A stretch of 64,000 nt of DNA from Thermococcus thioreducens. GTDB taxonomy: Archaea > Methanobacteriota_B > Thermococci > Thermococcales > Thermococcaceae. Location of the stretch: NCBI RefSeq assembly GCF_002214545.1, contig NZ_CP015105.1:930001-994000 (forward strand). The letters run 5' to 3'. Each line of letters opens with the position of its first letter. Position 1 is the stretch's first letter. A program made the translations under genes and the position numbers. Below the pieces are notes generated by a model. It had not been told where the DNA came from. It made no database searches and saw only the letters and a list, made by a program, of their open reading frames with translations. Shown here in pieces: positions 1 to 64,000 of the stretch.

Positions 1-268
1 CAGCTTTCCTGATGCACAGCTCAAAGAAGCCCCTCCTCATGGCGGAGGAGCAGATACTTATCGGAACCTCGCCGACGCCGGGTATTGTGAGCTGGACGAA
101 CTGTCCTGGACGGAAAGTCCACTTTTCTGCTAATACCGGATCCTCGAATCTGAAGAGGAATAGCTTCTCCTTCTCTGTGAGCTGATAAACCTTGAGGACC
201 TTTGCCCTGTGGAGTGCATAGGGATTCTCATCGGGCATCATAATCTCTCTGGGAACTACCTCGCTCAT
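1..268 (-). CDS. hydG: Sulfhydrogenase I gamma subunit, partial (N-terminal 89 residues)
   Basis: This is the FAD/NAD(P)H-binding subunit of the cytosolic NiFe sulfhydrogenase, which passes electrons between NADPH and the FeS chain of the beta and delta subunits. The visible part contains the ferredoxin-reductase-like FAD-binding signature [20 protein letters not shown], followed by ICSSAMRRG, closely matching my memory of Pyrococcus HydG. The gene runs off the left edge, so the NAD-binding half is absent. Its ATG overlaps the hydB stop codon by 4 bases (ATGA), so the two are translationally coupled. In Pyrococcus the order is hydB-hydG-hydD-hydA, so delta and alpha subunits should lie beyond the window. 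Confidence 0.93.
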
Positions 269-1368
269 ATGTCCTCACCCCTTATCTCGGTGGCATAGGC
301 GAAGCCCCTCTTTGGAATCTCCTCACTTATCTCCGAAGGACATGACTTCTCCTCAAGCCCCATGATCGTGCGCAGGTTCTTCACAAAGCTTATGCCAGCG
401 GGGCAGAAGTAGGTACACCTGCCGCAGCCGACGCAGTAGCTTATGCCGAGCTTCTCGTTGTAGGAGTTCTTGCAGAGGTAGCGGTTCATGAAGCGGCTCT
501 TCTTGGTCGGCCTGAAGTTGTGGTTTCCCGCAACGAGACCGTGGCTCCTGAGCTGGCAGGAGTCCCAGCGCCTCTCACGGTAGCCGGTGTTCCCGTCAAG
601 GTTGACTATGTCCTGGACTTCGTAGCAGCGGCAGGTCGGGCAGGTGGTGTTGCAGTTGCCGCAGGCGAGACAGATGGCGGCCTGCTCTTCCCACATCGGG
701 TGCTCCATCTCAAGCTCAAGGAGATACCTAAGGTTGCTCCAGTCCTCGTGGTACTTGAATGCCTTTGAGCGCTTGTTCTCGAATTCACGGAAGTTGCAGA
801 TGTCCTCCGTGCTGACTTCCTCAAAGAGCTTGATGTTCTTGTCAACTATCCTGTGGCCTGTTGGCGTGCCGACCCTTACGAGCCAGCCGTCCGGGAGCTC
901 GTGGAGGAAGAGGTCGAAGCCGTCGTCGGCAAAATCCGTCTCACGGAGGTTGCAGAAGCAGTACTCGTCCGGCATGCAGCTGATGCCTATGATGATGCCC
1001 TTCTCTCTGCGAACCTTGTAGTACTTGTCCGGGAGCTCGTCGAGGTAGATGGTGTCGAGTATCTTGAGGCCGAAGATGTCGCAGGCATGAAGGCCGAAGA
1101 GCACGAAGGGCTCGACCTCTTCAACAACCTCCCTGTACTCCGCCTTCCTGATGTTGAACTCAAAGAGCTTCTCCCTCGGCAGGAAGAAGAACTTCTTCGG
1201 CGGCATTATCGTCCTGTTGTAGTGGAATTCGACCTTTTTGACGTCGTCTATTTCCCTGAAGTCGTAGAACTTTTCGGAGATTTTCACCGGGGCGTAGAGC
1301 TTACCCCACTCCTTGAGCCTTTCAAGGAAGGCATAGGTGTTCTCCTTCGGGAGCTTAACATATCTCAA
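265..1368 (-). CDS. hydB: Sulfhydrogenase I beta subunit, iron-sulfur protein
   Basis: First gene of the NiFe hydrogenase operon, 367 residues. It carries electrons by FeS clusters between the flavin subunit and the hydrogenase dimer. Two cysteine clusters are visible near the C-terminus: [14 protein letters not shown] and, further on, [14 protein letters not shown]; an isolated CMPDEYCFC lies mid-protein. The sequence follows Pyrococcus HydB along its whole length. I chose the TTG at 1368 (protein [10 protein letters not shown]) because GGAGGT lies about 6 bases upstream; an in-frame TTG at 1383 would overlap that ribosome site. Transcription probably starts about 60 bases upstream under the TATA box and SurR-like site at 1453-1489. 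Confidence 0.95.
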
Positions 1369-1452
1369 CCCAACCACCTCCAATGAACATAATCATGCAT
1401 GTGCTCATCTCTGTCCCCTCAATTGAGGCTTAGCTGGAGGTTAAAAAAGCGT

Positions 1453-1489
1453 TTTTAAACCCGAAAATTGTAAACCAAAAGTTAACAAC
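1453..1489 (-). promoter_or_regulatory. hydB promoter with SurR-type binding site
   Basis: Read on the minus strand, positions 1489 to 1473 give GTT-GTT-AAC-TTTTG-GTT, an exact match to the extended SurR consensus GTTn3AACn5GTT reported for Pyrococcus furiosus. A TATA-like GTTTAAAAAC follows at 1451-1460, about 15 bases downstream, and the start codon is about 85 bases beyond it. SurR is the redox switch that activates hydrogenase genes when no sulfur is present. The placement just upstream of TATA fits activation. The motif is seen; the regulation is inferred. Confidence 0.8.
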
Positions 1490-1623
1490 GGACTTTTTGC
1501 AGGAGAACATGGGCCGACCAGCTATTTCGGATGTATGGCCACTTTTCGAGGTGGTTTATCCAGAGCCGTGGTAGTGCTGGAAAAGTTGGGGCTACTGGCT
1601 ATTCCCTGAGAAAAAACTTCGGC

Positions 1624-1800
1624 TCACTGCCCGCCCTGAAGCCTCTTCTCAATCTTCAGGTAGATGAAAAGGACTATCATGAATATCGTGATGTAGTAGC
1701 TCCACTGGAAAGGCACGAGCCCCATTATCCCCATGGTGTATATCACGGTCAGAATGAGAACTATGACGAGCAGTATCCTGTAAACCCTTCTCCTTTCCAT
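1624..1800 (-). CDS. Small two-helix membrane protein (58 aa)
   Basis: A short reading frame of 58 residues starting MERRRVYRILLVIVLILTVI and ending EKRLQGGQ. It starts with an ATG preceded by GGTGGTTGC, a good ribosome site at close spacing. The protein has a basic N-terminus, one hydrophobic segment at about residues 8-29, a short polar turn (PFQWSYY), a second hydrophobic segment at about 37-49, and a basic C-terminus. This is the pattern of a two-span inner-membrane peptide with both ends inside. I do not recognise a family. The neighbours, hydB and a DUF2226-like gene, give no functional hint. Confidence 0.7.
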   Translation of the reverse strand: MERRRVYRILLVIVLILTVIYTMGIMGLVPFQWSYYITIFMIVLFIYLKIEKRLQGGQ

Positions 1801-1843
1801 GCAACCACCATGAAAGATAAAGATGATAGTTTAAATCCTTTGC

Positions 1844-2875
1844 TCAGTATATATCCTCTTCAAAAACCACCATTGCGGAGCTTATCCGTGATGGAAGACC
1901 TCTTGTCCGCCATGTTTTTTCCGCGTTTTTGAGGGAACTCTTTATGAGATTTATAATTTGACCTTCGCTGAGGGACCTCGACTTCCGGGAGATGCCTATG
2001 GCAACGCTCAGCCCACCGTCCGTATCCGGGAGCACTCTCATCCAGTTGAGCCGAAGACCTTTAATGGACGAAAGGTTATCCCATACGATTCTTTCGACCT
2101 TCCCATCTGGTGCAGTCCTTTTTTCGGTTTTAAGGATCTTGCGGAGTTCATCCACTTCGGACTGGGCAAGCATACGCTCGACCTCTTCCTCAATCCTGGA
2201 CTTCTTGAGGGGTATCCGGGATTTCTTCTCTGCAAAGCGTATCTCAACTACCCTGCCGCCCCGGAAGTGGGGGAGGGAAGCTGCACTGACCTTAAACACT
2301 GGTTTTTTCAGTGTCTTTACAAGCTCAAAATCCCTGATATGGACCCTCGTGTAAAACCCCGTTTCTTCTGAAATAACCTTGTTGAGGATTTTCACGAGTT
2401 CTTCTTTTTCAACGTCCTTGGTGGAATACGCCTTTAATGAGCCGCTCACGAGCAGTATGTCCCTTCCAGTAGCACCGTACCGAATGGAGGCTTTAAGTTG
2501 GGTATTTTCAACGGCCACATCAAGCTGTTTGTATGCTTTTAAAACCGCCTTCCTTACGGCGCTTTCAAGCTTTATCTTGAGCTCACTTGGACAGTCGATG
2601 AGGCATTTGAACTCAACGCTCTTGGGGTACTGCGCCGTGTTTTTGGTTTTATCACCCTGTTCCAGGTAATCGAGAAATTCAAACTTGTCCAGCTCGAATA
2701 TCTCGACGTCTTTCAAGAGCTCCCTCTCAGAAAACTGCCTCAGCACCTTCCCGTTTGCAAATAGGATAAAATCCTCCCCGGAGGCTCTTACCAAAATCAG
2801 CCTGTTTCCCATTTTTCGGAGTTTATCCAGAAGGTCATTAAACCTGGTGTGCCCGACCGATTCAATGGTCCTCAT
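1844..2875 (-). CDS. DUF2226-like protein, shorter paralog
   Basis: A soluble 343-residue protein of unknown function. Its layout follows the much longer protein at 9594-11333. The N-terminal part (about 1-75) reads like a gene product that senses or binds something (ILVRASGEDFILF, then VEIFELDKFEF). A middle alpha/beta stretch follows, and the C-terminal helix EVERMLAQSEVDEL resembles EVEQLLKQAGIDEL of the longer copy. No signal peptide or membrane segment. The start has GGTGAT 4 bases upstream. I place it in the DUF2226 neighbourhood from this resemblance only; the biochemical role is unknown. Confidence 0.72.
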   Translation of the reverse strand: MRTIESVGHTRFNDLLDKLRKMGNRLILVRASGEDFILFANGKVLRQFSERELLKDVEIFELDKFEFLDYLEQGDKTKNTAQYPKSVEFKCLIDCPSELKIKLESAVRKAVLKAYKQLDVAVENTQLKASIRYGATGRDILLVSGSLKAYSTKDVEKEELVKILNKVISEETGFYTRVHIRDFELVKTLKKPVFKVSAASLPHFRGGRVVEIRFAEKKSRIPLKKSRIEEEVERMLAQSEVDELRKILKTEKRTAPDGKVERIVWDNLSSIKGLRLNWMRVLPDTDGGLSVAIGISRKSRSLSEGQIINLIKSSLKNAEKTWRTRGLPSRISSAMVVFEEDIY

Positions 2876-2969
2876 GGTATCACCGGCAGTGTTATGTGCA
2901 TCACAGTATAAAACGGTTACTTCCAGTATATGTTATGTCATCCAAGAACAAAAAAGAAAAATGAACGGC

Positions 2970-4820
2970 TCAACCCCCTGTCTCGGCCGTTGCGTTGCAT
3001 ACCAGAGGTTGTGGCTGATAGTTGAAAGCATCGGGGTGCAGGTACTCTGCAATCTCTTCCAGCCCGTGCACGATTCTCGGTCCTGGCCTTGAGACGAGGT
3101 TGTCGTCGCTGATAGTAAAGACCATGCCGTTCTTGAAGGCATTCGTGTTGATAAGAGGTGTGTTGCAGAGCTCCTCTGCGGTAATGCCTGCGTGGGCGGA
3201 CAGTATTATTACGTCGGGGTTCCTCTCAAGAACCTGTTCCAGGCTTACCTGGGCCCAGCCGTTCATGTCGGAGAATATGTTCTCACCACCGGCAAGTCTG
3301 ATCAGGTCATCCTGGAAAGTGCCGCTACCTGGGACGTAAAGCGGGTTCCACCAGGTTATGAAGAGCACCTTTGGCCTGGATGTTCCGGCCACCGTTGAGG
3401 TAATGTAGTTAACTTTTGCCTTCATCTCGGCTATTACTGCCCTGGCAGCTTCTTCGCGGTTGGTTATTTCTCCCAGGAGTTCTATCTTCCTGTAAATCCC
3501 GCTCATATTCTTGGGGTCTACTATGACTACCGGGGCTATTTTTTCAAGCTCGTTCAGTATGGACATCGAGAAGCCGTCCGCGATTATAAGATCGGGATTC
3601 AGGGACGCTATTATCTCAAGGTTCGCATACTGCCCATAGCCGCCTACCCTTGTGATGTTCTCAACAGCCGGAGGAAAGTCGGCCCACTTTGTGACGCCAA
3701 CCAGCTTGTCCCCTGCACCTATGTAGAACAGGGTCTCGGTTATGCTGGGTGCGAGGGAAACTATCCTTTCAGGTTCCTTCTCGATGGTAACCTGCCTCCC
3801 GGCGAAGTCGGTTATGGTGAGGGGGTAGCTCACACGGAAGGCATCGGGGTGGAGCAACTTAGCGATTGTTTCCAGACCGTTTACAACGCGCGGACTCGGG
3901 TGTATGAGGTCGTTTTCGTTCTCGATAACGTACACCCTACCCTCCCTGGCGGCTTTTGTATTTGCCAGAATGCTCTTGTAAACGTCCTGGACTGTCATGC
4001 CGCAGTGCGGGGTAAGGATTATGACGTCCGGGTCTCTCTCAAGAACCTGCTCCATGCTTACGGTCGGCCAGCCGCTTGTGTCTTTAAAGACGTTCTCTCC
4101 CCCCGCAAGGCTGATAACGTCGCTGATGAAGGTGTCCCCTCCAGCGGTCATGAGGGGATTGCTCCAGACGACGTAGAACACCTTGAGTTTTGGTTTACCG
4201 GTAACGGCAGAGCCGGTGGCGTTTATCTTTGCATGGAATTCTGCTACTGCCTTCTGAGCGTTTCCGGGAACGTTAAAGACTTCTCCGAGGAGTTCAAGCG
4301 CCTTCGGTATGTCTCTAAGGCTGTGCGGATCAACGACAACCACGGGGGCTATCCTTTCAAGGTCGCTGAGAATTGGCGTTGAATAGCTGTCAACGAGTAT
4401 AAGGTCCGGGTTGAGGGAAGCAATTACCTCCAGGTTCGCATACTTTCCGTAGCCGCCTACCCTGGTGACGTTGGCGACCTCGGGTGGAAAGTCGTCGTAA
4501 TCGGTAACCCCGACGACCCTGTCGAAAAGGCCGAGGTAATAGAGGTCCTCTGTAATGCTTGGGGCTAGAGTTACAACCCTCAGGGGCTCTTTTTCTATGG
4601 TTACAGTCCTGTTGGCGAAGTCTGTAACAGTTACCGGGTAAAGCGGTTTTTCGGCTTCTGTGGATGTCTGGAGAGATGATGTCTGTGGGGTAGTGGTGGA
4701 TGTCTCAGTAGGACTTGATGGCTGGGATGTGCTTGAGGGGGTCTCGTTACCGCCTATGCATCCAGCTGCTATAACCGCGCCGAACAGCAGAAGCATCAGT
4801 AATAGGGCCGTCTTTTTCAT
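2970..4820 (-). CDS. Tandem two-module iron/cobalamin-type substrate-binding lipoprotein
   Basis: A secreted ABC-transporter-type binding protein of the helical-backbone metal receptor (BtuF/FepB) fold, 616 residues. The N-terminus is a lipoprotein signal with the lipobox-like AAGCIGG, followed by a Ser/Thr-rich linker. Two complete modules follow, beginning at about residue 60 (YPVTVTDFANRTVTIEKEP) and about 330 (YPLTITDFAGRQVTIEKEP). Each has LAPSITE, TRVGGYG and ASLNPDLI in the same order, so the gene arose by internal duplication. Single-module proteins of this family are about 300-350 residues. No permease or ATPase gene is adjacent. The ligand (ferric chelate, cobalamin or other) cannot be told from sequence. 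Confidence 0.88.
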   Translation of the reverse strand: MKKTALLLMLLLFGAVIAAGCIGGNETPSSTSQPSSPTETSTTTPQTSSLQTSTEAEKPLYPVTVTDFANRTVTIEKEPLRVVTLAPSITEDLYYLGLFDRVVGVTDYDDFPPEVANVTRVGGYGKYANLEVIASLNPDLILVDSYSTPILSDLERIAPVVVVDPHSLRDIPKALELLGEVFNVPGNAQKAVAEFHAKINATGSAVTGKPKLKVFYVVWSNPLMTAGGDTFISDVISLAGGENVFKDTSGWPTVSMEQVLERDPDVIILTPHCGMTVQDVYKSILANTKAAREGRVYVIENENDLIHPSPRVVNGLETIAKLLHPDAFRVSYPLTITDFAGRQVTIEKEPERIVSLAPSITETLFYIGAGDKLVGVTKWADFPPAVENITRVGGYGQYANLEIIASLNPDLIIADGFSMSILNELEKIAPVVIVDPKNMSGIYRKIELLGEITNREEAARAVIAEMKAKVNYITSTVAGTSRPKVLFITWWNPLYVPGSGTFQDDLIRLAGGENIFSDMNGWAQVSLEQVLERNPDVIILSAHAGITAEELCNTPLINTNAFKNGMVFTISDDNLVSRPGPRIVHGLEEIAEYLHPDAFNYQPQPLVCNATAETGG

Positions 4821-4920
4821 TCACACCACCTGGATTATTTGTCCATCACTGATTTGGCTGGGGGTATATAAAGTTGTTGGATATTTTTGCCATTGGAGAT
4901 AAAAAGAGAAAAGCGACTTC

Positions 4921-6138
4921 TCACGGTTTTTTGAGTAGCAGAAAAACCAGAACTGCAGCGCCAGTGAGCAGCACCACAGCGACCCCTACAATCCAGACTG
5001 GAGTCCTTGACGATGCGGCTGTTGTTACTGGTGTTTCGCTGGTGGCCGTGGTTGGCTCTGCCACAGGGTTTGAGGTGGTCGTGGTGGAAACTGTGAGGTG
5101 AGTGGTTTTGGTTGTCTCCTCTGTTGTGGTTGTCGTCGTTACGATGGTGGTTGTGGTTTCCTCAGGCGGGGCCAGCTTCGATGCTTCAAGAAGGGCCCAG
5201 CGGAGTAGGTTGGTGACGAACTGCTGGCCATCGAAGAGATAGGTGCCGTAGCGGTTCACCCATATGGGCACGGGACTTCCGTAGGGGCTCTCCCCACTGA
5301 CTATCAGAATGCTCTCTGCCCCGTTGGGAAGTTTGACGAACTCCACAGCCAGGAGCGTGAACAGCCCCCTGTCCCAGGCTTTGTAGGCCCTTGCCTCCGG
5401 GGCGTAGTCGTCCTCTATCATTCCGTTGCCGCTGGTCGTGACTATTCTGTAGACTCCCTCGGGAATTTCACCTGCGATTAGGGGGTGCCATTTCCCGTTT
5501 TCGTCCACCCACGCCAGGACACCCGGCTCATGGAAGAGGACCTTGCCCACCTCCCCCTGATAGCCCCTGTTGAGAATACCCGCGTCGGGAGTTTCCAAGT
5601 CCACTCTGACGAAGCCCGCCACGTATGCGCTCTTTCCGGCGTTGCTGAAGGTGTCGGTTGCTGTGGCGTAGTCTATCCTCAGTCTGGTGTTTGGTATCGC
5701 GGAGAGCAGTTCGTTGACGTTTCGCTGGACGTAGGCGCTGTCCTTTCTGTCGCAGTCCCCTGCAACCCACAGGACTTTTCTCCCCTCTGAGAACCATTTC
5801 ACGATGGCCTCCATCTCATCGGGAGAGAATCTCTTCCACGGCTGTCCTATTATAAGGATATCAACGCCCTCCAGCGCATCGTACGTTATGCCGTCGCCGA
5901 GATGCTTAACACCTGCATTTTCGAGCTCAGGGCTGTAGCCGATGTAGCCCCAGTCATACCAGGAGAGGGCTGGTATCATGCCTTCGGCTATAATCCTCCC
6001 CGTGACGGGATCAACTATAGGTGAGACTAGTGCTACCGTCCCTTCACTGTGTGAAACATCAACCGCTATTGTTGCGGCACCCACGTACTGAGAGAAAAAG
6101 ATGACGAAAATAATCAAGGTGACTGGCACTTTTCTCAT
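4921..6138 (-). CDS. Secreted, C-terminally anchored surface protein
   Basis: A 405-residue extracellular protein of unknown role. It has an N-terminal signal peptide (RKVPVTLIIFVIFFSQYVGA), a soluble domain of about 290 residues, a Thr-rich spacer at about 330-375 (repeats of TTTT) and a C-terminal membrane segment WIVGVAVVLLTGAAVLVFLL followed by lysines. The soluble part contains VDILIIGQPW and KWFSEGRKVLWVAGD, which look like the GATase/ThuA-like fold seen in DUF4350-type surface proteins. The Thr-rich stretch is typical of an O-glycosylated stalk. The second ATG is chosen because GAGGGG sits 7 bases before it. It may be linked to the binding lipoprotein downstream, but there is a 100-base gap. 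Confidence 0.75.
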   Translation of the reverse strand: MRKVPVTLIIFVIFFSQYVGAATIAVDVSHSEGTVALVSPIVDPVTGRIIAEGMIPALSWYDWGYIGYSPELENAGVKHLGDGITYDALEGVDILIIGQPWKRFSPDEMEAIVKWFSEGRKVLWVAGDCDRKDSAYVQRNVNELLSAIPNTRLRIDYATATDTFSNAGKSAYVAGFVRVDLETPDAGILNRGYQGEVGKVLFHEPGVLAWVDENGKWHPLIAGEIPEGVYRIVTTSGNGMIEDDYAPEARAYKAWDRGLFTLLAVEFVKLPNGAESILIVSGESPYGSPVPIWVNRYGTYLFDGQQFVTNLLRWALLEASKLAPPEETTTTIVTTTTTTEETTKTTHLTVSTTTTSNPVAEPTTATSETPVTTAASSRTPVWIVGVAVVLLTGAAVLVFLLLKKP

Positions 6139-6224
6139 TGCCATCCCCTCTTGTTATTTTCCTCGAAATATTGCTCGTGGGTGATAAAAACATTTCCAAA
6201 CGAGAGAAAATGGGAGCAATAACC

Positions 6225-6797
6225 TTACTCCTTAATTTTCCCAATCCTGAAGATATCCACGCGGGTTATAATCCCGGCCACCTTTCCTTCCCTGTCCTGA
6301 ACCAGAACCGCCGGGTGCTCTTCAAGGAGGTACTTGACGACCTCAAGGTCTTCGTCCTCATTGACTATCGGGAAAGGCTCCTCCATGACCTCCATGACCT
6401 TCCTGTCGTAGATGTCCTCGTACTCAAGGCTCTGCCTGACCAGTGTCCGCTCCGTCACGGAACCGACGACTTTGTTTCCAGCTATGACGGGAATCTGGGA
6501 GATGTTGTGCTCGTTCATTATCTTGATAACGTTTTCAACTAGTTCGTAGGGCTTAACCGAGATAACGGGAGAGGACATGACATCCTTTGCTTTAAGCTGT
6601 GCCCTCTTGCATTCGAGCAGGGCCTGCAGGATACGGTTGAAGGTGGATAATCGCGGGTCGACCTTCCCCGCCTCTAGCTTGGCTATATACGCCTGAGTTA
6701 CGCCCGCCTTCTCGGCGAGCTCTTCCTGCGTTATGCCGAGCTCCTTCCGAATTCGCCTTATCTCCCTGGGATCAATGGGGCGGGGGATTGTCACCAT
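6225..6797 (-). CDS. HTH-CBS transcriptional regulator
   Basis: A 190-residue cytosolic regulator. Residues about 10-55 form an XRE-type helix-turn-helix (RIRKELGITQEELAEKAGV...YIAKLEAGK). Two CBS domains follow, starting at KAKDVMSSPVISV (about 68) and KVMEVMEEPFPIV (about 130). CBS pairs bind adenosyl nucleotides such as AMP, ATP or AdoMet, so the protein may link DNA binding to energy or AdoMet status. Families of this architecture are common in Thermococcales. The gene stands alone between a surface-protein gene and the H/ACA RNA gene, all on the same strand. Target genes are not evident from sequence. Confidence 0.88.
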   Translation of the reverse strand: MVTIPRPIDPREIRRIRKELGITQEELAEKAGVTQAYIAKLEAGKVDPRLSTFNRILQALLECKRAQLKAKDVMSSPVISVKPYELVENVIKIMNEHNISQIPVIAGNKVVGSVTERTLVRQSLEYEDIYDRKVMEVMEEPFPIVNEDEDLEVVKYLLEEHPAVLVQDREGKVAGIITRVDIFRIGKIKE

Positions 6798-6854
6798 ACA
6801 TAACCACCGGTTATTTATTTCAGTCTTGGAGGTTATAAGTCTTCCTCAGAAAAT

Positions 6855-7017
6855 GTCTGTGGGCCGGGCACAGAGGCCCGCGTTCATTCCCTCGCGCGGG
6901 TGGATGCTCCCGGCCCTGTGGGCTCGGCGTGAGCACTCTCCGCTCACGGAACCCGATACCTCGCGGAGGCGGGTAGACCGAGCCCGTGCGAGGAGACGTA
7001 CTGTCCCCCCGCTGTCG
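6855..7017 (-). ncRNA. Double-hairpin H/ACA guide RNA with extra 5' stem-loop
   Basis: Read on the minus strand. Hairpin 1 (6985-6920) has an 8-bp basal stem GGGCUCGG/CCGAGCCC immediately followed by ACA (6919-6917). Its upper stem CUCCGC/GCGGAG carries a kink-turn (GA-GG ... CC-G-UGA). Hairpin 2 (6916-6861) has basal stem GGGCCGGG/CCCGGCCC followed by ACA (6860-6858) and an upper stem CCCGCG/CGCGGG capped by a GA...UGA K-loop. The unpaired pockets between basal and upper stems are the guide sites for pseudouridylation. A further 10-bp stem-loop lies 5' of them (7012-6988). A TATA box at 7037-7048 predicts a start near 7017. It could be one of the known Pyrococcus high-GC H/ACA RNAs (Hgc/Pab types); I cannot say which. 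Confidence 0.85.
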
Positions 7018-7056
7018 GCAGTTAAAGATAGTGTGGAAAATTTAAAAACCTGCCCC

Positions 7057-7926
7057 TCATGCGGTCGAGATAAGTATGACTCCAAGAACTGCCAGAACGA
7101 GACCTTCCAGTATCTTCCTGTTCGGGGGCTCCTTCAGCAGGACTATTGCCAGAGCGGAGGAGATTATGGGGTTTATCGCCGAGACCGGGGCGGCTATCTG
7201 AGACCCCACAAGGTTAACCGAGTATACAAAGAGGTACTGGCCCACCATGAGCCCGGTGATGGCGGCCCCGGTCAGTATGAGCACCTCCTTTGGAGTTACC
7301 TGCTTCAGCTCTGGGAGGTATCTTGGGACGAGTACAGAAATTCCCAGTGCCGCCAGCATCATTCTCAGCCCTGCCAGGGTGAGCACATCCATGTATCCTG
7401 TCAGCCAGTCCATCGTAAGTATGGCCAGACTCCATGAAACAGGAGCAAGCAGTGCAAAGATAAAGCCCCACGGGTTGATGTTTTCCCTTTCCTCAGCTCT
7501 GCGAACCACTATTATTGCCAGGACAACGAGGAGGGCTCCCAGGATTATCTGGATGCCTATCTCTCTCCCAAGGAATAGGGCCGCCCAGAGTATCGCCCAG
7601 AGGGGGTATGTCGAGGTTATCGGCACCGTCCTGGAGACACCCATCATGTTAAGGGCGTTGAAGTAAAAGTAGTCTCCCACAACGAAGCCGAACATTGATG
7701 ATACAAACGCCACCACGAGCAACTTTGGGGGGAGGGAAAACACTTCCTGGAAGGTGCCGTTGGCAAGGAATATGCCGGCAAATATGGTCGAAACTATGTA
7801 AAGGCGAATGATATTAACTGCCACGGGGCTCTTGTCCCTCATCCCGACTTTTATGAGTATCGTGGAGGCTGCCCAGGAAAACGCTGAGGTGAGTGCCCCT
7901 ATGACTCCCAGGAGTGTGCCGTCCAT
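7057..7926 (-). CDS. EamA/DMT-superfamily transporter
   Basis: A 289-residue integral membrane protein with about ten hydrophobic segments arranged as two EamA repeats. The first half begins GTLLGVIGALTSAFSWAAST and the second NPWGFIFALLAPVSWSLAIL, each ending in a helix-rich segment with a conserved PLWAILWAALFLGRE / AINPIISSALAIVLLKE pattern. Such proteins export or import small metabolites; the substrate is unknown. I chose the ATG at 7926: a TATA box (TTTTTAAG, 7949-7957) lies about 27 bases upstream, so the mRNA is likely leaderless. An upstream in-frame GTG at 7944 has no ribosome site. The gene ends 20 bases before the H/ACA promoter. Confidence 0.88.
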   Translation of the reverse strand: MDGTLLGVIGALTSAFSWAASTILIKVGMRDKSPVAVNIIRLYIVSTIFAGIFLANGTFQEVFSLPPKLLVVAFVSSMFGFVVGDYFYFNALNMMGVSRTVPITSTYPLWAILWAALFLGREIGIQIILGALLVVLAIIVVRRAEERENINPWGFIFALLAPVSWSLAILTMDWLTGYMDVLTLAGLRMMLAALGISVLVPRYLPELKQVTPKEVLILTGAAITGLMVGQYLFVYSVNLVGSQIAAPVSAINPIISSALAIVLLKEPPNRKILEGLVLAVLGVILISTA

Positions 7927-7948
7927 GTTGGAACCGGGGCACATTCAG

Positions 7949-7957
7949 CTTAAAAAC
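7949..7957 (-). promoter_or_regulatory. TATA box for a leaderless EamA mRNA
   Basis: On the minus strand the motif GTTTTTAAG lies with its centre about 27 bases upstream of the ATG at 7926. No ribosome-binding sequence is present between them, so the transcript most likely begins at or next to the start codon. Confidence 0.6.
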
Positions 7958-8047
7958 TTAGCGTTTCGATGGAAGACGAACAATTCATATAACCATATAC
8001 CGCTGAGCCACAACAGACAGGATTAAATACCAAGGATCCAAAGGCCC

Positions 8048-8108
8048 AACGAATGATGACCTCGGCAGAACTGACGTTCAGGATGATGAAGATCTTGAGT
8101 GCTGAAAT
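8048..8108 (+). ncRNA. C/D box guide sRNA (2'-O-methylation)
   Basis: All four boxes are present in order: C box ATGATGA (8053-8059), D' box CTGA (8071-8074), C' box ATGATGA (8083-8089) and D box CTGA (8102-8105). The guide spacers are 11 bases (CCTCGGCAGAA) and 12 bases (AGATCTTGAGTG), and the D'-C' gap is 8. Both lengths are normal for archaeal sRNAs. By the D+5 rule the predicted targets are UUCUGCCGAGG (methylated at the fifth base, G) and CACUCAAGAUCU (fifth base, C). I could not place these targets in rRNA from memory. The 3' end lies within about 5 bases of the right end of the neighbouring TnpB element. Confidence 0.85.
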
Positions 8109-8260
8109 ACTGACCTCCTCCCGGCTAAGGGCGAGGGTTCCACCGGGAAACCCCTAACCCAAGGGCAGGGAGGTTTGAGGGGTCTCATTCAGGCCCAAGA
8201 TAAAGTTGGGTCTTCAACCCCTCGGGGACGGTCTTGCCCCCGTTACCCCTCCTCTGAGCG
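8109..8260 (-). ncRNA. Probable right-end (omega) RNA of the TnpB element
   Basis: TnpB nucleases of IS605-type elements use an RNA made from the 3' end of tnpB through the right end of the element, with the flanking DNA as guide. Here the 3' end of tnpB and the following 75 bases contain GC-rich segments with pairing potential (for example GGGTTAGGGGTTTCCC and CCGGGAGGAGG), and the motif GAGACCCCTCAAACCTCCC is conserved with copy 2. The guide would be the sequence just outside, i.e. the 3' part of the C/D sRNA gene on the opposite strand. Presence of the RNA is inferred from the family, not shown. Confidence 0.4.
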
Positions 8261-9459
8261 TAAAGACCGCTCAGATTCGGGGTTATGGTTTTTACCGCCT
8301 TCCTCAAAATGTTAAACGCTCCAACTAAGTCTGCATTGAAAACAAGCCCCGTCGCGGGACACGAAAAAAGACCACGAACGAAGCGAGCCCCATCGTGGGG
8401 CCTCCCGCACACGGGACAAGTTTTAGAAGTGAAAGCCTCACCAACAACCACAACAGAGATACCATACTCCTCAGCCACTTCCCTCAAGCGTTTAATCACG
8501 TAATTAAACCGCCACACGTGGGAGAGGAGGAAATTCTGCCTTCTCCCCTTATCAGAGTTTCTGGCGATTCCCCTCGGATAACCAACGACAATTTTAGAAA
8601 CTCCCAAATCGTAAAGCCTTCTAACCGTTTGTCTTACAGCAGTGTTAATGTAGTGTTTTGCCTGAAGTTTCGCCTTCTTGTGAATTCTCTTGAGCTTCCT
8701 GCTCGTTTTAGCCCCACTCCTATTGAGTTTTGACTGATACTCTGCAATCTTCTTTCTCCAGTAGAAATCAATGCTTTTAAGTGGCCTTCCATTCACGAGG
8801 AAGCTTTTCCCGTTTTCAATGTAAACAGCCCTTAAGTTGTTCACGCCCAAGTCAATTCCAGCCGAAAGGTTGCCCAATGGGTCCCTTGGAACTTTAACCC
8901 ACTCACCATTTTCAAGCTTTTCCTCAACGTTAAAGCTCACGTGAGCATACCACTTCCTCTTAACGGGGTCGAAAGTGATTTCTAACCTTCCTTGCTTTCC
9001 CCTCGGGTGTATTCTTCCCTTGAATTGAATTTTTAGTCTTTTGAACTTTCCAAGGCCTTTGAGGATAAGTTTATTCCCTTCAATCTTGTACTGGTCATTC
9101 CTGGGGACAATTGAGGGTTTTCTCCTTCCATCTTCTTTGAGATAGTTTGGTGGTTTTGGCTTGAGCCAAGAGGAAAGTTCTCCGTTGCGTTTCTTCCTTA
9201 AGATTGAGAAGAACGAACGCCACGCTTCTGCGTTCTTCCTCGCTATTTGCTGGACTGTGGCAGAACCGATTTCCCGTTTGAACTCCTCGTAGACAGTTTT
9301 TTCAGTCTTGTTGAAGTCCACAATTTTGCCCTCGAAGAATTGTTGTCTTCTCATGTAGTTTACTCTGTTCCAGACTTTGACTCCAATGTCAACTAACTGG
9401 TGGAGGATTTTCTGTTGTTCTTTTGAGGGTTGGAGTTTGACTGTTACTGTTCTCTTCAT
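8185..9459 (-). CDS. tnpB: TnpB, RNA-guided nuclease of IS605 family, copy 1
   Basis: A 424-residue RuvC-fold protein, related to the ancestor of Cas12. The three RuvC acids are visible: D in GIDLGVNN, E in VVGEAFTS and D in FNADLVGAFNI. The zinc finger has CPVCGRPH but only one cysteine (FSCPATG) in the second half where CxxC is usual; copy 2 shares this. The N-terminus MKRTVTVKLQPSKEQQKIL is the normal family start. Length is typical (about 400), with no frameshift, so the nuclease is probably functional. It cannot move by itself without a TnpA supplied elsewhere. Confidence 0.93.
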   Translation of the reverse strand: MKRTVTVKLQPSKEQQKILHQLVDIGVKVWNRVNYMRRQQFFEGKIVDFNKTEKTVYEEFKREIGSATVQQIARKNAEAWRSFFSILRKKRNGELSSWLKPKPPNYLKEDGRRKPSIVPRNDQYKIEGNKLILKGLGKFKRLKIQFKGRIHPRGKQGRLEITFDPVKRKWYAHVSFNVEEKLENGEWVKVPRDPLGNLSAGIDLGVNNLRAVYIENGKSFLVNGRPLKSIDFYWRKKIAEYQSKLNRSGAKTSRKLKRIHKKAKLQAKHYINTAVRQTVRRLYDLGVSKIVVGYPRGIARNSDKGRRQNFLLSHVWRFNYVIKRLREVAEEYGISVVVVGEAFTSKTCPVCGRPHDGARFVRGLFSCPATGLVFNADLVGAFNILRKAVKTITPNLSGLYAQRRGNGGKTVPEGLKTQLYLGPE

Positions 9460-9593
9460 CCTAAAGTGTAGTGTGCGTTTTAGGCTTTAAAAGAGTGTCG
9501 CTTTCCTGTTTACTTGGTTTAATTGCTCGTTGGATGGTTTATTGCATCACCGCTGTGAACGGCGAGGCTTTCAAAAGAAAAATGTAAAAGAAA

Positions 9594-11333
9594 TCAGCGG
9601 AGGATTATGTTTAGCTTCCTCAGCCCTATTCGTATGCCGTACTCCTTTGAGACTTCGCGGAGGACGCGTCTTATTGCGTCTTCGATGTCCTTCTTTATCT
9701 TGCTCTCCGAGACCCCTGAGAATGATCCGAAGAGTCCCCCGGTTTCCTCCCTCAGGAAGCTTGCCTCAATATCAACCATCACCGTGGAGTCCCTGATTTC
9801 GTGGTTCATTTTGAGCCACTTGAATGTAACCCTGGGTATAAGCTTCATCTCCGCGTGAATCCTGGTCTTCAGGGCATCTATCGCCGGCTCTATGCGGCCT
9901 TTCAGCATGGCCTCCTCTGCTTCCTTTCTCTTCTCCTCAGTTAGGGGTGCCAACTCGTCTATCCCTGCCTGCTTAAGGAGCTGCTCAACCTCCTTCTCCA
10001 GAAGTTCTTTCTTTGCCAGAATCTCGGAAGCTTTGCTGGAGGTTGCCTTGGGGGCCTCCTTGGCGGCCTTTACAACGGCGGGGGTCAGGACTTCAACGTC
10101 GATGTTGTGGACGGTTATGTAGCGCTTTATTGACCTCCCGAGCTCTCTGGCGTGCCTTGTGAGGATGTCCCTGGCGATCCTCTCAACGGTCTCTTTGGTC
10201 ATCTCAGTCTCTCCGACCATGGACAGGTTAATCTCGAACTCTCTTCGTCCCCTGACATCGAAATACGCCTTCTTGACCCTTACTCCAGCTCCCTCCAGCT
10301 CGGTAATGACGGTTCTAGCGTAGGCGCTGAAATACGGCCAGACATCCTCAAGGACGGAGAGGCTTATCCTTCCGTCCTTTGTCACGTTGCCCGTCTTCTT
10401 TTTGTCCCTGTCCACGATCTCCTGGGGCTTAATCTCCTGCCCGTCTATCACCACGCTGACGTCCCTGACTATGGGCTTGACCTCGGCTTCCCTGAGAAGA
10501 ACCGGCGCATATTTGCTGACTGCATGGAGCATCCTCTTCTCCGCGATTTCTATGTCCCTGGAACTGCCATCGGAGTTGCCATATATGTGGACGTTTAGGT
10601 AAACCACACCCTCGCCAACGTTTGCGTCGAATTCAATCTTGTTGATCCTCAGCCCTTTGATCCTTTTGGCTTCCTTAAGCAGATCCTCGGCATATGCCTG
10701 AAACGCCCTTTCCGGAAGCTCTCCCCCGGTGAGATTGACGATAACTTCTGGCTTTTCCGGAGGAGCAGGTTTTTTCGCCTCTTCCTTCGGAGGAGCGGAG
10801 ACAGAGGGCTTCTCCTCAGTGATGACCTCGGTCTTTTCCTCCGCCTGTGCTTCCCTCACTGCCGGGACTGCCTTGGGGACTTCCTGCGTAGCGGTCACCG
10901 GGACTGCTGATTCTGTCTTTTCCTCTTCCCTTTTCGGCGGGCCCTCCTCTGCCTTTTTGAACAGCTCGTTTAGGGGTATTTTCGGTGTCTGCACGTACAC
11001 ATCAACGTTATCGGCTATTGAAAGCTTGATTTCCAGCTCATCTAGGGTATAAACGTCAACGACCATGGGTTTACCGATGAGTGACTTCAGCAGAGTGATT
11101 GCCTCTTCTCCAGTGAGGCCCTGCTTTTTGTCCACGAGAAGGCATTCGGCAGCGAGTATCTTGGAGCGGTCGAGGAGTATTGTCATATAGTACTTCCCGG
11201 CGGAGTCCTTGGCGAATATCTTTAGAAACGCGCCGCTGCCCTTTGAGAGGCCTTTCTGGATGAGCTCTCCCAGCTCCCCCGCCGAAGTTACTACCATGTT
11301 TTCAATGAGTGGTTGCTTGTCCGGCAACTGCAT
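9594..11333 (-). CDS. DUF2226 family protein, long form
   Basis: A cytosolic protein of 579 residues with unknown function. The N-terminal domain (about 1-130) contains a run resembling a small alpha/beta sensor (GAFLKIFAKDSAGKYYMTIL). A Glu/Pro/Ala-rich linker covers about 130-195. Three alpha/beta segments follow, each with long beta strands and helices, and the C-terminus ends in RIGLRKLNIILR. It shares its order of segments with the protein at 1844-2875. The start at 11333 (MQLPDKQP) has GGTGAT 4 bases upstream; two in-frame ATGs lie 6 and 12 bases before it. A TATATATA box is at 11349-11357, very close to the start, so leaders are very short. Confidence 0.75.
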   Translation of the reverse strand: MQLPDKQPLIENMVVTSAGELGELIQKGLSKGSGAFLKIFAKDSAGKYYMTILLDRSKILAAECLLVDKKQGLTGEEAITLLKSLIGKPMVVDVYTLDELEIKLSIADNVDVYVQTPKIPLNELFKKAEEGPPKREEEKTESAVPVTATQEVPKAVPAVREAQAEEKTEVITEEKPSVSAPPKEEAKKPAPPEKPEVIVNLTGGELPERAFQAYAEDLLKEAKRIKGLRINKIEFDANVGEGVVYLNVHIYGNSDGSSRDIEIAEKRMLHAVSKYAPVLLREAEVKPIVRDVSVVIDGQEIKPQEIVDRDKKKTGNVTKDGRISLSVLEDVWPYFSAYARTVITELEGAGVRVKKAYFDVRGRREFEINLSMVGETEMTKETVERIARDILTRHARELGRSIKRYITVHNIDVEVLTPAVVKAAKEAPKATSSKASEILAKKELLEKEVEQLLKQAGIDELAPLTEEKRKEAEEAMLKGRIEPAIDALKTRIHAEMKLIPRVTFKWLKMNHEIRDSTVMVDIEASFLREETGGLFGSFSGVSESKIKKDIEDAIRRVLREVSKEYGIRIGLRKLNIILR

Positions 11334-11447
11334 GCTCATCACCATTAGCTATATATATCCTTCCGCCAAAGAAATCCCGAAAGGAATTCACCGTCTTAGT
11401 ATATCGGCGCTTGTATTTAAACATTATTGTGCAAAAAGGTGAGAAAC

Positions 11448-12911
11448 ATGCGGGTGCTGATACTTGGAGGCGGGGCAATCGGCCGCTCAATAGCAGACTC
11501 CCTCAAAGGAGAGTTTGAGATTATGATCATTGAGAAGGATCAGCTTCGGGCAAAAGCTCTCGAAGAGAGTGGGTTCCAGGTCATTCACGGGGACTTTTCA
11601 TACACCGCAACACTGCTAAAGGCGGGCATAGATAAGGCCGAGCTGGTTATAATCACTGTGATGGACGTGGATACAATAAAGAAAACAGTCTACGTAATAA
11701 GGACAAATAACAGGGACGTTCCAATTCTCACTGTCATTCCTGACGAGGTTAGTCTTGACGAACTTGTTTCGCAGATTAACGAGGATTTTGAGGCAGATGT
11801 CAAGGTTGACTATGCAATTTCACCCAGAAATGCCCTCAAGGACGCTGTGGTCAGGACGGTCGAAATGCTCGGTGAGAAGAAGAATGCCAACCTGCTTGTG
11901 AAAAAGCTCAAAGAGCTGAAGGCAAAGAGCGACTCCCTCCTCATAGTCATGCACGACAATCCCGACCCGGACTCAATAGCCAGTGCAACGGCCTTGAGCG
12001 TCATAGCCCAGACCCTTGGCTTTAAGACCCATATAGTGTACGGAGGCGAAATAACTCACCACGAAAACAGGGCGTTTGTTAACCTGCTTGGGGTTGACAT
12101 AAGGAAGATTTCCCGCGGTTCCTATGAGCTCAAGCGCTATCCGTTCATAGCCCTCGTGGACTGCCAGCCCAACGGAAACCTGACGGTACTGGAGGGCAAT
12201 GACTACGAAAAGATAAAGATACTGATCGACCATCACCAGATACTCCAGCACCTCCAGGATCTCCTTCCGGACGATGCTTTCCTTGACATAAGGCCGGAGG
12301 TAAACTCTTCATCAGCGATACTGGCGGAGTATCTCCGGACCCTTAACATCTCGGTCACACCCGTCCTTGGAACGGCGCTCTTCTACGGTATCTATATCGA
12401 CACCAAGAAGTTCTCCAAGCTTAGTCATGTTGATTTAAAGGCGATAGAGTTCCTTGCCGGAAAGGTCGACTACGAGCTCCTTGATAAGATAGAGCACCCT
12501 GACATAAGCACCGAGACTGCTGAGATTCTTGCCAAGGCCATAATGAACCGCCGCATCTACAAGAACGTTGTCGTCAGTAACGTTGGATTCATAACGAACC
12601 GCGACGCGATAGCAGAATCGGCTGACTTCCTCCTTCGCCTTGAGGGAATAACCACTGTCCTCGTTTTCGGCATCGTTGATGACAGGATAGAGATTTCCGC
12701 AAGAACCCGTGATGTCAGGGTCAACATAGGGAAGGTCCTGAAGGAGGCCTTTGGTGACATAGGTAGTGGCGGCGGCCACGCACAGTCGGGGGGTGCGAGA
12801 ATCCCGCTGGGGATCTTCAAGCTTGCCAGAGACAAGAGCTCACTGCTGAGGCTGGCAGAAGAGGCGATAACGGAGAAGTTCCTGGAGGCATTAAAAGTTA
12901 AAGAAGGCTGA
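11448..12911 (+). CDS. TrkA-N / DHH-DHHA1 phosphoesterase fusion
   Basis: A 487-residue two-part protein. Residues 1-130 form an NAD-binding TrkA-N (RCK-like) domain with VLILGGGAIGRSIADSL. Residues about 160-480 form a DHH phosphoesterase: motif I HDNPDPDSIAS, the DHH signature LIDHHQ, and the C-terminal DHHA1 motif GSGGGHAQSGGA. DHH-DHHA1 enzymes cleave short oligonucleotides or cyclic dinucleotides such as c-di-AMP; an RCK-like domain could sense NAD(H) or a dinucleotide and control the esterase. This reading is inference. The ATG at 11448 follows AAGGTGAG at good spacing; an upstream GTG at 11427 lacks a site. Confidence 0.88.
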   Translation: MRVLILGGGAIGRSIADSLKGEFEIMIIEKDQLRAKALEESGFQVIHGDFSYTATLLKAGIDKAELVIITVMDVDTIKKTVYVIRTNNRDVPILTVIPDEVSLDELVSQINEDFEADVKVDYAISPRNALKDAVVRTVEMLGEKKNANLLVKKLKELKAKSDSLLIVMHDNPDPDSIASATALSVIAQTLGFKTHIVYGGEITHHENRAFVNLLGVDIRKISRGSYELKRYPFIALVDCQPNGNLTVLEGNDYEKIKILIDHHQILQHLQDLLPDDAFLDIRPEVNSSSAILAEYLRTLNISVTPVLGTALFYGIYIDTKKFSKLSHVDLKAIEFLAGKVDYELLDKIEHPDISTETAEILAKAIMNRRIYKNVVVSNVGFITNRDAIAESADFLLRLEGITTVLVFGIVDDRIEISARTRDVRVNIGKVLKEAFGDIGSGGGHAQSGGARIPLGIFKLARDKSSLLRLAEEAITEKFLEALKVKEG

Positions 12912-12912
12912 C

Positions 12913-13122
12913 TCACTCCTCCTTTGCTTTTACCAGTATTATGTCCCCTATCGCGGTAACCCTGTCGTAGGGGACACCTACCTTCTCCCCGGGGAGGCCC
13001 AAAGCGAGTACCCTTGCCCGCCCTCTGTCTATTTCGATTAGAATCTCATCGACGTAGCCGATGTAATAACCCTTGGTGTTGTATATCTGCTTCCCATAGA
13101 GCCTTGAGAGACGCATCACCAT
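12913..13122 (-). CDS. PRC-barrel domain protein
   Basis: A 69-residue single-domain protein. The sequence RLSRLYGKQIYNTKGYYIGY, followed by DEILIEID and KVGVPYDRVTAIGDIILVK, is a PRC-barrel beta fold as in RimM and archaeal small PRC proteins. Such proteins occur in RNA processing and in archaeal cell division (CdpB-type). I cannot choose between these roles. The ATG at 13122 has GGTGAT 4 bases upstream. It is the last gene of the minus-strand group from translin through riboflavin kinase, and its stop codon is one base from the end of the convergent DHH gene. Confidence 0.82.
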   Translation of the reverse strand: MVMRLSRLYGKQIYNTKGYYIGYVDEILIEIDRGRARVLALGLPGEKVGVPYDRVTAIGDIILVKAKEE

Positions 13123-13163
13123 TTTAATCACCGGACTAGGTTGTTGGTGGACATATTTAAACG

Positions 13164-13682
13164 TTACCTCCTCGGGATGTTTTTGGCCATGGTGAATGCC
13201 CATCTCCCCAAGACCGCAAAAAAGGCCAGTATTGCCCCCATGACACCCACAGTGAAGAGGCCGACGACTGCACCTTCCGAACCCTGCAGGGGCTGGTAGC
13301 CCTTGAACGTCAGCATTGCGACTGTAAAGCCTCCAAAGTACGTTATAGGCACCAGAAACATGTCGAGAAAGCCGTTAGCACTTACAAGTATCATGACCGC
13401 CACGACAACGGCAAGGAACGCGTACACATCGCTGGAGCCAACTGTCTTAACCATCCAGAGGCCCGCGAGAAGGGTTGTTGCCGTGAATCCCAGGGGGAAG
13501 GCGTATGCAGATGCCCGTGTGTCCGTTGGATACCTCGCCCCCAAAAGCGCTCCAGCCAGCATTCCTATGTATATTAAATACACAAAGTTCTCGTTCTTCA
13601 CAGGAGAGTACATCCCAACGGCTATGACAAATCCTACGAAGGCACCGATGCCGGCCCAGGTAAGTACCGAACGCCAGTTCAT
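13164..13682 (-). CDS. DUF1097-like membrane protein
   Basis: A 172-residue integral membrane protein with five or six hydrophobic helices (for example [20 protein letters not shown] at the N-terminus and [20 protein letters not shown] near the C-terminus). It ends with the basic MAKNIPRR. I place it only tentatively with small DUF1097-like membrane proteins. Its start overlaps the stop of ribK by 4 bases (ATGA), so it is translated with the riboflavin kinase gene. A role in flavin traffic would be a guess from position alone. Confidence 0.65.
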
Positions 13683-14317
13683 CCTCTCACAACCTTAACG
13701 GTTACTCTGCTCCCGTCCTTGAGCCCCAGCTTCTCCCTGAGGTACACAGGGGCAACTATCTCAGCTATTTTCGGTGGGTGAACGGTTCGGGAGGGTATGA
13801 CTATTGCTCCCTCAACATCACCTATCTGGACGCGGTAGGCTTTAACATCGCCAAATGTCCGCCCCTCCTTTGAGAATCCGGGCAGAATTACAGGCCTAAC
13901 GCCACAAAACGCATCAAAGACAGTCTTTGGAAACAGCACACGGACGTTTAATGTCCCGGGATACGGATCGAAGCCAAGATACTCCCTTATCAGGTGAGAA
14001 TACTGTCTGACATAGTATGCCCCCTCTCCGATTCCTGATATGACCTCACCGATTATTATACCGTTGTAGAGGGCCTCAGAGATAGCATCACAGAGGCTTT
14101 CTAGAAATGCCAGCCCTTCGGTACTTATTTCAACGTAGGTCTTTCTCCCGAGCACGTCCTTTTCTATTAGTCCCTCCTCTTCCATCTCCTCAAAGAGCCG
14201 GAGAACTGACTGTGGGGAGATACCCAGCTCGTTGGCGAGCTCTCTCAGGGTTATCTTTATCTTTCTGCCAAGCGCGCCTTTCCGGGCGAGCAGTATAAGC
14301 ATTTGAATCCTTTTCAT
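13679..14317 (-). CDS. ribK: HTH-domain CTP-dependent riboflavin kinase
   Basis: Makes FMN from riboflavin with CTP as phosphate donor, the archaeal replacement for RibF. The protein has 212 residues. Residues 1-90 form a winged helix-turn-helix ([20 protein letters not shown]). The kinase domain starts at about 90 with [18 protein letters not shown], contains [12 protein letters not shown], the nucleotide/flavin site seen in RibK, and [12 protein letters not shown] near the end. The HTH fusion is common in Euryarchaeota and suggests the same protein controls riboflavin genes. It overlaps the endonuclease V gene upstream and the membrane gene downstream. Confidence 0.9.
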
Positions 14318-14886
14318 AGCGTTCCCCTCTTTGACAGCCTGTCAGCGAGCTTCAACGGTATGGGATAGCCGTCCTCAAGCAAAGACGCGACGATTCTCAC
14401 CGCAGACTCTAAATCGATTAAGTGCCCGACGCTTACATAAGCTTTTCCCACCTTTATGAATCGCTCCTCCGCGACTCCCTTCAGGGGCTTTTTGGCGACA
14501 CCAATCGTTGGTTTTCCGAGCAACAGGCCGATGTGGGAAGCGAGGCCGTACCCCCGGGGATGCGCCCTCCCGTGCCCCTCGACAAGAAGGACGTCAAAGC
14601 TCTCGCCTCCAACGGCCAAGAGCACCGGTCTTGTCTCCCTCAGGAAAAAGAATGTGGGGATGTAGGGAAAGGCAACTCTCATCTCGATTACCCTGGTTTT
14701 CAGGATCCTGCAGTCAGGAAAGGAGCAGAGGACAAAGGCCGCCCTGGCGGTATTTCCGTAGGAGACATCGACTGCCCCGACGGTTTTTATTCTCTCCGCC
14801 TCAACTGGTCTTTCCACTATCCTCCGGGCAAGCTTCCGCTGGAGCTCTCCAATTTTCCTGAGCTTTTTGTCCATTTCATTAATCAC
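14314..14886 (-). CDS. nfi: Endonuclease V (deoxyinosine repair)
   Basis: Cuts the second phosphodiester bond 3' of deoxyinosine produced by adenine deamination, a lesion frequent at high temperature. The 190-residue length fits the archaeal enzymes. Motifs visible are VGAVDVSYG (catalytic Asp), [12 protein letters not shown] (the PYIP substrate wedge plus Glu), [19 protein letters not shown] (catalytic Asp/Glu and His region) and [10 protein letters not shown]. The likely start is a GTG (MINEMDKKL) with AGGTGA 4 bases upstream. It lies 28 bases after the translin gene and overlaps ribK by 4 bases. Confidence 0.93.
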
Positions 14887-14914
14887 ATAATCACCTAATT
14901 ATGTAATTAAGTAA

Positions 14915-15538
14915 TTATTTGCTATCATTTGCCACCGCCTCAAGCTTCTCCTCCAGCGTTCTGCTCAGCTTTGCCCTCGTCAGGTCTTCAAGGGTTCTCT
15001 CCAGTATGTGTCTTGCCTGATCCTGCTTCTGACGCACGTTGACAAGCCCTTTGGGGTACTCAAGGACCATGAGATCTTCGTAGACCTCCTCCATGAAGCG
15101 GTAGGTCCTCTCAGCTTCATCCAGGTTTCCGTCGAGCAGCAGGAGGAGGAAGTGCCTTCTCAGCTCACCTATAAAGTCCCCAATCCCGAGTGCATAATCG
15201 GCGTGGGGTACCCCGAGTTCCTGGGGCGACGGGAACTTTCTTCCCGTTCTATACGCAAGGAATAGGGTCGCCTCCACGAACTCCTGGTGGGCGTTCTGGA
15301 CGTAACCGCTGTGGTATAGGTCAGGGTGCTCCCTGAGCTTTTCACTGAGCTCTTCAACCTTCCTGCGGGCCAGTTTCAGTCTTTCCTCTGCTTTCGCCAT
15401 CTCACCCCTGTGAAGGGCTTTTATGGCGTCCCCACTGAGCCTCACGATTTCGCGGGTGAGCCTCAGTGCCTCTTCCCTAAGAGCGTCCTTCTCGTCGAGA
15501 ACCTCGCGTATCTCACTTATAATTTCCTTCAGTCCCAT
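14915..15538 (-). CDS. Archaeal translin-family RNA-binding protein
   Basis: A 207-residue all-helical protein. The central segment DLYHSGYVQNAHQEFVEA, with GDFIGELRRHFLLLLLDGN and later VRQKQDQARHILERTLEDL, matches translin, which forms ring-shaped octamers that bind single-stranded RNA and DNA and with TRAX degrades RNA. The conserved GD(F/Y)xGELRR segment is a strong marker. No partner TRAX gene is nearby. Translation starts at an ATG with GGTGGGAGC before it, and the TATA box TTTTTAAG is at 15567-15575. It heads the minus-strand group with endonuclease V and riboflavin kinase. Confidence 0.87.
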   Translation of the reverse strand: MGLKEIISEIREVLDEKDALREEALRLTREIVRLSGDAIKALHRGEMAKAEERLKLARRKVEELSEKLREHPDLYHSGYVQNAHQEFVEATLFLAYRTGRKFPSPQELGVPHADYALGIGDFIGELRRHFLLLLLDGNLDEAERTYRFMEEVYEDLMVLEYPKGLVNVRQKQDQARHILERTLEDLTRAKLSRTLEEKLEAVANDSK

Positions 15539-15573
15539 GCTCCCACCGAGAAAAGTTGTCCTGAAGGCTTAAA

Positions 15574-15730
15574 AAGTGTAGGCCCGGCCGATCCCCCGCC
15601 TTCATGGAGTGCCCAACGGCTCCCTCAGGCAGTCCGGAGGCCAAGCCCTGTCCGCCCGGCATCGTCGCACCCGCTCATCGCTGCCCTAACGCTCCCGGGC
15701 CCGGGCCACCGGGCGTGTCGGATGCCTTCG
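15574..15730 (-). ncRNA. Double-hairpin H/ACA guide RNA
   Basis: Read on the minus strand. Hairpin 1 (15715 to 15653) has basal stem CGCCCGGU/GCCGGGCG, then G-ACA (15651-15649). Its upper stem CCCG/CGGG carries a kink-turn-like GGGAG...GAUGA. Hairpin 2 (15647 to 15580) has a 10-bp basal stem GGGCUUGGCC/GGCCGGGCCU followed directly by ACA (15579-15577), and an upper stem GCCU/AGGC with a canonical kink-turn: GA-GGGAG...CUCC-A-UGA. Pockets of 8-9 bases flank both upper stems. A TATA box CTTAAAATTT at 15751-15760 predicts a start near 15730. It would guide pseudouridylation; targets were not identified. SRP RNA was considered and dismissed. Confidence 0.8.
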
Positions 15731-15814
15731 TTATGGAAAATTTTCGGGAAAAATTTTAAGGATTTCGGATTTAATAACTACTGGGAATATTACGTATATA
15801 GCTTCATGCCGAAA

Positions 15815-15823
15815 ATTATATAA
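15815..15823 (+). promoter_or_regulatory. AdoMet synthetase promoter TATA box
   Basis: ATTATATAAG lies at 15815-15824, giving a predicted transcription start near 15845 and a leader of about 25 bases. The leader contains GAGGTGA at 15859-15865, 5 bases before the ATG chosen at 15871. Confidence 0.65.
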
Positions 15824-15870
15824 GCAGATGAACAGACCCGTCCATGCAAATCAGGAAAGAGGTGACGATC

Positions 15871-17088
15871 ATGGCTGAGAAGGTTAGGAACATAGTGGTT
15901 GAGGAGCTCGTAAGGACTCCCGTTGAGATGCAGAAGGTCGAGCTAGTTGAGAGGAAAGGTATAGGGCACCCGGACAGCATAGCCGACGGCATAGCCGAGG
16001 CAGTCAGCAGGGCCCTCAGCAGGGAGTACATAAAGAGATACGGCATAATCCTGCACCACAACACCGACCAGGTTGAGGTTGTCGGTGGTAAGGCTTACCC
16101 GCGCTTTGGTGGCGGTGAGGTCATCAAGCCGATCTACATACTCCTCTCGGGTAGGGCGGTTGAGATAGTTGACCGTGAGCTTTTCCCTGTCCATGAGGTT
16201 GCAATTAAAGCAGCACGCGAGTACCTGAAGAGAGCCGTCCGGCACCTCGACCTTGAGAACCACGTCGTCATCGACTCCCGCATTGGCCAGGGAAGCGTGG
16301 ACCTCGTCGGTGTCTTCAACAAGGCCAAGGAGAACCCGATTCCTTTAGCGAACGACACCAGCTTTGGAGTCGGCTACGCGCCGCTCAGCGAGACGGAGAG
16401 GATAGTCCTTGAGACCGAGAGACTGCTCAACAGCGATGAGTTCAAGAAGAAATACCCCGCCGTCGGTGAGGACATCAAGGTCATGGGTCTCAGGAAGGGC
16501 GACGAGATAGATATCACCATCGCCGCCGCCATAGTTGACAGCGAGGTTCAGACCCCTGACGACTACATGGCCGTTAAGGAGGCGATCTACGAGGCGGCCA
16601 AGGGGGTTGCCGAGCAGCACACCGAGAGGAAGGTCAACATTTACGTCAACACCGCCGACGACCCTGAGAGGGGCATCTACTACATAACCGTCACCGGGAC
16701 CAGCGCCGAGGCCGGCGATGACGGTTCCGTTGGAAGGGGCAACCGCGTCAACGGACTCATCACCCCGAACAGGCACATGAGCATGGAGGCGGCCGCCGGT
16801 AAGAACCCGGTCAGCCACGTTGGTAAGATCTACAACCTCCTCTCGATGCTCATCGCCAACGACATTGCCGAGCAGGTTGAAGGAGTGGAAGAGGTATACG
16901 TCAGGATACTCAGCCAGATAGGCAAGCCCATCGACGAGCCGCTCGTTGCCAGTGTTCAGGTCATCCCGAAGAAGGGCTACCGCCTTGAGACCATCCAGAA
17001 GCCGGCCTACGAGATAGCGGACACATGGCTCGCCGACATAACCAAGATCCAGAAAATGATACTCGATGACAAGCTCAGCGTCTTCTGA
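15871..17088 (+). CDS. mat: Archaeal S-adenosylmethionine synthetase
   Basis: Makes S-adenosylmethionine from methionine and ATP. The 405-residue protein belongs to the archaeal family, only distantly related to bacterial MetK. Visible family sequences are [69 protein letters not shown] and LSQIGKPID. The GHPD and the HNTDQ segments hold the ATP- and Mg-binding residues. The ATG at 15871 (MAEKVRN) is taken, because GAGGTGA precedes it by 5 bases. An upstream ATG at 15844 sits at the predicted transcription start. Confidence 0.96.
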
Positions 17089-17134
17089 GCCTGCTCCTTC
17101 TTTTATCCCTACGTGGGCCAAAATTGTGGAAGGA

Positions 17135-17350
17135 TCAAATGGCGGGGTAGCCGTTCTGTTTGAGAACCCTTACGAGCTTCGCTTCCTCTGCCATTAATGC
17201 AATCTTCTCCTTTTTTACCTTTGCAAGCTCCCTCATGGAGGCCTTTTTCTGGCGGGCGACCCTTATGAGCTTTGCCTCCTCAAGCATGAGGAGCTCCTTC
17301 TGCTTCTTAACAACATGCAGCCTCTTCTGGAGCAATTTGAGCCTCTCCAT
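17135..17350 (-). CDS. Small basic coiled-coil protein
   Basis: A 71-residue protein of unknown function. It is rich in Lys, Glu, Leu and Ala, with two similar repeats: LLMLEEAKLIRVARQKKA and IALMAEEAKLVRVLKQNG. The heptad-like pattern points to a helical hairpin or coiled coil. It has a good ribosome site (AGGTGG) and its own TATA-like CTATATAGG at 17367-17375, so it is likely expressed. No membrane segment. It is convergent with the AdoMet synthetase gene. Confidence 0.65.
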   Translation of the reverse strand: MERLKLLQKRLHVVKKQKELLMLEEAKLIRVARQKKASMRELAKVKKEKIALMAEEAKLVRVLKQNGYPAI

Positions 17351-17489
17351 AATGAACCACCTGGCCTATATAGAAACTATAGTCCTTAAAAGGTTTTCGC
17401 CAAATGCTACATATACATTCGACGATTAACGAGGAACAAGCATATAAACTCCAGGCAACAAAATAAGGTGAGTTCTCGGGGGTAAATCG

Positions 17490-18032
17490 ATGATAATCGC
17501 TGTGAGTGGTACTCCCGGAGTCGGTAAAACCACCGTTTCAAAGCTCCTGAGTGAGAGGCTCGGTTACGAATACGTGAGTGTGAAGGATTTTGCCCTCATG
17601 AAGGGCATAGGCGAGCCTGTTGGGGAGGAGGTTGAGATAGACGTAGATGCACTGGCCCGTGAAGTCAGGGCCGAGTTCTCCGGTAAGAACGTTGTCATTG
17701 ATGGTCACCTCAGTCATCTTGTCCTGGCCGATGTTGTCGTGGTTCTCCGCCTCCATCCGAAAGTAGTGGCCGAGAGACTCAAATCCCGGGGGTACTCCCA
17801 TCAAAAGCTCGCTGAAAACGTTGAAGCTGAACTCATAGATGTAATTCTCGTTGAGGCACTGGAGGAGAACGAGAGTGTCTTGGAGGTTGACACCACCGGT
17901 AAAACTCCCGAGGAGATAGTTGACGAGATCCTGGAACTTCTTGAGAAGGGAATGAAAAAAAGAGTCGGGGTTGTCGACTGGACCGGGGCATACGATGATG
18001 TCCTCCAGTACCTAATGCTCGGGGGTGATTAA
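17490..18032 (+). CDS. AK6/Fap7-type adenylate kinase
   Basis: A 180-residue P-loop NTPase. Walker A is [10 protein letters not shown] at residues 6-15. The lid and AMP-binding parts follow ([32 protein letters not shown]). The pattern matches the AK6/Fap7 (hCINAP) family, which acts in small ribosomal subunit maturation by contacting Rps14/uS11, and also has adenylate kinase activity. The C-terminal [20 protein letters not shown] is a typical tail of the archaeal group. The HtpX-like gene begins 2 bases after its stop, so the two are probably one transcript. Confidence 0.88.
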
Positions 18033-18034
18033 AT

Positions 18035-18895
18035 ATGAGAGCCATCAAATGGCTCAGATTGGTACTTGTGATACTTCTCGCAGCTCTTGTCCCCGCAATA
18101 CTGGGATACCTTCTCGGGGGTATCTTCGGCCTGATTGCCGTGCTTTTTCTCATTATAATAGTCGACTGGCTAATTTACTGGTATGGCGACAGATTTTTAA
18201 TGAAATGGTATCGGGCCAGACCTGTTGCCGAGAGCGATTATCCATACCTCTACGCTGTCCTGAGAAAGCTTTCGTCCAGTGCGGGGATTCCTGTTCCCAA
18301 ACTGGCCCTAGCCCCGATTGGCACCCCCAATCTGTTCTCAACGGGCAGAGGTTCCGGAAGCACGACCATAGTTCTCACATACGGACTGCTCAGGGCCCTT
18401 GATTCTGAGGAAATAGAGGGAGTTCTTGCCCATGAGATAGCCCATATAATGAACGGGGACATCGCAATTCAGACTGTTGTTTCCATGATATCCGGGTTCA
18501 TACTCAGTGTTGCTTATGCCCTCGGCAGGCTGTTCAGCTTTGCGTTCCAGGGAGGAAAGGGCGAAGATCCGAACGACAGTTTTCTGGTTGGGGTACTTGC
18601 CCCCGTAGCTGGAGGTTTTCTGCACATAGGTCTGAGTCCCTCCAGGGAGTATCTGGCCGACGAGCACGGTGCCAGGATAAGCGGCAAACCCCTCGCTCTC
18701 GCCAGCGCCCTGCTGAAACTCGACAAGGCGATATCCTTCCGCCCGATGAAGGGAGGCAATCTGGCAACGTCCGGGCTTTTTATCGTGAACCCGTTTAGGG
18801 GGAATCTGGCCCGCATGGTCTCTACACATCCCCCCACAGACGAGAGGGCTGAGAGGCTTTTGAAGATGGCCGAGGAGATGGGGGTCTTCACCTGA
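18035..18895 (+). CDS. htpX: HtpX-like M48 membrane zinc protease
   Basis: A 286-residue membrane-bound metalloprotease involved in quality control of membrane proteins. Two N-terminal hydrophobic helices (residues about 8-48) are followed by the catalytic HEIAH at about 133 (VLAHEIAHIMNGD), a further hydrophobic pair, and the third zinc ligand region SREYLADEHGA at about 205. The C-terminal FSTHPP-like segment is present as MVSTHPPTDERAERL. All features match HtpX. It lies in an operon-like run between the AK6 kinase and a phosphoesterase. Confidence 0.92.
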   Translation: MRAIKWLRLVLVILLAALVPAILGYLLGGIFGLIAVLFLIIIVDWLIYWYGDRFLMKWYRARPVAESDYPYLYAVLRKLSSSAGIPVPKLALAPIGTPNLFSTGRGSGSTTIVLTYGLLRALDSEEIEGVLAHEIAHIMNGDIAIQTVVSMISGFILSVAYALGRLFSFAFQGGKGEDPNDSFLVGVLAPVAGGFLHIGLSPSREYLADEHGARISGKPLALASALLKLDKAISFRPMKGGNLATSGLFIVNPFRGNLARMVSTHPPTDERAERLLKMAEEMGVFT

Positions 18896-18909
18896 GGGGG
18901 TGGGGTTCC

Positions 18910-19566
18910 ATGAGGCTCGTCGCGGTAACGGACATCCACGGGAACTCCAAGAGGGTCCGGCAACTTGCAGAAATCCTAAGGGGCGAAGAATTTGACGCAC
19001 TCCTCGTGGCGGGGGATTTAACCCATTTTAGCGGTGCAGACAAAGCTGTGGAAGTTCTCAAACCCCTCTTAGGGCTTGATATTCCAGTATTTGCAGTTCA
19101 CGGAAACTGCGACGGCAGGGACGTTCCGGAGCTTTTGAGCGAACTCGGGATAAACGCCCACAGCAGGCGGGTTGAGGTCGGTGGAGCTGGCATCGTTGGA
19201 ATCGGCGGTTCAAATATCACGCCCTTCCACACGGTATGGGAGATGACAGAGGACGATATTCGGAAGATACTCGAAAGGAACTACCTGCAGGGCGATGTAA
19301 TTCTCTCCCACGTTCCCCCCCATAGGACGGTGGCTGACAGGGTTCACTTTGGCCATCACGTTGGAAGCAGGGCCTTGAGGGCATTTATAGAGGAGAAACA
19401 ACCACCCCTCGTCGTCTGCGGCCACATACACGAGGGGAGGGGCGTCGATAGGGTTGGAGAAACAGTCGTGGTGAACCCCGGCCCGCTCTTCAGGGGCCAC
19501 TACGCGGTTATTGAGTTCGACGAAAACGAGAAAAAGGTGAAAGACGTAAGGCTGGAGACGCTCTAA
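18910..19566 (+). CDS. Calcineurin-like metallophosphoesterase
   Basis: A 218-residue two-metal phosphoesterase. The five metal-binding motifs are visible: TDIHGN, LLVAGDLTHFS, VHGNCD, VILSHVPPHRT and VVCGHIHEGRG. It resembles archaeal YfcE/MJ0912-like phosphodiesterases. The substrate is not known. It starts 14 bases after the HtpX-like gene, and its stop overlaps the convergent aminotransferase gene by 4 bases. There is no signal peptide, so it acts in the cytosol. Confidence 0.88.
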   Translation: MRLVAVTDIHGNSKRVRQLAEILRGEEFDALLVAGDLTHFSGADKAVEVLKPLLGLDIPVFAVHGNCDGRDVPELLSELGINAHSRRVEVGGAGIVGIGGSNITPFHTVWEMTEDDIRKILERNYLQGDVILSHVPPHRTVADRVHFGHHVGSRALRAFIEEKQPPLVVCGHIHEGRGVDRVGETVVVNPGPLFRGHYAVIEFDENEKKVKDVRLETL

Positions 19567-20732
19567 ACGAGCTTTTTCTCCCTCAGCACTTTCTCCATCC
19601 TGTCCATGGCCTCTTCGAGCTGTTCGTACGCCGTTGCGTAGCTTATCCTGATATAGCCCTCTCCGGCACTTCCGAACGCCGAGCCGGGAACGACTGCAAC
19701 CTTGGCCTCCAGGAGCATCATCTCGCTGAACTCCTTGCTGGTCAGGCCGGTGTCCTTCACGCGCGGGAAGATGTAGAACGCTCCCCTGGGCTTGACCGTC
19801 GGAAGTCCCATCTCGTTGAGCCTCTTCCAAACGAGGTTCCTCCTGCGTTCGTACTCCCTCCTCATCTCCTCGACGGCCTTCCAGCTGCGCTCGTCCTTCA
19901 GAGCTTTTGCAGCTGCATACTGTGCGAAGGTGACCGGACAGGTCGAGTTGTACATCTGGAAGCGGGTCATCCTCTCGATTATCCATTCTGGAGCCGCGAC
20001 AAAGCCGAGGCGCCAGCCGGTCATGGCGAAGGTCTTGGAGAAGCCGTTTATGGTTATCGTGCGCTCAAACATTCCGTTGAGGGAAGCTATGCTGTGGTTT
20101 CTGGCCCCGTCGTAGACGAAGTGCTCGTAGACCTCGTCGCTGAAGACCATGAGATCGTGTTCCACCGCGAAGTCGGCTATCTCTTCGAGATCCTTCCTGG
20201 TGAGAACCGCACCGGTCGGGTTGTTGGGGGAGTTTATGATGAGCGCCCTTGTCTTTTCGGTCACGTGCTTTTCGAGGTCGTCCACGTTCAGCCTGAATTC
20301 GTTCTCCTCATAGGTCGGAACCTCAACCGGCTTTCCTCCCGCAAGGATAACCGCCGGAGCGTAGCTGACGAACATCGGGCTTGGAATCAAGACTTCCTCC
20401 CCCTCCCGGAGAAAGGCCGCGAACCCCATCAGAAAGGCCTGGTTCGCTCCAACTGTCACCATGATTTGAGTCTTGGGATCGGCGTCGATACCGTTTTGTT
20501 CCCGTAACTTTCTGGCTATGGCCTCCCGGAGCATCATGATTCCTGCGTTTGGGCTATAATGGGTCATCCCTCTATCAAGGGCTTCCTTTGCGTATTCCTT
20601 GATGTGTTCGGGAGTATCAAAGTCAGGCTCACCGATGCCGAGTGAGATTAACCCCTCAACACCCTGAGCAAGGTCGAAGAGCTTCCTAATTTCAGAAGGG
20701 TTAACGAGTTCCAGCCTGTCGCTCAGCGCCAT
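19563..20732 (-). CDS. Class I/II aminotransferase (aromatic/aspartate type)
   Basis: A PLP-dependent transaminase of 389 residues, close to the Pyrococcus horikoshii aromatic aminotransferase PH1371 from memory. Motifs are SLGIGEPDFDTP near the N-terminus, INSPNNPTGAVL, VFSDEVYEHF, and the PLP lysine in INGFSKTFAMTGWRLGF. C-terminal RISYATAYEQL holds the substrate-carboxylate Arg. It likely transfers amino groups between aromatic amino acids or aspartate and 2-oxoglutarate in peptide fermentation. The ATG at 20732 follows GGTGAT by 4 bases; an upstream ATG and GTG were not chosen. TATA-like TTATAAAC is at 20762-20769. Confidence 0.92.
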   Translation of the reverse strand: MALSDRLELVNPSEIRKLFDLAQGVEGLISLGIGEPDFDTPEHIKEYAKEALDRGMTHYSPNAGIMMLREAIARKLREQNGIDADPKTQIMVTVGANQAFLMGFAAFLREGEEVLIPSPMFVSYAPAVILAGGKPVEVPTYEENEFRLNVDDLEKHVTEKTRALIINSPNNPTGAVLTRKDLEEIADFAVEHDLMVFSDEVYEHFVYDGARNHSIASLNGMFERTITINGFSKTFAMTGWRLGFVAAPEWIIERMTRFQMYNSTCPVTFAQYAAAKALKDERSWKAVEEMRREYERRRNLVWKRLNEMGLPTVKPRGAFYIFPRVKDTGLTSKEFSEMMLLEAKVAVVPGSAFGSAGEGYIRISYATAYEQLEEAMDRMEKVLREKKLV

Positions 20733-20836
20733 CAGCATCACCGCTTTTCCTTCGGGACAATGTTTATAACTTTACCTCAGAGAAAAGATGTACTTCAAAG
20801 CGCAGGAAAGTGCTTTGATGAACAATTAACGGATCC

Positions 20837-22447
20837 TCATCTCCAGACTGCGAAGCCTTCAATGACCAGCAGGTCGAGCCCCGCGTTCCTAAACGTCCTC
20901 AACGCATCCTCGGGCGAGCAGACTATCGGCTCGCCGTGCATGTTGAAGCTGGTATTTAGGACCGCACCCAGGCCGGTCTTCCGCTCGAAGGCTTTGATTA
21001 CGTCGTAATAAGCCGGATTGACTTCCTTTCTTACGGCCTGCGGCCTCGTTGTACCGTCCACGTGAACGACGGCGGGAGCAGCTTCTCTGAACTCCTCGCT
21101 CGCCGTGTAGCTCATGGTCATGAACTCGTTGGGCTTTCCTCCGAGGTCCTCGAGGTATTCCCCGGCTTTCTCCCACAGCAGGGAAGGAGCAAACGGCTGA
21201 AAGACATCGCGCTTTAAAGCCACGTTGAGCCTATCCTTGACGCCCTCATCCCTAGGGTCGGCTAAAATGGAGCGGTTGCCCAGGGCCCTCGGTCCGAACT
21301 CCATCTTGCCCTGGAAGAACCCCACCAGCTTGCCATCGATGAGGGCATCCACCACGAAGCCGGAGGCGTTCCCTATCTCTTCGTACTTGACCCCTTCCTT
21401 CTTCAGGAATTCCTCGACCTCTTCCTTCGAGTACCCGGGCCCAAGATAGACGTGCTCAAGCTTGAACGGCCTCCATCTTCCGTCGAGCCTATCGAGCTGA
21501 GCCTTCACAAAGACCGCCGCCCCGAAGGCCAGACCACCGTCATCCATCGCAGGGAAGACCCAGAGGTTATCGTCCCCAAAGATTTTCCTCAGCACAGCGT
21601 TGGCCTTTACGTTCTGGGCAACTCCACCGGCGTAGGCGAGGGGGAGGTTTTTCTCTACAAGCTTCAACCCGAGCTCCTCTATTAGCTTCTCCAGATGCGC
21701 CTGAGCGCTCGCTGCAATCTCTATGGCCTTTTTCTGGAGCCTGCCTTCAAGCTTTCCGCGCTTCATCTGGAGGGCAATTTCCTTGGCGTGTCTGAGGGGG
21801 TAATCAAAGAGCTCGGCGAGCTTCCGTGTAGCCTCAACCCCGATAAGACTGAGATGGTTGTCGAAGCTCATGCCGTTCAGCTCGATTACCGAGCTAAGGT
21901 CGTAGGTCGGCCTGCCGTAGGCGGCAAGGCTCATCACCTTGCCCTCGTGACGCATTGGTTTGAATCCTAAAAGCTCAGTAACTGAAGCATAGAAGTCACC
22001 CAATGAGTCCAGGTATGTGCTCTGGGCTATCCTGATCATCTCACCGTCTCTCGCGATGTAAATTGAGGAGCTCAGCCCATCTCCAGCGGCATCGATGCTC
22101 ACCGCGAGAGCATCACGCCACCCGGAGGTGTAGTAAGCACTCGCGGAGTGGGCCAAGTGGTGCTCAACAAAAATTACTTTCCTCTTGAACCCCCTCCCAA
22201 AAACAGCGCGGAGGTTCTCCTCAAGCTCAAGGAGGCGCTTCTGCTTCCGGAATATGCCGGCAACGGCTATAATCTCAACGTCCTCCGGTTCTGCTCCAGC
22301 CATCTCTATGACCTTTTTCAGGCTCAGGGCAGGAAAGCCCCGGTATTTCTTGGTTCTGTTAAGCCTCTCCTCGTTGACGGCAAATAGCCTACCCCCATCT
22401 ATGAGAACCGCACCGGCGTCGTGACCGTCGTGGATTCCGAGAATCAT
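20837..22447 (-). CDS. NodU/TobZ-type carbamoyltransferase
   Basis: A 536-residue enzyme that transfers a carbamoyl group from carbamoyl phosphate (through carbamoyl-AMP) to a hydroxyl group. The N-terminal Kae1/ASKHA-like domain has GIHDGHDAGAVLIDGG, EHHLAHSASAYY and SIDAAGDGLSSSIYI; the C-terminal domain has EFGPRALGNRSILADPR and VLNTSFNMHGEPIV. These match the NodU family. It is a single gene without sugar-modifying neighbours, so the acceptor is unknown; a hydroxyl group on a tetraether-lipid head or glycan is possible but speculative. The ATG at 22447 is taken (MILGIHDGHD). Confidence 0.9.
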   Translation of the reverse strand: MILGIHDGHDAGAVLIDGGRLFAVNEERLNRTKKYRGFPALSLKKVIEMAGAEPEDVEIIAVAGIFRKQKRLLELEENLRAVFGRGFKRKVIFVEHHLAHSASAYYTSGWRDALAVSIDAAGDGLSSSIYIARDGEMIRIAQSTYLDSLGDFYASVTELLGFKPMRHEGKVMSLAAYGRPTYDLSSVIELNGMSFDNHLSLIGVEATRKLAELFDYPLRHAKEIALQMKRGKLEGRLQKKAIEIAASAQAHLEKLIEELGLKLVEKNLPLAYAGGVAQNVKANAVLRKIFGDDNLWVFPAMDDGGLAFGAAVFVKAQLDRLDGRWRPFKLEHVYLGPGYSKEEVEEFLKKEGVKYEEIGNASGFVVDALIDGKLVGFFQGKMEFGPRALGNRSILADPRDEGVKDRLNVALKRDVFQPFAPSLLWEKAGEYLEDLGGKPNEFMTMSYTASEEFREAAPAVVHVDGTTRPQAVRKEVNPAYYDVIKAFERKTGLGAVLNTSFNMHGEPIVCSPEDALRTFRNAGLDLLVIEGFAVWR

Positions 22448-22536
22448 GGTGGTGCATTCCACCTTCCTCTTTTAAAGGTTGGGGAGGGGAAGAATTTAAA
22501 AATCCCGCCAGATCAATACATGTTGGAGGTGAAACC

Positions 22537-22923
22537 ATGAAGAAGGCTGCTGCAATCATTGCCCTGCTCTTCCTGGCGCTCGTTCCCGTTGCAGGAGCCA
22601 CAACATGGAACTATGAAAACTTCATCAAACAGTCAATTGCCTGGTACTACCTGTACCAGAGCGATGAGCAGAAGTTCAACGAGCTCTACAATCTCAGCGC
22701 CCAGATGAACGTCAGCAACGAGACCCTTGCCCTTGCGATGGAGCTTTACAGTAACGCAAGCACCGAGTACAGCCAGGCAATAACCTATGGAATCCCGCAG
22801 GAGACGCAGACGTTCCGCTGGGTCGTCTTCAGCGTCCACATAAGGAAGGCCTACCTCTACATAAGCCAGGCCGTTGAGCTTCTTGAAGAGGCGCTTGCTC
22901 CCCTTGAGAACGGAACTGCATGA
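22537..22923 (+). CDS. Small secreted helical protein
   Basis: A 128-residue protein with a signal peptide (KKAAAIIALLFLALVPVAGA). The mature part is helical, rich in Tyr, Leu and Ala, with several N-glycosylation sites (NVSNET, YSNAST). A repeated-helix style (MELYSNASTEYSQAI, AYLYISQAVELLEEAL) recalls the large secreted proteins at 29566 and 31796. No membrane anchor. The ribosome site GGAGGTG lies 6 bases before the ATG, and TATA-like ATTTAAAAAT is at 22494-22503. Function unknown. Confidence 0.75.
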   Translation: MKKAAAIIALLFLALVPVAGATTWNYENFIKQSIAWYYLYQSDEQKFNELYNLSAQMNVSNETLALAMELYSNASTEYSQAITYGIPQETQTFRWVVFSVHIRKAYLYISQAVELLEEALAPLENGTA

Positions 22924-22950
22924 TTCCTCTTTTTTTATCCTCTTAAAAAT
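22924..22950. terminator. T-rich region between convergent genes
   Basis: CTCTTTTTTTATCC after the secreted-protein gene on the plus strand, with CCTTTATTTTTAAGAGG on the minus strand after proS. T-tracts stop archaeal RNA polymerase without a required hairpin. Confidence 0.5.
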
Positions 22951-22970
22951 AAAGGCTGGAATAAGGGGTA

Positions 22971-24422
22971 TCAGTAGGTTCTGGCGAACCTCGCTATGAA
23001 CTTCGCCTCCCTGCCGCAGACCGGGCACTTCTTTCCTTCCGGGGCTCTGGCCTCTTCGTCCGGATACGGGGTTCCGAGCATCTTGGCGTCCAGTATTTCC
23101 TCCATCTCAAGCCCGCAGCTCTCCTCGCCGCACCACGCGATTTCCACTATACCGCGCCTGTCCTCGAAAACTTCCTTCGCTTCCTCGATGGTGTCAACGC
23201 GCTTGATGTGGCTCTCAAGGAACTCCCTCGCGCGGTTGTAGAGGTTCTCCATTATCTCATCGAAGGTTCTCCTGACGGCATCGACGAGTTCAGCCCTATC
23301 AATGACCTCCTTGGTGAGCGTATCGCGCCTCGCGAGGACAGCCTTCTTTCCATCAACGTCCCTCGGGCCGACCTCTATGCGCAGCGGGACGCCCTTCAGC
23401 TCCCAGTCGTAGTACTTCCTTCCGGGTCTTATATCGCGCTCGTCCACGTGGACGCGTATCCCGGCGTTCCTGAGCTCTTCCGCTATCTCCCTCGCGTAGG
23501 CAAAGACGTCGGCCTCGGCGTCTTTCTTCGGTATCGGGACGATAACGACCTGTATTGGGGCTATCGTCGGCGGGAGAACGAGGCCGCTGTCGTCGCCGTG
23601 TATGGCCATGACCGCCGCCAAAAGCCTCTCGCTCATTCCGAAGGTGGTCTGGTGGACGTACTCGTGGTCGCCGCTCTCCGTCTCGTACTGGATGTTGTAT
23701 GCCTTTGCGAAGTTCTGGCGGTAGTTGTGCATGGTGCCTATCTGGAGCGTCCTGCCGTCGGGCATCATGACCTCGGCGCCAAGGGAGTAGTATGCACCGG
23801 GGAACTTGTCCCAGTCGGGGCGCTTGGAGACGATGTAGGGAATCGCGAGGAATCTCGCGAGGTTGTCAAATATCTCAAGGTCCTCCTTTATCTGCCTCTC
23901 GGCGTCCTCGTAGCTGTCATGGGCTGTGTGGGCCTCGAAGAACCTGCTGATTTCCCTGACCCTGATAAGGGGCCTCGTGTGCTTGGTCTCGTAGCGGTAA
24001 ACGTTAACTATCTGATAGACTTTGAAGGGCAGGTCGGCGTGCGACCTTATCCAGAGCGAGAACATTGAGTACATCGCCGTCTCGCTCGTAGGACGGAGGA
24101 TGAGCCTGACGTCGAGGGGGTCGTGGCCGGCGTGGGTGACCCAAAAAACTTCTCCCTCGAAGCCGGCTATGTGTTCGGCCTCCTTCTGGAACTCAGTCTC
24201 GGGGATGAGCGCCGGGAAGAGAACCTCCTCGTGCCCGGTTCTCTCCATCTCGGAGTGGATGAACCTCTCAATGTTCCTCATGATTTTCAGCCCGTACGGG
24301 AGCCAGATGTTCATTCCCTTGACCGGGTAGCGCTTGTCCTGGATTCCGGCCGTTTCAATCAGCTCGTTGTACCACTCGCTGAAATTCTCGCTCCACTTTT
24401 CCCTCTTAACTTTACCCGCCAT
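22971..24422 (-). CDS. proS: Prolyl-tRNA synthetase (archaeal/eukaryotic type)
   Basis: A class II synthetase of 483 residues that charges tRNA-Pro. Motif 2 ([20 protein letters not shown]), the ATP site region [14 protein letters not shown], the anticodon-binding domain at about 290-400, and a C-terminal zinc-binding module with ECGE-like cysteines (WCGEESCG and CPVCGRE) are present. The lack of an editing insertion between motifs 2 and 3 and the zinc domain are typical of the archaeal form. ATG at 24422 follows AGGTGG; GTG at 24431 lies within the ribosome site. Confidence 0.96.
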
Positions 24423-24547
24423 CTGCACCACCTAGAGGGAGAAATCGAAAAAGTTTTTAAGTTTTCCCGGTGGCGGCTCGGCTTTCTGACAAACCGGGAA
24501 GGAAAACCTTATTAGGGACGTTTCGATAATCATCTTAAGGTGATATC

Positions 24548-25549
24548 ATGAGGCCGAAGGTGGCCGTTCTCTTTAAGATGAAGAGCAAGCCCGTTGAGGA
24601 GCTCAGGAAATACGCGGACGTTGAATTCATACTGTATCCAAGCATCGATGAGCTCAAGGAAAGGATAGGAGAGTTTGACGGGGTCATAATATCCCCACTG
24701 AACAGGTTTCCGCGCGAAGTCATCGAGAGGGCTGAAAGAATGAAGGTCATCAGCTGTCATTCCGCCGGCTACGACCACGTTGACGTTAAAGCTGCAACCG
24801 AAAGGGGGGTATACGTCACCAAGGTTTCTGGAGTTCTAAGCGAGGCTGTTGCCGAGTTCGCCGTTGGTCTGACCATAGCGCTCCTCAGGAAGATCGCCTA
24901 CTCCGACAGGTTCATTCGTGCCGGGAAGTGGGACTCCCACAGAACCGTCTGGAGCGGGTTCAGGGACATAGAAACGGTCTACGGGAAGAAAGTTGGAATC
25001 CTCGGCATGGGCGCCATTGGAAAGGCCATAGCGAGAAGAATGAAGGCGATGGGCACGGAGATACTCTACTGGTCCCGCTCTCAGAAGCCCGATATTGAAA
25101 AGGAAGTCGGGGCCAGATACATGCCGCTCGAAGACGTTCTGCGGGAAAGCGATATCGTGATTCTGGCCCTGCCGTCCACACCGGAGACGTATCACATCAT
25201 AAACGTGGAGAGGCTGGAACTCCTCGAAGGCAAATATCTCGTCAACATCGGGCGCGGGACGCTGGTAGACGAGAAGGCCCTCGTGAAGGCCATTGAAGAA
25301 GGAAAGCTGAAGGGCTACGCAACGGACGTCTTTGAAAACGAGCCAGTTCAGGAGCACGAACTCTTTGAACATGAGTGGGAGACCGTTCTGACCCCCCACC
25401 ACGCCGGCCTTTCGAAGGAGGCCATGGAGGACATGGGTTTCCAGGCGGTTAGGAACCTCCTCGCCGTTCTCAGGGGGGAGGTCCCGGAGGCGCTCGTGAA
25501 CCGCGAGGTGGTTGAGATACGCTCCCCAGAGGACGTTAAGATGCTTTGA
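24548..25549 (+). CDS. D-isomer-specific 2-hydroxyacid dehydrogenase (glyoxylate/hydroxypyruvate-type)
   Basis: A 333-residue NAD(P)-dependent dehydrogenase. The N-terminal catalytic part precedes a Rossmann domain with VGILGMGAIGKAIARRM (GxGxxG). The catalytic triad is visible: Arg in NIGRGTLVDE, Glu in DVFENEP and His in LTPHHAGLS. It resembles Thermococcales glyoxylate reductases; phosphoglycerate or other 2-hydroxyacid use is possible. Ribosome site AAGGTGAT lies 5 bases before the ATG. The M42 gene starts 10 bases after its stop, in the same direction. Confidence 0.87.
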   Translation: MRPKVAVLFKMKSKPVEELRKYADVEFILYPSIDELKERIGEFDGVIISPLNRFPREVIERAERMKVISCHSAGYDHVDVKAATERGVYVTKVSGVLSEAVAEFAVGLTIALLRKIAYSDRFIRAGKWDSHRTVWSGFRDIETVYGKKVGILGMGAIGKAIARRMKAMGTEILYWSRSQKPDIEKEVGARYMPLEDVLRESDIVILALPSTPETYHIINVERLELLEGKYLVNIGRGTLVDEKALVKAIEEGKLKGYATDVFENEPVQEHELFEHEWETVLTPHHAGLSKEAMEDMGFQAVRNLLAVLRGEVPEALVNREVVEIRSPEDVKML

Positions 25550-25559
25550 GGTGGTCGTG

Positions 25560-26555
25560 ATGCTTGTTGAGGAGCTGAGGGAAATAACCGGGATCCCCGG
25601 TATTTCGGGCTACGAGGAAAGGATCCGGGAAAAGATAGCTGAGTGGCTTGAGCCATACGCCGACTATACGGTTGACACCATTGGAAACCTCGTCGTTGAG
25701 CTCGGGGAGGGTGAGCTCAAGGGCATCTTCATGGCCCACATGGACGAGATTGGGCTTCTCATAACAGGCGTAAGGCCCGACGGAAAGCTTACCTTCAGGA
25801 AAATCGGTGGAATAGATGATAGACTCCTCTACGGCAGGCACCTTGACGTTATAACCGAAAACGGGAAGCTCGACGGCGTTATAGGTGCCCTTCCGGTGCA
25901 CCTGAACCTCGAGCGGAAGTTCGACACCGTCCCATGGAGCAAGCTCGTAATAGACATCGGCGCCGAGAGCAGGGAGGAGGCGGAAGCCCTCGGCGTTAAG
26001 GTGTTGGATTACGCGGTCTTTAAGAAGCACTTCGCGGTTCTCAACAACCGCTATATTTCTACGCGCTCTCTGGACGACCGTTTTGGCGTCGTTGCCCTCG
26101 TTGAAGCCATAAAGGACTTAGTTGACCACGACCTCGATGGAAGGTGGATCTTCGCCTTCACGGTTCAGGAGGAGATAGGCCTCAAAGGAGCGAAGTTCCT
26201 GGCCGAGCATTACACCCCGAAGTACGCCTTTGCTATAGACTCCTTCGCCTGTTGCAACGAGCTAACCGGCGACGTTCGCCTCGGCGGGGGAGCGGTGATA
26301 AGGGCAGTCGATAACTCCGCGATTTACACGAGGAAGCTCGCCAGAAAGGTTGCCGAGATAGCGTCGAGGAACGACATCCCTCTCCAGATCGGCGTCACCG
26401 GCGGCGGAACGGACGCGTCGGTCTTCCAGGACAGGAGCGAGGTTCTGGCTTTGAGCGTTCCGATAAGGTACCTCCACAGCGAGGTCGAGATGCTCCATCT
26501 GGCCGACCTTGAGGCGCTGATAAAGCTTATAGAGGCGATAGCGTTTGAACTGTAA
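25560..26555 (+). CDS. M42 family aminopeptidase (TET-type)
   Basis: A cytosolic co-catalytic zinc aminopeptidase of 331 residues that trims peptides, probably as a dodecameric TET particle. Metal ligands are placed in FMAHMDEIG (His), SLDDRFG (Asp), VQEEIGLKG (catalytic Glu and Glu ligand), FAIDS (Asp) and RYLHSEVEM (His). In older annotations such proteins are called endoglucanase; the motifs here show peptidase M42. The ATG at 25560 has GAGGTGG 5 bases upstream. It follows the hydroxyacid dehydrogenase gene closely. Confidence 0.9.
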   Translation: MLVEELREITGIPGISGYEERIREKIAEWLEPYADYTVDTIGNLVVELGEGELKGIFMAHMDEIGLLITGVRPDGKLTFRKIGGIDDRLLYGRHLDVITENGKLDGVIGALPVHLNLERKFDTVPWSKLVIDIGAESREEAEALGVKVLDYAVFKKHFAVLNNRYISTRSLDDRFGVVALVEAIKDLVDHDLDGRWIFAFTVQEEIGLKGAKFLAEHYTPKYAFAIDSFACCNELTGDVRLGGGAVIRAVDNSAIYTRKLARKVAEIASRNDIPLQIGVTGGGTDASVFQDRSEVLALSVPIRYLHSEVEMLHLADLEALIKLIEAIAFEL

Positions 26556-26557
26556 AG

Positions 26558-26565
26558 TTTAAATA
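26558..26565 (+). promoter_or_regulatory. vapBC promoter TATA box
   Basis: TTTAAATA lies immediately after the M42 stop codon. The predicted start is near 26588, leaving a 10-base leader to the GTG at 26598. The short spacing to the M42 gene suggests separate control of the toxin-antitoxin pair. Confidence 0.6.
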
Positions 26566-26597
26566 TCCTTGGCGCATATGCAGGATTGGTGGGAAAA

Positions 26598-26852
26598 GTG
26601 GGACTAACTAAAGTGGATACCAAGGGCAGAGTAGTCATTCCAAAGGATATTAGAAAAAAGATGGGCATAAGGCCGGGAGAAGAGTTCCTGATAACAGAGA
26701 TAGATGGAGATACGATAGTCATGAAACGCTTTGACGTTAAAAAGATGCTTGAAGAGATGATAAAGAACGCCAAGGGCATCAACCTCGAAGAACTCAAGGA
26801 AGAAACAGAAAAAGAGGGGAACAGGGTTGCGAAAGAGCTCTATGGCCTCTAA
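26598..26852 (+). CDS. vapB: AbrB-type antitoxin, VapB
   Basis: An 84-residue antitoxin with an N-terminal AbrB/SpoVT swapped-hairpin domain (TKVDTKGRVVIPKDIRKKMG, then GEEFLITEIDGDTIVMK) and a Glu/Lys-rich C-terminal tail which should bind the toxin. The domain binds DNA and usually autoregulates the operon. I chose the GTG at 26598 because GGTGGG precedes it; a TTG at 26586 lacks a site. The vapC start lies inside its last codons (11-base overlap). Confidence 0.83.
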   Translation: MGLTKVDTKGRVVIPKDIRKKMGIRPGEEFLITEIDGDTIVMKRFDVKKMLEEMIKNAKGINLEELKEETEKEGNRVAKELYGL

Positions 26853-27255
26853 ATTTCTACTGGACACCAACGTCTTCATAGCTGCGGTGAAAACGGGGCG
26901 GACAGACACCACAGAGCTCTTACTCCATGTTTTATCCGGTGATAAATACCGGGTTATCGGAAACGATGTCCTGCTGGCAGAGTATCGGAAATACGCTGAG
27001 AGACTCAACGCCTTGGATTTCTACGAGTTCCTGAGGCTCAGAATGGAAATAGTCAATCCCTCCAGAAAAGAGGTGCTTCGTCTCCTTCCCCACTTTCCCC
27101 CTTCACAGATCGCCGATGCAGTGCACGCGGCCACCTGTCTGAAAACGGGAGCGATTCTAATAACTAATGACCGGCATTTTGAGAAAGTGGCCGAAGAAGG
27201 CCTGATTAAAGTGTGGAGCATAAGCGAAGCAATACGAAAGATTCTGAGGAGGTGA
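26842..27255 (+). CDS. vapC: PIN-domain toxin, VapC
   Basis: A 137-residue PIN ribonuclease, the toxin of the VapBC pair, which cleaves RNA. The first acidic residue is in FLLDTNVFIAA, the second in VLLAEYRKYAE and the third/fourth in QIADAVHAATCL and ILITNDRHFEKV. ATG at 26842 starts the conserved MASKFLLDTN; it overlaps the antitoxin by 11 bases, so translation is coupled. The next gene begins 4 bases after its stop. Confidence 0.88.
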   Translation: MASKFLLDTNVFIAAVKTGRTDTTELLLHVLSGDKYRVIGNDVLLAEYRKYAERLNALDFYEFLRLRMEIVNPSRKEVLRLLPHFPPSQIADAVHAATCLKTGAILITNDRHFEKVAEEGLIKVWSISEAIRKILRR

Positions 27256-27259
27256 TCCC

Positions 27260-28024
27260 TTGCTAAAATACATCGGCTACTTCGCAGTTGGAGTCTTTAT
27301 CGGCATTTTGGCAGCGTTATTCGGCCTCGGAGGGGGATTCCTGATAGTCCCTACGCTCAACTTCCTCGGCGTTGAGATACACCACGCCGTCGGAACTTCC
27401 AGCGCGGCCGTCGTCTTTACCTCCCTCAGCTCAGCCATAGCATACTCAAGGCAGAAGAGAATACACTATAAGGTCGGCCTCCTCTTGGCTTCAACGGCCG
27501 TGATAGGAGCGTACATAGGTGCATGGATGACGAGCTTCATAAGCGCCGGTCAGCTCAAGGTCATCTTCGGTGCGGCCCTCGTTGTAGTGGCCATCAGGAT
27601 ATACCGGAAGAAGACAGCCGAGCCGAGCGAGGTTAAGCTTGAGGAAGTTGAGGTCAACTACAAGCTCGTCCCGGTTGGAGGGTTCTTCGCGGGAATAGCC
27701 AGCGGTCTCCTCGGCGTTGGAGGGGGCATAATCAACGTGCCCTTCCTGACGTACCTCGGCCTGCCGATACACTACGCGGTCGCTACCTCAAGCTTTGCGA
27801 TAGTCTTCACAGCAACCGCCGGAGCGCTCAAGCACTACGCCATGGGCAACGTTGAAACTCAGTGGCTGGTCCTCCTCGTCCCGGGCCTCATCATAGGTGC
27901 CCAGCTCGGTGCGAGGATAGCAAAGCGGACGAGGGCTTCATCCCTGAAAAAGGCTTTCGCGGTCGTTATGGCCCTCCTTGCCCTGAGGATGATACTGAAG
28001 GGCCTCGGTCTTCCGGTTCCATGA
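27260..28024 (+). CDS. TauE/SafE-family membrane exporter, copy A
   Basis: A 254-residue membrane protein with about eight helices. The hallmark segments are GVFIGILAALFGLGGGFLIVPTL in the first half and GIASGLLGVGGGIINVPFL in the second, the two repeats of the TauE/SafE (sulfite exporter) family. The start is TTG with GGAGGTGAT 4 bases upstream. A similar protein is encoded at 28572, suggesting gene duplication with a different gene between. The sulfur-containing substrate is not proven; family members move sulfite, sulfoacetate or other anions. The 3' end overlaps the opposed membrane gene by 59 bases. Confidence 0.9.
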   Translation: MLKYIGYFAVGVFIGILAALFGLGGGFLIVPTLNFLGVEIHHAVGTSSAAVVFTSLSSAIAYSRQKRIHYKVGLLLASTAVIGAYIGAWMTSFISAGQLKVIFGAALVVVAIRIYRKKTAEPSEVKLEEVEVNYKLVPVGGFFAGIASGLLGVGGGIINVPFLTYLGLPIHYAVATSSFAIVFTATAGALKHYAMGNVETQWLVLLVPGLIIGAQLGARIAKRTRASSLKKAFAVVMALLALRMILKGLGLPVP

Positions 28025-28526
28025 GCTTCTCTTCTTTTCTTGCTTTTATGTAGGCAGCCAGCAGAACTATGGCAATTATTATCATCACCACCCATGCAAC
28101 GGCTAGGGGACGATCGTAGGGGTAGTATAGGTCGCCGGTGAGCGCGTAAAGGAGGGAAGCCGGCAGGAGCATGAGGCTGAGAACCAGTCCGATGAATCCT
28201 CCTATCAGGAACACCAGGAAGTTCCTGCTTCCATAGCTCATCTCGCCCCCGAGGACAAGCTCAGCGCGATAACCGATTATGGCGGTCAAAACCACGATAA
28301 CGGCGGCTAAGACAATGTTTGCATAACCCAGTTTTTCGCGTTTCCACTCGTACAGGCCGTAAGCGAGCACCAGCACCAATCCCGCCGCTGCACAGCCCAT
28401 CCACACCGAGAGATCCTTGTAGAAGCCGTAGGGCGCGTCCCAGTTGGCGAAGGCTATCGCACCGGGCTGGGTCAGAACGAAGACAAGTGTCACCATGAGC
28501 CAGAATTTAAGCGTTGAGGCCTTCAC
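27966..28526 (-). CDS. Hypothetical membrane protein between the TauE genes
   Basis: A 186-residue protein with about five hydrophobic helices: FWLMVTLVFVLTQPGAIAFA, MGCAAAGLVLVLAYGLYEW, LAAVIVVLTAIIGYRAELVL, FLIGGFIGLVLSLMLLPASL and AVAWVVMIIIAIVLLAAYIK. A basic, polar C-terminal tail follows. Likely GTG start with GGTGATGGG just upstream. I do not recognise a family. The two outer TauE genes run opposite to it, and its 3' end overlaps copy A by 59 bases, giving antisense contact. Confidence 0.65.
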   Translation of the reverse strand: MKASTLKFWLMVTLVFVLTQPGAIAFANWDAPYGFYKDLSVWMGCAAAGLVLVLAYGLYEWKREKLGYANIVLAAVIVVLTAIIGYRAELVLGGEMSYGSRNFLVFLIGGFIGLVLSLMLLPASLLYALTGDLYYPYDRPLAVAWVVMIIIAIVLLAAYIKARKEEKLMEPEDRGPSVSSSGQGGP

Positions 28527-28540
28527 CCCATCACCGGAGA

Positions 28541-28550
28541 ATTTTTAACG
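28541..28550 (+). promoter_or_regulatory. TATA box for leaderless TauE copy B
   Basis: ATTTTTAACG, centred about 26 bases before the ATG at 28572. No GGTGA-type site precedes the ATG, consistent with a leaderless transcript. It overlaps the leader region of the opposing membrane gene. Confidence 0.5.
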
Positions 28551-28571
28551 CCATCCCTAAAAAGAGTTCCC

Positions 28572-29303
28572 ATGCTGAGTTATCTCCTCGATTTCCTGCT
28601 CGGCATCGGCATCGGCCTGATAGCAGGTCTCTTCGGGGTCGGCGGGGGGTTCCTCATAGTCCCCGCTCTGACGATACTGGGCCTGCCGATACACGTGGCC
28701 ATCGGGACTAGCTTGGCCTGCATAGTCCTCAGCTCCCTCTCCGCGGCGGTCACCCATATACGGCGGGGAACTGTTCTCTACCGTGTTGTGGCCATTAAAG
28801 AGGTATTTTCGGTGCCCGCTGCCTTAGTGGGTGCTTACGCCTCCTCACTGCTCCCTGAGGATATTCTCAGGTTCATGTTCATACTGCTCCTCCTCTACCT
28901 CTCGTTTAAGATGTGGAGGGACGAAACCCCTACCGACCTTGAGGGAGGAGAACTAAAGACCCTCCGAATTTCGGCGGTGGGGATTCTCTCGGGCCTGATC
29001 TCTGGACTGCTGGGCATCAGTGGGGGCATTTTGAACGTCCCCCTTTTCCATGCCTATGTAAGGATACCCATGAAATATGCCGTTGGCACCTCCAGCCTGG
29101 CCCTTTTTTTCACCGCTCTTGCGGCCTCTTTTGGTCACTACCGCCTCGGGCAGGTTGACTTACATACGGCTCTTCTTCTTGCACCAGGCCTTCTTGTGGG
29201 GGCCAGAATTGGGGCCATCCTAGTTCATAGGGCTCACCCTCGGCACCTTCGAAAGGCATTTTCCGCTATTTTGGTGGTTGTGGCAATCAAAATGCTCCTT
29301 TAG
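28572..29303 (+). CDS. TauE/SafE-family membrane exporter, copy B
   Basis: A 243-residue paralog of the gene at 27260, with the same two repeats: GIGIGLIAGLFGVGGGFLIVPAL and GILSGLISGLLGISGGILNVPLF. Eight or so helices are seen. Two distinct copies in 2 kb imply different substrates or expression. The start ATG is probably leaderless. No sulfur-metabolism gene adjoins it, so the transported anion is unknown. Confidence 0.9.
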   Translation: MLSYLLDFLLGIGIGLIAGLFGVGGGFLIVPALTILGLPIHVAIGTSLACIVLSSLSAAVTHIRRGTVLYRVVAIKEVFSVPAALVGAYASSLLPEDILRFMFILLLLYLSFKMWRDETPTDLEGGELKTLRISAVGILSGLISGLLGISGGILNVPLFHAYVRIPMKYAVGTSSLALFFTALAASFGHYRLGQVDLHTALLLAPGLLVGARIGAILVHRAHPRHLRKAFSAILVVVAIKMLL

Positions 29304-29492
29304 GGCACATATTTATTAACACCTCACCGAAGACAGAACCGGGGGAATCGGAGGCGGGATTTCAAAGGGTGCACCAGACGCAACTATATGGCCGGGTATG
29401 AATAAACAAACACGCAACTGAATATTGCATTTTAAGGCCATTGGGATTGTGTATGTCCTGCAACTCGTCTCTCAACACCGACTAAAGAGAAT

Positions 29493-29516
29493 GGAACGCT
29501 CTGAAACGTTCGTTTC
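29493..29516 (+). promoter_or_regulatory. Operator-like inverted repeat before cassette copy 1
   Basis: GGAACGCTCTGAAACG (29493-29508) is followed by TTCGTTTC, so GAAACG-TT-CGTTTC forms an inverted repeat with a 2-base gap. The motif begins 73 bases upstream of the ATG at 29566. The related sequence GGAACGTTTTGAAACG lies 77 bases upstream of the paralogous gene at 31796. A weak TATA-like CAAATAG is at 29528. Similar sequence at the same distance before two paralogs suggests a common regulator; this is inferred. Confidence 0.55.
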
Positions 29517-29565
29517 GTCGGAGTCCTCAAATAGGTTTGGGGCGTAGCGTTCATTGGTGATGCCC

Positions 29566-30771
29566 ATGAAGGGGATGAAGGGCTTTGCACTGGCCCTGGC
29601 AATATTGCTGGTTGGAAGCGTGATACCCCTGGGACTGGCAGAGAGCAACAACACCACGGGGTCGTACACAGGAGTCCTCGACAACAGCACCAGGGAGATG
29701 GTGATAGCGGGTCAGCTGATTGATCAGCTTCAGAGGCTGAGCAGGTTCGCCGAAGATAAGATAGAACCAATAAAGGACAGGCTACCCGAGAACTCGACTG
29801 TACTAACCCACTACGAGCTCGCTGAGGACTACAGGGAAAAGGCGGTGAGTGAATACGAGGCCAGTAACTACTACAGCTCGATACTCGACAGCCTCACAGC
29901 AATGCACCACTACAAGGTTGCCCTCTCAGCACTTAAGGAAGGCAGAGAAAAGGCTCAGGATGTAAGGGAACGCATCAAACTGGAAATCGAGCGCCTCAGT
30001 GAGTACTTCAGGTTCGTTGAGAAGACCATAAGGCTGGCGGAGAACCAGGGGATAGACGTGAGCAACCTCACCGCACTTTACAACGAGACCAAGGATGCCT
30101 ATAAAGTTGTACTGGATGACCTTAAGGCCGGAGACTACGAAAAGGCGAGGGCAGACTATGAAGTCGCCAAGGAGAAGAAGGCCCTTCTCGACAGGGAGCT
30201 GAGAAAGGTCCGCGAGGAGCTCGCCTATGCCAACGCCGATAAGATCGTCAAGGACTTTCTGATCAAGGGTGAGAAGGGAATGGAGATAGCCCAGAAGGCA
30301 ATCGAAGTTGGGGGGGAGAACGGCTACAACGTGACGGAGCTCCGGGAGAGGCTCAATGCTTTCTCGGAGGTTTACAGCCAGGTCAAGGCCCTGGCCGACG
30401 AGGGCAAGTGGGAGGACGCCCTCACAGTCATGAAAGACAACAGGGAAACAATAATCGAGTTCCACAGGGCTGTTGAGTTCGTACTCAGGAAGGTTCGCGA
30501 GAGGGAGCTTGATGAAAAGCTGAAGGACGTCCGCGCTTTCCTTATGGAGATGAACGGCAGGATTCAGAAGGACGCAAAGGCGCTCCGCGAGCTCAAGAGC
30601 AGGGGCGTCGACACCACCCGGGCAGAGATCCAGCTGAAAGTAGCTATCCAGGAGCTCAGGATAGGCGTCGAGCTTCTAAAAGCGAAGAAACCCCTCCAGG
30701 CCAAGGCACACTTTGCAATAGCGCTGGAGGTGCTCCACAGGGTGGATGAGTTCATACTCGCCCACTCCTGA
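29566..30771 (+). CDS. Secreted coiled-coil protein, cassette copy 1
   Basis: A 401-residue exported protein of unknown function. The signal peptide is KGFALALAILLVGSVIPLGL, then a short Asn/Thr-rich stretch with N-glycosylation sites (NNTTGS). The remainder is nearly all helix with heptad-like repeats. Repeated helical units include YELAEDYREKAVSEYEASNY, followed later by similar segments. No C-terminal anchor is visible, so the protein is released or bound to other surface components. ATG at 29566 follows GGTGAT by 4 bases. The next gene, coding a membrane-anchored HTH protein, starts 33 bases after the stop. Confidence 0.78.
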   Translation: MKGMKGFALALAILLVGSVIPLGLAESNNTTGSYTGVLDNSTREMVIAGQLIDQLQRLSRFAEDKIEPIKDRLPENSTVLTHYELAEDYREKAVSEYEASNYYSSILDSLTAMHHYKVALSALKEGREKAQDVRERIKLEIERLSEYFRFVEKTIRLAENQGIDVSNLTALYNETKDAYKVVLDDLKAGDYEKARADYEVAKEKKALLDRELRKVREELAYANADKIVKDFLIKGEKGMEIAQKAIEVGGENGYNVTELRERLNAFSEVYSQVKALADEGKWEDALTVMKDNRETIIEFHRAVEFVLRKVRERELDEKLKDVRAFLMEMNGRIQKDAKALRELKSRGVDTTRAEIQLKVAIQELRIGVELLKAKKPLQAKAHFAIALEVLHRVDEFILAHS

Positions 30772-30804
30772 CCTTTCCTTTTTAGTTTATGGGGGGATGA
30801 TTAA

Positions 30805-31641
30805 ATGAGACTCACAGTTGCGGCCCTCATGATGATAACGCTCATCCTCCTGCCCGGGGTTAGTTCCTATACCGTTTCATCCCTGGTTTTGACGGTTTAC
30901 AATGACGGCTACACCAAGGTTGAATACGAAATCCTACCCTCGGAGTATTCTTCCCAGGTTGAACTCCCCCTCCTCGGCGACCATTACGAGAACGTTATCG
31001 TCGAGGACGGGAACGGAAATCCCCTCAACTTCAGGCTTGAGAACGGAAGCCTTCTCATCTATTCCGGGAACGCTGAAGTAGTCAAGGTCTCCTACTACAC
31101 TCCAGACCTGACCGTGAAGCAGGGCGTGGTGTGGACGCTTAACATTGCGACCAACGATTCCTTCACAGTTGTGCTGCCCGCAAACGCCATAGTGGTCGAC
31201 CTCAGCGACATACCCCTTGAGATAGCGGGGAACTCGATAACCATGCCCCCCGGAAACCAGAGCGTTTCCTACACGCTCAGCGGGAGAGGGGTCGGAGGAG
31301 AGAAAGGAGCGGACAGTTTAGTGTATCTCGCCCTCCTGGGAGGCCTCGCGGTAGTCGGGGGCTCCGCCTACGCCCTATGGAGAAAGAAAAAGGGTCAGAG
31401 CTCAATGCCAAGCCGTGAGGAGTTCCAGGCCAGGCTTGAGAACCTCGACCTCAACGAGGAGGAGAGGCGTGCGCTGCTCTACATCTTTGATAAGGGTGGA
31501 AAGGCCAGTCAGGCTGAGGTCAGGGAAGCGATAGGCCTGCCTAAAACCACCGCATGGAGGATGTTCAAGCGCCTTGAGCGGAGGGGGCTGGTGAAAGTTC
31601 TGAAGGGCAGAAAGGAAAACTGGGTGGAGCTAAGGTTTTAG
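30805..31641 (+). CDS. Membrane-anchored winged-HTH protein, cassette copy 1
   Basis: A 278-residue one-component sensor-like protein. A signal/anchor segment (LTVAALMMITLILLPGVSSY) is followed by an extracellular beta-rich domain (about 22-165) with N-glycosylation sites. A transmembrane helix lies at about 175-195 (LVYLALLGGLAVVGGSAYAL), then a basic KKKGQ. The cytoplasmic winged helix-turn-helix at 205-278 contains EEERRALLYIFDKGGKASQAEVREAIGLPKTTAWRMF (helices 1-3; longest piece not quoted) and ends NWVELRF. It resembles archaeal DUF7343/DUF7345-type regulators. It could sense an outside signal and control the coupled secreted-protein gene. Confidence 0.8.
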   Translation: MRLTVAALMMITLILLPGVSSYTVSSLVLTVYNDGYTKVEYEILPSEYSSQVELPLLGDHYENVIVEDGNGNPLNFRLENGSLLIYSGNAEVVKVSYYTPDLTVKQGVVWTLNIATNDSFTVVLPANAIVVDLSDIPLEIAGNSITMPPGNQSVSYTLSGRGVGGEKGADSLVYLALLGGLAVVGGSAYALWRKKKGQSSMPSREEFQARLENLDLNEEERRALLYIFDKGGKASQAEVREAIGLPKTTAWRMFKRLERRGLVKVLKGRKENWVELRF

Positions 31642-31718
31642 ACCCTATGAGGGCGGATGAAACCTCCAACCCTATTTTTTGCCCTCCTGAATTCTATTCT
31701 GCAGGAGAGAAACTCGGA

Positions 31719-31734
31719 GGAACGTTTTGAAACG
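31719..31734 (+). promoter_or_regulatory. Operator-like inverted repeat before cassette copy 2
   Basis: GGAACGTTTTGAAACG includes the inverted repeat CGTTT-TG-AAACG. It begins 77 bases before the ATG at 31796. TATA-like CTAATATACG is at 31753-31762, about 20 bases further on. The position upstream of TATA fits either an activator site or a start-up repressor site. It corresponds to the site at 29493. Confidence 0.55.
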
Positions 31735-31795
31735 AGCAAAGTCCGGCGGGTTCCTAATATACGTGTGGACACCTACACAATATCAGGTGAGAGCC

Positions 31796-33064
31796 ATGAA
31801 GATGAGTATGAAAACCCTGCTGGTGCTCTTTATAGGGGCACTGATACCACTGAGCACTGCCGTATGGGCGGCCAGCGTAAACGCCACAGCAACAAACACA
31901 ACCGCAGTGAGCAACGTCTCGGTGGTCAACGCCACGAACGTGACCAACACCACCCCCGTTAACATGACCAACGTCACCAATACAACGAACACGAGCGTTA
32001 TGGCATACAACCTGCTCCTGATACTGGATAAGGTCGCCAACTACACCACAGACCTGATAGATGAGCTCAATGCGAGCAACGTCACGATCTCCAATTACAC
32101 CCTTGAGCTCTACTCTCAGGCTGAAGCAATGCATACCAAGGCGTGGGAGCTTTACAACGCCGGCAACTACAGCGAGAGCATAAACGCCTCCATGAACGCC
32201 CTTTACCTCTACAAGGAGGTCATAGAGGAGCTTACCGACTACTACGAAGAGCACAAGGAAGAGAAAATGGAGGAGCAGTACGAGTATTATGAACTCATAA
32301 TGGACGCTAAGGAGGAGCTTCACAGGGCCGCGGAGTACTTCCCGTACGTGGAGAAAGTTATCGCGGAGGCTGAAGCGGAAGGCCTCAACGTGACCCAGAT
32401 TAAGGAACTCTACAATGCAACCAAAGAAGCTTACAAGGTCGTCGCCCAGGATCTTGCCAGCGGTAACGTCACAGCGCTCAAGGCGGACCTTGAGTATGCA
32501 GAGGAGCTCATGGACAAGCTTGAGGATGCCGTTGAGGAGCTCCAGGAGCAGATAGTCAGCGCAAAGGCCGATGAGATAAGCCAGGCCTTCATGGAGAAGC
32601 TCCAGGAGCAGATGGAGCTCATGCAGGAACTAATGGCCCTGATCCAGAACTCCACGATAAACGCCACTTACCTCCAGGAGAACCTCATGGAACTCCAGAT
32701 GATGTATGAGGAGTTCAACGCCCTCGTCGAGAGCGGCCAGTACGAGGAAGCCCTCGACATGCTCCACGACATCAACGAGGAGCTGAAGGAGATAGTCGAG
32801 GAGACTGGGGAGATAGAGAAGGAGTACAAGGAAGAGAAAGAGGAGAAAGAGCACGAGGATGAAGATGATGAATACGAGGATGACCACAAGGAGAAGGACG
32901 AGCACAAGGACGAATACACCGACGATGAGAGTGAAGATGACCAGGATGGGGACTACGAGGAACAGGACTCCCACGATGATGACAACGGCCAGCATGAGGA
33001 CTCTGAGGATGGCAACGGGGGCGAGGAACACAACGGTGAAGACGACTCGGAGGATAGTGAGTGA
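31796..33064 (+). CDS. Secreted coiled-coil protein with acidic tail, cassette copy 2
   Basis: A 422-residue exported paralog of the 29566 product. Its signal peptide is KTLLVLFIGALIPLSTAVWA. A Thr/Asn/Val-rich, N-glycosylation-site-rich region (many NAT/NVT sites) covers about 25-75. A helical part follows, with repeats such as YSQAEAMHTKAWELYNAGNY, matching units of copy 1. About 80 residues at the C-terminus are a run of Asp, Glu, His, Lys and Gly, strongly acidic and able to bind divalent metals. There is no membrane anchor. ATG at 31796 is chosen with AGGTGAGAGCC before it; the frame upstream lacks a signal peptide. Confidence 0.78.
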   Translation: MKMSMKTLLVLFIGALIPLSTAVWAASVNATATNTTAVSNVSVVNATNVTNTTPVNMTNVTNTTNTSVMAYNLLLILDKVANYTTDLIDELNASNVTISNYTLELYSQAEAMHTKAWELYNAGNYSESINASMNALYLYKEVIEELTDYYEEHKEEKMEEQYEYYELIMDAKEELHRAAEYFPYVEKVIAEAEAEGLNVTQIKELYNATKEAYKVVAQDLASGNVTALKADLEYAEELMDKLEDAVEELQEQIVSAKADEISQAFMEKLQEQMELMQELMALIQNSTINATYLQENLMELQMMYEEFNALVESGQYEEALDMLHDINEELKEIVEETGEIEKEYKEEKEEKEHEDEDDEYEDDHKEKDEHKDEYTDDESEDDQDGDYEEQDSHDDDNGQHEDSEDGNGGEEHNGEDDSEDSE

Positions 33065-33120
33065 ACCTCCCCTTCTAATATCTTTTTAAGGAGGATTTCT
33101 TAACTTCTGGAGGTGCTGTG

Positions 33121-34056
33121 ATGAGGAGCAAAGCAGTGATAGTGCTTGCAGTTGCACTCATGATCCTGCCTCTTGTAAGCGGGCAGTACTCCGTCGAGTC
33201 CCTCAGCCTTACAGTCTACTCCGACGGGTACGTTAAGGTAGTTGAGGCTATCGTTCCCGAGAACTACACGGTCAGCTTTTCTGTCCCGCTCCTCGCTACC
33301 AACGTTGAGGGGCTGACCGTTATCGACGAGAGCGGAAAACCCCTGCCGTACGAGATAAACGGCTCCACCCTCACAGTGTATTTTGAAAACGCCACCGGTG
33401 TTAGAGTAACCTATTACACTCCCGACCTGACCGCGAAAAACGGCGCCATATGGAGCGTTCATTTCGGCTCAACCGTTCCGGTTAAAATAACCTTTCCGGA
33501 TAACGCTGTCATAGTCGACCTCACCGATATACCCCTTGAGATAAACGGGAACTCTATACTAATGCCTGCCGGAAACCAGACGGTTTCCTATGTCCTTGAA
33601 TACCGACCAACGGGGGCAGAGATTCCAACGGCCCCGACCTCTGGAATGACTGCTGAACCTTCCAACTCGACGGTGTCATCTAATCCTGGATCCTCACCTC
33701 CCACCTCAGGAGGAGGCTCCACAAACTGGACAATGCTCGGTATCCTGGGCCTGCTTGTTCTTGCCGCTGGGGGAGGATTTCTCTACATGAAGCGCGGAGA
33801 GAAAGAGGATGTAGCTCCAGGCATCAGCAGGGAGGACTTCGAGAAGCGCCTTAGGGGGTACGAACTGACGAAGGACGAGGAGAAAGCCCTGCTCTACCTG
33901 TTCGACAGGGGTGGAAAGGCCAAGCAGGCAGAGGTCCGGGAGATGCTCGGTATCCCGAAGACGACCGCGTGGAGAATGTTCCAGCGCCTTGAGAAGCAGG
34001 GACTCGTGAGGGTTTACAAGAAGAAGAGGGAGAACTGGGTGGAGCTGAGGCTTTAG
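33121..34056 (+). CDS. Membrane-anchored winged-HTH protein, cassette copy 2
   Basis: A 311-residue paralog of the 30805 product. Signal segment at the N-terminus (AVIVLAVALMILPLVSG), extracellular beta-rich domain (about 20-180), a Ser/Thr/Pro-rich linker (about 165-205), transmembrane helix WTMLGILGLLVLAAGGGFLY at about 202-220, then a basic loop and a C-terminal winged HTH containing GGKAKQAEVREMLGIPKTTA and ending NWVELRL. The linker is longer than in copy 1. ATG at 33121 lies 5 bases after GGAGGTG. Possible promoter element CTTTTTAAG is at 33081-33090, so it may have separate control as well. Confidence 0.8.
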   Translation: MRSKAVIVLAVALMILPLVSGQYSVESLSLTVYSDGYVKVVEAIVPENYTVSFSVPLLATNVEGLTVIDESGKPLPYEINGSTLTVYFENATGVRVTYYTPDLTAKNGAIWSVHFGSTVPVKITFPDNAVIVDLTDIPLEINGNSILMPAGNQTVSYVLEYRPTGAEIPTAPTSGMTAEPSNSTVSSNPGSSPPTSGGGSTNWTMLGILGLLVLAAGGGFLYMKRGEKEDVAPGISREDFEKRLRGYELTKDEEKALLYLFDRGGKAKQAEVREMLGIPKTTAWRMFQRLEKQGLVRVYKKKRENWVELRL

Positions 34057-34204
34057 ACGGGTCTTTGTTTGGGATTTCTATCTAATTTCAATTTTCATTC
34101 CTAACGGGGTGAAATCCTCCAAGGCCTTGGGGCGTGATTAACGAAAGTTATTGACATGGTATAATACGGGGATTATAACTTTTTTATGAGCCGTAAAGTT
34201 GGCA

Positions 34205-34282
34205 TTAAAGCCCAGTGGGGTATTCAATGAACATCTTGTCCTCCTCAAACCTAAACCCTGTTTTGAGAAGCCTTCCAAACAT
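34205..34282 (-). pseudogene. Possible fragment of a lost gene
   Basis: A 25-residue stretch (MFGRLLKTGFRFEEDKMFIE, ending PTGL) on the minus strand in a 259-base gap after the cassette. It reads like the tail of a small-molecule acetyltransferase, but it has no ribosome site. The rest of the gap (34057-34204) contains no other feature that I can support. Confidence 0.25.
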
Positions 34283-34315
34283 GCACCATCAACACGAAAA
34301 AGGGAGAAGAAAGAA

Positions 34316-36550
34316 TCACCTTATCCTTGAGCCGAGCTTTATTTCCTTGTCCGGCATGAGTAACGCAACGCGCTCGCCGTCGTCAGCCGCTAAGAGCATT
34401 CCCTGGCTTTCCACACCGCGAAGCTTCTTGGGTTCGAGGTTTGCTATGATGACGACGTAGTGGTTGAGCAGCTCTTCCGGCTTGTAGTACTTCTTCAGCC
34501 CGGCAACGAGCTGCCTGATCTCGTCGCCAAGGTCAACCTTGACCACGTAGAGCCTGTCGGCGTTGGGGTGGTCTTTGACCTCGATTATTTTTCCAACCCT
34601 CAGGTCGAGCTTCATGAAGTCATCAAAGCTGATATACTCCACGCTTTCACCACCTTTTCCCTTTTTCTTCACCTTCTCCTTCTTCGAGGCCTTTCCGGCC
34701 TTTTCGGCTTTGGCCTCCAGTTCATCCCCGTAGATGCTCTTAAGGATTGCCATCGCTTCTTCCCTTTTCGCCTCCCCGAAGCGCTCGATGGTAATTTTCC
34801 CCCCGTTGTCCCGCCTGTAGTACTTGTCGAGGAGCAGTTTGGCGCTCTCCGGGTTGCCCCTGGCTATGTAGTTCACGATGAAGTAAATTATGTCCTCGTC
34901 GGTTACCTTCTTGAACATTGGAGTGGCTTTTCTAACCTTATGGCCTGCAGGAATCTCGGTGAACTCCCAGCGCTTGAGCTCCTCGAGGTTGAGGAGGTGC
35001 CATATCTTCTCGCTCGCATCCGGAAGGAACGGCTCAAGGAGGATTCCCAACGCTTTAACTATCTGGAGGGAGATGTTTACCGTGGTGGCCGTCCTAACGC
35101 GGTCGGTTTTGGCGGTCTTCCACGGCTTCTGGTAGTCGAAGTAGCGGTTGCCGAAGATGGCCAGCTCCATGACCCTCTTCAACGCGTCCTTGAACTTGTA
35201 CTGGGCTATCAGCTTTCCGGTCTCCTTAAAGGCCCTCTCAATCTCCTCGAAGGCCTGCCTGTCGAGGTCGTCCAGCTCGCCTCTCTCCGGCACAGTTCCG
35301 TTGAAGTAGCGGTTGACGAAGGTGAGTGCGCGATGCACGAAGTTTCCGAGGTTGTTTACCAGTTCTTCGTTTATCTTGCTCTTGAAGTCTGCAAAGCTGA
35401 AGTCGCTGTCGCGGGTTTCGGGCATTATGGCGGTGAGATAGTAGCGCAGGTAATCCGCTGGAAACGCATCAAGGAACTCGTGAACCCATATCGCCCAGTT
35501 CCTGCTCGTCGAGAACTTCTTGCCCTCAAGGTTGAGGTACTCGTTGGCAGGGATGTCGTATGGCAAAAGCCACTCGGCCCCGGTTTCTTCGTCTTTGTAT
35601 TTCCCGTAGGCCATCAGGAAGGCCGGCCAGAATATCGCGTGGAAGGGCACGTTGTCCTTGCCGATGAAGTGGATTACCTTTGTCTCTCCGTCGAGGTTGA
35701 GCCAGAACTTCTTCCACTCATTCTCCCTTCCCTCTCTCTTCAGGTGCTCAACGGTGATGCTGATGTATCCTATCGGTGCCTCGAACCAGACATAAAGTAC
35801 CTTTCCTTTAACGTCCTCATCGTCGAGCGGGACCGGAATACCCCAGTCAAGGTCGCGCGTTATGGCCCTCTCTTCGAGGCCCTCCTTTATCCAGCCGAGG
35901 ACGGTGTTCCTGACGTTCGGCTTCCAGTGCTCCTGGCTTTCCACCCAGGCCTTGAGCTTCTCCTCGAAGTCCTGCATGCGAATATAATAGTGAGCCGAGT
36001 CCTTGAAGGTTATCGGGTTGCCACAGATGTTGCAGCGTGGATTGATCAGCTTCTCCGGTGTGAGTGGATGCCCGCAGACTTCACACTGATCGCCGCGCTG
36101 ACCCTCTGCACCGCAGTAGGGGCAGGTGCCTATGACGTACCTGTCGGGCAGGAACATCTTGTCGTGCTCGCAGTAGGCCTGTTTGGTGACCTTCTTGACG
36201 AGGTGGCCGTTTTCGAGGGCTTTTAGGAAGAACTCTTGGCTTACCCGGTAGTGAACCGGGAGCTCGGTTCTTCCAAAGAAATCGAAGCTTATCTTGGCCC
36301 TCTCGAAGGTCGTCTTTATGTGTTCGTGGAACTCATCGACGATCTCCCTGGCACTTCTTCCCTCTTTGAGAGCACGGAATGTTATCGGAGTCCCATGTTC
36401 ATCCGTCCCACATATGAAAAGGACTTCCTCGCCCTTCAGGCGGAGATAGCGAACGAAAATGTCCGCTGGTAAATACGCTCCTGCCAGGTGTCCCGCGTGA
36501 ATCGGCCCGTTAGCGTAAGGGAGTGCAGATGTTACCATGTACCTGACCAT
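34316..36550 (-). CDS. metG: Methionyl-tRNA synthetase with C-terminal tRNA-binding domain
   Basis: A class I synthetase of 744 residues that charges tRNA-Met. The HIGH motif is in PYANGPIHAGHLAGA, the KMSKS-like loop is KKFSTSRNWAIW. Two zinc knuckles are seen: CPYCG...CEVCG and CNICG. The C-terminal EMAP-II/Arc1p-like domain (about 640-744) includes SFDDFMKLDLRVGKIIEVKD, joined by a Lys-rich linker (about 610-635). In some archaea this domain is a separate protein; here it is fused. The ATG at 36550 has GGTGG before it. TATA CTTATAAGG is at 36576-36584. Confidence 0.96.
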   Translation of the reverse strand: MVRYMVTSALPYANGPIHAGHLAGAYLPADIFVRYLRLKGEEVLFICGTDEHGTPITFRALKEGRSAREIVDEFHEHIKTTFERAKISFDFFGRTELPVHYRVSQEFFLKALENGHLVKKVTKQAYCEHDKMFLPDRYVIGTCPYCGAEGQRGDQCEVCGHPLTPEKLINPRCNICGNPITFKDSAHYYIRMQDFEEKLKAWVESQEHWKPNVRNTVLGWIKEGLEERAITRDLDWGIPVPLDDEDVKGKVLYVWFEAPIGYISITVEHLKREGRENEWKKFWLNLDGETKVIHFIGKDNVPFHAIFWPAFLMAYGKYKDEETGAEWLLPYDIPANEYLNLEGKKFSTSRNWAIWVHEFLDAFPADYLRYYLTAIMPETRDSDFSFADFKSKINEELVNNLGNFVHRALTFVNRYFNGTVPERGELDDLDRQAFEEIERAFKETGKLIAQYKFKDALKRVMELAIFGNRYFDYQKPWKTAKTDRVRTATTVNISLQIVKALGILLEPFLPDASEKIWHLLNLEELKRWEFTEIPAGHKVRKATPMFKKVTDEDIIYFIVNYIARGNPESAKLLLDKYYRRDNGGKITIERFGEAKREEAMAILKSIYGDELEAKAEKAGKASKKEKVKKKGKGGESVEYISFDDFMKLDLRVGKIIEVKDHPNADRLYVVKVDLGDEIRQLVAGLKKYYKPEELLNHYVVIIANLEPKKLRGVESQGMLLAADDGERVALLMPDKEIKLGSRIR

Positions 36551-36656
36551 TTTAACCACCGTCCCGGCAATGGGTTTAGCCCCTTATAAGACCTGCGGGT
36601 TTTAAACATTACGGTGGGTTATTATGTCTGGGGAAAAATATGTAGGGTTTGATATA

Positions 36657-36914
36657 TCACTTTCCGAGGGAGAGGTTTTCGGTCCTTACAAGGATGGCAT
36701 TTTTTGGAACCTCGACCTCTCCCCGGGTGATTATCAAAGCTCCGTCGTAGGTTGTCATTGTCAGCTTGGTTTTCCTGAAGCCCCCAGTTTCACCCACTAT
36801 AAGAAGGGGCCTTTTCTTGAGTTCAAGGAACTTCCTGAACTCTTCCGGCTCTACAAAGATTAAAACACCACCGGCTATAACCCTGTTGGCATCGACGGCC
36901 ATACCGCACCCCAT
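36657..36914 (-). CDS. Hypothetical small beta-rich protein
   Basis: An 85-residue cytosolic protein: GGVLIFVEPEEFRKFLELKK, then LIVGETGGFRKTKLTMTTYD and ILVRTENLSL at the end. ATG at 36914 with CCGGTGATGTT before it. No family is recognised. It may belong to a Thermococcales group of hypothetical proteins. It lies downstream of metG and against the following toxin-antitoxin genes on the other strand. Confidence 0.62.
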   Translation of the reverse strand: MGCGMAVDANRVIAGGVLIFVEPEEFRKFLELKKRPLLIVGETGGFRKTKLTMTTYDGALIITRGEVEVPKNAILVRTENLSLGK

Positions 36915-37014
36915 AACATCACCGGAAAAGTTTAAGGCATCCCCTTGATGTGGTTTTCGGTGTGATGGCGGAAGGTTTATTTTTGGATAGAGATAAACCA
37001 GTAACGGTGGGAGT

Positions 37015-37182
37015 ATGGAAGTAGTCAAGCGGCTCCAACAGTTGGAACATCGCATTGAGAGGCTGGAGAGATTGATGGAATTTGAGGAGCTTACTGAGGA
37101 AGAGATACGGGAACTTGAATATCGGAGGAAAAAGCGGGACTTCATAGGGGAGGATGAGTTCTGGAGGGAGCTGGGTGTATAA
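37015..37182 (+). CDS. relB: Small RelB-like antitoxin
   Basis: A 55-residue protein overlooked at ordinary length limits. It is very charged and helical: MEVVKRLQQLEHRIERLERL, with FWRELGV at the C-terminus. The ribosome site GGTGGG lies 3-4 bases before the ATG; a T-rich promoter element TTTATTTTTGG is at 36976-36986. The last bases overlap the start of the RelE-like toxin (GTGTATAA), as is common in RelBE pairs. It has no ribbon-helix-helix I can recognise, so it may neutralise toxin mostly by its C-terminal helix. Confidence 0.75.
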   Translation: MEVVKRLQQLEHRIERLERLMEFEELTEEEIRELEYRRKKRDFIGEDEFWRELGV

Positions 37183-37453
37183 ACTTCTTTTTCACAGGGA
37201 AGTCCTTAAAGATATGAAAAAGATCCCTCCAGAAACGCAACTCAGAATAAAGCAGGTTCTCCAAACTCTCAAAATTGCCCCCGAGTCCATACATAAAAAA
37301 CCGTTGAAAGGATATGATGATCTTTTCTCGGTGAGGGTTGGGGATTACAGGATTATCATTGAACCTAACCACGAGGAGAACATTATTTTTGTGTGGATGA
37401 TTTCTCACAGGGGTAAAGTCTATGAAAGGTTAAAGAGACGAAAGGGTGAGTAA
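37175..37453 (+). CDS. relE: RelE-like toxin
   Basis: A 92-residue RelE/ParE-fold protein. Start MYKLLFHREVLKDMKKIPPE, then the beta strand core with LKGYDDLFSVRVGDYRIIIE and FVWMISHRGKVYERL. The R(V)GDYRxxY pattern and closing basic residues are typical of ribosome-dependent mRNA interferases of the RelE family. The GTG at 37175 is used because it overlaps the antitoxin stop and matches the usual start MYKL; upstream GTG-like sites lie inside the antitoxin. It starts the pair 2 bases before the queD-like gene. Confidence 0.86.
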   Translation: MYKLLFHREVLKDMKKIPPETQLRIKQVLQTLKIAPESIHKKPLKGYDDLFSVRVGDYRIIIEPNHEENIIFVWMISHRGKVYERLKRRKGE

Positions 37454-37455
37454 TT

Positions 37456-37803
37456 TTGAAGGCCAGAATCGTCGAGCGCTTCAAGTTTGAGGCCGCCCAC
37501 GCCGTTATCATAGACGGAAAGCCCGAGGAGATACACGGCCACACGTTCTGGCTTGAGGTGGCTGTTGAAGGCGAAATTAAGAAGGGCTACGTGATGGACT
37601 TCCTTGAGCTGAGGAAAATCGTGGATGAAATCATCGGGAAGCTTGACCACAGAAACCTAAACGCTCTCTTCGAAAACCCGACGACCGAGAACGTGGCCCT
37701 CTGGATAGCGGGAGAGGTCGGAAAAAAACTACCCGACGGCGTCAAGCTCAAACGTGTGATCCTTTGGGAGGGCGAGGAGAACGGGGTGGAGTTTGAGTTC
37801 TAA
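37456..37803 (+). CDS. 6-pyruvoyl-tetrahydropterin synthase family protein
   Basis: A 115-residue enzyme of the PTPS/QueD fold. Zinc ligands are H15 (FEAAHAVI), H27 and H29 (EEIHGHTF). The usual catalytic Cys, four residues before HGH, is absent, and Glu residues lie there instead; Thermococcales PTPS-III proteins have this change and were tied to making 6-hydroxymethyl-dihydropterin for folate-type cofactors. Start is TTG after GGGTGA. A QueD role in archaeosine synthesis is the alternative. It sits between two toxin-antitoxin pairs. Confidence 0.78.
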   Translation: MKARIVERFKFEAAHAVIIDGKPEEIHGHTFWLEVAVEGEIKKGYVMDFLELRKIVDEIIGKLDHRNLNALFENPTTENVALWIAGEVGKKLPDGVKLKRVILWEGEENGVEFEF

Positions 37804-37849
37804 GAAACGTTTTTATCCCCCAATGTGGAAGTTAGCAATGGTGAACGGA

Positions 37850-38023
37850 ATGTCCGAGGTTACTTCAGAACGGATGTTAAAGCTGTATTCTCATCTTTTC
37901 AAGGAGGCTCTTGAACTTAAGAAGCTTATCGAGGTGAAAAAAAAGGAAGTCAGACCCGGAATGTTTGGGAAGGGGAACGCTGAGGAGTTCAAAAGGTATA
38001 GGCTTGAGGTGTATGAGCAGTGA
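37850..38023 (+). CDS. Small VapB-like antitoxin
   Basis: A 57-residue helical, charged protein beginning MSEVTSERMLKLYSHLFKEA. GGTGA lies 5 bases before this ATG, with TTTTTATC at about 37810-37818 as TATA. Its stop overlaps the start of the PIN-domain toxin (GTGA). No AbrB domain is visible; the DNA-binding region may be absent or of another type. The pair is assigned mostly from position. Confidence 0.68.
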   Translation: MSEVTSERMLKLYSHLFKEALELKKLIEVKKKEVRPGMFGKGNAEEFKRYRLEVYEQ

Positions 38024-38493
38024 TTTTTATAGACTCAAGCGTTCTCTACAACTACCTTATCGAAACCAGCCTTACCGAATACGCCGTTGATGTTCTTGAG
38101 TCCCGAGAAGGGAAACTAACTTCAGACACCGTCGTTGATGAGTTATTTTATGCACTCATCAGGAAGCTTGGTGAGAAGGAGTACAACGCAATGTCAATCT
38201 GGAAAGTTAAGGAGCTTCTCAGGAACGACGCAGAGTTCAGGAGACGCGCTTCTGATGCCATATCGGACATCTTAGCACTTATTGACGCAAAAGATGTTTT
38301 ACTGGTTTCTGACTCCCGGGACTGGCTGACCGTTGCCACGTTCGTTCATGATTACTCTCTCCTTCCCCACGACGCCAAAATTCTCGCCACTGCCTTGGAA
38401 TACAACTGTGACAAGCTCGCCACCCTCGACGAGGACTTTGAAGCGGTGAGGGACGTCATCAAGCTCGTTCCGGAGGGATTCTGGGAAGAGTAA
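38020..38493 (+). CDS. PIN-domain toxin, VapC-like
   Basis: A 157-residue PIN-domain protein. Acidic residues are in MIFIDSSVLYNYLIE, in VVDELFYALIRKLG, and in LLPHDAKILATALEYN and LATLDEDFEAVRDVI. It is a VapC type RNase, more distant from the one at 26842. GTG start overlaps the small upstream gene by 4 bases. The gap after it (38494-38627) has a small fragment and the left end of a TnpB element. Confidence 0.85.
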   Translation: MIFIDSSVLYNYLIETSLTEYAVDVLESREGKLTSDTVVDELFYALIRKLGEKEYNAMSIWKVKELLRNDAEFRRRASDAISDILALIDAKDVLLVSDSRDWLTVATFVHDYSLLPHDAKILATALEYNCDKLATLDEDFEAVRDVIKLVPEGFWEE

Positions 38494-38529
38494 GAGTCAA
38501 TATCTCTAATAGAAGAGTTTACTGAGAAT

Positions 38530-38613
38530 ATGGAATTCCAAGAGTTCAAACGGGACAAGAAGACACAGTTTGAAGTTATCCGTACCTTTCATACATGCAT
38601 ATTTCGGAGTTGA
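38530..38613 (+). pseudogene. Possible gene fragment at the TnpB element edge
   Basis: A 27-codon stretch, MEFQEFKRDKKTQFEVIRTF, then HTCIFRS and a stop. The first half reads like the start of a coding region and the second half loses this character 14 bases before the element, so a gene may have been cut short here. There is no strong ribosome site. Low confidence. Confidence 0.25.
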
Positions 38614-38727
38614 CTTTTTTCTTTTGCAAGCCTCGCCCTTTAGGGCGGGGTACAGTGTTCGAGAATTTGGCTCTTGAGCAGGAAAGCAACACTTTTTTAA
38701 AGCATAAAACCCATACCATACTTTGAA

Positions 38728-40038
38728 ATGAAGCGTTCAGTAACGGTTAAACTTCAACCATCAAAGGCGCAGGAGAAAATCCTCTTTGAGTTAGCTTACG
38801 CTTCAGCAGTAATTTGGAACAAGCTCAACTACCAGAGGCTCAAACAATTCAAAGAATTCGGGAAAATCGACTTTAACGGAACAGAAAAGGAAGCATACTA
38901 TGAGTTCAAAAACTGGATTGGCGGTTCAACAGTTCAGCAATTAGCCCGAAAGAACGCTGAAAGCTGGAGGAGTTTCTTTTCCCCCAACAAGAAGAAAAAG
39001 AAGGGGGGACTGCCCTCTTGGTTGAAACCAAGACCACCAAGGTTTATTAAGGGAGAAGACGGGAGAAAACTCTTCATTATTCCTCTCAGGAACGACCAGT
39101 ACAGGATTGATGGTAACGTTATCGAGCTCAGAAGGCTCGGAAAGTTCGGTAGGCTTAGAATCCAGTTCAAGGGCAGGATACACTTGAAGGGCAAGCAGGG
39201 AAGGTTAGAAATAACTTACGACCCGGTAAAGCGGAAGTGGTACGCTCACATCAGCATTATCGTTGAGGAGAAACTTGGGGGCGAGGAATGGGTTAAACTC
39301 CCGAGAACCCCAAAAGGAAGCCTTTTCGCGGGGATTGACTTGGGAGTGAACAACTTAATGGCCGTTTACGTTGAAAACGGAAAAAGCTTCCTCGTGAACG
39401 GGAGACCACTCAAAAGTATTGACTTTTACTGGAGGAGAAAAATTGCAGAGTATCAGTCAAAACTCAACAAGTCTGGAGCTAAAACGAGCAGGAAGTTAAA
39501 AAGAATGCACGAGAAGGCTAAACTACAAGCCAAGCACTACATTAACACCGCAGTTAGACAAACTGTTAGAAGGCTTTACAATCTTGGAGTTTCTAAGATT
39601 GTCGTGGGTTATCCGAAGGGAATCGCCAGAAATTCTGATAAGGGTAAAAAGCAGAATTTTCTCCTCTCCCACGTTTGGCGGTTTAACACTGTGATTCAGC
39701 GACTCAAGGAAGTTGCTGAAGAGTATGGTATCAGCGTTGTTGTCGTTAATGAGGCCTTCACTTCGCAATCGTGCCCTCTCTGCGGCCAACGCCATTCTGG
39801 TGGAAGAATTTCCAGGGGTTTGTTTAAGTGCCGTAGAGAGGGCGTTGTTATGAATGCGGACTTAGTTGGAGCGTTTAACATTTTGAAAAAAGTTGCCAAA
39901 ACCATAACCCCGAGCCTGCCGGGTTTAACGGTGGGTAGGGGTAATGGGGGCAAGGCCGTCCCCGAGGGGTCGAAGACCCGCTTTATTTTGGGCCTAAATG
40001 AGACCCCTCAAACCTCCCCGTCAATGGCGAGGGGTTAA
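38728..40038 (+). CDS. tnpB: TnpB, RNA-guided nuclease of IS605 family, copy 2
   Basis: A 436-residue protein very similar to the product at 8185-9459. RuvC residues: D in GIDLGVNN, E in VVNEAFTS and D in MNADLVGAFNI. The zinc finger again has CPLCGQRH and only one cysteine (FKCRREG) in the second half. The N-terminus MKRSVTVKLQPSKAQEKIL is complete. It is intact and probably active; movement would need a TnpA in trans. Its 3' end and the following 37 bases should give the right-end RNA. Confidence 0.93.
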   Translation: MKRSVTVKLQPSKAQEKILFELAYASAVIWNKLNYQRLKQFKEFGKIDFNGTEKEAYYEFKNWIGGSTVQQLARKNAESWRSFFSPNKKKKKGGLPSWLKPRPPRFIKGEDGRKLFIIPLRNDQYRIDGNVIELRRLGKFGRLRIQFKGRIHLKGKQGRLEITYDPVKRKWYAHISIIVEEKLGGEEWVKLPRTPKGSLFAGIDLGVNNLMAVYVENGKSFLVNGRPLKSIDFYWRRKIAEYQSKLNKSGAKTSRKLKRMHEKAKLQAKHYINTAVRQTVRRLYNLGVSKIVVGYPKGIARNSDKGKKQNFLLSHVWRFNTVIQRLKEVAEEYGISVVVVNEAFTSQSCPLCGQRHSGGRISRGLFKCRREGVVMNADLVGAFNILKKVAKTITPSLPGLTVGRGNGGKAVPEGSKTRFILGLNETPQTSPSMARG

Positions 40039-40075
40039 CTCGTTAGAACCCCTCCAAAGCGGGGAGGAGGTCAGC
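39930..40075 (+). ncRNA. Probable right-end (omega) RNA of TnpB copy 2
   Basis: The 3' end of tnpB and the right end of the element carry GC-rich segments shared with copy 1. In this family an RNA from this region directs TnpB to target DNA, with the flanking bases (here CACCGGGTGGTATGG and on) as guide. Inferred from family knowledge only. Confidence 0.4.
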
Positions 40076-40140
40076 ACCGGGTGGTATGGCGAACCCTCAA
40101 TGAAGACATGCCCCACTGAAAAAGAATCTGAGTCCCTCGT

Positions 40141-40611
40141 TTAGTTCCCCTCGGCCTTGGCTTCCCTAACGCTCTCGGCCATCGCTATGCCGTTCGAACC
40201 TTCAAAGGAAATCTTCTCCGGCAGCGACACCTTCACCGGCACGGACTTTTCATTCTCTTCGCTCGGTGTCCAGTTTATTACGTCTCCCTGCTCGATCTCA
40301 AGAACCCGCGTTATCCCGACCGGCCCCTCAATTATGTACTTCGCGGGCTTTTTCGGAGCGTAGAGGCGCCACTTTTTGGCGGTTTTGAAATCCACCACCC
40401 GTCTCGCTGAATCGAGCCAGATGACGTCTATATCGCTCAGCATGAAGAACATGTGAATAGAAGCGTTAGCCTTTGTTTCGGCTGGCAATACAAAAACAAG
40501 GGCGTAGTTGATGTCTCTAACCAGCATTAGTCCCCTAAAGCGCTTGAAGAAGCTGTCCGCGAGCTTGACCTTTCCGTGCCATGTTCTGCCTTTGGTCTCG
40601 TTGATGAGCAT
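40141..40611 (-). CDS. DUF192 family protein
   Basis: A 156-residue protein of the DUF192 family: [20 protein letters not shown], then [37 protein letters not shown] and [19 protein letters not shown]. The pattern fits the archaeal group, some of which are extracytoplasmic, but no signal peptide is visible at this start. ATG at 40611 is chosen because a TATA-like motif (AAACTTATC, 40633-40643) lies 27 bases upstream, giving a leaderless mRNA. Function unknown; convergent to the TnpB element. Confidence 0.85.
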
Positions 40612-40632
40612 GATAGAAGATGGGAATGCGGA

Positions 40633-40643
40633 TTGATAAGTTT
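40633..40643 (-). promoter_or_regulatory. TATA box for leaderless DUF192 gene
   Basis: Minus-strand AAAACTTATCA, about 27 bases upstream of the ATG at 40611 and without a ribosome site in between. It lies just outside the stop of the preceding oxidoreductase gene. Confidence 0.5.
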
Positions 40644-40660
40644 TTGGGAAAGGAAAAATG

Positions 40661-41221
40661 TCAAAGTTCCCCTGACTTGGCCTTCTCTCCAAGTTCAAAG
40701 CCCTTGTGGAGAGCCTTCAGGTTTATCTCCTCCGTTCCCTTCGGCACAGCGTCCAAAACGGCCTTCTCTATGGCCTCCCTTCCCACTACCCCGGTCCATG
40801 CGGTAAGGATTCCGAGTGCGAGGATGTTCATGGTGAGGCTCAGTCCGGTGGTTTCCTCGGCTATCTCCGTGAGCGGTAGCGAGAGCACCTCAAGCTTTTT
40901 CTCAAACTCAAAATCCCTGTGGGGAACGAGGTCCTCCTCGACTATTATCCTGGCACCCTCCCTCACCGTGTGAAGGTACTTGTTGTAGGCCTCCTGTGAG
41001 AAAAACACCGCGCAGTCCGGCTTCAGCGTCTTGGGGTAGTCTATGGGCTCGTCACTGATAACTACTTCGGCCTTGCTCGCTCCTCCCCTCGACTCTGGCC
41101 CGTAGGCCTGCGTCTGCACCGCGTAGAGGTTTTCGTAAACGGCCGCCGTCCTGCCAAGGATGACGCTGGCGAGTATAACCCCCTGACCGCCGAAGCCGCT
41201 GAAGAGTATCTCCCTCCTCAT
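40661..41221 (-). CDS. korC: 2-oxoacid:ferredoxin oxidoreductase gamma subunit, set 2
   Basis: A 186-residue gamma subunit, with [20 protein letters not shown] near the start and [12 protein letters not shown], both typical of this subunit. It forms the CoA-binding domain of an oxidoreductase that converts a 2-oxoacid and CoA to acyl-CoA, CO2 and reduced ferredoxin. ATG at 41221 overlaps the beta subunit stop by one codon (AATGA) and GGGGTGG precedes it. It ends the 6-kb run; its partner beta and alpha genes are just upstream. Confidence 0.92.
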
Positions 41222-42063
41222 TCTTCCCACCCCATCATTTTCTTGGCGCGCTTCTTGTAGGCCTCATACTCCCTCACGAGGCCGGGCCTGTCCCTGTCCA
41301 CGAACTCGCCGATGACTATCTTGCCCTCAAGCTCCTCCGGGGGCATCTTTTTGGCTTTCGCCAGCGGGACGGTTATTTTCTGGTACCAGCGGAGAAGCTC
41401 CGGGGCCGTCTTCATCCTGTTCCTCCTTCCGAAGCTTATTGGACACGGCGAGAGGAACTCAACGAGCGTGAAGCCCTCCTTCTGGAGAGCCTTCTTGATG
41501 CTGTTGATCCCCTGGAGGTAGTTGAAGACGCTCCACCGGGCCACGTAGTTGGCCCCGGCAGAGACGGCCAAGTCAGCTATGTCGAAGGGGTTCTCAAACT
41601 GGCCGTACGGCGCTGTGGTTCCGCGCAGGCCCTTAAGAGCTGTAGGCGCTACCTGTCCACCTGTCATTCCGTAGGTGAAGTTGTTGATGAGTATCACCGT
41701 GACGTCGAGGTTCCTTCTGATGGCGTGGATGAAGTGGTTCCCGCCTATTGCAGCAGCGTCGCCGTCGCCCATGAATGCGATTATCTTGAGGTCTGGGTTT
41801 GCGAGCTTTATGCCGGTGGCAAACGCTAAAGCCCTCCCGTGGGTCGTGTGGAGGCCGTCGAAGTTGACGAAGCCCGGAACGCGGGAGGAGCAGCCTATCC
41901 CGCTGACCCAGACTATCTCGTCCGGGTTGAGGCCAAGGTCGTCTATCGCGCGGAGTGTGTACTGTAAAGCTGAGCCTATTCCACAGCCCGGACAGAATAT
42001 TGTAGGAAGCATGTCCTTTCTCAGGTACTTGTCGCGAATCTCGTAAGCGGATTTCAGGTACAT
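41218..42063 (-). CDS. korB: 2-oxoacid:ferredoxin oxidoreductase beta subunit, set 2
   Basis: A 281-residue TPP-binding subunit. TPP/Mg motif: AFMGDGDAAAIGGNHFI followed by VTVILINN. N-terminal cysteines in PTIFCPGCGIGSAL, VSGIGCSS and later CPISFGRRNR bind the FeS cluster. It splits the 2-oxoacid after forming a hydroxyethyl-type intermediate. The start overlaps no gene but follows the alpha gene immediately (stop 42064). Confidence 0.93.
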   Translation of the reverse strand: MYLKSAYEIRDKYLRKDMLPTIFCPGCGIGSALQYTLRAIDDLGLNPDEIVWVSGIGCSSRVPGFVNFDGLHTTHGRALAFATGIKLANPDLKIIAFMGDGDAAAIGGNHFIHAIRRNLDVTVILINNFTYGMTGGQVAPTALKGLRGTTAPYGQFENPFDIADLAVSAGANYVARWSVFNYLQGINSIKKALQKEGFTLVEFLSPCPISFGRRNRMKTAPELLRWYQKITVPLAKAKKMPPEELEGKIVIGEFVDRDRPGLVREYEAYKKRAKKMMGWEE

Positions 42064-43212
42064 TCAGCCCACCACCCTCTCGGCTATCTCCATCGGAGTG
42101 TGGACCTCGCCGCCTATCTTCGCTATGAGCTCGACCTCAGCTTTCCCGTTCGCCCCTTCCTTGACGAGGTGATAGAGCTGTCCGAGGTTCATCTCCGGGA
42201 CGTATATCTTTCTCACGCGCTCGGCAAGCTCTTCGATCATGTCAAAGTCGAAGGGCCATATCGTGTTGAGCTTGAGGAGGCCGGCCTTAACGCCCCTCTC
42301 GCGGAGTATCTTAACGGCCCTTACCGCCGAGCGCGAGACTATACCCGTGCTCACTATCGCTATCTCGGCGTCGTCAAGCTCGTAGGTGTGGTATGAGATT
42401 ATGTCCTTCCTGTTGTTCTCTATCTTTCCGATTATCCTCTTTATCAGCTTCTCGTGAACCTCAGCATCGACCGTTCTGGGCCTTCCGCGCTCGTCGTGGG
42501 TGAGGCCGGTAACGTATGTGCGGTAGCCCTTTCCGAATATCGGCATGGGTGGAACACCGTCGCCGTGTATGTCCCCGAAGGGATACTTGGCCTCCTCCTC
42601 GTTGGCCGGCAGCTTACGGTCTATAATCTCTATCTCCCCGGGATTTGGAATGTAAACGCGCTCGCGCATGTGGGCTATCTCGGCATCGGTGAGAAGAACC
42701 ACCGGCGTCCTGTACTTCTCTGCCAGGTTGAAGGCCCTTATCGTGAAGTCAAAGGCCTCCTGGACGGTTGAAGGACTGAGGACTATGAGCGAGTGGTCGC
42801 CGTGGGTTCCCCAGATTGCCTGCATTATGTCGCCCTGGGCGGCAAGGGTTGGCTGGCCCGTCGACGGACCTCCGCGCTGAACATCAACGACGACGACCGG
42901 GGTTTCAGTCATTATCGCGTAGCCGAGGTTCTCCATCATAAGGCTGAATCCCGGGCCGCTCGTTGCGGTCATGGCTTTCGCACCGGCCCATGAGGCGCCT
43001 ATTATGGCAGCCATGCTCGCCAGCTCGTCCTCCATCTGTATGCTTACCCCATCAACGAGGGGCATGTAGAGCGCCATCGCCTCGAAGATCTCACTTGCGG
43101 GGGTGATGGGATATCCCGCATAGAACCTGCAGCCGGCCAGGATGGCCGCCCTCGCTATGGCCTCATCACCCTGGATGAAGTCGCTCTTACCGACAGGAAA
43201 AGGGTACCTCAT
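42064..43212 (-). CDS. korA: 2-oxoacid:ferredoxin oxidoreductase alpha subunit, set 2
   Basis: A 382-residue subunit with the pyrimidine-binding domain of TPP enzymes. Motifs: CRFYAGYPITPASEIFEAMA, QMEDELASMAAIIGAS and TSGPGFSLMMENLGYA. Domain II contains PNPGEIEIIDRKLPANEEE and the C-terminal part the contact residues with beta. 2-oxoglutarate is the likely substrate by comparison with Pyrococcus clusters with two such sets. ATG overlaps the DUF2283 stop by 4 bases (ATGA). Confidence 0.93.
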   Translation of the reverse strand: MRYPFPVGKSDFIQGDEAIARAAILAGCRFYAGYPITPASEIFEAMALYMPLVDGVSIQMEDELASMAAIIGASWAGAKAMTATSGPGFSLMMENLGYAIMTETPVVVVDVQRGGPSTGQPTLAAQGDIMQAIWGTHGDHSLIVLSPSTVQEAFDFTIRAFNLAEKYRTPVVLLTDAEIAHMRERVYIPNPGEIEIIDRKLPANEEEAKYPFGDIHGDGVPPMPIFGKGYRTYVTGLTHDERGRPRTVDAEVHEKLIKRIIGKIENNRKDIISYHTYELDDAEIAIVSTGIVSRSAVRAVKILRERGVKAGLLKLNTIWPFDFDMIEELAERVRKIYVPEMNLGQLYHLVKEGANGKAEVELIAKIGGEVHTPMEIAERVVG

Positions 43213-43415
43213 GTTATCACCCCACTTGGAATCCTGACTATCAGCTCCGTAAAATCAACAGATTTTGAAGCATCAAGCACCTCTATCTCCACGATTTCTC
43301 CCCTCTCGTTGAGGTGGGCTATTATGCCTTCCTCAATGTCTATGGAATCCACTATCTTGTCATCTTTCAAAAAAATCACGAGAACGTCAGCATCTTGGGA
43401 GTACTCTATCCTCAT
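43209..43415 (-). CDS. DUF2283 protein, likely antitoxin
   Basis: A 68-residue DUF2283 protein, typical for an antitoxin partner of DUF4258: MRIEYSQDADVLVIFLKDDK, then IEEGIIAHLNERGEIVEIEV. ATG at 43415, GGTGGAGGAT before it. It overlaps the end of the DUF4258 gene by 29 bases and the start of korA (set 2) by 4 bases. The pair sits inside the operon with no gap. Confidence 0.8.
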   Translation of the reverse strand: MRIEYSQDADVLVIFLKDDKIVDSIDIEEGIIAHLNERGEIVEIEVLDASKSVDFTELIVRIPSGVIT

Positions 43416-43728
43416 ATCCTCCACCGCCCTTAAAATACCTCTCTTTCCGGGGCTTATAAACCGTTACAACAACCGGAAGATCAGCTTCGTATTCATAAAC
43501 CACCCTGATGATGTGGTCGTTGAGGGGATAGTGGGCTATGAACCTTCCGTGATGTCCACTCACAACCTCCCTCGGAAAAATGAGTGCGTTTAAAACTTCC
43601 TCGATTGAAAGATTCCATCTCTTCGCCCGCTCTATGGCGTGAAAAGTGAGAAGTACCCTGCATTTCCTGCCATCAGAGCTTATCGTGTAGATTCTTCCCC
43701 TTTCGTGAAGCTCCTCTCTGATTATCAC
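43387..43728 (-). CDS. DUF4258 protein, likely toxin
   Basis: A 113-residue DUF4258 protein: LLTFHAIERAKRWNLSIEEV, LIFPREVVSGHHGRFIAHYP and DHIIRVVYEYEADLPVVVTV. This family includes toxins of type II pairs with a RelE-like fold. It starts on an ATG that overlaps the korC stop (43725) by 4 bases. The downstream DUF2283 overlaps it by 29 bases. An alternative view is that the pair regulates the operon from within. Confidence 0.8.
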   Translation of the reverse strand: MIIREELHERGRIYTISSDGRKCRVLLTFHAIERAKRWNLSIEEVLNALIFPREVVSGHHGRFIAHYPLNDHIIRVVYEYEADLPVVVTVYKPRKERYFKGGGGYEDRVLPRC

Positions 43729-44237
43729 TTGGTTCCCTCCTCATATCCAACCCTGAAGGCTTTGATGTTTATCTCCTCCGTTCCATTCGGGACGCGCCTC
43801 CGGATTGCCTCCTCGACGCTTTCCTTCTTCACAACTCCCGTCTTCGCCACGAGGTAGCCAAGCGCTACCATGTTGACTGTGAGTGCCAGGCCGGTGCTCT
43901 CCTCGGCGAGCCGGGTAAAGGGTGCGCCGATGTGGTCTCTATCGGGCTTAACCAGGTCGGTGTCTATAATAAGCAATCCATCCTTCCTCAGCTCGTCTTT
44001 TACGGTGTCGTAGCCGAGCTGGGCGAGGGCAACCAGGACGTCCGCCTCGGTGACTATGAGGTCGTAAATCGGCTCCTTTGAGATGATGACGTCCGCTATT
44101 GAGTGGCCGCCCCTGCTGGCCGAGCTGTAGTCCTGGGTCTGGACGACGTTCAGCCCCTCTATGGCGGCGGCCTCACCGAGTATTACCCCCGCGAGCACAA
44201 CACCCTGACCGCCTATGCCGGCAAACCTAACCTGCAT
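43725..44237 (-). CDS. korC: 2-oxoglutarate:ferredoxin oxidoreductase gamma subunit, set 1
   Basis: A 170-residue gamma subunit: MQVRFAGIGGQGVVLAGVIL and SRGGHSIADVIIS are the conserved CoA-binding region. It forms the KGOR tetramer together with the delta, alpha and beta genes upstream. ATG at 44237 is chosen, GGGGGAG precedes it; an ATG at 44243 lies within the overlap with the beta gene stop. Ends by a 4-base overlap with the toxin-like gene. Confidence 0.92.
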   Translation of the reverse strand: MQVRFAGIGGQGVVLAGVILGEAAAIEGLNVVQTQDYSSASRGGHSIADVIISKEPIYDLIVTEADVLVALAQLGYDTVKDELRKDGLLIIDTDLVKPDRDHIGAPFTRLAEESTGLALTVNMVALGYLVAKTGVVKKESVEEAIRRRVPNGTEEINIKAFRVGYEEGTK

Positions 44238-44242
44238 AACCA

Positions 44243-45097
44243 TCACTCCCCCTTAAGCCCGAAGTGCTCCTGGACTTCGTCAATCAGCTTGTTGAGCTCC
44301 TCCGTGAACTCGGGCCTCTGTCTGTTAATTATCTCGCCGATGATGAACTTGCCCTCAAGCTCTTCTGGGCTCATGTTCTTCGCTTTGCTGACAGGAACGG
44401 AGTTCTTGAGGAACCACCTGAGCATCTCGGCCGGCTCCTTCATCCTGTTCCTCCTTCCGTACTGGACGGGACACTGGGAGATGACCTCAACGAGCGAGAA
44501 GCCCTTCACCTGGAGGGCCTTCTTGATGCTCTCGATGAGCTGGTAGACGTGGGCGGTTGTCCACCTGGCAACGTAGCTCGCTCCGGCGGCAGCGACAGTC
44601 TCGGAAATCTGGAGCGGGTGTTCTATGTTCCTGTACGGGCTGGTTGTGGTCTTTGCGCCGAAAGGTGTCGTTGGGGCCACCTGTCCGCCCGTCATTCCAT
44701 AGATGAAGTTGTTCACGAGGATGACCGTCATGTCGATGTTCCTCCTTGCCGCATGGAGGAGGTGGTTGCCGCCTATGCTCGCCAGGTCGCCGTCTCCGCT
44801 TATGACGACGACCTTCTTGTCGGGAAGGCCAACCTTGACGCCGGTTGCGAAGGCTATCGCCCTTCCGTGGGTCGTGTGGAGCGTGTCCGCGAGGAAGTAC
44901 GGCGAGGCTATCCAGGCGGAGCAGCCTATTCCGCTGACGACGACCAAATCCCTCGGGTCGAGCTTGAGCTGGTCAATTGCATTTGCAAAGGCGTTGAGAA
45001 CAGTTCCACCGCCACAGCCGGGGCAGAGGGCTGTGGGTAGGGCTTCCTTGCGGAGGTACTTGACCATCGGGTAGGTGGAGTATATCCTATTCGCCAT
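44243..45097 (-). CDS. korB: 2-oxoglutarate:ferredoxin oxidoreductase beta subunit, set 1
   Basis: A 284-residue TPP subunit: SGDGDLASIGGNHLLHA and VTVILVNNFIYGMTGGQ-like IDMTVILVNNFIYGMTGGQV form the TPP/Mg site. Cysteines in ALCPGCGGGTVL, VSGIGCSA and SQCPVQYGRRNR bind an FeS cluster. Its ATG overlaps the korA stop (TGATG). It is closely similar to the set 2 beta gene, so the two sets come from a duplication. Confidence 0.93.
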   Translation of the reverse strand: MANRIYSTYPMVKYLRKEALPTALCPGCGGGTVLNAFANAIDQLKLDPRDLVVVSGIGCSAWIASPYFLADTLHTTHGRAIAFATGVKVGLPDKKVVVISGDGDLASIGGNHLLHAARRNIDMTVILVNNFIYGMTGGQVAPTTPFGAKTTTSPYRNIEHPLQISETVAAAGASYVARWTTAHVYQLIESIKKALQVKGFSLVEVISQCPVQYGRRNRMKEPAEMLRWFLKNSVPVSKAKNMSPEELEGKFIIGEIINRQRPEFTEELNKLIDEVQEHFGLKGE

Positions 45098-46287
45098 CAG
45101 GCAACACCCCTTATCTCGCGGAGGATCTCCTCAACGGTCAGAGGCACACCGCCGATTTTGTTCACACCTTTGAGGAGGACGTCGTCGTTGACATAGCGCT
45201 CGACTTCTATTATCATCTGCCCGAGGTTCATCTCTGCGACGAGCACTGCCCGTGCCCTCTTGGCCAGCTCACGCATCCTCTCAGCCGGGAACGGGTGGAC
45301 GGTCTTGGGTACGAAGAGGCCGACGTTTATTCCCTCTCTCCTGGTCTTGAGAACCGCTCCGAGGGCAGGTCTTGCCGTTACGCCCCAGCTGACAACGAGG
45401 ATTTCAGCATCTTCGGTGAAGTGCTCCTCGTACTTCTCGTAAACGTCCATGTTCTTCTCGATCTTGCGGTGGATTCTCCTCACGAGCCTATCGTGAACCT
45501 CTGGCGTGTAGACATCGCGCAGACCGGTCTCCTTGTGGGTCGAACCGGTGACGTGGGTGAAGTAGCCGTGGCCGAAGAGCGGCATCGGTGGGACGCCGTC
45601 CCCGTGGGGGTCGCCGAAGGGGAGCTTTGCCTCTTCCTCGTTCTCCGGAAGCTTGCGGTAGGCTATCTCCACCTCCTCGATGTCCGGGATCCTTATCTGC
45701 TCCCTCGTGTGGGCCAGAACACCGTCGAAGAGAACCACGACCGGCGTTCTCAGCTTCTCAGCTATGTTGAATGCCCTAATCGTCTCCCAGAATGCATCCT
45801 GCCCGCTCGTCGGAGAAACCGCTATTATCGGGTGGTCTCCGTGCGTCCCCCACCTTGCCTGGAAGAAGTCGCCCTGAGCACCCTTTGTGGCCTGGCCGGT
45901 TGATGGACCGCTCCTCTGGACATCGACAAGGACGAGGGGAGTCTCGGTCATCACAGCGTAGCCGAGGTTTTCCTGCATGAGCGAAAAACCTGGCCCGGCC
46001 GTTGCCGTCATCACCTTGAAGCCCGTCCAGGAGGCGCCTATCATAGCCGCTATGCTTCCTATTTCGTCTTCCATCTGGAGGTAGTAGCCGCCGAGCTTTG
46101 GAAGCTCCCTGGCCATTGTTTCGGCTATCTCGCTGGATGGGGTTATCGGATAGCCTGCGTAGAAGCGACAACCTGCAAATATTGCCCCGTAGGCAACCGC
46201 CTCATTGCCCTGCATAAAGTAGTTGCCCGGCTTGTAGAGCTTTCTAATGAGCCTGACCTGGTCAGGCTCGTCACCACGAATGATCAT
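45097..46287 (-). CDS. korA: 2-oxoglutarate:ferredoxin oxidoreductase alpha subunit, set 1
   Basis: A 396-residue subunit with GYPITPSSEIAETMARELP, QMEDEIGSIAAMIGASWTG and TAGPGFSLMQENLGYAVM. These form the pyrimidine-binding domain that works with beta. Its start ATG has AAGGTGGTGACTC in front and lies 3 bases after the korD stop. In Pyrococcus two neighbouring KGOR gene sets carry similar proteins. The enzyme works in amino-acid fermentation, producing succinyl-CoA. Confidence 0.93.
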   Translation of the reverse strand: MIIRGDEPDQVRLIRKLYKPGNYFMQGNEAVAYGAIFAGCRFYAGYPITPSSEIAETMARELPKLGGYYLQMEDEIGSIAAMIGASWTGFKVMTATAGPGFSLMQENLGYAVMTETPLVLVDVQRSGPSTGQATKGAQGDFFQARWGTHGDHPIIAVSPTSGQDAFWETIRAFNIAEKLRTPVVVLFDGVLAHTREQIRIPDIEEVEIAYRKLPENEEEAKLPFGDPHGDGVPPMPLFGHGYFTHVTGSTHKETGLRDVYTPEVHDRLVRRIHRKIEKNMDVYEKYEEHFTEDAEILVVSWGVTARPALGAVLKTRREGINVGLFVPKTVHPFPAERMRELAKRARAVLVAEMNLGQMIIEVERYVNDDVLLKGVNKIGGVPLTVEEILREIRGVA

Positions 46288-46290
46288 GAG

Positions 46291-46560
46291 TCACCACCTT
46301 ACCGCTATAGCAAAGTCGGGACAGAGCAGCTCACAGAGCTTACACTTGACGCACTTTTCGGCGTCAACAGGAACCGGGTAGTGGACACCCTTCTCGCTCA
46401 GCTCCCTGCTCCATTCGAAGACTTTCCTTGGGCACATTTCAAGACAGATGCCGCAGCCCTTGCACAGAAAAGTGTCCACATCGATCTCAACAACGCCCTC
46501 GGCCTTGCCGGTGACCAGATACTCCACCTTTTCGACCACGGTTTTTGAATCTTCGGCCAT
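46291..46560 (-). CDS. korD: 2-oxoglutarate:ferredoxin oxidoreductase delta subunit
   Basis: An 89-residue ferredoxin-type subunit with two 4Fe-4S motifs: CKGCGICLEMCP and CVKCKLCELLCP. It passes electrons from the TPP enzyme to ferredoxin. ATG at 46560 has GGTGATGCTT in front. The first gene of the seven-subunit run; TATA TTTAAATG at 46603-46610. Set 2 has no delta gene, so this subunit may serve both. Confidence 0.92.
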   Translation of the reverse strand: MAEDSKTVVEKVEYLVTGKAEGVVEIDVDTFLCKGCGICLEMCPRKVFEWSRELSEKGVHYPVPVDAEKCVKCKLCELLCPDFAIAVRW

Positions 46561-46710
46561 AAGCATCACCCGCGATTTGCTAACCCCGTTTACGTTTGTC
46601 AACATTTAAAGGTTTCGTGAAGGCTCATAAGTGGGCATCAAAGAATCACGGGCAGCGTTATAAGCTCCGCGAAAAGAAAACATGAGAATTCTTTCAAAAA
46701 CGAAATACCT

Positions 46711-47685
46711 TCACCACGTCACCAGCTGCCAGTCGAGGAGGCCGTTCTCAACTATGTACTCCCAACTCTCGCGGCACTCCGGCTTGAGGTTCTCGATATG
46801 GCTCAAATCCTGCGTGGCCGAGAACTTCTTTATCGCCCTACCTATGACCCTGTCGTACTCGGTGAGGCAGTTGTGCGGACCGCGCTTCGAGCCAGCCCCC
46901 ACCGGGTCGCTCAGGATCCTCTTGTTCGGGAATCTCTTCTTCGCCCAGAGAAGAACCTCAACGGCACTCCAGAGCCAGGGCGGGCGGTATTCACCCTTCT
47001 CCCACAGCCTCTCGTAGAGCGTTCCCTTCTGGATGTCCGTGATGTTTATCGAGAAGGTGTCCGTGTAGGGTTCTGCCCTGGTTATGCTCTCCTTGACGTC
47101 ATTTATGCCGTCGCGCTCGCTCAGGAATATTGGCTTGAGAAGGAGGTACGCTTTGACCTTTGCTCCGGCCTCGTGGGTTATCTCCGCGGCCTTAACAAAA
47201 TCCTCGAAGGTGTTGCCCTTGTTGATTGAAACATCGGCTATATCGTCGTTGGCGGTTTCGAGGCCTACGGCAACTTCGAAGTGCCTGTCAGGGACTATCT
47301 CTGCCAGCTCCTTCACTGCCTCGTAGCGGACGAGTTCGCTTCTGCTCTCGATGACTATCTCCCTAACATCATCGAAATCCGCCAGAATCTCGAAGATTTT
47401 CCTCCTCGTCTCCGGTTTGAGCTCTCCGTTGTCCAGGAACGAGCCGGAGGTGAACATCCTGACTGCAAAGGGCCCTTTCTTGCCCTCGATTTTCTTAAGG
47501 GCCTCTCTTACGTAGTCAACTATGGCTTCCTGGCTCCACTTAACCTTCGGCGCGGCCGTTGGGTAGGCGCACATGTAGCAGGCCTCGTTTATTCTAAAGC
47601 GGTAGCAGCCTATCGTGGGCAGGATTATGAAGAGCGCCGTCCCGGGCTTGCCGGCAACGTTGTCCTCGCTCGTCCAGTATGTCAT
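46711..47685 (-). CDS. RaSEA-like radical SAM protein, archaeosine synthesis
   Basis: A 324-residue radical SAM enzyme of the RaSEA type. The cysteine cluster CYRFRINEACYMC at residues about 27-39 differs from classic CxxxCxxC and is known in this family. The core follows with AVRMFTSGSFLDNGELKPE and FEVAVGLETANDDIADVSIN. RaSEA works with ArcS to turn preQ0-lysine at position 15 of tRNA into archaeosine. It lies in opposite orientation to surE. An Elp3/MiaB-like protein of other use is the alternative. Confidence 0.78.
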   Translation of the reverse strand: MTYWTSEDNVAGKPGTALFIILPTIGCYRFRINEACYMCAYPTAAPKVKWSQEAIVDYVREALKKIEGKKGPFAVRMFTSGSFLDNGELKPETRRKIFEILADFDDVREIVIESRSELVRYEAVKELAEIVPDRHFEVAVGLETANDDIADVSINKGNTFEDFVKAAEITHEAGAKVKAYLLLKPIFLSERDGINDVKESITRAEPYTDTFSINITDIQKGTLYERLWEKGEYRPPWLWSAVEVLLWAKKRFPNKRILSDPVGAGSKRGPHNCLTEYDRVIGRAIKKFSATQDLSHIENLKPECRESWEYIVENGLLDWQLVTW

Positions 47686-47745
47686 TCTCTCACCTAAGCC
47701 TCGCTGGGAGTTAGGGTTTTTAAAGGTGAGGTTGAGGTTCTTATC

Positions 47746-48525
47746 ATGCCACGGATACTCATCACGAACGACGATGGAATTTATTCAAAGGGCATCCGTG
47801 CCGCAGTTGAGGCCGTCCAGGACCTCGGTGAGGTGTATGTGGTTGCCCCTCTCTTTCAGAGGAGTGCCAGCGGCCGCGCTATGACCCTTCACAGGCCCCT
47901 TAGGGCCAAGCTCGTTGACGTCCCAGGCGCAAAGGTTGCCTACGGCCTTGATGGAATGCCAGTGGACTGTGTAATCTTCGCCCTCGCGCGCTTCTCCGAC
48001 TTCGACCTCGCCATAAGCGGCATTAACCTTGGAGAAAACCTCAGCACCGAGATAACAGTTTCCGGAACTGCATCTGCCGCCATTGAAACTGCCACGCACG
48101 GTATTCCCAGCATAGCCGTGAGCCTCGAAGTCGACTGGAGGAAAACCCTCAGCGAGGGGGAGGGAATAGACTTCTCCGTTGCGTCGCATTTTCTGAGGAG
48201 GATAGCCAAGGCGGTTCTTGAGAGGGGCTTTCCCGACGGCGTTGACATGCTCAACGTGAACGTGCCCAGGGATGCCACACCTGAGACAGAAATAGCGATA
48301 ACGAGACTCGCCAGGAGGAGGTACCGCCCGACCATAGAGGAGCGCCTCGACCCGAGGGGACATCCCTACTACTGGATAGTCGGGAGGAAGTGCGAGAAGT
48401 TCGAGCCCGGGACAGACGCCTACGCCCTGAAGGTTGAAAGAAAGGTCAGCGTCACGCCGGTGAACATAGACATGACGGCTAAAATAGATTTTGAGGAGCT
48501 TGGAGGGATTCTCTTGGGGAAATAA
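47746..48525 (+). CDS. surE: 5'/3'-nucleotidase SurE
   Basis: A 259-residue SurE acid phosphatase that removes phosphate from nucleoside monophosphates. The N-terminal metal site is RILITNDDGIYSKGI (DD motif), then VVAPLFQRSASGRAMTLHRP and AISGINLGENLSTEITVSGT (Asn ligand). The length is typical of archaeal forms. TATA at 47729-47738 (GTTTTTAAAG) could serve both this and the divergent RaSEA-like gene. Confidence 0.95.
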   Translation: MPRILITNDDGIYSKGIRAAVEAVQDLGEVYVVAPLFQRSASGRAMTLHRPLRAKLVDVPGAKVAYGLDGMPVDCVIFALARFSDFDLAISGINLGENLSTEITVSGTASAAIETATHGIPSIAVSLEVDWRKTLSEGEGIDFSVASHFLRRIAKAVLERGFPDGVDMLNVNVPRDATPETEIAITRLARRRYRPTIEERLDPRGHPYYWIVGRKCEKFEPGTDAYALKVERKVSVTPVNIDMTAKIDFEELGGILLGK

Positions 48526-48633
48526 ACGTGTAAATGTGCTCACTAATTTCAATTGGAATTAATGTAATCCTTTCAAAATATATGGCCAAGAAAACTTTTT
48601 AAGATGTTGTTCCCTACGAGTTACGGTGACTTC

Positions 48634-49227
48634 ATGAGAGGGAGATATCCAAAACGGCTCCTTTTTATCTTTTTAGCATTGGTTATTGCTGCCATATTGG
48701 TTATAGAAGTCCAATTTCCCTACCCCCAAAACAGTGAAAAAACGAATCCTTCAAACGAGCTCAACGCATCAAATACGGAATCTCACGCTTCGGATGTCCT
48801 TGATGAGATGCTCGTTCATTTCAGCTCAAGGCAAAATGAAACATGGCTCTCCTACAACGTTTCGGGCTACAAAGACGGCTTTGAGGGCCTAGTTTCCAAC
48901 GGCACGACAAACTTCAAGGTTGCAGTTTTTGTCTATGAAAACCCCGGTGAGTGCATGGGATGGTTTGAAGATATTGAGGAGGACTTGAACTCTTCACTCA
49001 CAATCGTGAACAGCTCTGAAGGCGAATCCTGTGTCTGGAGGCTCTTCTCTGGAAACGAGAGTTACTACCTCGAATGTAGCAAATTCTGGGGCAGAGGCGT
49101 TCTTCTCGTTGTTGGAGGAAGCAACGAGACCGCCGTTGAAAGGTTGACCTGGTGGTTCCCAACGCAGAGCTGCGTAAGGCCGGGGACGAAGCTTGTAGTC
49201 CAGACAGGTTCGCCTGAGGGGGGTTAG
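48634..49227 (+). CDS. Hypothetical membrane-anchored extracellular protein
   Basis: A 197-residue protein. The N-terminal anchor is LLFIFLALVIAAILVIEVQF, followed by a Ser/Asn-rich extracellular part with several N-glycosylation sites (NASNTE, NETWLS, NVSG, NGTTN). Cysteines in GECMGWFE, ESCVWRL, LECSKFW and QSCVRPG may form two disulfides. Start at ATG 48634 after GGTGACTTC. TATA at 48593-48602. No family recognised. The following gene is broken, so the pair may once have been a unit. Confidence 0.7.
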   Translation: MRGRYPKRLLFIFLALVIAAILVIEVQFPYPQNSEKTNPSNELNASNTESHASDVLDEMLVHFSSRQNETWLSYNVSGYKDGFEGLVSNGTTNFKVAVFVYENPGECMGWFEDIEEDLNSSLTIVNSSEGESCVWRLFSGNESYYLECSKFWGRGVLLVVGGSNETAVERLTWWFPTQSCVRPGTKLVVQTGSPEGG

Positions 49228-49229
49228 CC

Positions 49230-49698
49230 ATTGAAACGTCAGGGAATTCCTTCTCCACCTCTCTTATTGCCCTCTCAATGGCATGGGAGCTCCTTCTCCC
49301 CTACAACATGACCCGGCTGAGGAGCTACTACATCGAAAGCGGGAGGGTTGACATCCGGGACGCGGAATCCCTTCCTGCTGGTTCAGGTATTCGCCCTCAC
49401 TCTCCTTCGTGCTCCCCGTTCTTCTTCCCGCGCTCATACTTTTTGGCCTCTATTTGATCTCAAAGAATGCTATCCTCGCAAAATCTGCCCTCGCTATTGG
49501 CGTACCCGTTCTGTCTGTAGTTCTTGTATCTATTGCAAGGCCCCGTGCCTCTATCTTAATCCTACCTGTTGTCTCCCTCTTAATCGGTGCCATTTTAGGA
49601 GAGGGAAGAGGGAGAAGGCGTTGGTTGCCATCGAGGGCTTTTTGCTGGGCTTCCTCGTGCTCACCATAATTCTCGGAGGACTCGCGGTCAGTTGTTGA
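49230..49698 (+). pseudogene. Frameshifted membrane-protein gene
   Basis: Coding-like sequence runs through three frames. Frame one gives IETSGNSFSTSLIALSMAWE, then LLLPYNMTRLRSYYIESGRV, up to about 49380. Frame two gives FRYSPSLSFVLPVLLPALIL and further hydrophobic helices to about 49620. Frame three gives KALVAIEGFLLGFLVLTIIL and ends GGLAVSC at 49698. No ATG starts the first part. The protein would be a membrane protein with three or more helices. Two frameshifts and a missing start suggest loss, or sequence errors. Confidence 0.55.
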
Positions 49699-49704
49699 GA
49701 AAGC

Positions 49705-50610
49705 TCACTCCTCCCCGAAAATCCTCTCGACGAACCACTTCTCGTCGAAGGGCCTTAGGTCGTCGTAGCCCTGGCCGACGCCGACGAAGAGTATCGGCGC
49801 CCCAATCGCGTGGCTTATGCTCAAAGCGGCGCCGCCCCTCGCGTCCGCGTCGAGCTTGGTGAGGATTACCCCGTCTATCTTAACCGCCTCGTTGAACTGC
49901 TTTGCCTGTTCGACCACTGAGTTGCCGGCCAAACTGTCGCCGACGAAGATGACGAGGTCTGGCCTAGTTACGCGCGCTATCTTCCTCATCTCGTCCATGA
50001 GGTTCCTGTTCAGCTCGTTTCTGCCCGCGGTGTCTATAAGGACGACATCCAGCCCCCTCGCCTTCGCGTGCTGTATTGCGTCGTAGGCTACTGCCGCGGG
50101 GTCGGCACCGTAGGAGTGCTTGATGACCTTGACGCCAACGCGCCTTGCGTGCTCCTCAACCTGCTCAATCGCTCCAGCCCTGAAGGTGTCGCTTGCGGCT
50201 ATGACAACGCTTAGACCGTTCTTCTTGAGCCAGTGGGCGAGCTTGGCTATGGTCGTCGTCTTCCCGGAGCCGTTGAAGCCCACGAAGGCTATGACGAAGG
50301 GCTTCTCCTCCTTTGACCGGATCAGCTCAAGGAGGTCTATTCTCTTCTCAGGTGTCAGAACCTCAAGGACGGCCCCACGGACGGCCTTTTCGACCAGTGC
50401 CTTTTTGTTGGTACCTATCTTTACCTTCTGACCAACAAGTTTCTCTTTTATCCTTTCCTTCAGCTCCTCAACCGTTTCAAGGGCAACATCAGCCTCAAGG
50501 AGTTCTATCTCCAGATCCCAGAGTGCGTTTTCCACGTCCTTCTCGCTTATTTCAGTCTGTGAGACCTTGTCCACGAATGAGCCTAACTTCTCCTTGAGTT
50601 TTCCCAGCAT
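49705..50610 (-). CDS. ftsY: Signal recognition particle receptor FtsY
   Basis: A 301-residue SRP-type GTPase that docks SRP-ribosome complexes at the membrane. NG-domain: helical N domain (about 10-90), then G1 [18 protein letters not shown]2 [19 protein letters not shown]-like sequence, G3 [12 protein letters not shown]4 [13 protein letters not shown] and G5 [12 protein letters not shown]. There is no long acidic N-terminal domain. ATG at 50610 is preceded by GGTGAT; TATA at 50642-50650 (TATATAATT on the other strand). Confidence 0.96.
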
Positions 50611-50657
50611 TTTCATCACCCTATGAGCGAGGGACTTATGCATATATAATTATTATG

Positions 50658-50720
50658 AACGCCCTCGGCGATAGCTGGTGTCATCACACCTCAGACCCGA
50701 AACCGCTCGTCATCGGGCGA
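50658..50720 (-). ncRNA. C/D box guide sRNA with two 23S rRNA guides
   Basis: Minus strand. A terminal stem CGCCC/GGGCG (50719-50715 and 50664-50660) encloses C box GATGA (50714-50710), D' CTGA (50694-50691), C' GTGATGA (50687-50681) and D CCGA (50668-50665). C and D differ slightly from consensus but keep the kink-turn GA and UGA bases. The D' guide predicts target ACCCGAAACCGCUCG; the D guide predicts CGAUAGCUGGUG. The well-known 23S rRNA sequences GACCCGAAAC and GAUAGCUGGU match these. Methylation at the fifth base would give G in ACCCG and A in CGAUA. TATA TTTATAAA at 50740-50747 fits a start near 50720. Confidence 0.88.
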
Positions 50721-50748
50721 AGCTGGTTTGGAGTCATTGTTTATAAAT

Positions 50749-51198
50749 TCAGTACCTCCTGACGTAGGTCTTGCTTTCGGCGACTTTTCCCTCTTCCAGC
50801 CTCATAACGTCCAGCCTTTCGAAGCCAACGGTTTCTCTCTTGTAAGCTATTAAGTAATCGACGAACTCCTTTATCCCATAGCGGGTTATTGAGTCTTTCA
50901 CGTACTTGCGCTCGTAGAGCAGGACGAGCCTATCAGTATGTGAGGCGAGCCACTCTTTTAACTTCTCCCTTTCGGCCTTTGAGCGCGAGAGTGGATTGAC
51001 TATTAGGTATATCTCAAACTCGTCGCTCTCAAACGGCGAGCCGATGTAGACGTCACCATCGACCTGAAACGGCAGGTATTCAGCAAGTATGCGCTTTCCC
51101 CGCTTTGCCCATGCATTGAGGTATATCCTGGCAATCCTCTTCCCGTCTCCGGTGATTAAAACGGTTCCCGAGTCCAATTTGGCTATTTTCTTCAGCAT
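50749..51198 (-). CDS. Hypothetical conserved cytosolic protein
   Basis: A 149-residue soluble alpha/beta protein: KIAKLDSGTVLITGDGKRIA, then ILAEYLPFQVDGDVYIGSPF, EWLASHTDRLVLLYERKYVK and YGIKEFVDYLIAYKR. I do not recognise a family; it may be a Thermococcales-only group. ATG at 51198 is chosen over an ATG at 51207. It is divergent from the BMP gene. Confidence 0.65.
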   Translation of the reverse strand: MLKKIAKLDSGTVLITGDGKRIARIYLNAWAKRGKRILAEYLPFQVDGDVYIGSPFESDEFEIYLIVNPLSRSKAEREKLKEWLASHTDRLVLLYERKYVKDSITRYGIKEFVDYLIAYKRETVGFERLDVMRLEEGKVAESKTYVRRY

Positions 51199-51270
51199 GG
51201 TCATCACAAAAAACTTTTACTCCAAGGTTAAAATTCTTTCTTGTGTTTTCGGTTTTATAAGCACCGCAAA

Positions 51271-51280
51271 GTATATATTT
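51271..51280 (+). promoter_or_regulatory. BMP operon promoter TATA box
   Basis: GTATATATTT gives a predicted start near 51302 and a leader of about 20 bases with GGAGGG at 51311-51316, 6-7 bases before the ATG. Confidence 0.65.
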
Positions 51281-51322
51281 TCGCCGCCTATATACATCTG
51301 CAAAACTCGCGGAGGGTTTCAT

Positions 51323-52561
51323 ATGAGGAAGTGGTTGAGCCTGTTTTTAATCGGCCTCCTGGCCATAAGCGTCGTGGCCAGCGGCTGCATAAGCGGTGGA
51401 GGAGAAACATCCACTCAGACCAAGGGCAAGATTGCCATCGTCTATGACGTCGGTGGAAGGGGTGACCTGAGCTTTAACGACATGGCTTACATAGGTGCCA
51501 AAAAGGCTTCAGAGGACTTCAACCTTGAGCTCGTTGAGCTCCAGAGCAACACAGAGGACGACTACGTCAAGAACCTTGAGACCCTCGCCCAGCAGGGCGA
51601 CTACCTCGTTATAATTGCGGTCGGTTTCATGATGACCGATGCCGTCAAGAAGGTCGCTGCCGAGTATCCGAACCAGCACTTTGCAATCATCGACGGCTTT
51701 GACCCGGAGATGCCGGACAACGTCATGATGATACTCTTCAAGGAGAACGAGGGGTCTGCACTTGTGGGTGCCCTCTCTGCCCTCATCGCCGCCGACAGCG
51801 GTAAGGACAAGGTTGGAATCGTCCTTGGAATGGAGATACCCGTCCTCTACAAGTTCGAGGGTGGCTATCGCTTCGGTGTTGCCTGGGCCGAGGACTACTA
51901 CAAGCAGAAGACCGGAAAGGACGTTAAGATAGACGTCCTCTACCAGTACACCGGAACCTTCACCGACCCCGCTAAGGGCTACCAGGCCGCAAAGGCCCAG
52001 CTTGACCAGGGTGCCTGGGTCATCTACCAGGTCGCCGGTGGAACCGGTGTTGGCGTCTTCCAGGCCGTTGAGGAGTACCTCAAGGCCCACAACCAGAAGA
52101 TGGGCCCGCCGTTCGCGGTCGGTGTTGACTCCGCCCAGGACTGGATTAAGCCGGGAGCCATCATCGCCAGCATGATGAAGCGCGTTGATGTCGGTGTCTA
52201 TACCGCCGTCAAGGACGCCGTCGAGGGCAACTTCAAGGGCGGTGTTGTCGAGCTCGGCCTCAAGGAAGGCGGTGTCGGCGTCAGCACCGTTGACGACGTT
52301 ATGGCCATGTTTGACTCACTTCCTGCGGACACACAGCAGCAGAAGCTCAAGGAGCTTGGATTCAACAGTAAGGATGACCTTAAGAAGTACCTTGAGGACA
52401 CTAGGAAGCAGGTTCCGGACTGGATCTGGCAGGCCGTCGATGAGCTCAAGGGGAAGATAGTCAGCGGCGAGATCAAGGTTCCGAAGGCCTTCAACAAGGA
52501 CGAGATCGAGGCCATCAGGAACGCTAAGACCTGGCAGGAAATGATGCAGCTTGCCAAGTGA
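51323..52561 (+). CDS. BMP-family nucleoside-binding lipoprotein
   Basis: A 412-residue ABC importer binding protein. Lipobox AISVVASGCISGG after the signal peptide anchors it to the membrane by a lipid. Family sequences: IAIVYDVGGRGDLSFNDMAY, HFAIIDGFDPEMPDNVMMIL, KVGIVLGMEIPVLYKFEGGY and VIYQVAGGTGVGVFQAVEEY. The BMP (PnrA/Med) family binds purine nucleosides. The next three genes code the ATPase and both permeases. A T-rich gap follows. Confidence 0.92.
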   Translation: MRKWLSLFLIGLLAISVVASGCISGGGETSTQTKGKIAIVYDVGGRGDLSFNDMAYIGAKKASEDFNLELVELQSNTEDDYVKNLETLAQQGDYLVIIAVGFMMTDAVKKVAAEYPNQHFAIIDGFDPEMPDNVMMILFKENEGSALVGALSALIAADSGKDKVGIVLGMEIPVLYKFEGGYRFGVAWAEDYYKQKTGKDVKIDVLYQYTGTFTDPAKGYQAAKAQLDQGAWVIYQVAGGTGVGVFQAVEEYLKAHNQKMGPPFAVGVDSAQDWIKPGAIIASMMKRVDVGVYTAVKDAVEGNFKGGVVELGLKEGGVGVSTVDDVMAMFDSLPADTQQQKLKELGFNSKDDLKKYLEDTRKQVPDWIWQAVDELKGKIVSGEIKVPKAFNKDEIEAIRNAKTWQEMMQLAK

Positions 52562-52590
52562 TTTTTTCAACCCTTATTTTTTATTCGTCA
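52562..52590 (+). terminator. T-rich partial terminator after BMP gene
   Basis: TGATTTTTTCAACCCTTATTTTTTATTC contains two T-runs. As the transporter genes follow 68 bases on, it may act as a partial terminator, keeping the binding protein in excess over the ATPase and permeases, as is common in ABC operons. Confidence 0.45.
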
Positions 52591-52629
52591 ATTTTGTCCG
52601 TGGATTCTTAAATTTCAGGGGGTGCTTGC

Positions 52630-54168
52630 ATGGGAGAGACTCCAATACTGGAGATGAAGGGCATAGTGAAGGTGTATCCCGACGGTACCAGAGCGCTCAA
52701 GGGTGTTGATTTGACCGTGTATCAGGGCGAGATACTTGGCCTCCTCGGTGAGAACGGCGCCGGAAAAACGACCCTTATGAAAATCCTCTTTGGAATGCTC
52801 CATCCCACCGCGGGTAAAATCTACGTCCGTGGCAAGGAGACCCGTTTTAAGAGTCCGGCTGATGCACTCGCAAACGGTATTGGTATGGTTCACCAGCACT
52901 TTACCCTCGTTGAGGTTTTTGATGCCCTTCACAACATAATCCTGGGAATGGAAGGGCACGGGATGTTTTCGAAGATAGATGTTGACAAGGCGAGAGAGAA
53001 ACTCCAGAGGCTTATGGAGGATCTCAACTTTAAAGTCCCCCTCGACGTGCCCGTTGAGGAGCTCCCCGTTGGAGTTCAGCAGAGGATTGAAATCCTTAAG
53101 ATGCTCTTCAGGGACGTTGACGTGCTGATCCTCGACGAGCCGACGGCGGTTCTCACCCCGATAGAGGTCGAGGAGCTGTTTGCCGTCCTCAAGAAGCTAA
53201 AGGAAGAGGGCAAGACGATAATCTTCATCAGTCACAAGCTCAATGAGGTCATGGAGCTCACCGACCGCGTTACTGTCATCAGAAAGGGTGAGGTCATCGG
53301 AACCGTCAACACGAGCGAGGCAACGCCCCAGCTCCTCGCAAGGATGATGGTCGGCAGGGACGTCGTTCTCAGGATCCAGAAACCGCCCAAGGAGCCGGGA
53401 GAGCCCATACTTGAGGTTAAGGATCTCTGGGTCAAGGGCGACCGTGGTGAGGACGCCGTTAGGGGGCTCACCTTCCAGGTGAGGGCCGGGGAGATATTCG
53501 GTATAGCCGGCGTCGAGGGCAACGGTCAGACGGAGCTTATCGAAGCAATAACCGGACTTAGAAAACCTGAAAAGGGGAGTGTTTTCCTCAACGGCCGGGA
53601 TATTACAGGTAAGCCTCCAAAGGAGCTCTACGATGCTGGAATGGCCCACATCCCGGAGGACAGAACTCACATGGGTCTGATCCTTGACATGACCGTTACT
53701 GAAAATGCCATACTCGGACTGCAGTGGAGGAAGGAGTTCCAGCGCTGGAAGGGTGCAATAGACTGGGGTAAGGCGAAAAAGCACACGGTAAAGCTCATCG
53801 AACAGTTCGAGATATCCGCTCCCGGAGTGGACGCCCCCGTCAAGAGCCTCAGCGGTGGAAACCAGCAGAAGCTCATCGTTGCCAGAGAGGTCAGCAAAGA
53901 GCCCGTCCTTGTGATAGCCTCCCAGCCTACGAGGGGTGTTGACGTTGCCTCAACGGAGTATATCAGGAACTATCTGATCAAGCTGAGAAACGAGGGCAAG
54001 GCAGTCCTTCTTGTTTCGGCTGACCTCGATGAGGTCATCCAGCTCAGCGACAGGATGGGAATAATCTACGAGGGCGAGTTCATGGGAGTTGTCAAGCCTG
54101 AGGATGTCACCACAGAGGAAATAGGAATGATGATGGGGGGAATACGCTATGAAGAGCTCAAAAAGTGA
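52630..54168 (+). CDS. Nucleoside ABC transporter ATPase (double domain)
   Basis: A 512-residue protein with two ATPase domains, like YufO/NupA and RbsA-type proteins. Domain 1: Walker A GENGAGKTTLMK, signature VGVQQRIEILK, Walker B VLILDEPTAVL. Domain 2: the Walker A GVEGNGQTELIE lacks the lysine, signature LSGGNQQKLIVARE, B-loop LVIASQPTRGVD. The weakened second site is normal in this group. It drives transport through the permeases encoded by the following two genes. Confidence 0.93.
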   Translation: MGETPILEMKGIVKVYPDGTRALKGVDLTVYQGEILGLLGENGAGKTTLMKILFGMLHPTAGKIYVRGKETRFKSPADALANGIGMVHQHFTLVEVFDALHNIILGMEGHGMFSKIDVDKAREKLQRLMEDLNFKVPLDVPVEELPVGVQQRIEILKMLFRDVDVLILDEPTAVLTPIEVEELFAVLKKLKEEGKTIIFISHKLNEVMELTDRVTVIRKGEVIGTVNTSEATPQLLARMMVGRDVVLRIQKPPKEPGEPILEVKDLWVKGDRGEDAVRGLTFQVRAGEIFGIAGVEGNGQTELIEAITGLRKPEKGSVFLNGRDITGKPPKELYDAGMAHIPEDRTHMGLILDMTVTENAILGLQWRKEFQRWKGAIDWGKAKKHTVKLIEQFEISAPGVDAPVKSLSGGNQQKLIVAREVSKEPVLVIASQPTRGVDVASTEYIRNYLIKLRNEGKAVLLVSADLDEVIQLSDRMGIIYEGEFMGVVKPEDVTTEEIGMMMGGIRYEELKK

Positions 54169-55201
54169 TGCCCTTAAGTTCTTCAACTTCAAAGCTCTCA
54201 TCGAGAGCCTCATAGCAATATTCGTCGGCTTCCTCCTGGGGGCAATAGTGCTCCTTGTCTTTGGATACAGCCCAGTTGAAACCTACTACTGGCTCTTTAA
54301 AGGTGCCCTCGGCTCAACCAACGGTATAGCCAGCACCCTTGCGTACTCCACTCCGATAATGCTGACTGCACTTACATTTGCCATAAGCGCCAGGACTGGA
54401 ATCTTCAACATCGGTGCAGAGGGTTCTTTCTACTTCGGTGCAATAGCGGCCGTCATCTTCACCAACATATGGGGCAACATGTGGTTCGGTCTCGCCATGG
54501 GCATGCTCCTCGGCGCGCTCTGGAGCCTCCCGGCGGCCTTCCTTAAGGTCTACCGCGGTGTCCACGAGGTCATTTCCACAATCATGCTCAACTGGATTGC
54601 GTGGTTCTTCGTCCTCTGGCTCGTCGTTGGTCCTTACGCCAATCCAAACGACCCCAACAAGACCATAAGAATACCCGAAAGCGCGAGGCTTCCCCTGATA
54701 GGCAACACCGACCTCTCAATAGCGTTCATAATTGCCGTCATTGCCTCAGTCCTCACGTACTACCTCCTCTGGCATACCGTGTTCGGATTTGGCATGAGGG
54801 CAAGCGGGATTAACCCAAAGGCAGCAAGATACGGTGGAGTTAACCCGAACAAGGCAATAATATGGTCCTTCGTCATAGGAGGAATCATGAGCGGCCTCGG
54901 TGGTGCAATGAAGATCATGGGCGAGCCGCCAACATACGCCATAAGCCAGGGAATGGCCAACGTATATGGACTTGGTTTCGATGGAATAGGCGTTGCCCTC
55001 GTTGGCAGGAACCACCCGCTGGGCATAATCTTCGCCGCGATATTCTTCGGAATGCTCCGCGCCGGAACGCCTCTGATGCAGATCGGTGCACAGGTCCCCC
55101 TGGAGATCATCAAGGTCATACAGGGCATCATAGTCATAACCGTAGCCATACCCGGGCTTTATGACCTCATCAAGAAGGCTTTCAAGAGGGGGGAGGCCTG
55201 A
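54149..55201 (+). CDS. Nucleoside ABC transporter permease 1
   Basis: A 350-residue permease with about ten helices: LIAIFVGFLLGAIVLLVFGY at the start, then TARTGIFNIGAEGS-like ISARTGIFNIGAEGSFYFGA, the usual mark of BMP-linked permeases, and VHEVISTIMLNWIAWFFVLW. It overlaps the ATPase by 20 bases and permease 2 by one base. YufP-type. Confidence 0.92.
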   Translation: MKSSKSDALKFFNFKALIESLIAIFVGFLLGAIVLLVFGYSPVETYYWLFKGALGSTNGIASTLAYSTPIMLTALTFAISARTGIFNIGAEGSFYFGAIAAVIFTNIWGNMWFGLAMGMLLGALWSLPAAFLKVYRGVHEVISTIMLNWIAWFFVLWLVVGPYANPNDPNKTIRIPESARLPLIGNTDLSIAFIIAVIASVLTYYLLWHTVFGFGMRASGINPKAARYGGVNPNKAIIWSFVIGGIMSGLGGAMKIMGEPPTYAISQGMANVYGLGFDGIGVALVGRNHPLGIIFAAIFFGMLRAGTPLMQIGAQVPLEIIKVIQGIIVITVAIPGLYDLIKKAFKRGEA

Positions 55202-56088
55202 TGGATCTCGGGTCAATAATCTCCATCCTGATTACTTCCCTCATGGCAATGGTGCCGATAGTGCTGACGAGCGTCGGTGCTGTCTGGAGCGAGAGGGCCG
55301 GTGTTGTCAGCATCGGCTACGAGGGAGTCCTCCTCATGAGTGCGTTCTTTGGTGCCATAGTGGCAGAGGTCACCGGCAGCGGGATCATGGGGCTCGTAGG
55401 GGGTATAGCCACGGGAGTGATCTTCGGAATGCTGCACGGAGTCCTCACGGTCTACCTCAAGGGAGACCACGTCATCCCGGGCATAGGCATAAACCTCCTG
55501 GCGATGGGTGTCGTCCCCTTTGGTATCCTTGCTTACTGGGGAACCGCCGGCCAGCACCAGGTTGCAGTTACTCTCTGGAGCTGGAACACCAAGTACGGGA
55601 AGATAAGCCCCATGATTTTCGTTACCATAGCGATATCCGTCATAACCTGGTGGGTGCTCTTCAAGACCCCCCTTGGACTGCGCGTTAGGTCTGTCGGTGA
55701 GAACCCCGAGGCGGCGGATGCACTTGGTATAAACGTCGAGAAGTACAGGTTCTGGTCAACGGTCTACGGACACGCTCTGGCCGGTCTCGGAGGAGCTTAC
55801 ATGAGCGTCGCCTGGCTGGGAGTTGTCCAGAAAACCATGTCCGCCGGCAGGGGATTCATAGCACTCGCCAACATGGTCTTCAGCGGATGGAACCCCCTCG
55901 TTGCCCTCCTCGGCGGCTGGCTCTTTGGGTTCTTCGACGCACTGGCGGCGTGGCTCGCACCGCTCCACATAATACCGGGGCAGTTCATCCTGATGCTGCC
56001 CTACATAATGACCCTCATCATAGTTGCAGGAATCATCGGAAAGGCCAGGCCGCCGAAGTGGGACGGGAGGCCCTACAAGAGGGAGTGA
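55201..56088 (+). CDS. Nucleoside ABC transporter permease 2
   Basis: A 295-residue permease with about nine helices, YufQ-type. SVGAVWSERAGVVSIGYEGV and GRGFIALANMVFSGWNPLVA are family marks. It ends with a polar tail KARPPKWDGRPYKRE. The start overlaps the end of permease 1 by one base (TGATG). Together the four genes give a full purine-nucleoside-type importer. Confidence 0.92.
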   Translation: MDLGSIISILITSLMAMVPIVLTSVGAVWSERAGVVSIGYEGVLLMSAFFGAIVAEVTGSGIMGLVGGIATGVIFGMLHGVLTVYLKGDHVIPGIGINLLAMGVVPFGILAYWGTAGQHQVAVTLWSWNTKYGKISPMIFVTIAISVITWWVLFKTPLGLRVRSVGENPEAADALGINVEKYRFWSTVYGHALAGLGGAYMSVAWLGVVQKTMSAGRGFIALANMVFSGWNPLVALLGGWLFGFFDALAAWLAPLHIIPGQFILMLPYIMTLIIVAGIIGKARPPKWDGRPYKRE

Positions 56089-56137
56089 CTTCCCCTTTCA
56101 TTTTTGTTTTAAAGAAACCGGAAAAATAAAAAGGAGA

Positions 56138-57121
56138 TCACTTTTTGATGAGGACACCTATGGCAGTCCCCAGAACGATTCCGGCCACCAGAGAAAGGGC
56201 AACGTATCTCGTCACGTCCGTCTCCGCCACAGGTTTGTTTTCAGGTGCTTTTTCACCGAGGGCTCTAATAATGGCGGCGCTGTTTTCGATGAGTATTTCC
56301 GTATAGGGCCTGCCACTCCAGAAGACTCTTATCTCCGCCAGCGGTTTCCCGCTTTTGGCTGAGAGCTCCCTTACGGCATCCTTCAGCTGATCGGGGCTGT
56401 CCACGGCATAGACTATAACGTCCGACTTGAGCGCCGTTGAAATGAGCTCGTCTACCCCCATCGCGGGAATCTCCTCTTCAGGTTTTACAGACGCTATCGC
56501 TTTGATTCCAAGCCACTCTATTGCATACTGATCCGCAGGCATCTGGATTACTGCGCTTTTTTCGCCCTTGAGGATGGCCCTATAGGAGTGCATCACAGTC
56601 ATTACGCGGTTCTCGAAGCTCTCATACTCCACCCGATAAACGTTGGCGTTGGCCCCATCGACCCTTTCAAGGGCCCTTTCAGTGGCCTTTGCTATTGCCA
56701 GAGCGTTGGTTGGATCCAGCCATATCCCGTGGGGGTTGTCCTTATCATTGTACCAGTATTCAGGCAGATAGCGAAAGCCCTCCCGCATGTAGTCGTCAAT
56801 GAACAGAACATCAGCTCTTATTGTGCCCTCTTTCTTCAGCTCAGCTATCCTTTTCTCGACCGGCAGGTGGCCGCCGGTTGTTACTATCACGTCCGCCCTC
56901 CGGAGGAGCTCTATCTGGCTCGCTGCGAGCTGGTACTCGTGGGGGTCTGCACCCGGGGGTATCAGGTAGGCCACCTCAACCGAATCCCCGAAGGCCTCGC
57001 TCACTATTCCCTCCAGCGGTGCTATCGTTGTCACCACCAGGGGCTTTTCCCCCGGGGCCCCCATCAGCGGCACGAGAGCTCCAAGGAACAGCATGAGGGG
57101 GACAAATACCCTCGCCTTCAT
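56138..57121 (-). CDS. ZnuA-like metal-binding protein with C-terminal anchor
   Basis: A 327-residue cluster A-I binding protein. Metal-site residues: GADPHEYQL (His), TTGGHLPVE (His), HGIWLDP and near the end VYAVDSPDQ. It has a signal peptide (VFVPLMLFLGALVPLMGAPG) but no lipobox cysteine; instead there is a C-terminal hydrophobic helix (YVALSLVAGIVLGTAIGVLI) with a KK end. No permease or ATPase is adjacent. Zn or Mn is the likely ligand. Convergent to the nucleoside importer. Confidence 0.85.
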   Translation of the reverse strand: MKARVFVPLMLFLGALVPLMGAPGEKPLVVTTIAPLEGIVSEAFGDSVEVAYLIPPGADPHEYQLAASQIELLRRADVIVTTGGHLPVEKRIAELKKEGTIRADVLFIDDYMREGFRYLPEYWYNDKDNPHGIWLDPTNALAIAKATERALERVDGANANVYRVEYESFENRVMTVMHSYRAILKGEKSAVIQMPADQYAIEWLGIKAIASVKPEEEIPAMGVDELISTALKSDVIVYAVDSPDQLKDAVRELSAKSGKPLAEIRVFWSGRPYTEILIENSAAIIRALGEKAPENKPVAETDVTRYVALSLVAGIVLGTAIGVLIKK

Positions 57122-57219
57122 TTTCGGTCACCCGAATTCTGTTCTCTTCACGGGTTTTAAACCTGCTGGTACCAAAACATTTAAAATGACGTGTTCATTA
57201 AATACCACGGTAGGTCGTC

Positions 57220-59010
57220 ATGAAGAGACTGGTCGTGTTAATAATTGCTCTTGCCGTGACAGCATCGGCAGTACCTTCCGCAGCATATGAAATAAGACCG
57301 GGCGTGTCTGTGGGAATCAGTCCGAACTCAGAACTACTAAGCGTTGTATATTACCTGGCCTTCGGCAGGGATGACCCCTTCGTCATCCATCGGGGAGGTT
57401 ATCTGGACGAGGTTGATGCATGGTTCGGGCCCTACCGAAACCATCCGGCCGTTACAATGCTGAGGGAGCATCTCCAGAACGCTACCAGCATCTCCGACCG
57501 GGATCGCATGCTTTACTATCTTGAGGCGGATCTGCTCCAGTGTACTGAGCCTCCGGAGCTTCGGCAGTGGGCAGGGTTCTATGACCCCTGGACTTCGGAG
57601 TACCTTGGGGTTCTCAGGGACTTCGCAAAGAAAAGCAACTTTATGGAGTTCTACAGGCAGCATGAGGACTACTATGCGGAAGATATAAACGTCTACAAAG
57701 GTGCTCTTGAGAAACTCCCTCCCGACGACTTTATGGGTGGCTATATTGATGTTTCCAACGTACGCTTCGAGTTCCAGCACCCCTTTCTTGTAGCGATACA
57801 CGGACACAGCTTTAGCCCGGTGAGGGGTGGAACCCAGATATATGGTGCCGGCGGGATGGTCCCGCTGGTAAGGAGGGATCCACAGAGAACCCTCTGGAGT
57901 CACAAGACCGCGAGGGACACCGTGTTTGGCCTGCCGCTCAACAGAGACTACATAAACAACACCGGATTGGACCGGCTCATCTATCTTAGTTTTGTTTACC
58001 ATGAACTCGGCCACGATACAACGGTTCCGGGACTGAACAGGTACTACGAGGACACCTACAGCCTGCACTACCTGGAGGACACGATAGAAGGTGACATGCC
58101 CTACCTCGCCACATACGACATACATTTCTGGTGGGATACTATGATGATATACGAGGGCTTCGCGGACGGCTGGGCGGACTTTGCTCTTCTCCACGTTGAC
58201 CCCGACTACTCTGCCCTGACTATGTGGATGCAGAGGGGCTGGGGGGAGTTCTGGATCGACGACGTGCTCAGGATATACGAGGAGTATGCCACTCTGAGCC
58301 AGAAGAACGGTGTCTCAATCGAGGAGTACGTGGATGACATGCTGGCCGAGCTCAGGAAGAGCGTTCCTCCTGAAGTGGCGGAGGACATGTATCAGCAACG
58401 CGTTCCCGTAACTCCTCTGAGAGCCTTTGACAGGGGCGCGGTCACTGGGAAAGTCGTGGTGGTTTACGGAACGCAAAATCCCGACCCCAGAGGGGCGGAA
58501 TATGATAGGGAAACCGCCGAACTTATAGCGGACAGCCTCAGAACCTTTTACTCCCAATGGAACGGAAGCGTGGAGATAGTCGTTAAAGCCGACGTGAACG
58601 TGACGGAGGATGAACTTGGAGAAAACCTTGTTCTCGTCGGAGGCCCCGCGGCGAATTCGGTGGTCGCTGAGATGCAGGGACACTTTCCATTGCGCTTTGT
58701 GAAGGAAGGGGGCCACTGGGTGGTCGAGCACGGCATCAACTGGAGCGTTGAGTCGTTCATAATAACGGGGGACGAGAGCGATCCGGTACTGAAAGGGCGG
58801 CTCGATCTATCTGATGACCATACTGCATCGCTCCTGGTCGCGGTGCGGAACCCCAGCAATCCAGCGAATTACATCGTCTGGATAGCCGGAGCGGACCGCT
58901 ACGGAACCAGGCTCTTCAGAAACCCGACGTACTACCTCTCAAGCTACGAGATATTTACGGGAAAAGAGATAGAGATGGGCTTTTATGTTCAACCGCTGGC
59001 ATCCCCATGA
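57220..59010 (+). CDS. Secreted DUF4932-like zinc metalloprotease candidate
   Basis: A 596-residue exported protein with signal peptide RLVVLIIALAVTASAVPSAA. An HExxH zinc motif is in VYHELGHDTTVPG at about residue 264, and a Glu-rich helix (YEGFADGWADFALL) 45 residues later can give the third ligand. The first 400 residues resemble DUF4932. After about 410 a second domain appears (VVVVYGTQNPDPRGAEYDRE, LVLVGGPAANSVVAEMQGHF), similar to cell-surface domains with an NVVLVGGP motif. Function is protease by inference. Confidence 0.75.
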   Translation: MKRLVVLIIALAVTASAVPSAAYEIRPGVSVGISPNSELLSVVYYLAFGRDDPFVIHRGGYLDEVDAWFGPYRNHPAVTMLREHLQNATSISDRDRMLYYLEADLLQCTEPPELRQWAGFYDPWTSEYLGVLRDFAKKSNFMEFYRQHEDYYAEDINVYKGALEKLPPDDFMGGYIDVSNVRFEFQHPFLVAIHGHSFSPVRGGTQIYGAGGMVPLVRRDPQRTLWSHKTARDTVFGLPLNRDYINNTGLDRLIYLSFVYHELGHDTTVPGLNRYYEDTYSLHYLEDTIEGDMPYLATYDIHFWWDTMMIYEGFADGWADFALLHVDPDYSALTMWMQRGWGEFWIDDVLRIYEEYATLSQKNGVSIEEYVDDMLAELRKSVPPEVAEDMYQQRVPVTPLRAFDRGAVTGKVVVVYGTQNPDPRGAEYDRETAELIADSLRTFYSQWNGSVEIVVKADVNVTEDELGENLVLVGGPAANSVVAEMQGHFPLRFVKEGGHWVVEHGINWSVESFIITGDESDPVLKGRLDLSDDHTASLLVAVRNPSNPANYIVWIAGADRYGTRLFRNPTYYLSSYEIFTGKEIEMGFYVQPLASP

Positions 59011-59306
59011 GAGGAGTTTTCTTCTTTTCCATTTCCGTTGCTCTTGATGTGGGGCTTGCCGATGGCTATTGTGAACCCCTTGAAGCTGTCGTCCTTCCTG
59101 TTGAACTCTATCGCCAGCGGAAGGCCGTTGTCCTCGTTGAAGACTATGCGCACTATCCTCGCCCGCGAATGGTCGTTCAGATAGTCCTCTTTGAGGCCCT
59201 CGTAGTTATCGAGCACCTCATCTATGCTTTCACTGTGCATGTCGTAGATTTCCCGGGCGTAAACGCTGTGGTTCCGGATTTCTTCGACCTTCTTATCCTT
59301 ATTCAA
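58989..59306 (-). CDS. Hypothetical small acidic protein
   Basis: A 105-residue hydrophilic protein: MNKDKKVEEIRNHSVYAREI, RIVRIVFNEDNGLPLAIEFN, KGFTIAIGKPHIKSNGNGKE. Its 3' end overlaps the convergent protease-like gene by 22 bases. No family recognised. It follows the phosphoribosyltransferase gene after 18 bases, so may be cotranscribed. Confidence 0.62.
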   Translation of the reverse strand: MNKDKKVEEIRNHSVYAREIYDMHSESIDEVLDNYEGLKEDYLNDHSRARIVRIVFNEDNGLPLAIEFNRKDDSFKGFTIAIGKPHIKSNGNGKEENSSHGDASG

Positions 59307-59324
59307 ACTACCACTTCCAGGGCT

Positions 59325-59975
59325 TCATGGGGCTTTGCGCCAGGCTCCCTCCCGGAACTTAAAAAGCTTTCTTCTTTCGGCCATGCGGAGGGCTTCCTCA
59401 AGCTTGCCTTTCGGAACCTCAATGTTATGGAGCTCTTTGAACAGCCCGATGATTTCATCGGTGGTTAAAGCGTCTCTCTCCTCAAAGAGGTTGCCGACGA
59501 GGTTTATCATGTCCTCGACGAAGTTCCATGGGAAGACTATCCAGGCCCAGTCGATTTCCTCGCCGTAGTAGTCCGGCTTAAAGCGTGAGCCCTTTATGGT
59601 GAGGAGCGTTGCAACTTTTATCTCTGCCGGCTTCTGTTCCTCGACGTAGTTCTTTGCGAGCGTTAGGCTCTCACCGGTGTCGCTGATATCGTCCACTATG
59701 AGGACTTTCTTCCCGCCCAGATTGTAGTTACTGCCGTACTTGAGCTTGGCCTTTCCGTCCGGGGTGGCGGTAACACCCCAGTGCTCGACCTTGAGGCTGA
59801 CGAGGTCCTTGACACCGAGGTAGTCGCAGTAGAGTCTTGCCGCAACCCAGCCTCCTCTGGCGAGGCCGACTATAACGTCGGGCCTCCAGCCGTCCTCCAG
59901 AACCTTCCAGGCACCTTCCTTTGCCCACCTTTCTATGTCCTCCCAAGAAGCGAGATAAGCCGGAAACTTCTTCAT
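59325..59975 (-). CDS. Purine phosphoribosyltransferase
   Basis: A 216-residue type I PRTase. The PRPP loop is KVLIVDDISDTGESLTLAKN; VIVGLARGGWVAARLYCDYL and EEIDWAWIVFPWNFVEDM lie around it. It resembles archaeal xanthine/guanine-type PRTases (Gpt group). It salvages purine bases into nucleotides; this fits with the nucleoside importer nearby, but the two are not in one operon. Start ATG is clear. Confidence 0.87.
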   Translation of the reverse strand: MKKFPAYLASWEDIERWAKEGAWKVLEDGWRPDVIVGLARGGWVAARLYCDYLGVKDLVSLKVEHWGVTATPDGKAKLKYGSNYNLGGKKVLIVDDISDTGESLTLAKNYVEEQKPAEIKVATLLTIKGSRFKPDYYGEEIDWAWIVFPWNFVEDMINLVGNLFEERDALTTDEIIGLFKELHNIEVPKGKLEEALRMAERRKLFKFREGAWRKAP

Positions 59976-60065
59976 TGGATTTCCCTTAACGGAGCAAGGG
60001 GAAGGTTATATTTAAGCGTTACGCTCGGAGCTTTGACGTGAAAGTGGCAAAAGAAGGGGATGGAA

Positions 60066-63000
60066 TCAAAGCTTTGATAGGTGCTCGATCACGGAGTCAA
60101 TGTAGTTCTGATCCTTTCCGAGGCTTTCAAGGACGAGTCTTGTTTCCTCGATTGTTAGGCCGTAGAGCTTGAAAACTAAGGCGTCAAGGTAGGCCTCGTT
60201 CTCCCTCACGATACCGAGGAAGGAGGTAAGGTGTTTGGCGTTGGCCTTTTCTTTCACGATGGCCGTTATTCTCTCAGTCTCGGTCGGGCTTCCGTCTATC
60301 GTCGGGACGGTCGTCTTGCTCAGGACATCACTGAGAGTTCTTACCTTCCTCCTCGACTCTAACAGCGACAGTATAGAGAAATAGACGTGCTCAAGGAGCT
60401 CCTCCTTCCCTTCGAGTTCGAGGACGGGCGTGAGTATGTCCCCTTCCCTTCCGAGGAGTTTTAAAACTCCATCCTTCAGCTCAAGCTCAAAGCCATCGTA
60501 TTCGGTTCCCTCGTCAGATATTATCCCGACGTCGGTGAAGAAGAGCCTCTCCTGAGGAAGCCTGCCGACTCCCTTCTCCCACGTTTCGATGAGCTTTCTC
60601 AGGGTTAGCTTTTTGTTCCCGAGCTTTTCGCTCCATTCCTCCCAGAGGGACCTGACGAGGTGGTGCTTTTTGAGGAGGTCTATGATTTCTTCCACTGTGT
60701 CCTCTATCTCCTCAACTAGGGCTTTTTCTTCGTCGGTAGAGGGGAGTTTGATTGGGAGGGTTCTAATGGCATTTTTATCATATGAATAAAATCCGCCCTC
60801 AAATTCGGAAGCAATTTGTTTGACCCGCCAATCTGCAATTGAACTATTTAAGGATGCTACTAAAAATTTAACAGATACTTGGTCCCTCCATTTTTCTTTT
60901 GTTATAATTCCATAGCCTCCCCCGGCACCGCATGTTAAGTAGAACTTACCACTGTTATCAATCGCAAATGTGGAACGATTAGCTAAGGTCTTTCCTACAG
61001 CCTTTGGAAGTTCAAATTTATCGTGATTTTTTTCGTAGATATACCCGTACCAATAGGGATTATTCCTCATCTTACCTCTTTCCCGGTTCTCTAAGATTTT
61101 TCGGTTTTCTAAGAGATACTGCCATGTTTTTGGATATTTTGTCCTTAACTCGTTTTCATCGATGATTTTAGACTTCCTTCTACCATTTTCTTGGACTATT
61201 CTGTATGGGAAGAGAAGCAAGTTTTTGTATTCCAAAATTGTCCATCTTTTAGTGTCTCTGTTCTTTAACAAGGGCTTTAAAAGATTTTTTTCAAGCAAAT
61301 GCTCTCTATTTGTGGCCTTCGAATATACCAGATAATAATCTCCTCTCTCCTCCCTTAATTCAAGGATATAAACTTGATCTGCGCTTGTCTGCACTCCAAC
61401 GAAAATATCGGCAACCTCCTCTAGCCTCACACTCCCCTCATGAACCTTCTTCACGATCTTCCTTTCTTTCTCCGTCAGGAAGACCCAGGGCTTTTCCGAG
61501 AGCTCTTCCTCAGGAACTTCAATGACGTTCAGTCTCTGCTCGTTCCACTTCTCTGGTTCCCTAACTGCCCTCAACTGTTCGATGCTCTCCTTGAGCTCCT
61601 CCACCTTAGCGTAGGTGAGCCTCTCGTTTTTCGCCTTTCTGAGAACCAGTATCATCGTGTAGGTCGTTGCACCCTTGAACACCTGCCCGTCGCCGAAGTC
61701 GATGATTAGCCTGACGGCCTTTTCCTTCGCGAGTATCCCCCTCATCTTTTCCCCGTAGTCGGCCTTCATCCACTTCTTGGTGACGATGAAGCCGAGCTCG
61801 CCGTTATCTCTCAGGAGTGAATAGCCGCGCTCGATGAACGGAATGGCCAAATCATAGTTCTTGTGTGAGCTCTCGTAGAACCGGTTAAGGAACTCCACAT
61901 ACTCCGGGCTCTCCTTCTTGAGATTCTGTATCCTCACGTACGGCGGGTTGCCGACTATGAAGTCAAAGCCTCCCCGGACCGAGCCATCTTTACCGAAAAA
62001 GGCCATGAAGAAGTCCAGCGGGTGATGGATAAAGCGGTTGTTGAGCTTCTCCGCTTTCTCTCCAAGTTTTTCTTTCAAAAGCTCACGGTATTTTTCGTCG
62101 AGCCCTTCCCTAAGGGAGTCTTTTATCTCTCGTATCTCTTCGAGGACTTCTAAGTTTTCTGGGTTCTCTATAAACTCCTCCCACAGCTCAAGGAGTCTCT
62201 TAACTTCCTCTCTTCCTTCAAGGGTTTCTGGCTCGGAGAAACCCATGAGCGAGTCGCCGCTTACCAGGTTGAGGCTCAGGTTTGGCAGGACGTGTTCGTT
62301 CTCTCCCAGGTTATCCCAGCGGAAGGCCTTGGGGTTGAGCTTTATCAGTTCCCTCCAGAGGTTCATCTTCGCGACTTCAACCGCGTTCTCGTCCAGATCG
62401 ACGGCAAAGACGTGCCTGAGAACCATCTGGGACATAAGGATTCTTTCGTCACCCGGGAAGAGCTTTCTCATCCTTGCGATGCCCTCAATGAGGTTTTTCT
62501 TCCCTACCAGCGCCGAGAAATCCCTCACTTTTTTGCCCATGAGCTGGTCTTCCTTCTTCCTGAGTTCTTCAATAACGGCTGAATAAACGCCCCACAGAGC
62601 CCTGAGAACCTTGATCAGGAACGAGCCGGAGCCGGAAGCGAGATCAGCCACCCTGATATCAAAAAGCTCCCTGCTGAGCTTTTCTGCGGTTTCAAAGTCG
62701 TTGTCTCTTATCGCTCTAGTTATGGCATCTCTGAGTTCTTCCAAGCGTTTTCCAAGGGTTTCCTCGACTATGAACTGGGTAACATATTTTGGCGTGTAGT
62801 AGATGCCCTTCTCCTTTCTTTTCTCGGCAAGGTATGTCTCGTATGCCTTTCCAAGAATGTCCTCGTCTATTTGGCTGTAGTCGTACTGGGTTATGCCCAT
62901 TTTGAGCCCTGTTTCCTGCCAGGGCGTGAAGCCGAGAACCGTGGCGAGAGCGCTGTAAAAGCGCGCCCAATTCTCAGGTTCGTCCTTAACTTTCTCTAAG

Positions 63001-63914
63001 AGACTGTCAGAGAACAGCTCCGTGTCATAGAGCGGGTAGAAGAAGTCGTTTATCTCCTCAAGGAACTTCCTTATGAAGGATTTGTAATACCTCCCCGCAA
63101 CCTTGGGTTTTTCCTTGTGCCTCTCCGCTAATTGGATTCTATCGTAAAAGGTCGTCCACTTCTTGTAGAGCCAGTTGAAGTCTATAACGCCGTAATCGTC
63201 GAGGGTCTGGATGAAGATGAACTTGTTGATGAGGTGGAGGATGAGGTGCATCTTCTCCCTTTCGTCGGCATTAAACTCAACTCCATCAAGGATTTTTATC
63301 CACTCGCGCAGGCTTTCAAAAAACCTGTCATCGAGTTCGCCCTTCTTTATGCCGTGCTCCTTTCTCTCAAGAAGCTCGTAGAGGCTTCCATATCCCTCAA
63401 GGTCGTCCGCAAGGTCGGAAAACGTCGCGTGGTAGAAGGGCTTAAACTCCCTGATGATGGTCTTGGAGCTGAAGAAGTACCAGTCATAAAGGTTCGTCAG
63501 GACTACAAACCTCGCCTGCTCGGAAAAGACGTACCTCTTTATCTGTTCCTCGTGCTCCCTCCAGTCCAGTTCGTTTCTCATGAGCTTGTTCCTCCTCAGC
63601 TCGAAGAGGCGCTTGAACTCGACGATGATTTTCCTCCCAAGGGAGTCCTTGAGTATTAGATCAACGTAGCCAGAACCAATGTTCACTTCGGGAGAACCTC
63701 TAACTCCGAGGAGCTTCATTATAGGTGAGTCTTTATAGAAGAACTTCTGCCTGAGGCTTTCTTCAGGCTTAGCCCTCTCGACGATGGCCTCTAGATACTC
63801 TCTCACGTCTTCACTATTTAGTCCAGACTTTATTTCTTCAAGCCCGGAAAGGGGGATTCTGTCCCTGAGAACGAGTTCCTCAAGGTCAGCACGAAGAGCC
63901 TTGATGTCATCCAT
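60066..63914 (-). CDS. Type IIG restriction-modification enzyme (single polypeptide)
   Basis: A 1282-residue fusion of endonuclease, N6-adenine methyltransferase and target recognition. N-terminal PD-(D/E)xK residues: D85 in SGYVDLILKD and E99/K101 in IIVEFKR. Methyltransferase motif I is VADLASGSGSFLIK, motif IV is FIVGNPPYVRIQN. A TRD-like part follows with VADIFVGVQTSADQVYILEL, and a helical C-terminus. One protein both cuts and methylates. ATG at 63914 has AGAGGTGA before it. Related to Eco57I/MmeI and BREX PglX enzymes; Type IIG is preferred, since no BREX genes are near and a nuclease domain is present. Confidence 0.88.
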   Translation of the reverse strand: MDDIKALRADLEELVLRDRIPLSGLEEIKSGLNSEDVREYLEAIVERAKPEESLRQKFFYKDSPIMKLLGVRGSPEVNIGSGYVDLILKDSLGRKIIVEFKRLFELRRNKLMRNELDWREHEEQIKRYVFSEQARFVVLTNLYDWYFFSSKTIIREFKPFYHATFSDLADDLEGYGSLYELLERKEHGIKKGELDDRFFESLREWIKILDGVEFNADEREKMHLILHLINKFIFIQTLDDYGVIDFNWLYKKWTTFYDRIQLAERHKEKPKVAGRYYKSFIRKFLEEINDFFYPLYDTELFSDSLLEKVKDEPENWARFYSALATVLGFTPWQETGLKMGITQYDYSQIDEDILGKAYETYLAEKRKEKGIYYTPKYVTQFIVEETLGKRLEELRDAITRAIRDNDFETAEKLSRELFDIRVADLASGSGSFLIKVLRALWGVYSAVIEELRKKEDQLMGKKVRDFSALVGKKNLIEGIARMRKLFPGDERILMSQMVLRHVFAVDLDENAVEVAKMNLWRELIKLNPKAFRWDNLGENEHVLPNLSLNLVSGDSLMGFSEPETLEGREEVKRLLELWEEFIENPENLEVLEEIREIKDSLREGLDEKYRELLKEKLGEKAEKLNNRFIHHPLDFFMAFFGKDGSVRGGFDFIVGNPPYVRIQNLKKESPEYVEFLNRFYESSHKNYDLAIPFIERGYSLLRDNGELGFIVTKKWMKADYGEKMRGILAKEKAVRLIIDFGDGQVFKGATTYTMILVLRKAKNERLTYAKVEELKESIEQLRAVREPEKWNEQRLNVIEVPEEELSEKPWVFLTEKERKIVKKVHEGSVRLEEVADIFVGVQTSADQVYILELREERGDYYLVYSKATNREHLLEKNLLKPLLKNRDTKRWTILEYKNLLLFPYRIVQENGRRKSKIIDENELRTKYPKTWQYLLENRKILENRERGKMRNNPYWYGYIYEKNHDKFELPKAVGKTLANRSTFAIDNSGKFYLTCGAGGGYGIITKEKWRDQVSVKFLVASLNSSIADWRVKQIASEFEGGFYSYDKNAIRTLPIKLPSTDEEKALVEEIEDTVEEIIDLLKKHHLVRSLWEEWSEKLGNKKLTLRKLIETWEKGVGRLPQERLFFTDVGIISDEGTEYDGFELELKDGVLKLLGREGDILTPVLELEGKEELLEHVYFSILSLLESRRKVRTLSDVLSKTTVPTIDGSPTETERITAIVKEKANAKHLTSFLGIVRENEAYLDALVFKLYGLTIEETRLVLESLGKDQNYIDSVIEHLSKL

Positions 63915-64000
63915 GATTCTCACCTCTACCAACTGCACTGCAGAAAATTATAAAGATTCCGGGATACAAAATGGGGAAAGGGATATAAACTCCCTGCTAA
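63915..64000 (-). promoter_or_regulatory. Likely promoter region of the Type IIG gene
   Basis: The last 86 bases hold T/A-rich stretches on the minus strand, with TTTATATCC near 63981-63990 and CTTTATAATTTTC at 63943-63956. The latter gives a transcription start near 63922, close to the ATG. Nothing else is seen. Confidence 0.45.

Follow-up and report, generated by a model that had tools for sequence, protein, structure and literature searches.

A secreted helical protein and a membrane-anchored winged-helix protein form a conserved gene pair in Thermococcales, with a candidate operator at the promoter of the secreted partner

Two consecutive gene pairs in Thermococcus thioreducens belong to a conserved archaeal unit, in which a gene for a secreted, all-helical protein (S) adjoins a gene for a membrane protein (R) that combines an outer β-domain, one membrane helix and an inner winged helix-turn-helix (wHTH). 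Among 148 S matches in 94 Thermococcales genomes, 131 are immediately followed by R on the same strand, and most S promoters carry a candidate operator. With moderate confidence, we propose that S and R constitute a two-gene circuit in which R would act as the receptor, or the anchor, of the S rod and would control S transcription through this operator.

The window analysed here is a stretch of 64,000 nucleotides (positions 930001-994000) of a 2.07-Mb single-contig Thermococcales genome. The open reading frame (ORF) list places the four genes consecutively on the + strand in the order S1-R1-S2-R2, from 29560 to 34056 (Table 1), with the S1 start codon an ATG at either 29560 or 29566. Intergenic gaps of 33 bp (S1-R1) and 56 bp (S2-R2), together with homology between the units, bear out the initial annotation, which had described two successive units of identical order, each with an HTH gene closely 3′ of a surface gene. 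That annotation also called the locus a duplicated cassette. The units are indeed homologous (BLASTP identity of 29% with E = 3e-32 for S1 and S2, and 42% with E = 7e-88 for R1 and R2), but the copy is not recent. Because S1 orthologues from different genomes reach 96% identity, whereas S1 and S2 are only 29% identical, the duplication is judged to be old, and on sequence grounds the two units are ancient paralogues; the low identities of both paralogous pairs against far higher orthologue identity rule out a recent tandem duplication. S2 contains 21 N-glycosylation sequons in total, and 50 of the 89 residues of its tail (32795-33061) are D or E. The start coordinate of the initial annotation, 29493, is the first base of the S1 candidate operator.

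Table 1. Features of the S1-R1-S2-R2 locus (positions in the window).
Feature	Position	Strand	Description
S1 candidate operator, 24-bp	29493..29516	+	GGAACgctctGAAACgttcGTTTC; half-sites 29493, 29503, inverted 29512
S1 probable BRE/TATA	29524..29535	+	TCCTCAAATAGG; conserved beside operator; putative promoter
S1	29560..30771	+	Secreted helical protein; model a rod of three-helix bundles with about four helical repeats of ~85 residues
R1	30805..31641	+	Signal/N-terminal helix, then outer β-domain, membrane helix, cytoplasmic wHTH
R1 outer β-domain	30868-31278	+	
R1 membrane helix	31312-31392	+	
R1 cytoplasmic wHTH	31414-31632	+	
S2 candidate operator	31709..31733	+	GAAACtcggaGGAACgttttGAAAC; half-sites 31709, 31719, 31729, exactly 10 bp apart
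S2 inverted half-site GTTCC (31750) abutting probable TATA box	31749..31761	+	GGTTCCTAATATA; putative promoter
S2	31796..33064	+	Secreted helical protein, N-terminus rich in N-glycosylation sequons, acidic tail
R2	33121..34056	+	Outer β-domain, one membrane helix, cytoplasmic wHTH

S1 and S2 each possess a single hydrophobic segment, which is the N-terminal signal. A model of S1 (28 sequences; mean pLDDT 85.5) is all helix, and helices of up to 59 residues span successive three-helix bundles in a spectrin-like layout. HMM-HMM comparison of segments of the S profile revealed internal repeats of ~85 residues: segments 2 and 3 align with P = 4e-10, segment 1 aligns with both at ~1e-5, and a fourth is weaker. 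S had been called an exported coiled-coil protein; its secretion and all-helical character stand, but in the model tandem three-helix bundles on long common helices take the place of a plain coiled coil. From the model we infer that S may be a rigid rod in or below the surface layer. Neither S1 nor S2 matched a Pfam or NCBIfam family above cut-off, including any known S-layer family or lattice domain, and a fold search of solved structures (PDB) with S returned none at E ≤ 0.001. One distant S reaches 26.4 bits for the SbsC spectrin-like repeat (cut-off 26), and several others have tails rich in His and Gly. Membership in the YfdX, EzrA or TPR families was rejected, as these matches were sub-threshold and of the kind typical of helical bundles. 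The cold-induced membrane glycoproteins CipA and CipB of P. furiosus were also ruled out as S, being solute-binding proteins (PMC10746257).

Both R proteins have an N-terminal hydrophobic segment and one internal segment (residues 171-191 in R1 and 203-224 in R2). The R1 model (41 sequences; mean pLDDT 89.8) consists of a β-domain (residues 22-158), a membrane helix (170-196) and a wHTH (204-276). The hydrophobic segments, this model and Pfam all confirm the architecture first assigned to R, namely an extracellular domain, one membrane helix and a cytoplasmic winged HTH. R1 exceeds the Pfam cut-offs for TrmB, HTH_24 and MarR_2, with the cytoplasmic domain scoring 34.3 bits against TrmB (cut-off 25.6). 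R2 scores 33.1 against DUF7343 (cut-off 27.6), a family matched by 40 of the 41 R sequences at E ≤ 0.01. Residues of the wHTH rank among the most conserved of R, and P246, T248, T249, W251 and R252 are invariant in the 41 sequences. The outer part of R matched no Pfam or NCBIfam family above cut-off. According to Foldseek, the solved folds nearest to the R1 model are the N-terminal β-domains of M1 aminopeptidases (E about 2e-5, with a TM-score of only about 0.3 over the whole query); this is a resemblance of fold at most, and R has no catalytic domain. R carries a DNA-binding domain and at least one membrane segment in the same chain, as transmembrane transcription regulators do, and may regulate transcription from the membrane, to which the candidate operator at S genes points indirectly. 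A viral origin was discounted, as viral contigs held no relative of R.

R is present in 90 of the 94 Thermococcales genomes and S in 83-84. A search for co-occurrence across this order had been proposed in the initial annotation, which held that its reading would fall if the two families lay mostly apart in other genomes; in most cases they are neighbours. Two adjacent pairs occur at 25 genomic places, in tandem at 24 of these, and tandem pairs are found in about 23 genomes. At the search threshold, 19 R genes lack S. The metG-linked R genes of Pyrococcus-type genomes have a diverged S directly upstream, which rules out their being orphans, and other R genes without S form a clade behind a DUF134-like gene. 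The two complete genomes of the g4 genus that lack S (G073 and G076) have no full-length R either, with G073 giving one weak match to the R profile.

The contexts of the pair are unrelated, as it lies beside metG, beside SufS-like genes, in metal islands and on a plasmid. In other families of the class, R likewise comes after a gene for a secreted helical protein (L216-L220). In metagenome-assembled genomes of Bathyarchaeota/Hecatellales, S lies before R at two loci (L187, L192), after R at four (L173, L182, L183, L188) and a few kb away at one (L190). An S profile made from Thermococcales only matched these S proteins mostly at E values of 5e-35 to 1e-13 (weaker for L182, 5e-4, and L180, 2e-4), and gave 0 matches to 1,800 shuffled sequences. 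Because S and R co-occur in these distant genomes, their association either is old or spread by transfer of the whole unit.

S does not always adjoin a complete R. Beside the S3 copies, the next gene encodes an R-like protein of ~195 aa with the outer domain and anchor and no HTH. Such a partner ends after the membrane segment at five loci (L141, L221, L222, L223 and L241), and at two others (L225, L229) it has a CGP-CTERM-like tail, one of which scores 19.5 bits (cut-off 21). Judged by gene content, what stays beside S is the outer domain and its anchor, whether or not a DNA-binding part is attached. Since some S genes pair with an R-like protein that keeps only these parts, the outer domain of R looks like the partner of S, and the HTH-less proteins are the strongest sequence argument that the two work together. 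They also give indirect support to the idea that the outer domain and S might form an obligate ligand-sensing heterodimer. Evolutionary distances for S correlate at 0.896 with those for R, at 0.896 with those for the outer domain and at 0.762 with those for the wHTH, values that include shared species history. For comparison of cognate with swapped pairing within a locus, only three of the retrieved loci contained two complete pairs.

The regions upstream of S exhibit a recurrent design, with GRAAC half-sites 10 bp apart and an inverted GTTYC beside a likely TATA box. Among 76 non-redundant S upstream regions, defined as having <10% of 9-mers in common, we counted 244 half-sites, whereas dinucleotide-shuffled sequences gave 97 ± 10. 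Direct GRAAC pairs spaced by exactly 10 bp number 62 (at most 3 in the shuffles), and inverted GTTYC is present 26, 29 and 13 times at distances of 9, 19 and 29 bp (no spacing exceeded 3 in the shuffles). With the operator pattern specified as GRAAC-N5-GRAAC, GRAAC-N4-GTTYC or GRAAC-N14-GTTYC, matches precede 60 of the 76 non-redundant S genes, 1 of 85 R genes and 15 of 355 other ORFs, several of the 15 lying divergently beside S or being recently retrieved S genes not yet marked as such. The full operator is absent from the metG-linked Pyrococcus S-R lineage (7/7) and from 9 other non-redundant S upstream regions; some of the 9 belong to incomplete or mis-started ORFs. Across the order, 61 of the 150 exact matches listed for GRAACGN4GRAACG lie ≤450 bp upstream of S (~0.06 expected). 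A pattern search of the T. thioreducens genome located exact matches to GRAACGNNNTGAAACG only at 29493 and 31719, both in S promoters; the pattern was derived from the S1 and S2 sites, such that the informative part is that no other genomic match exists.

Three features argue that these sites are kept for operator function rather than through common ancestry. At loci with the order R-S (L173, L183, L188), the sites precede S and not R. S genes with an HTH-less partner or with no partner retain the operator (L221-L236, with lone S genes in L226-L236). Finally, inspection by eye revealed that in many genomes the operator contains the stop codon of a small gene located upstream, and that in T. 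thioreducens this gene is no longer intact and the operator sequence is kept. Because the operator is common to S genes, S is the likely target of the neighbouring HTH protein.

The circuit that we propose would begin with export of S and its assembly into a rigid helical rod in or under the surface layer, where the outer β-domain of R could be its membrane receptor or anchor. As the operator is privately associated with S genes and R is the HTH protein that accompanies S from lineage to lineage, we infer that the R wHTH recognises the GRAAC/GTTYC operator in the S promoter region. S transcription would then depend on whether the outer domain is occupied, by S or by something that S presents. 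Extra S copies, including those with an HTH-less anchor or no partner, have the same operator, through which an HTH-bearing R might act in trans, and the regulon would be essentially all S genes of the cell. We slightly favour R as an activator whose activity would fall once S fills it, because the main operator sites lie immediately 5′ of a core promoter that shows no clear BRE, as would fit activation. In many cases, however, the last half-site occupies the BRE position directly beside the TATA box, an arrangement compatible with repression. A broader reading, which we hold with somewhat more doubt than confidence, is that of an archaeal surface-homeostasis circuit older than Thermococcales, wherein the membrane anchor of the rod is the transcription factor of the rod gene, occupancy is read as expression, and one private operator wires every S gene.

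The initial annotation had viewed the locus as a compact surface signalling system. The conserved unit, the operator at S and the HTH-less partners agree with this view and extend it beyond a single locus, and the sensing role is plausible. Since one clade of pairs resides in a metal-resistance island, an external cue is as possible as self-sensing of the surface. R might then be an ordinary membrane one-component regulator that senses an external cue such as a metal directly, with S as its target or effector and not its input. We regard this as unlikely but a serious contender. At five loci on chromosomes or contigs, and on a plasmid of Thermococcus peptonophilus with two S-R pairs, the metal-island pairs are oriented divergently to an ArsR/SmtB gene and a gene for a P-type ATPase, and several of these heavy-metal islands also include FTR1 or a MerA-like oxidoreductase. 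Together with the strongly acidic S2 tail and the His/Gly-rich ends of other S proteins, they suggest that the cue is surface stress or metals, at least in this clade. Membrane-bound one-component regulators are, moreover, common in archaea (PMC10269533). However, most pairs are not near metal genes, and a pure sensor does not predict HTH-less partners that keep the outer domain beside S.

The same HTH-less partners would fit an R that chiefly tethers S to the membrane, as its anchor or in its assembly, with a wHTH that is secondary or has other targets and another factor reading the operator. The presence of the operator at S genes with no neighbouring R points in the same direction. We consider this arrangement improbable, given that the wHTH holds the invariant residues named above, that R adjoins S in nearly all genomes and that the operator tracks S. 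That S and R are functionally unrelated neighbours is very improbable. Conserved gene order in closely related Thermococcus genomes would fit this view, but the pair recurs at unrelated places, in other families of the class, in another archaeal lineage and in either gene order, and these multiple contexts largely refute the idea.

In bacterial co-component systems, a membrane regulator and an extracytoplasmic partner are encoded in one operon (PMC9214523). S-R resembles the examples ToxR/ToxS and VtrA/VtrC (PMC9214523) in having a membrane transcription factor with an extracytoplasmic domain and a neighbouring partner gene, in operon organization and as a fast-evolving cassette; the adjacency of S and R genes matches the gene arrangement of these systems. 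In contrast, the partner of the VtrA/VtrC type is a lipocalin-like β-barrel input subunit whereas S is modelled as a helical rod, the HTH is N-terminal in ToxR-type proteins and C-terminal in R, and the S gene itself carries the operator, unlike the partner genes of ToxR/ToxS and VtrA/VtrC. No homology of S-R to either system was found. Because its partner is helical and its HTH lies at the opposite end, S-R is outside the VtrA/VtrC superfamily, and it works like co-component systems in outline.

Secreted all-helical proteins whose genes are controlled by the membrane system that they may regulate are also known from CpxP/CpxA and ZraP/ZraS. These are two-component kinases, unlike S-R, and Pfam scans found no sequence or fold link between them and S-R. 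The cytoplasmic domain of R resembles TrmB/DUF7343-type winged HTH proteins. Unlike the TrmB sugar regulators, R has its HTH at the C-terminus with no sugar-binding domain after it (Pfam), and it has a signal, an outer β-domain and a membrane helix. Transmembrane transcription regulators (TTRs) are widespread in archaea, and Thermococci are rich in them (PMC10269533); like R, they unite a DNA-binding domain and a membrane segment in a single-pass chain. The passages of that survey consulted here count TTRs and mention no secreted partner, operator or member of the R family.

The ways in which archaea survey and control their cell surface are poorly understood, and S-R is a candidate system for this in nearly all Thermococcales. 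With a candidate receptor, its putative secreted partner and a defined 24-bp candidate operator, each step is open to simple experimental tests. It also suggests that cassettes of a regulator with an extracytoplasmic partner, as in ToxR/ToxS, may have arisen independently in archaea from unrelated folds. As the initial annotation had supposed, the pair seems not to have been described as a system: we found no published account by topic or under the guessed tags PF1204/PF1205 and TK1050-TK1052, in a search that covered few subscription papers. In public annotation, the T. peptonophilus copies of the pair are listed as ‘hypothetical protein’ and ‘helix-turn-helix domain-containing protein’ or ‘MarR family’.

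The same 10-bp-phased site as at the genes for S, the secreted all-helical protein, is found in a few genomes of Thermococcus, where it separates a cyclase-like gene from a gene for another secreted protein (sequence VTVILVSDN...VIIIGGPDA). This location may represent a second target.

S also occurs among metal genes, where an ArsR/SmtB regulator and a heavy-metal P-type ATPase are encoded divergently from a clade of its pairs with R, the membrane-anchored winged HTH protein (L262, L263, L264, L265, L266 and L267), and FTR1 and MerA-like genes lie close by. TauE/SafE-like genes lie just upstream of S1, the first S gene of the window, and a similar gene adjoins S-R pairs in other genomes. The overlapping AbrB-like and PIN-domain genes of the window likely form a toxin-antitoxin pair.

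At L127, L129, L131, L133, L135, L136, L138 and L175 the R genes form a clade of their own and are preceded by a DUF134-like gene, and neither S nor the operator was seen at these eight loci. Three S copies are broken or truncated: stops disrupt the reading frame of those in two genomes, and a third genome carries a lone S of 276 aa.

Features of the window and of compared loci
Feature	Location	Position
Phased site GGAACGNTTTGGAACG	L249	898
Same site	L254	926
Same site	L255	859
Same site	L256	
Same site	L257	
Two S-R pairs	T. peptonophilus plasmid NZ_CP014751.1 (L262)	33296-39252
TauE/SafE-like membrane transporter genes, two in tandem	window, just upstream of S1	27260-28024, 28572-29303
AbrB-like and PIN-domain genes	window	26586-27255
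Small RelE-like gene, HREVLKDMKKIPPETQLRIKQVLQTLK...	window	37154-37453
Damaged S	G084:C3	145651-146798
Damaged S	G083:C9	9573-10723
Damaged S	L140	1176-2006
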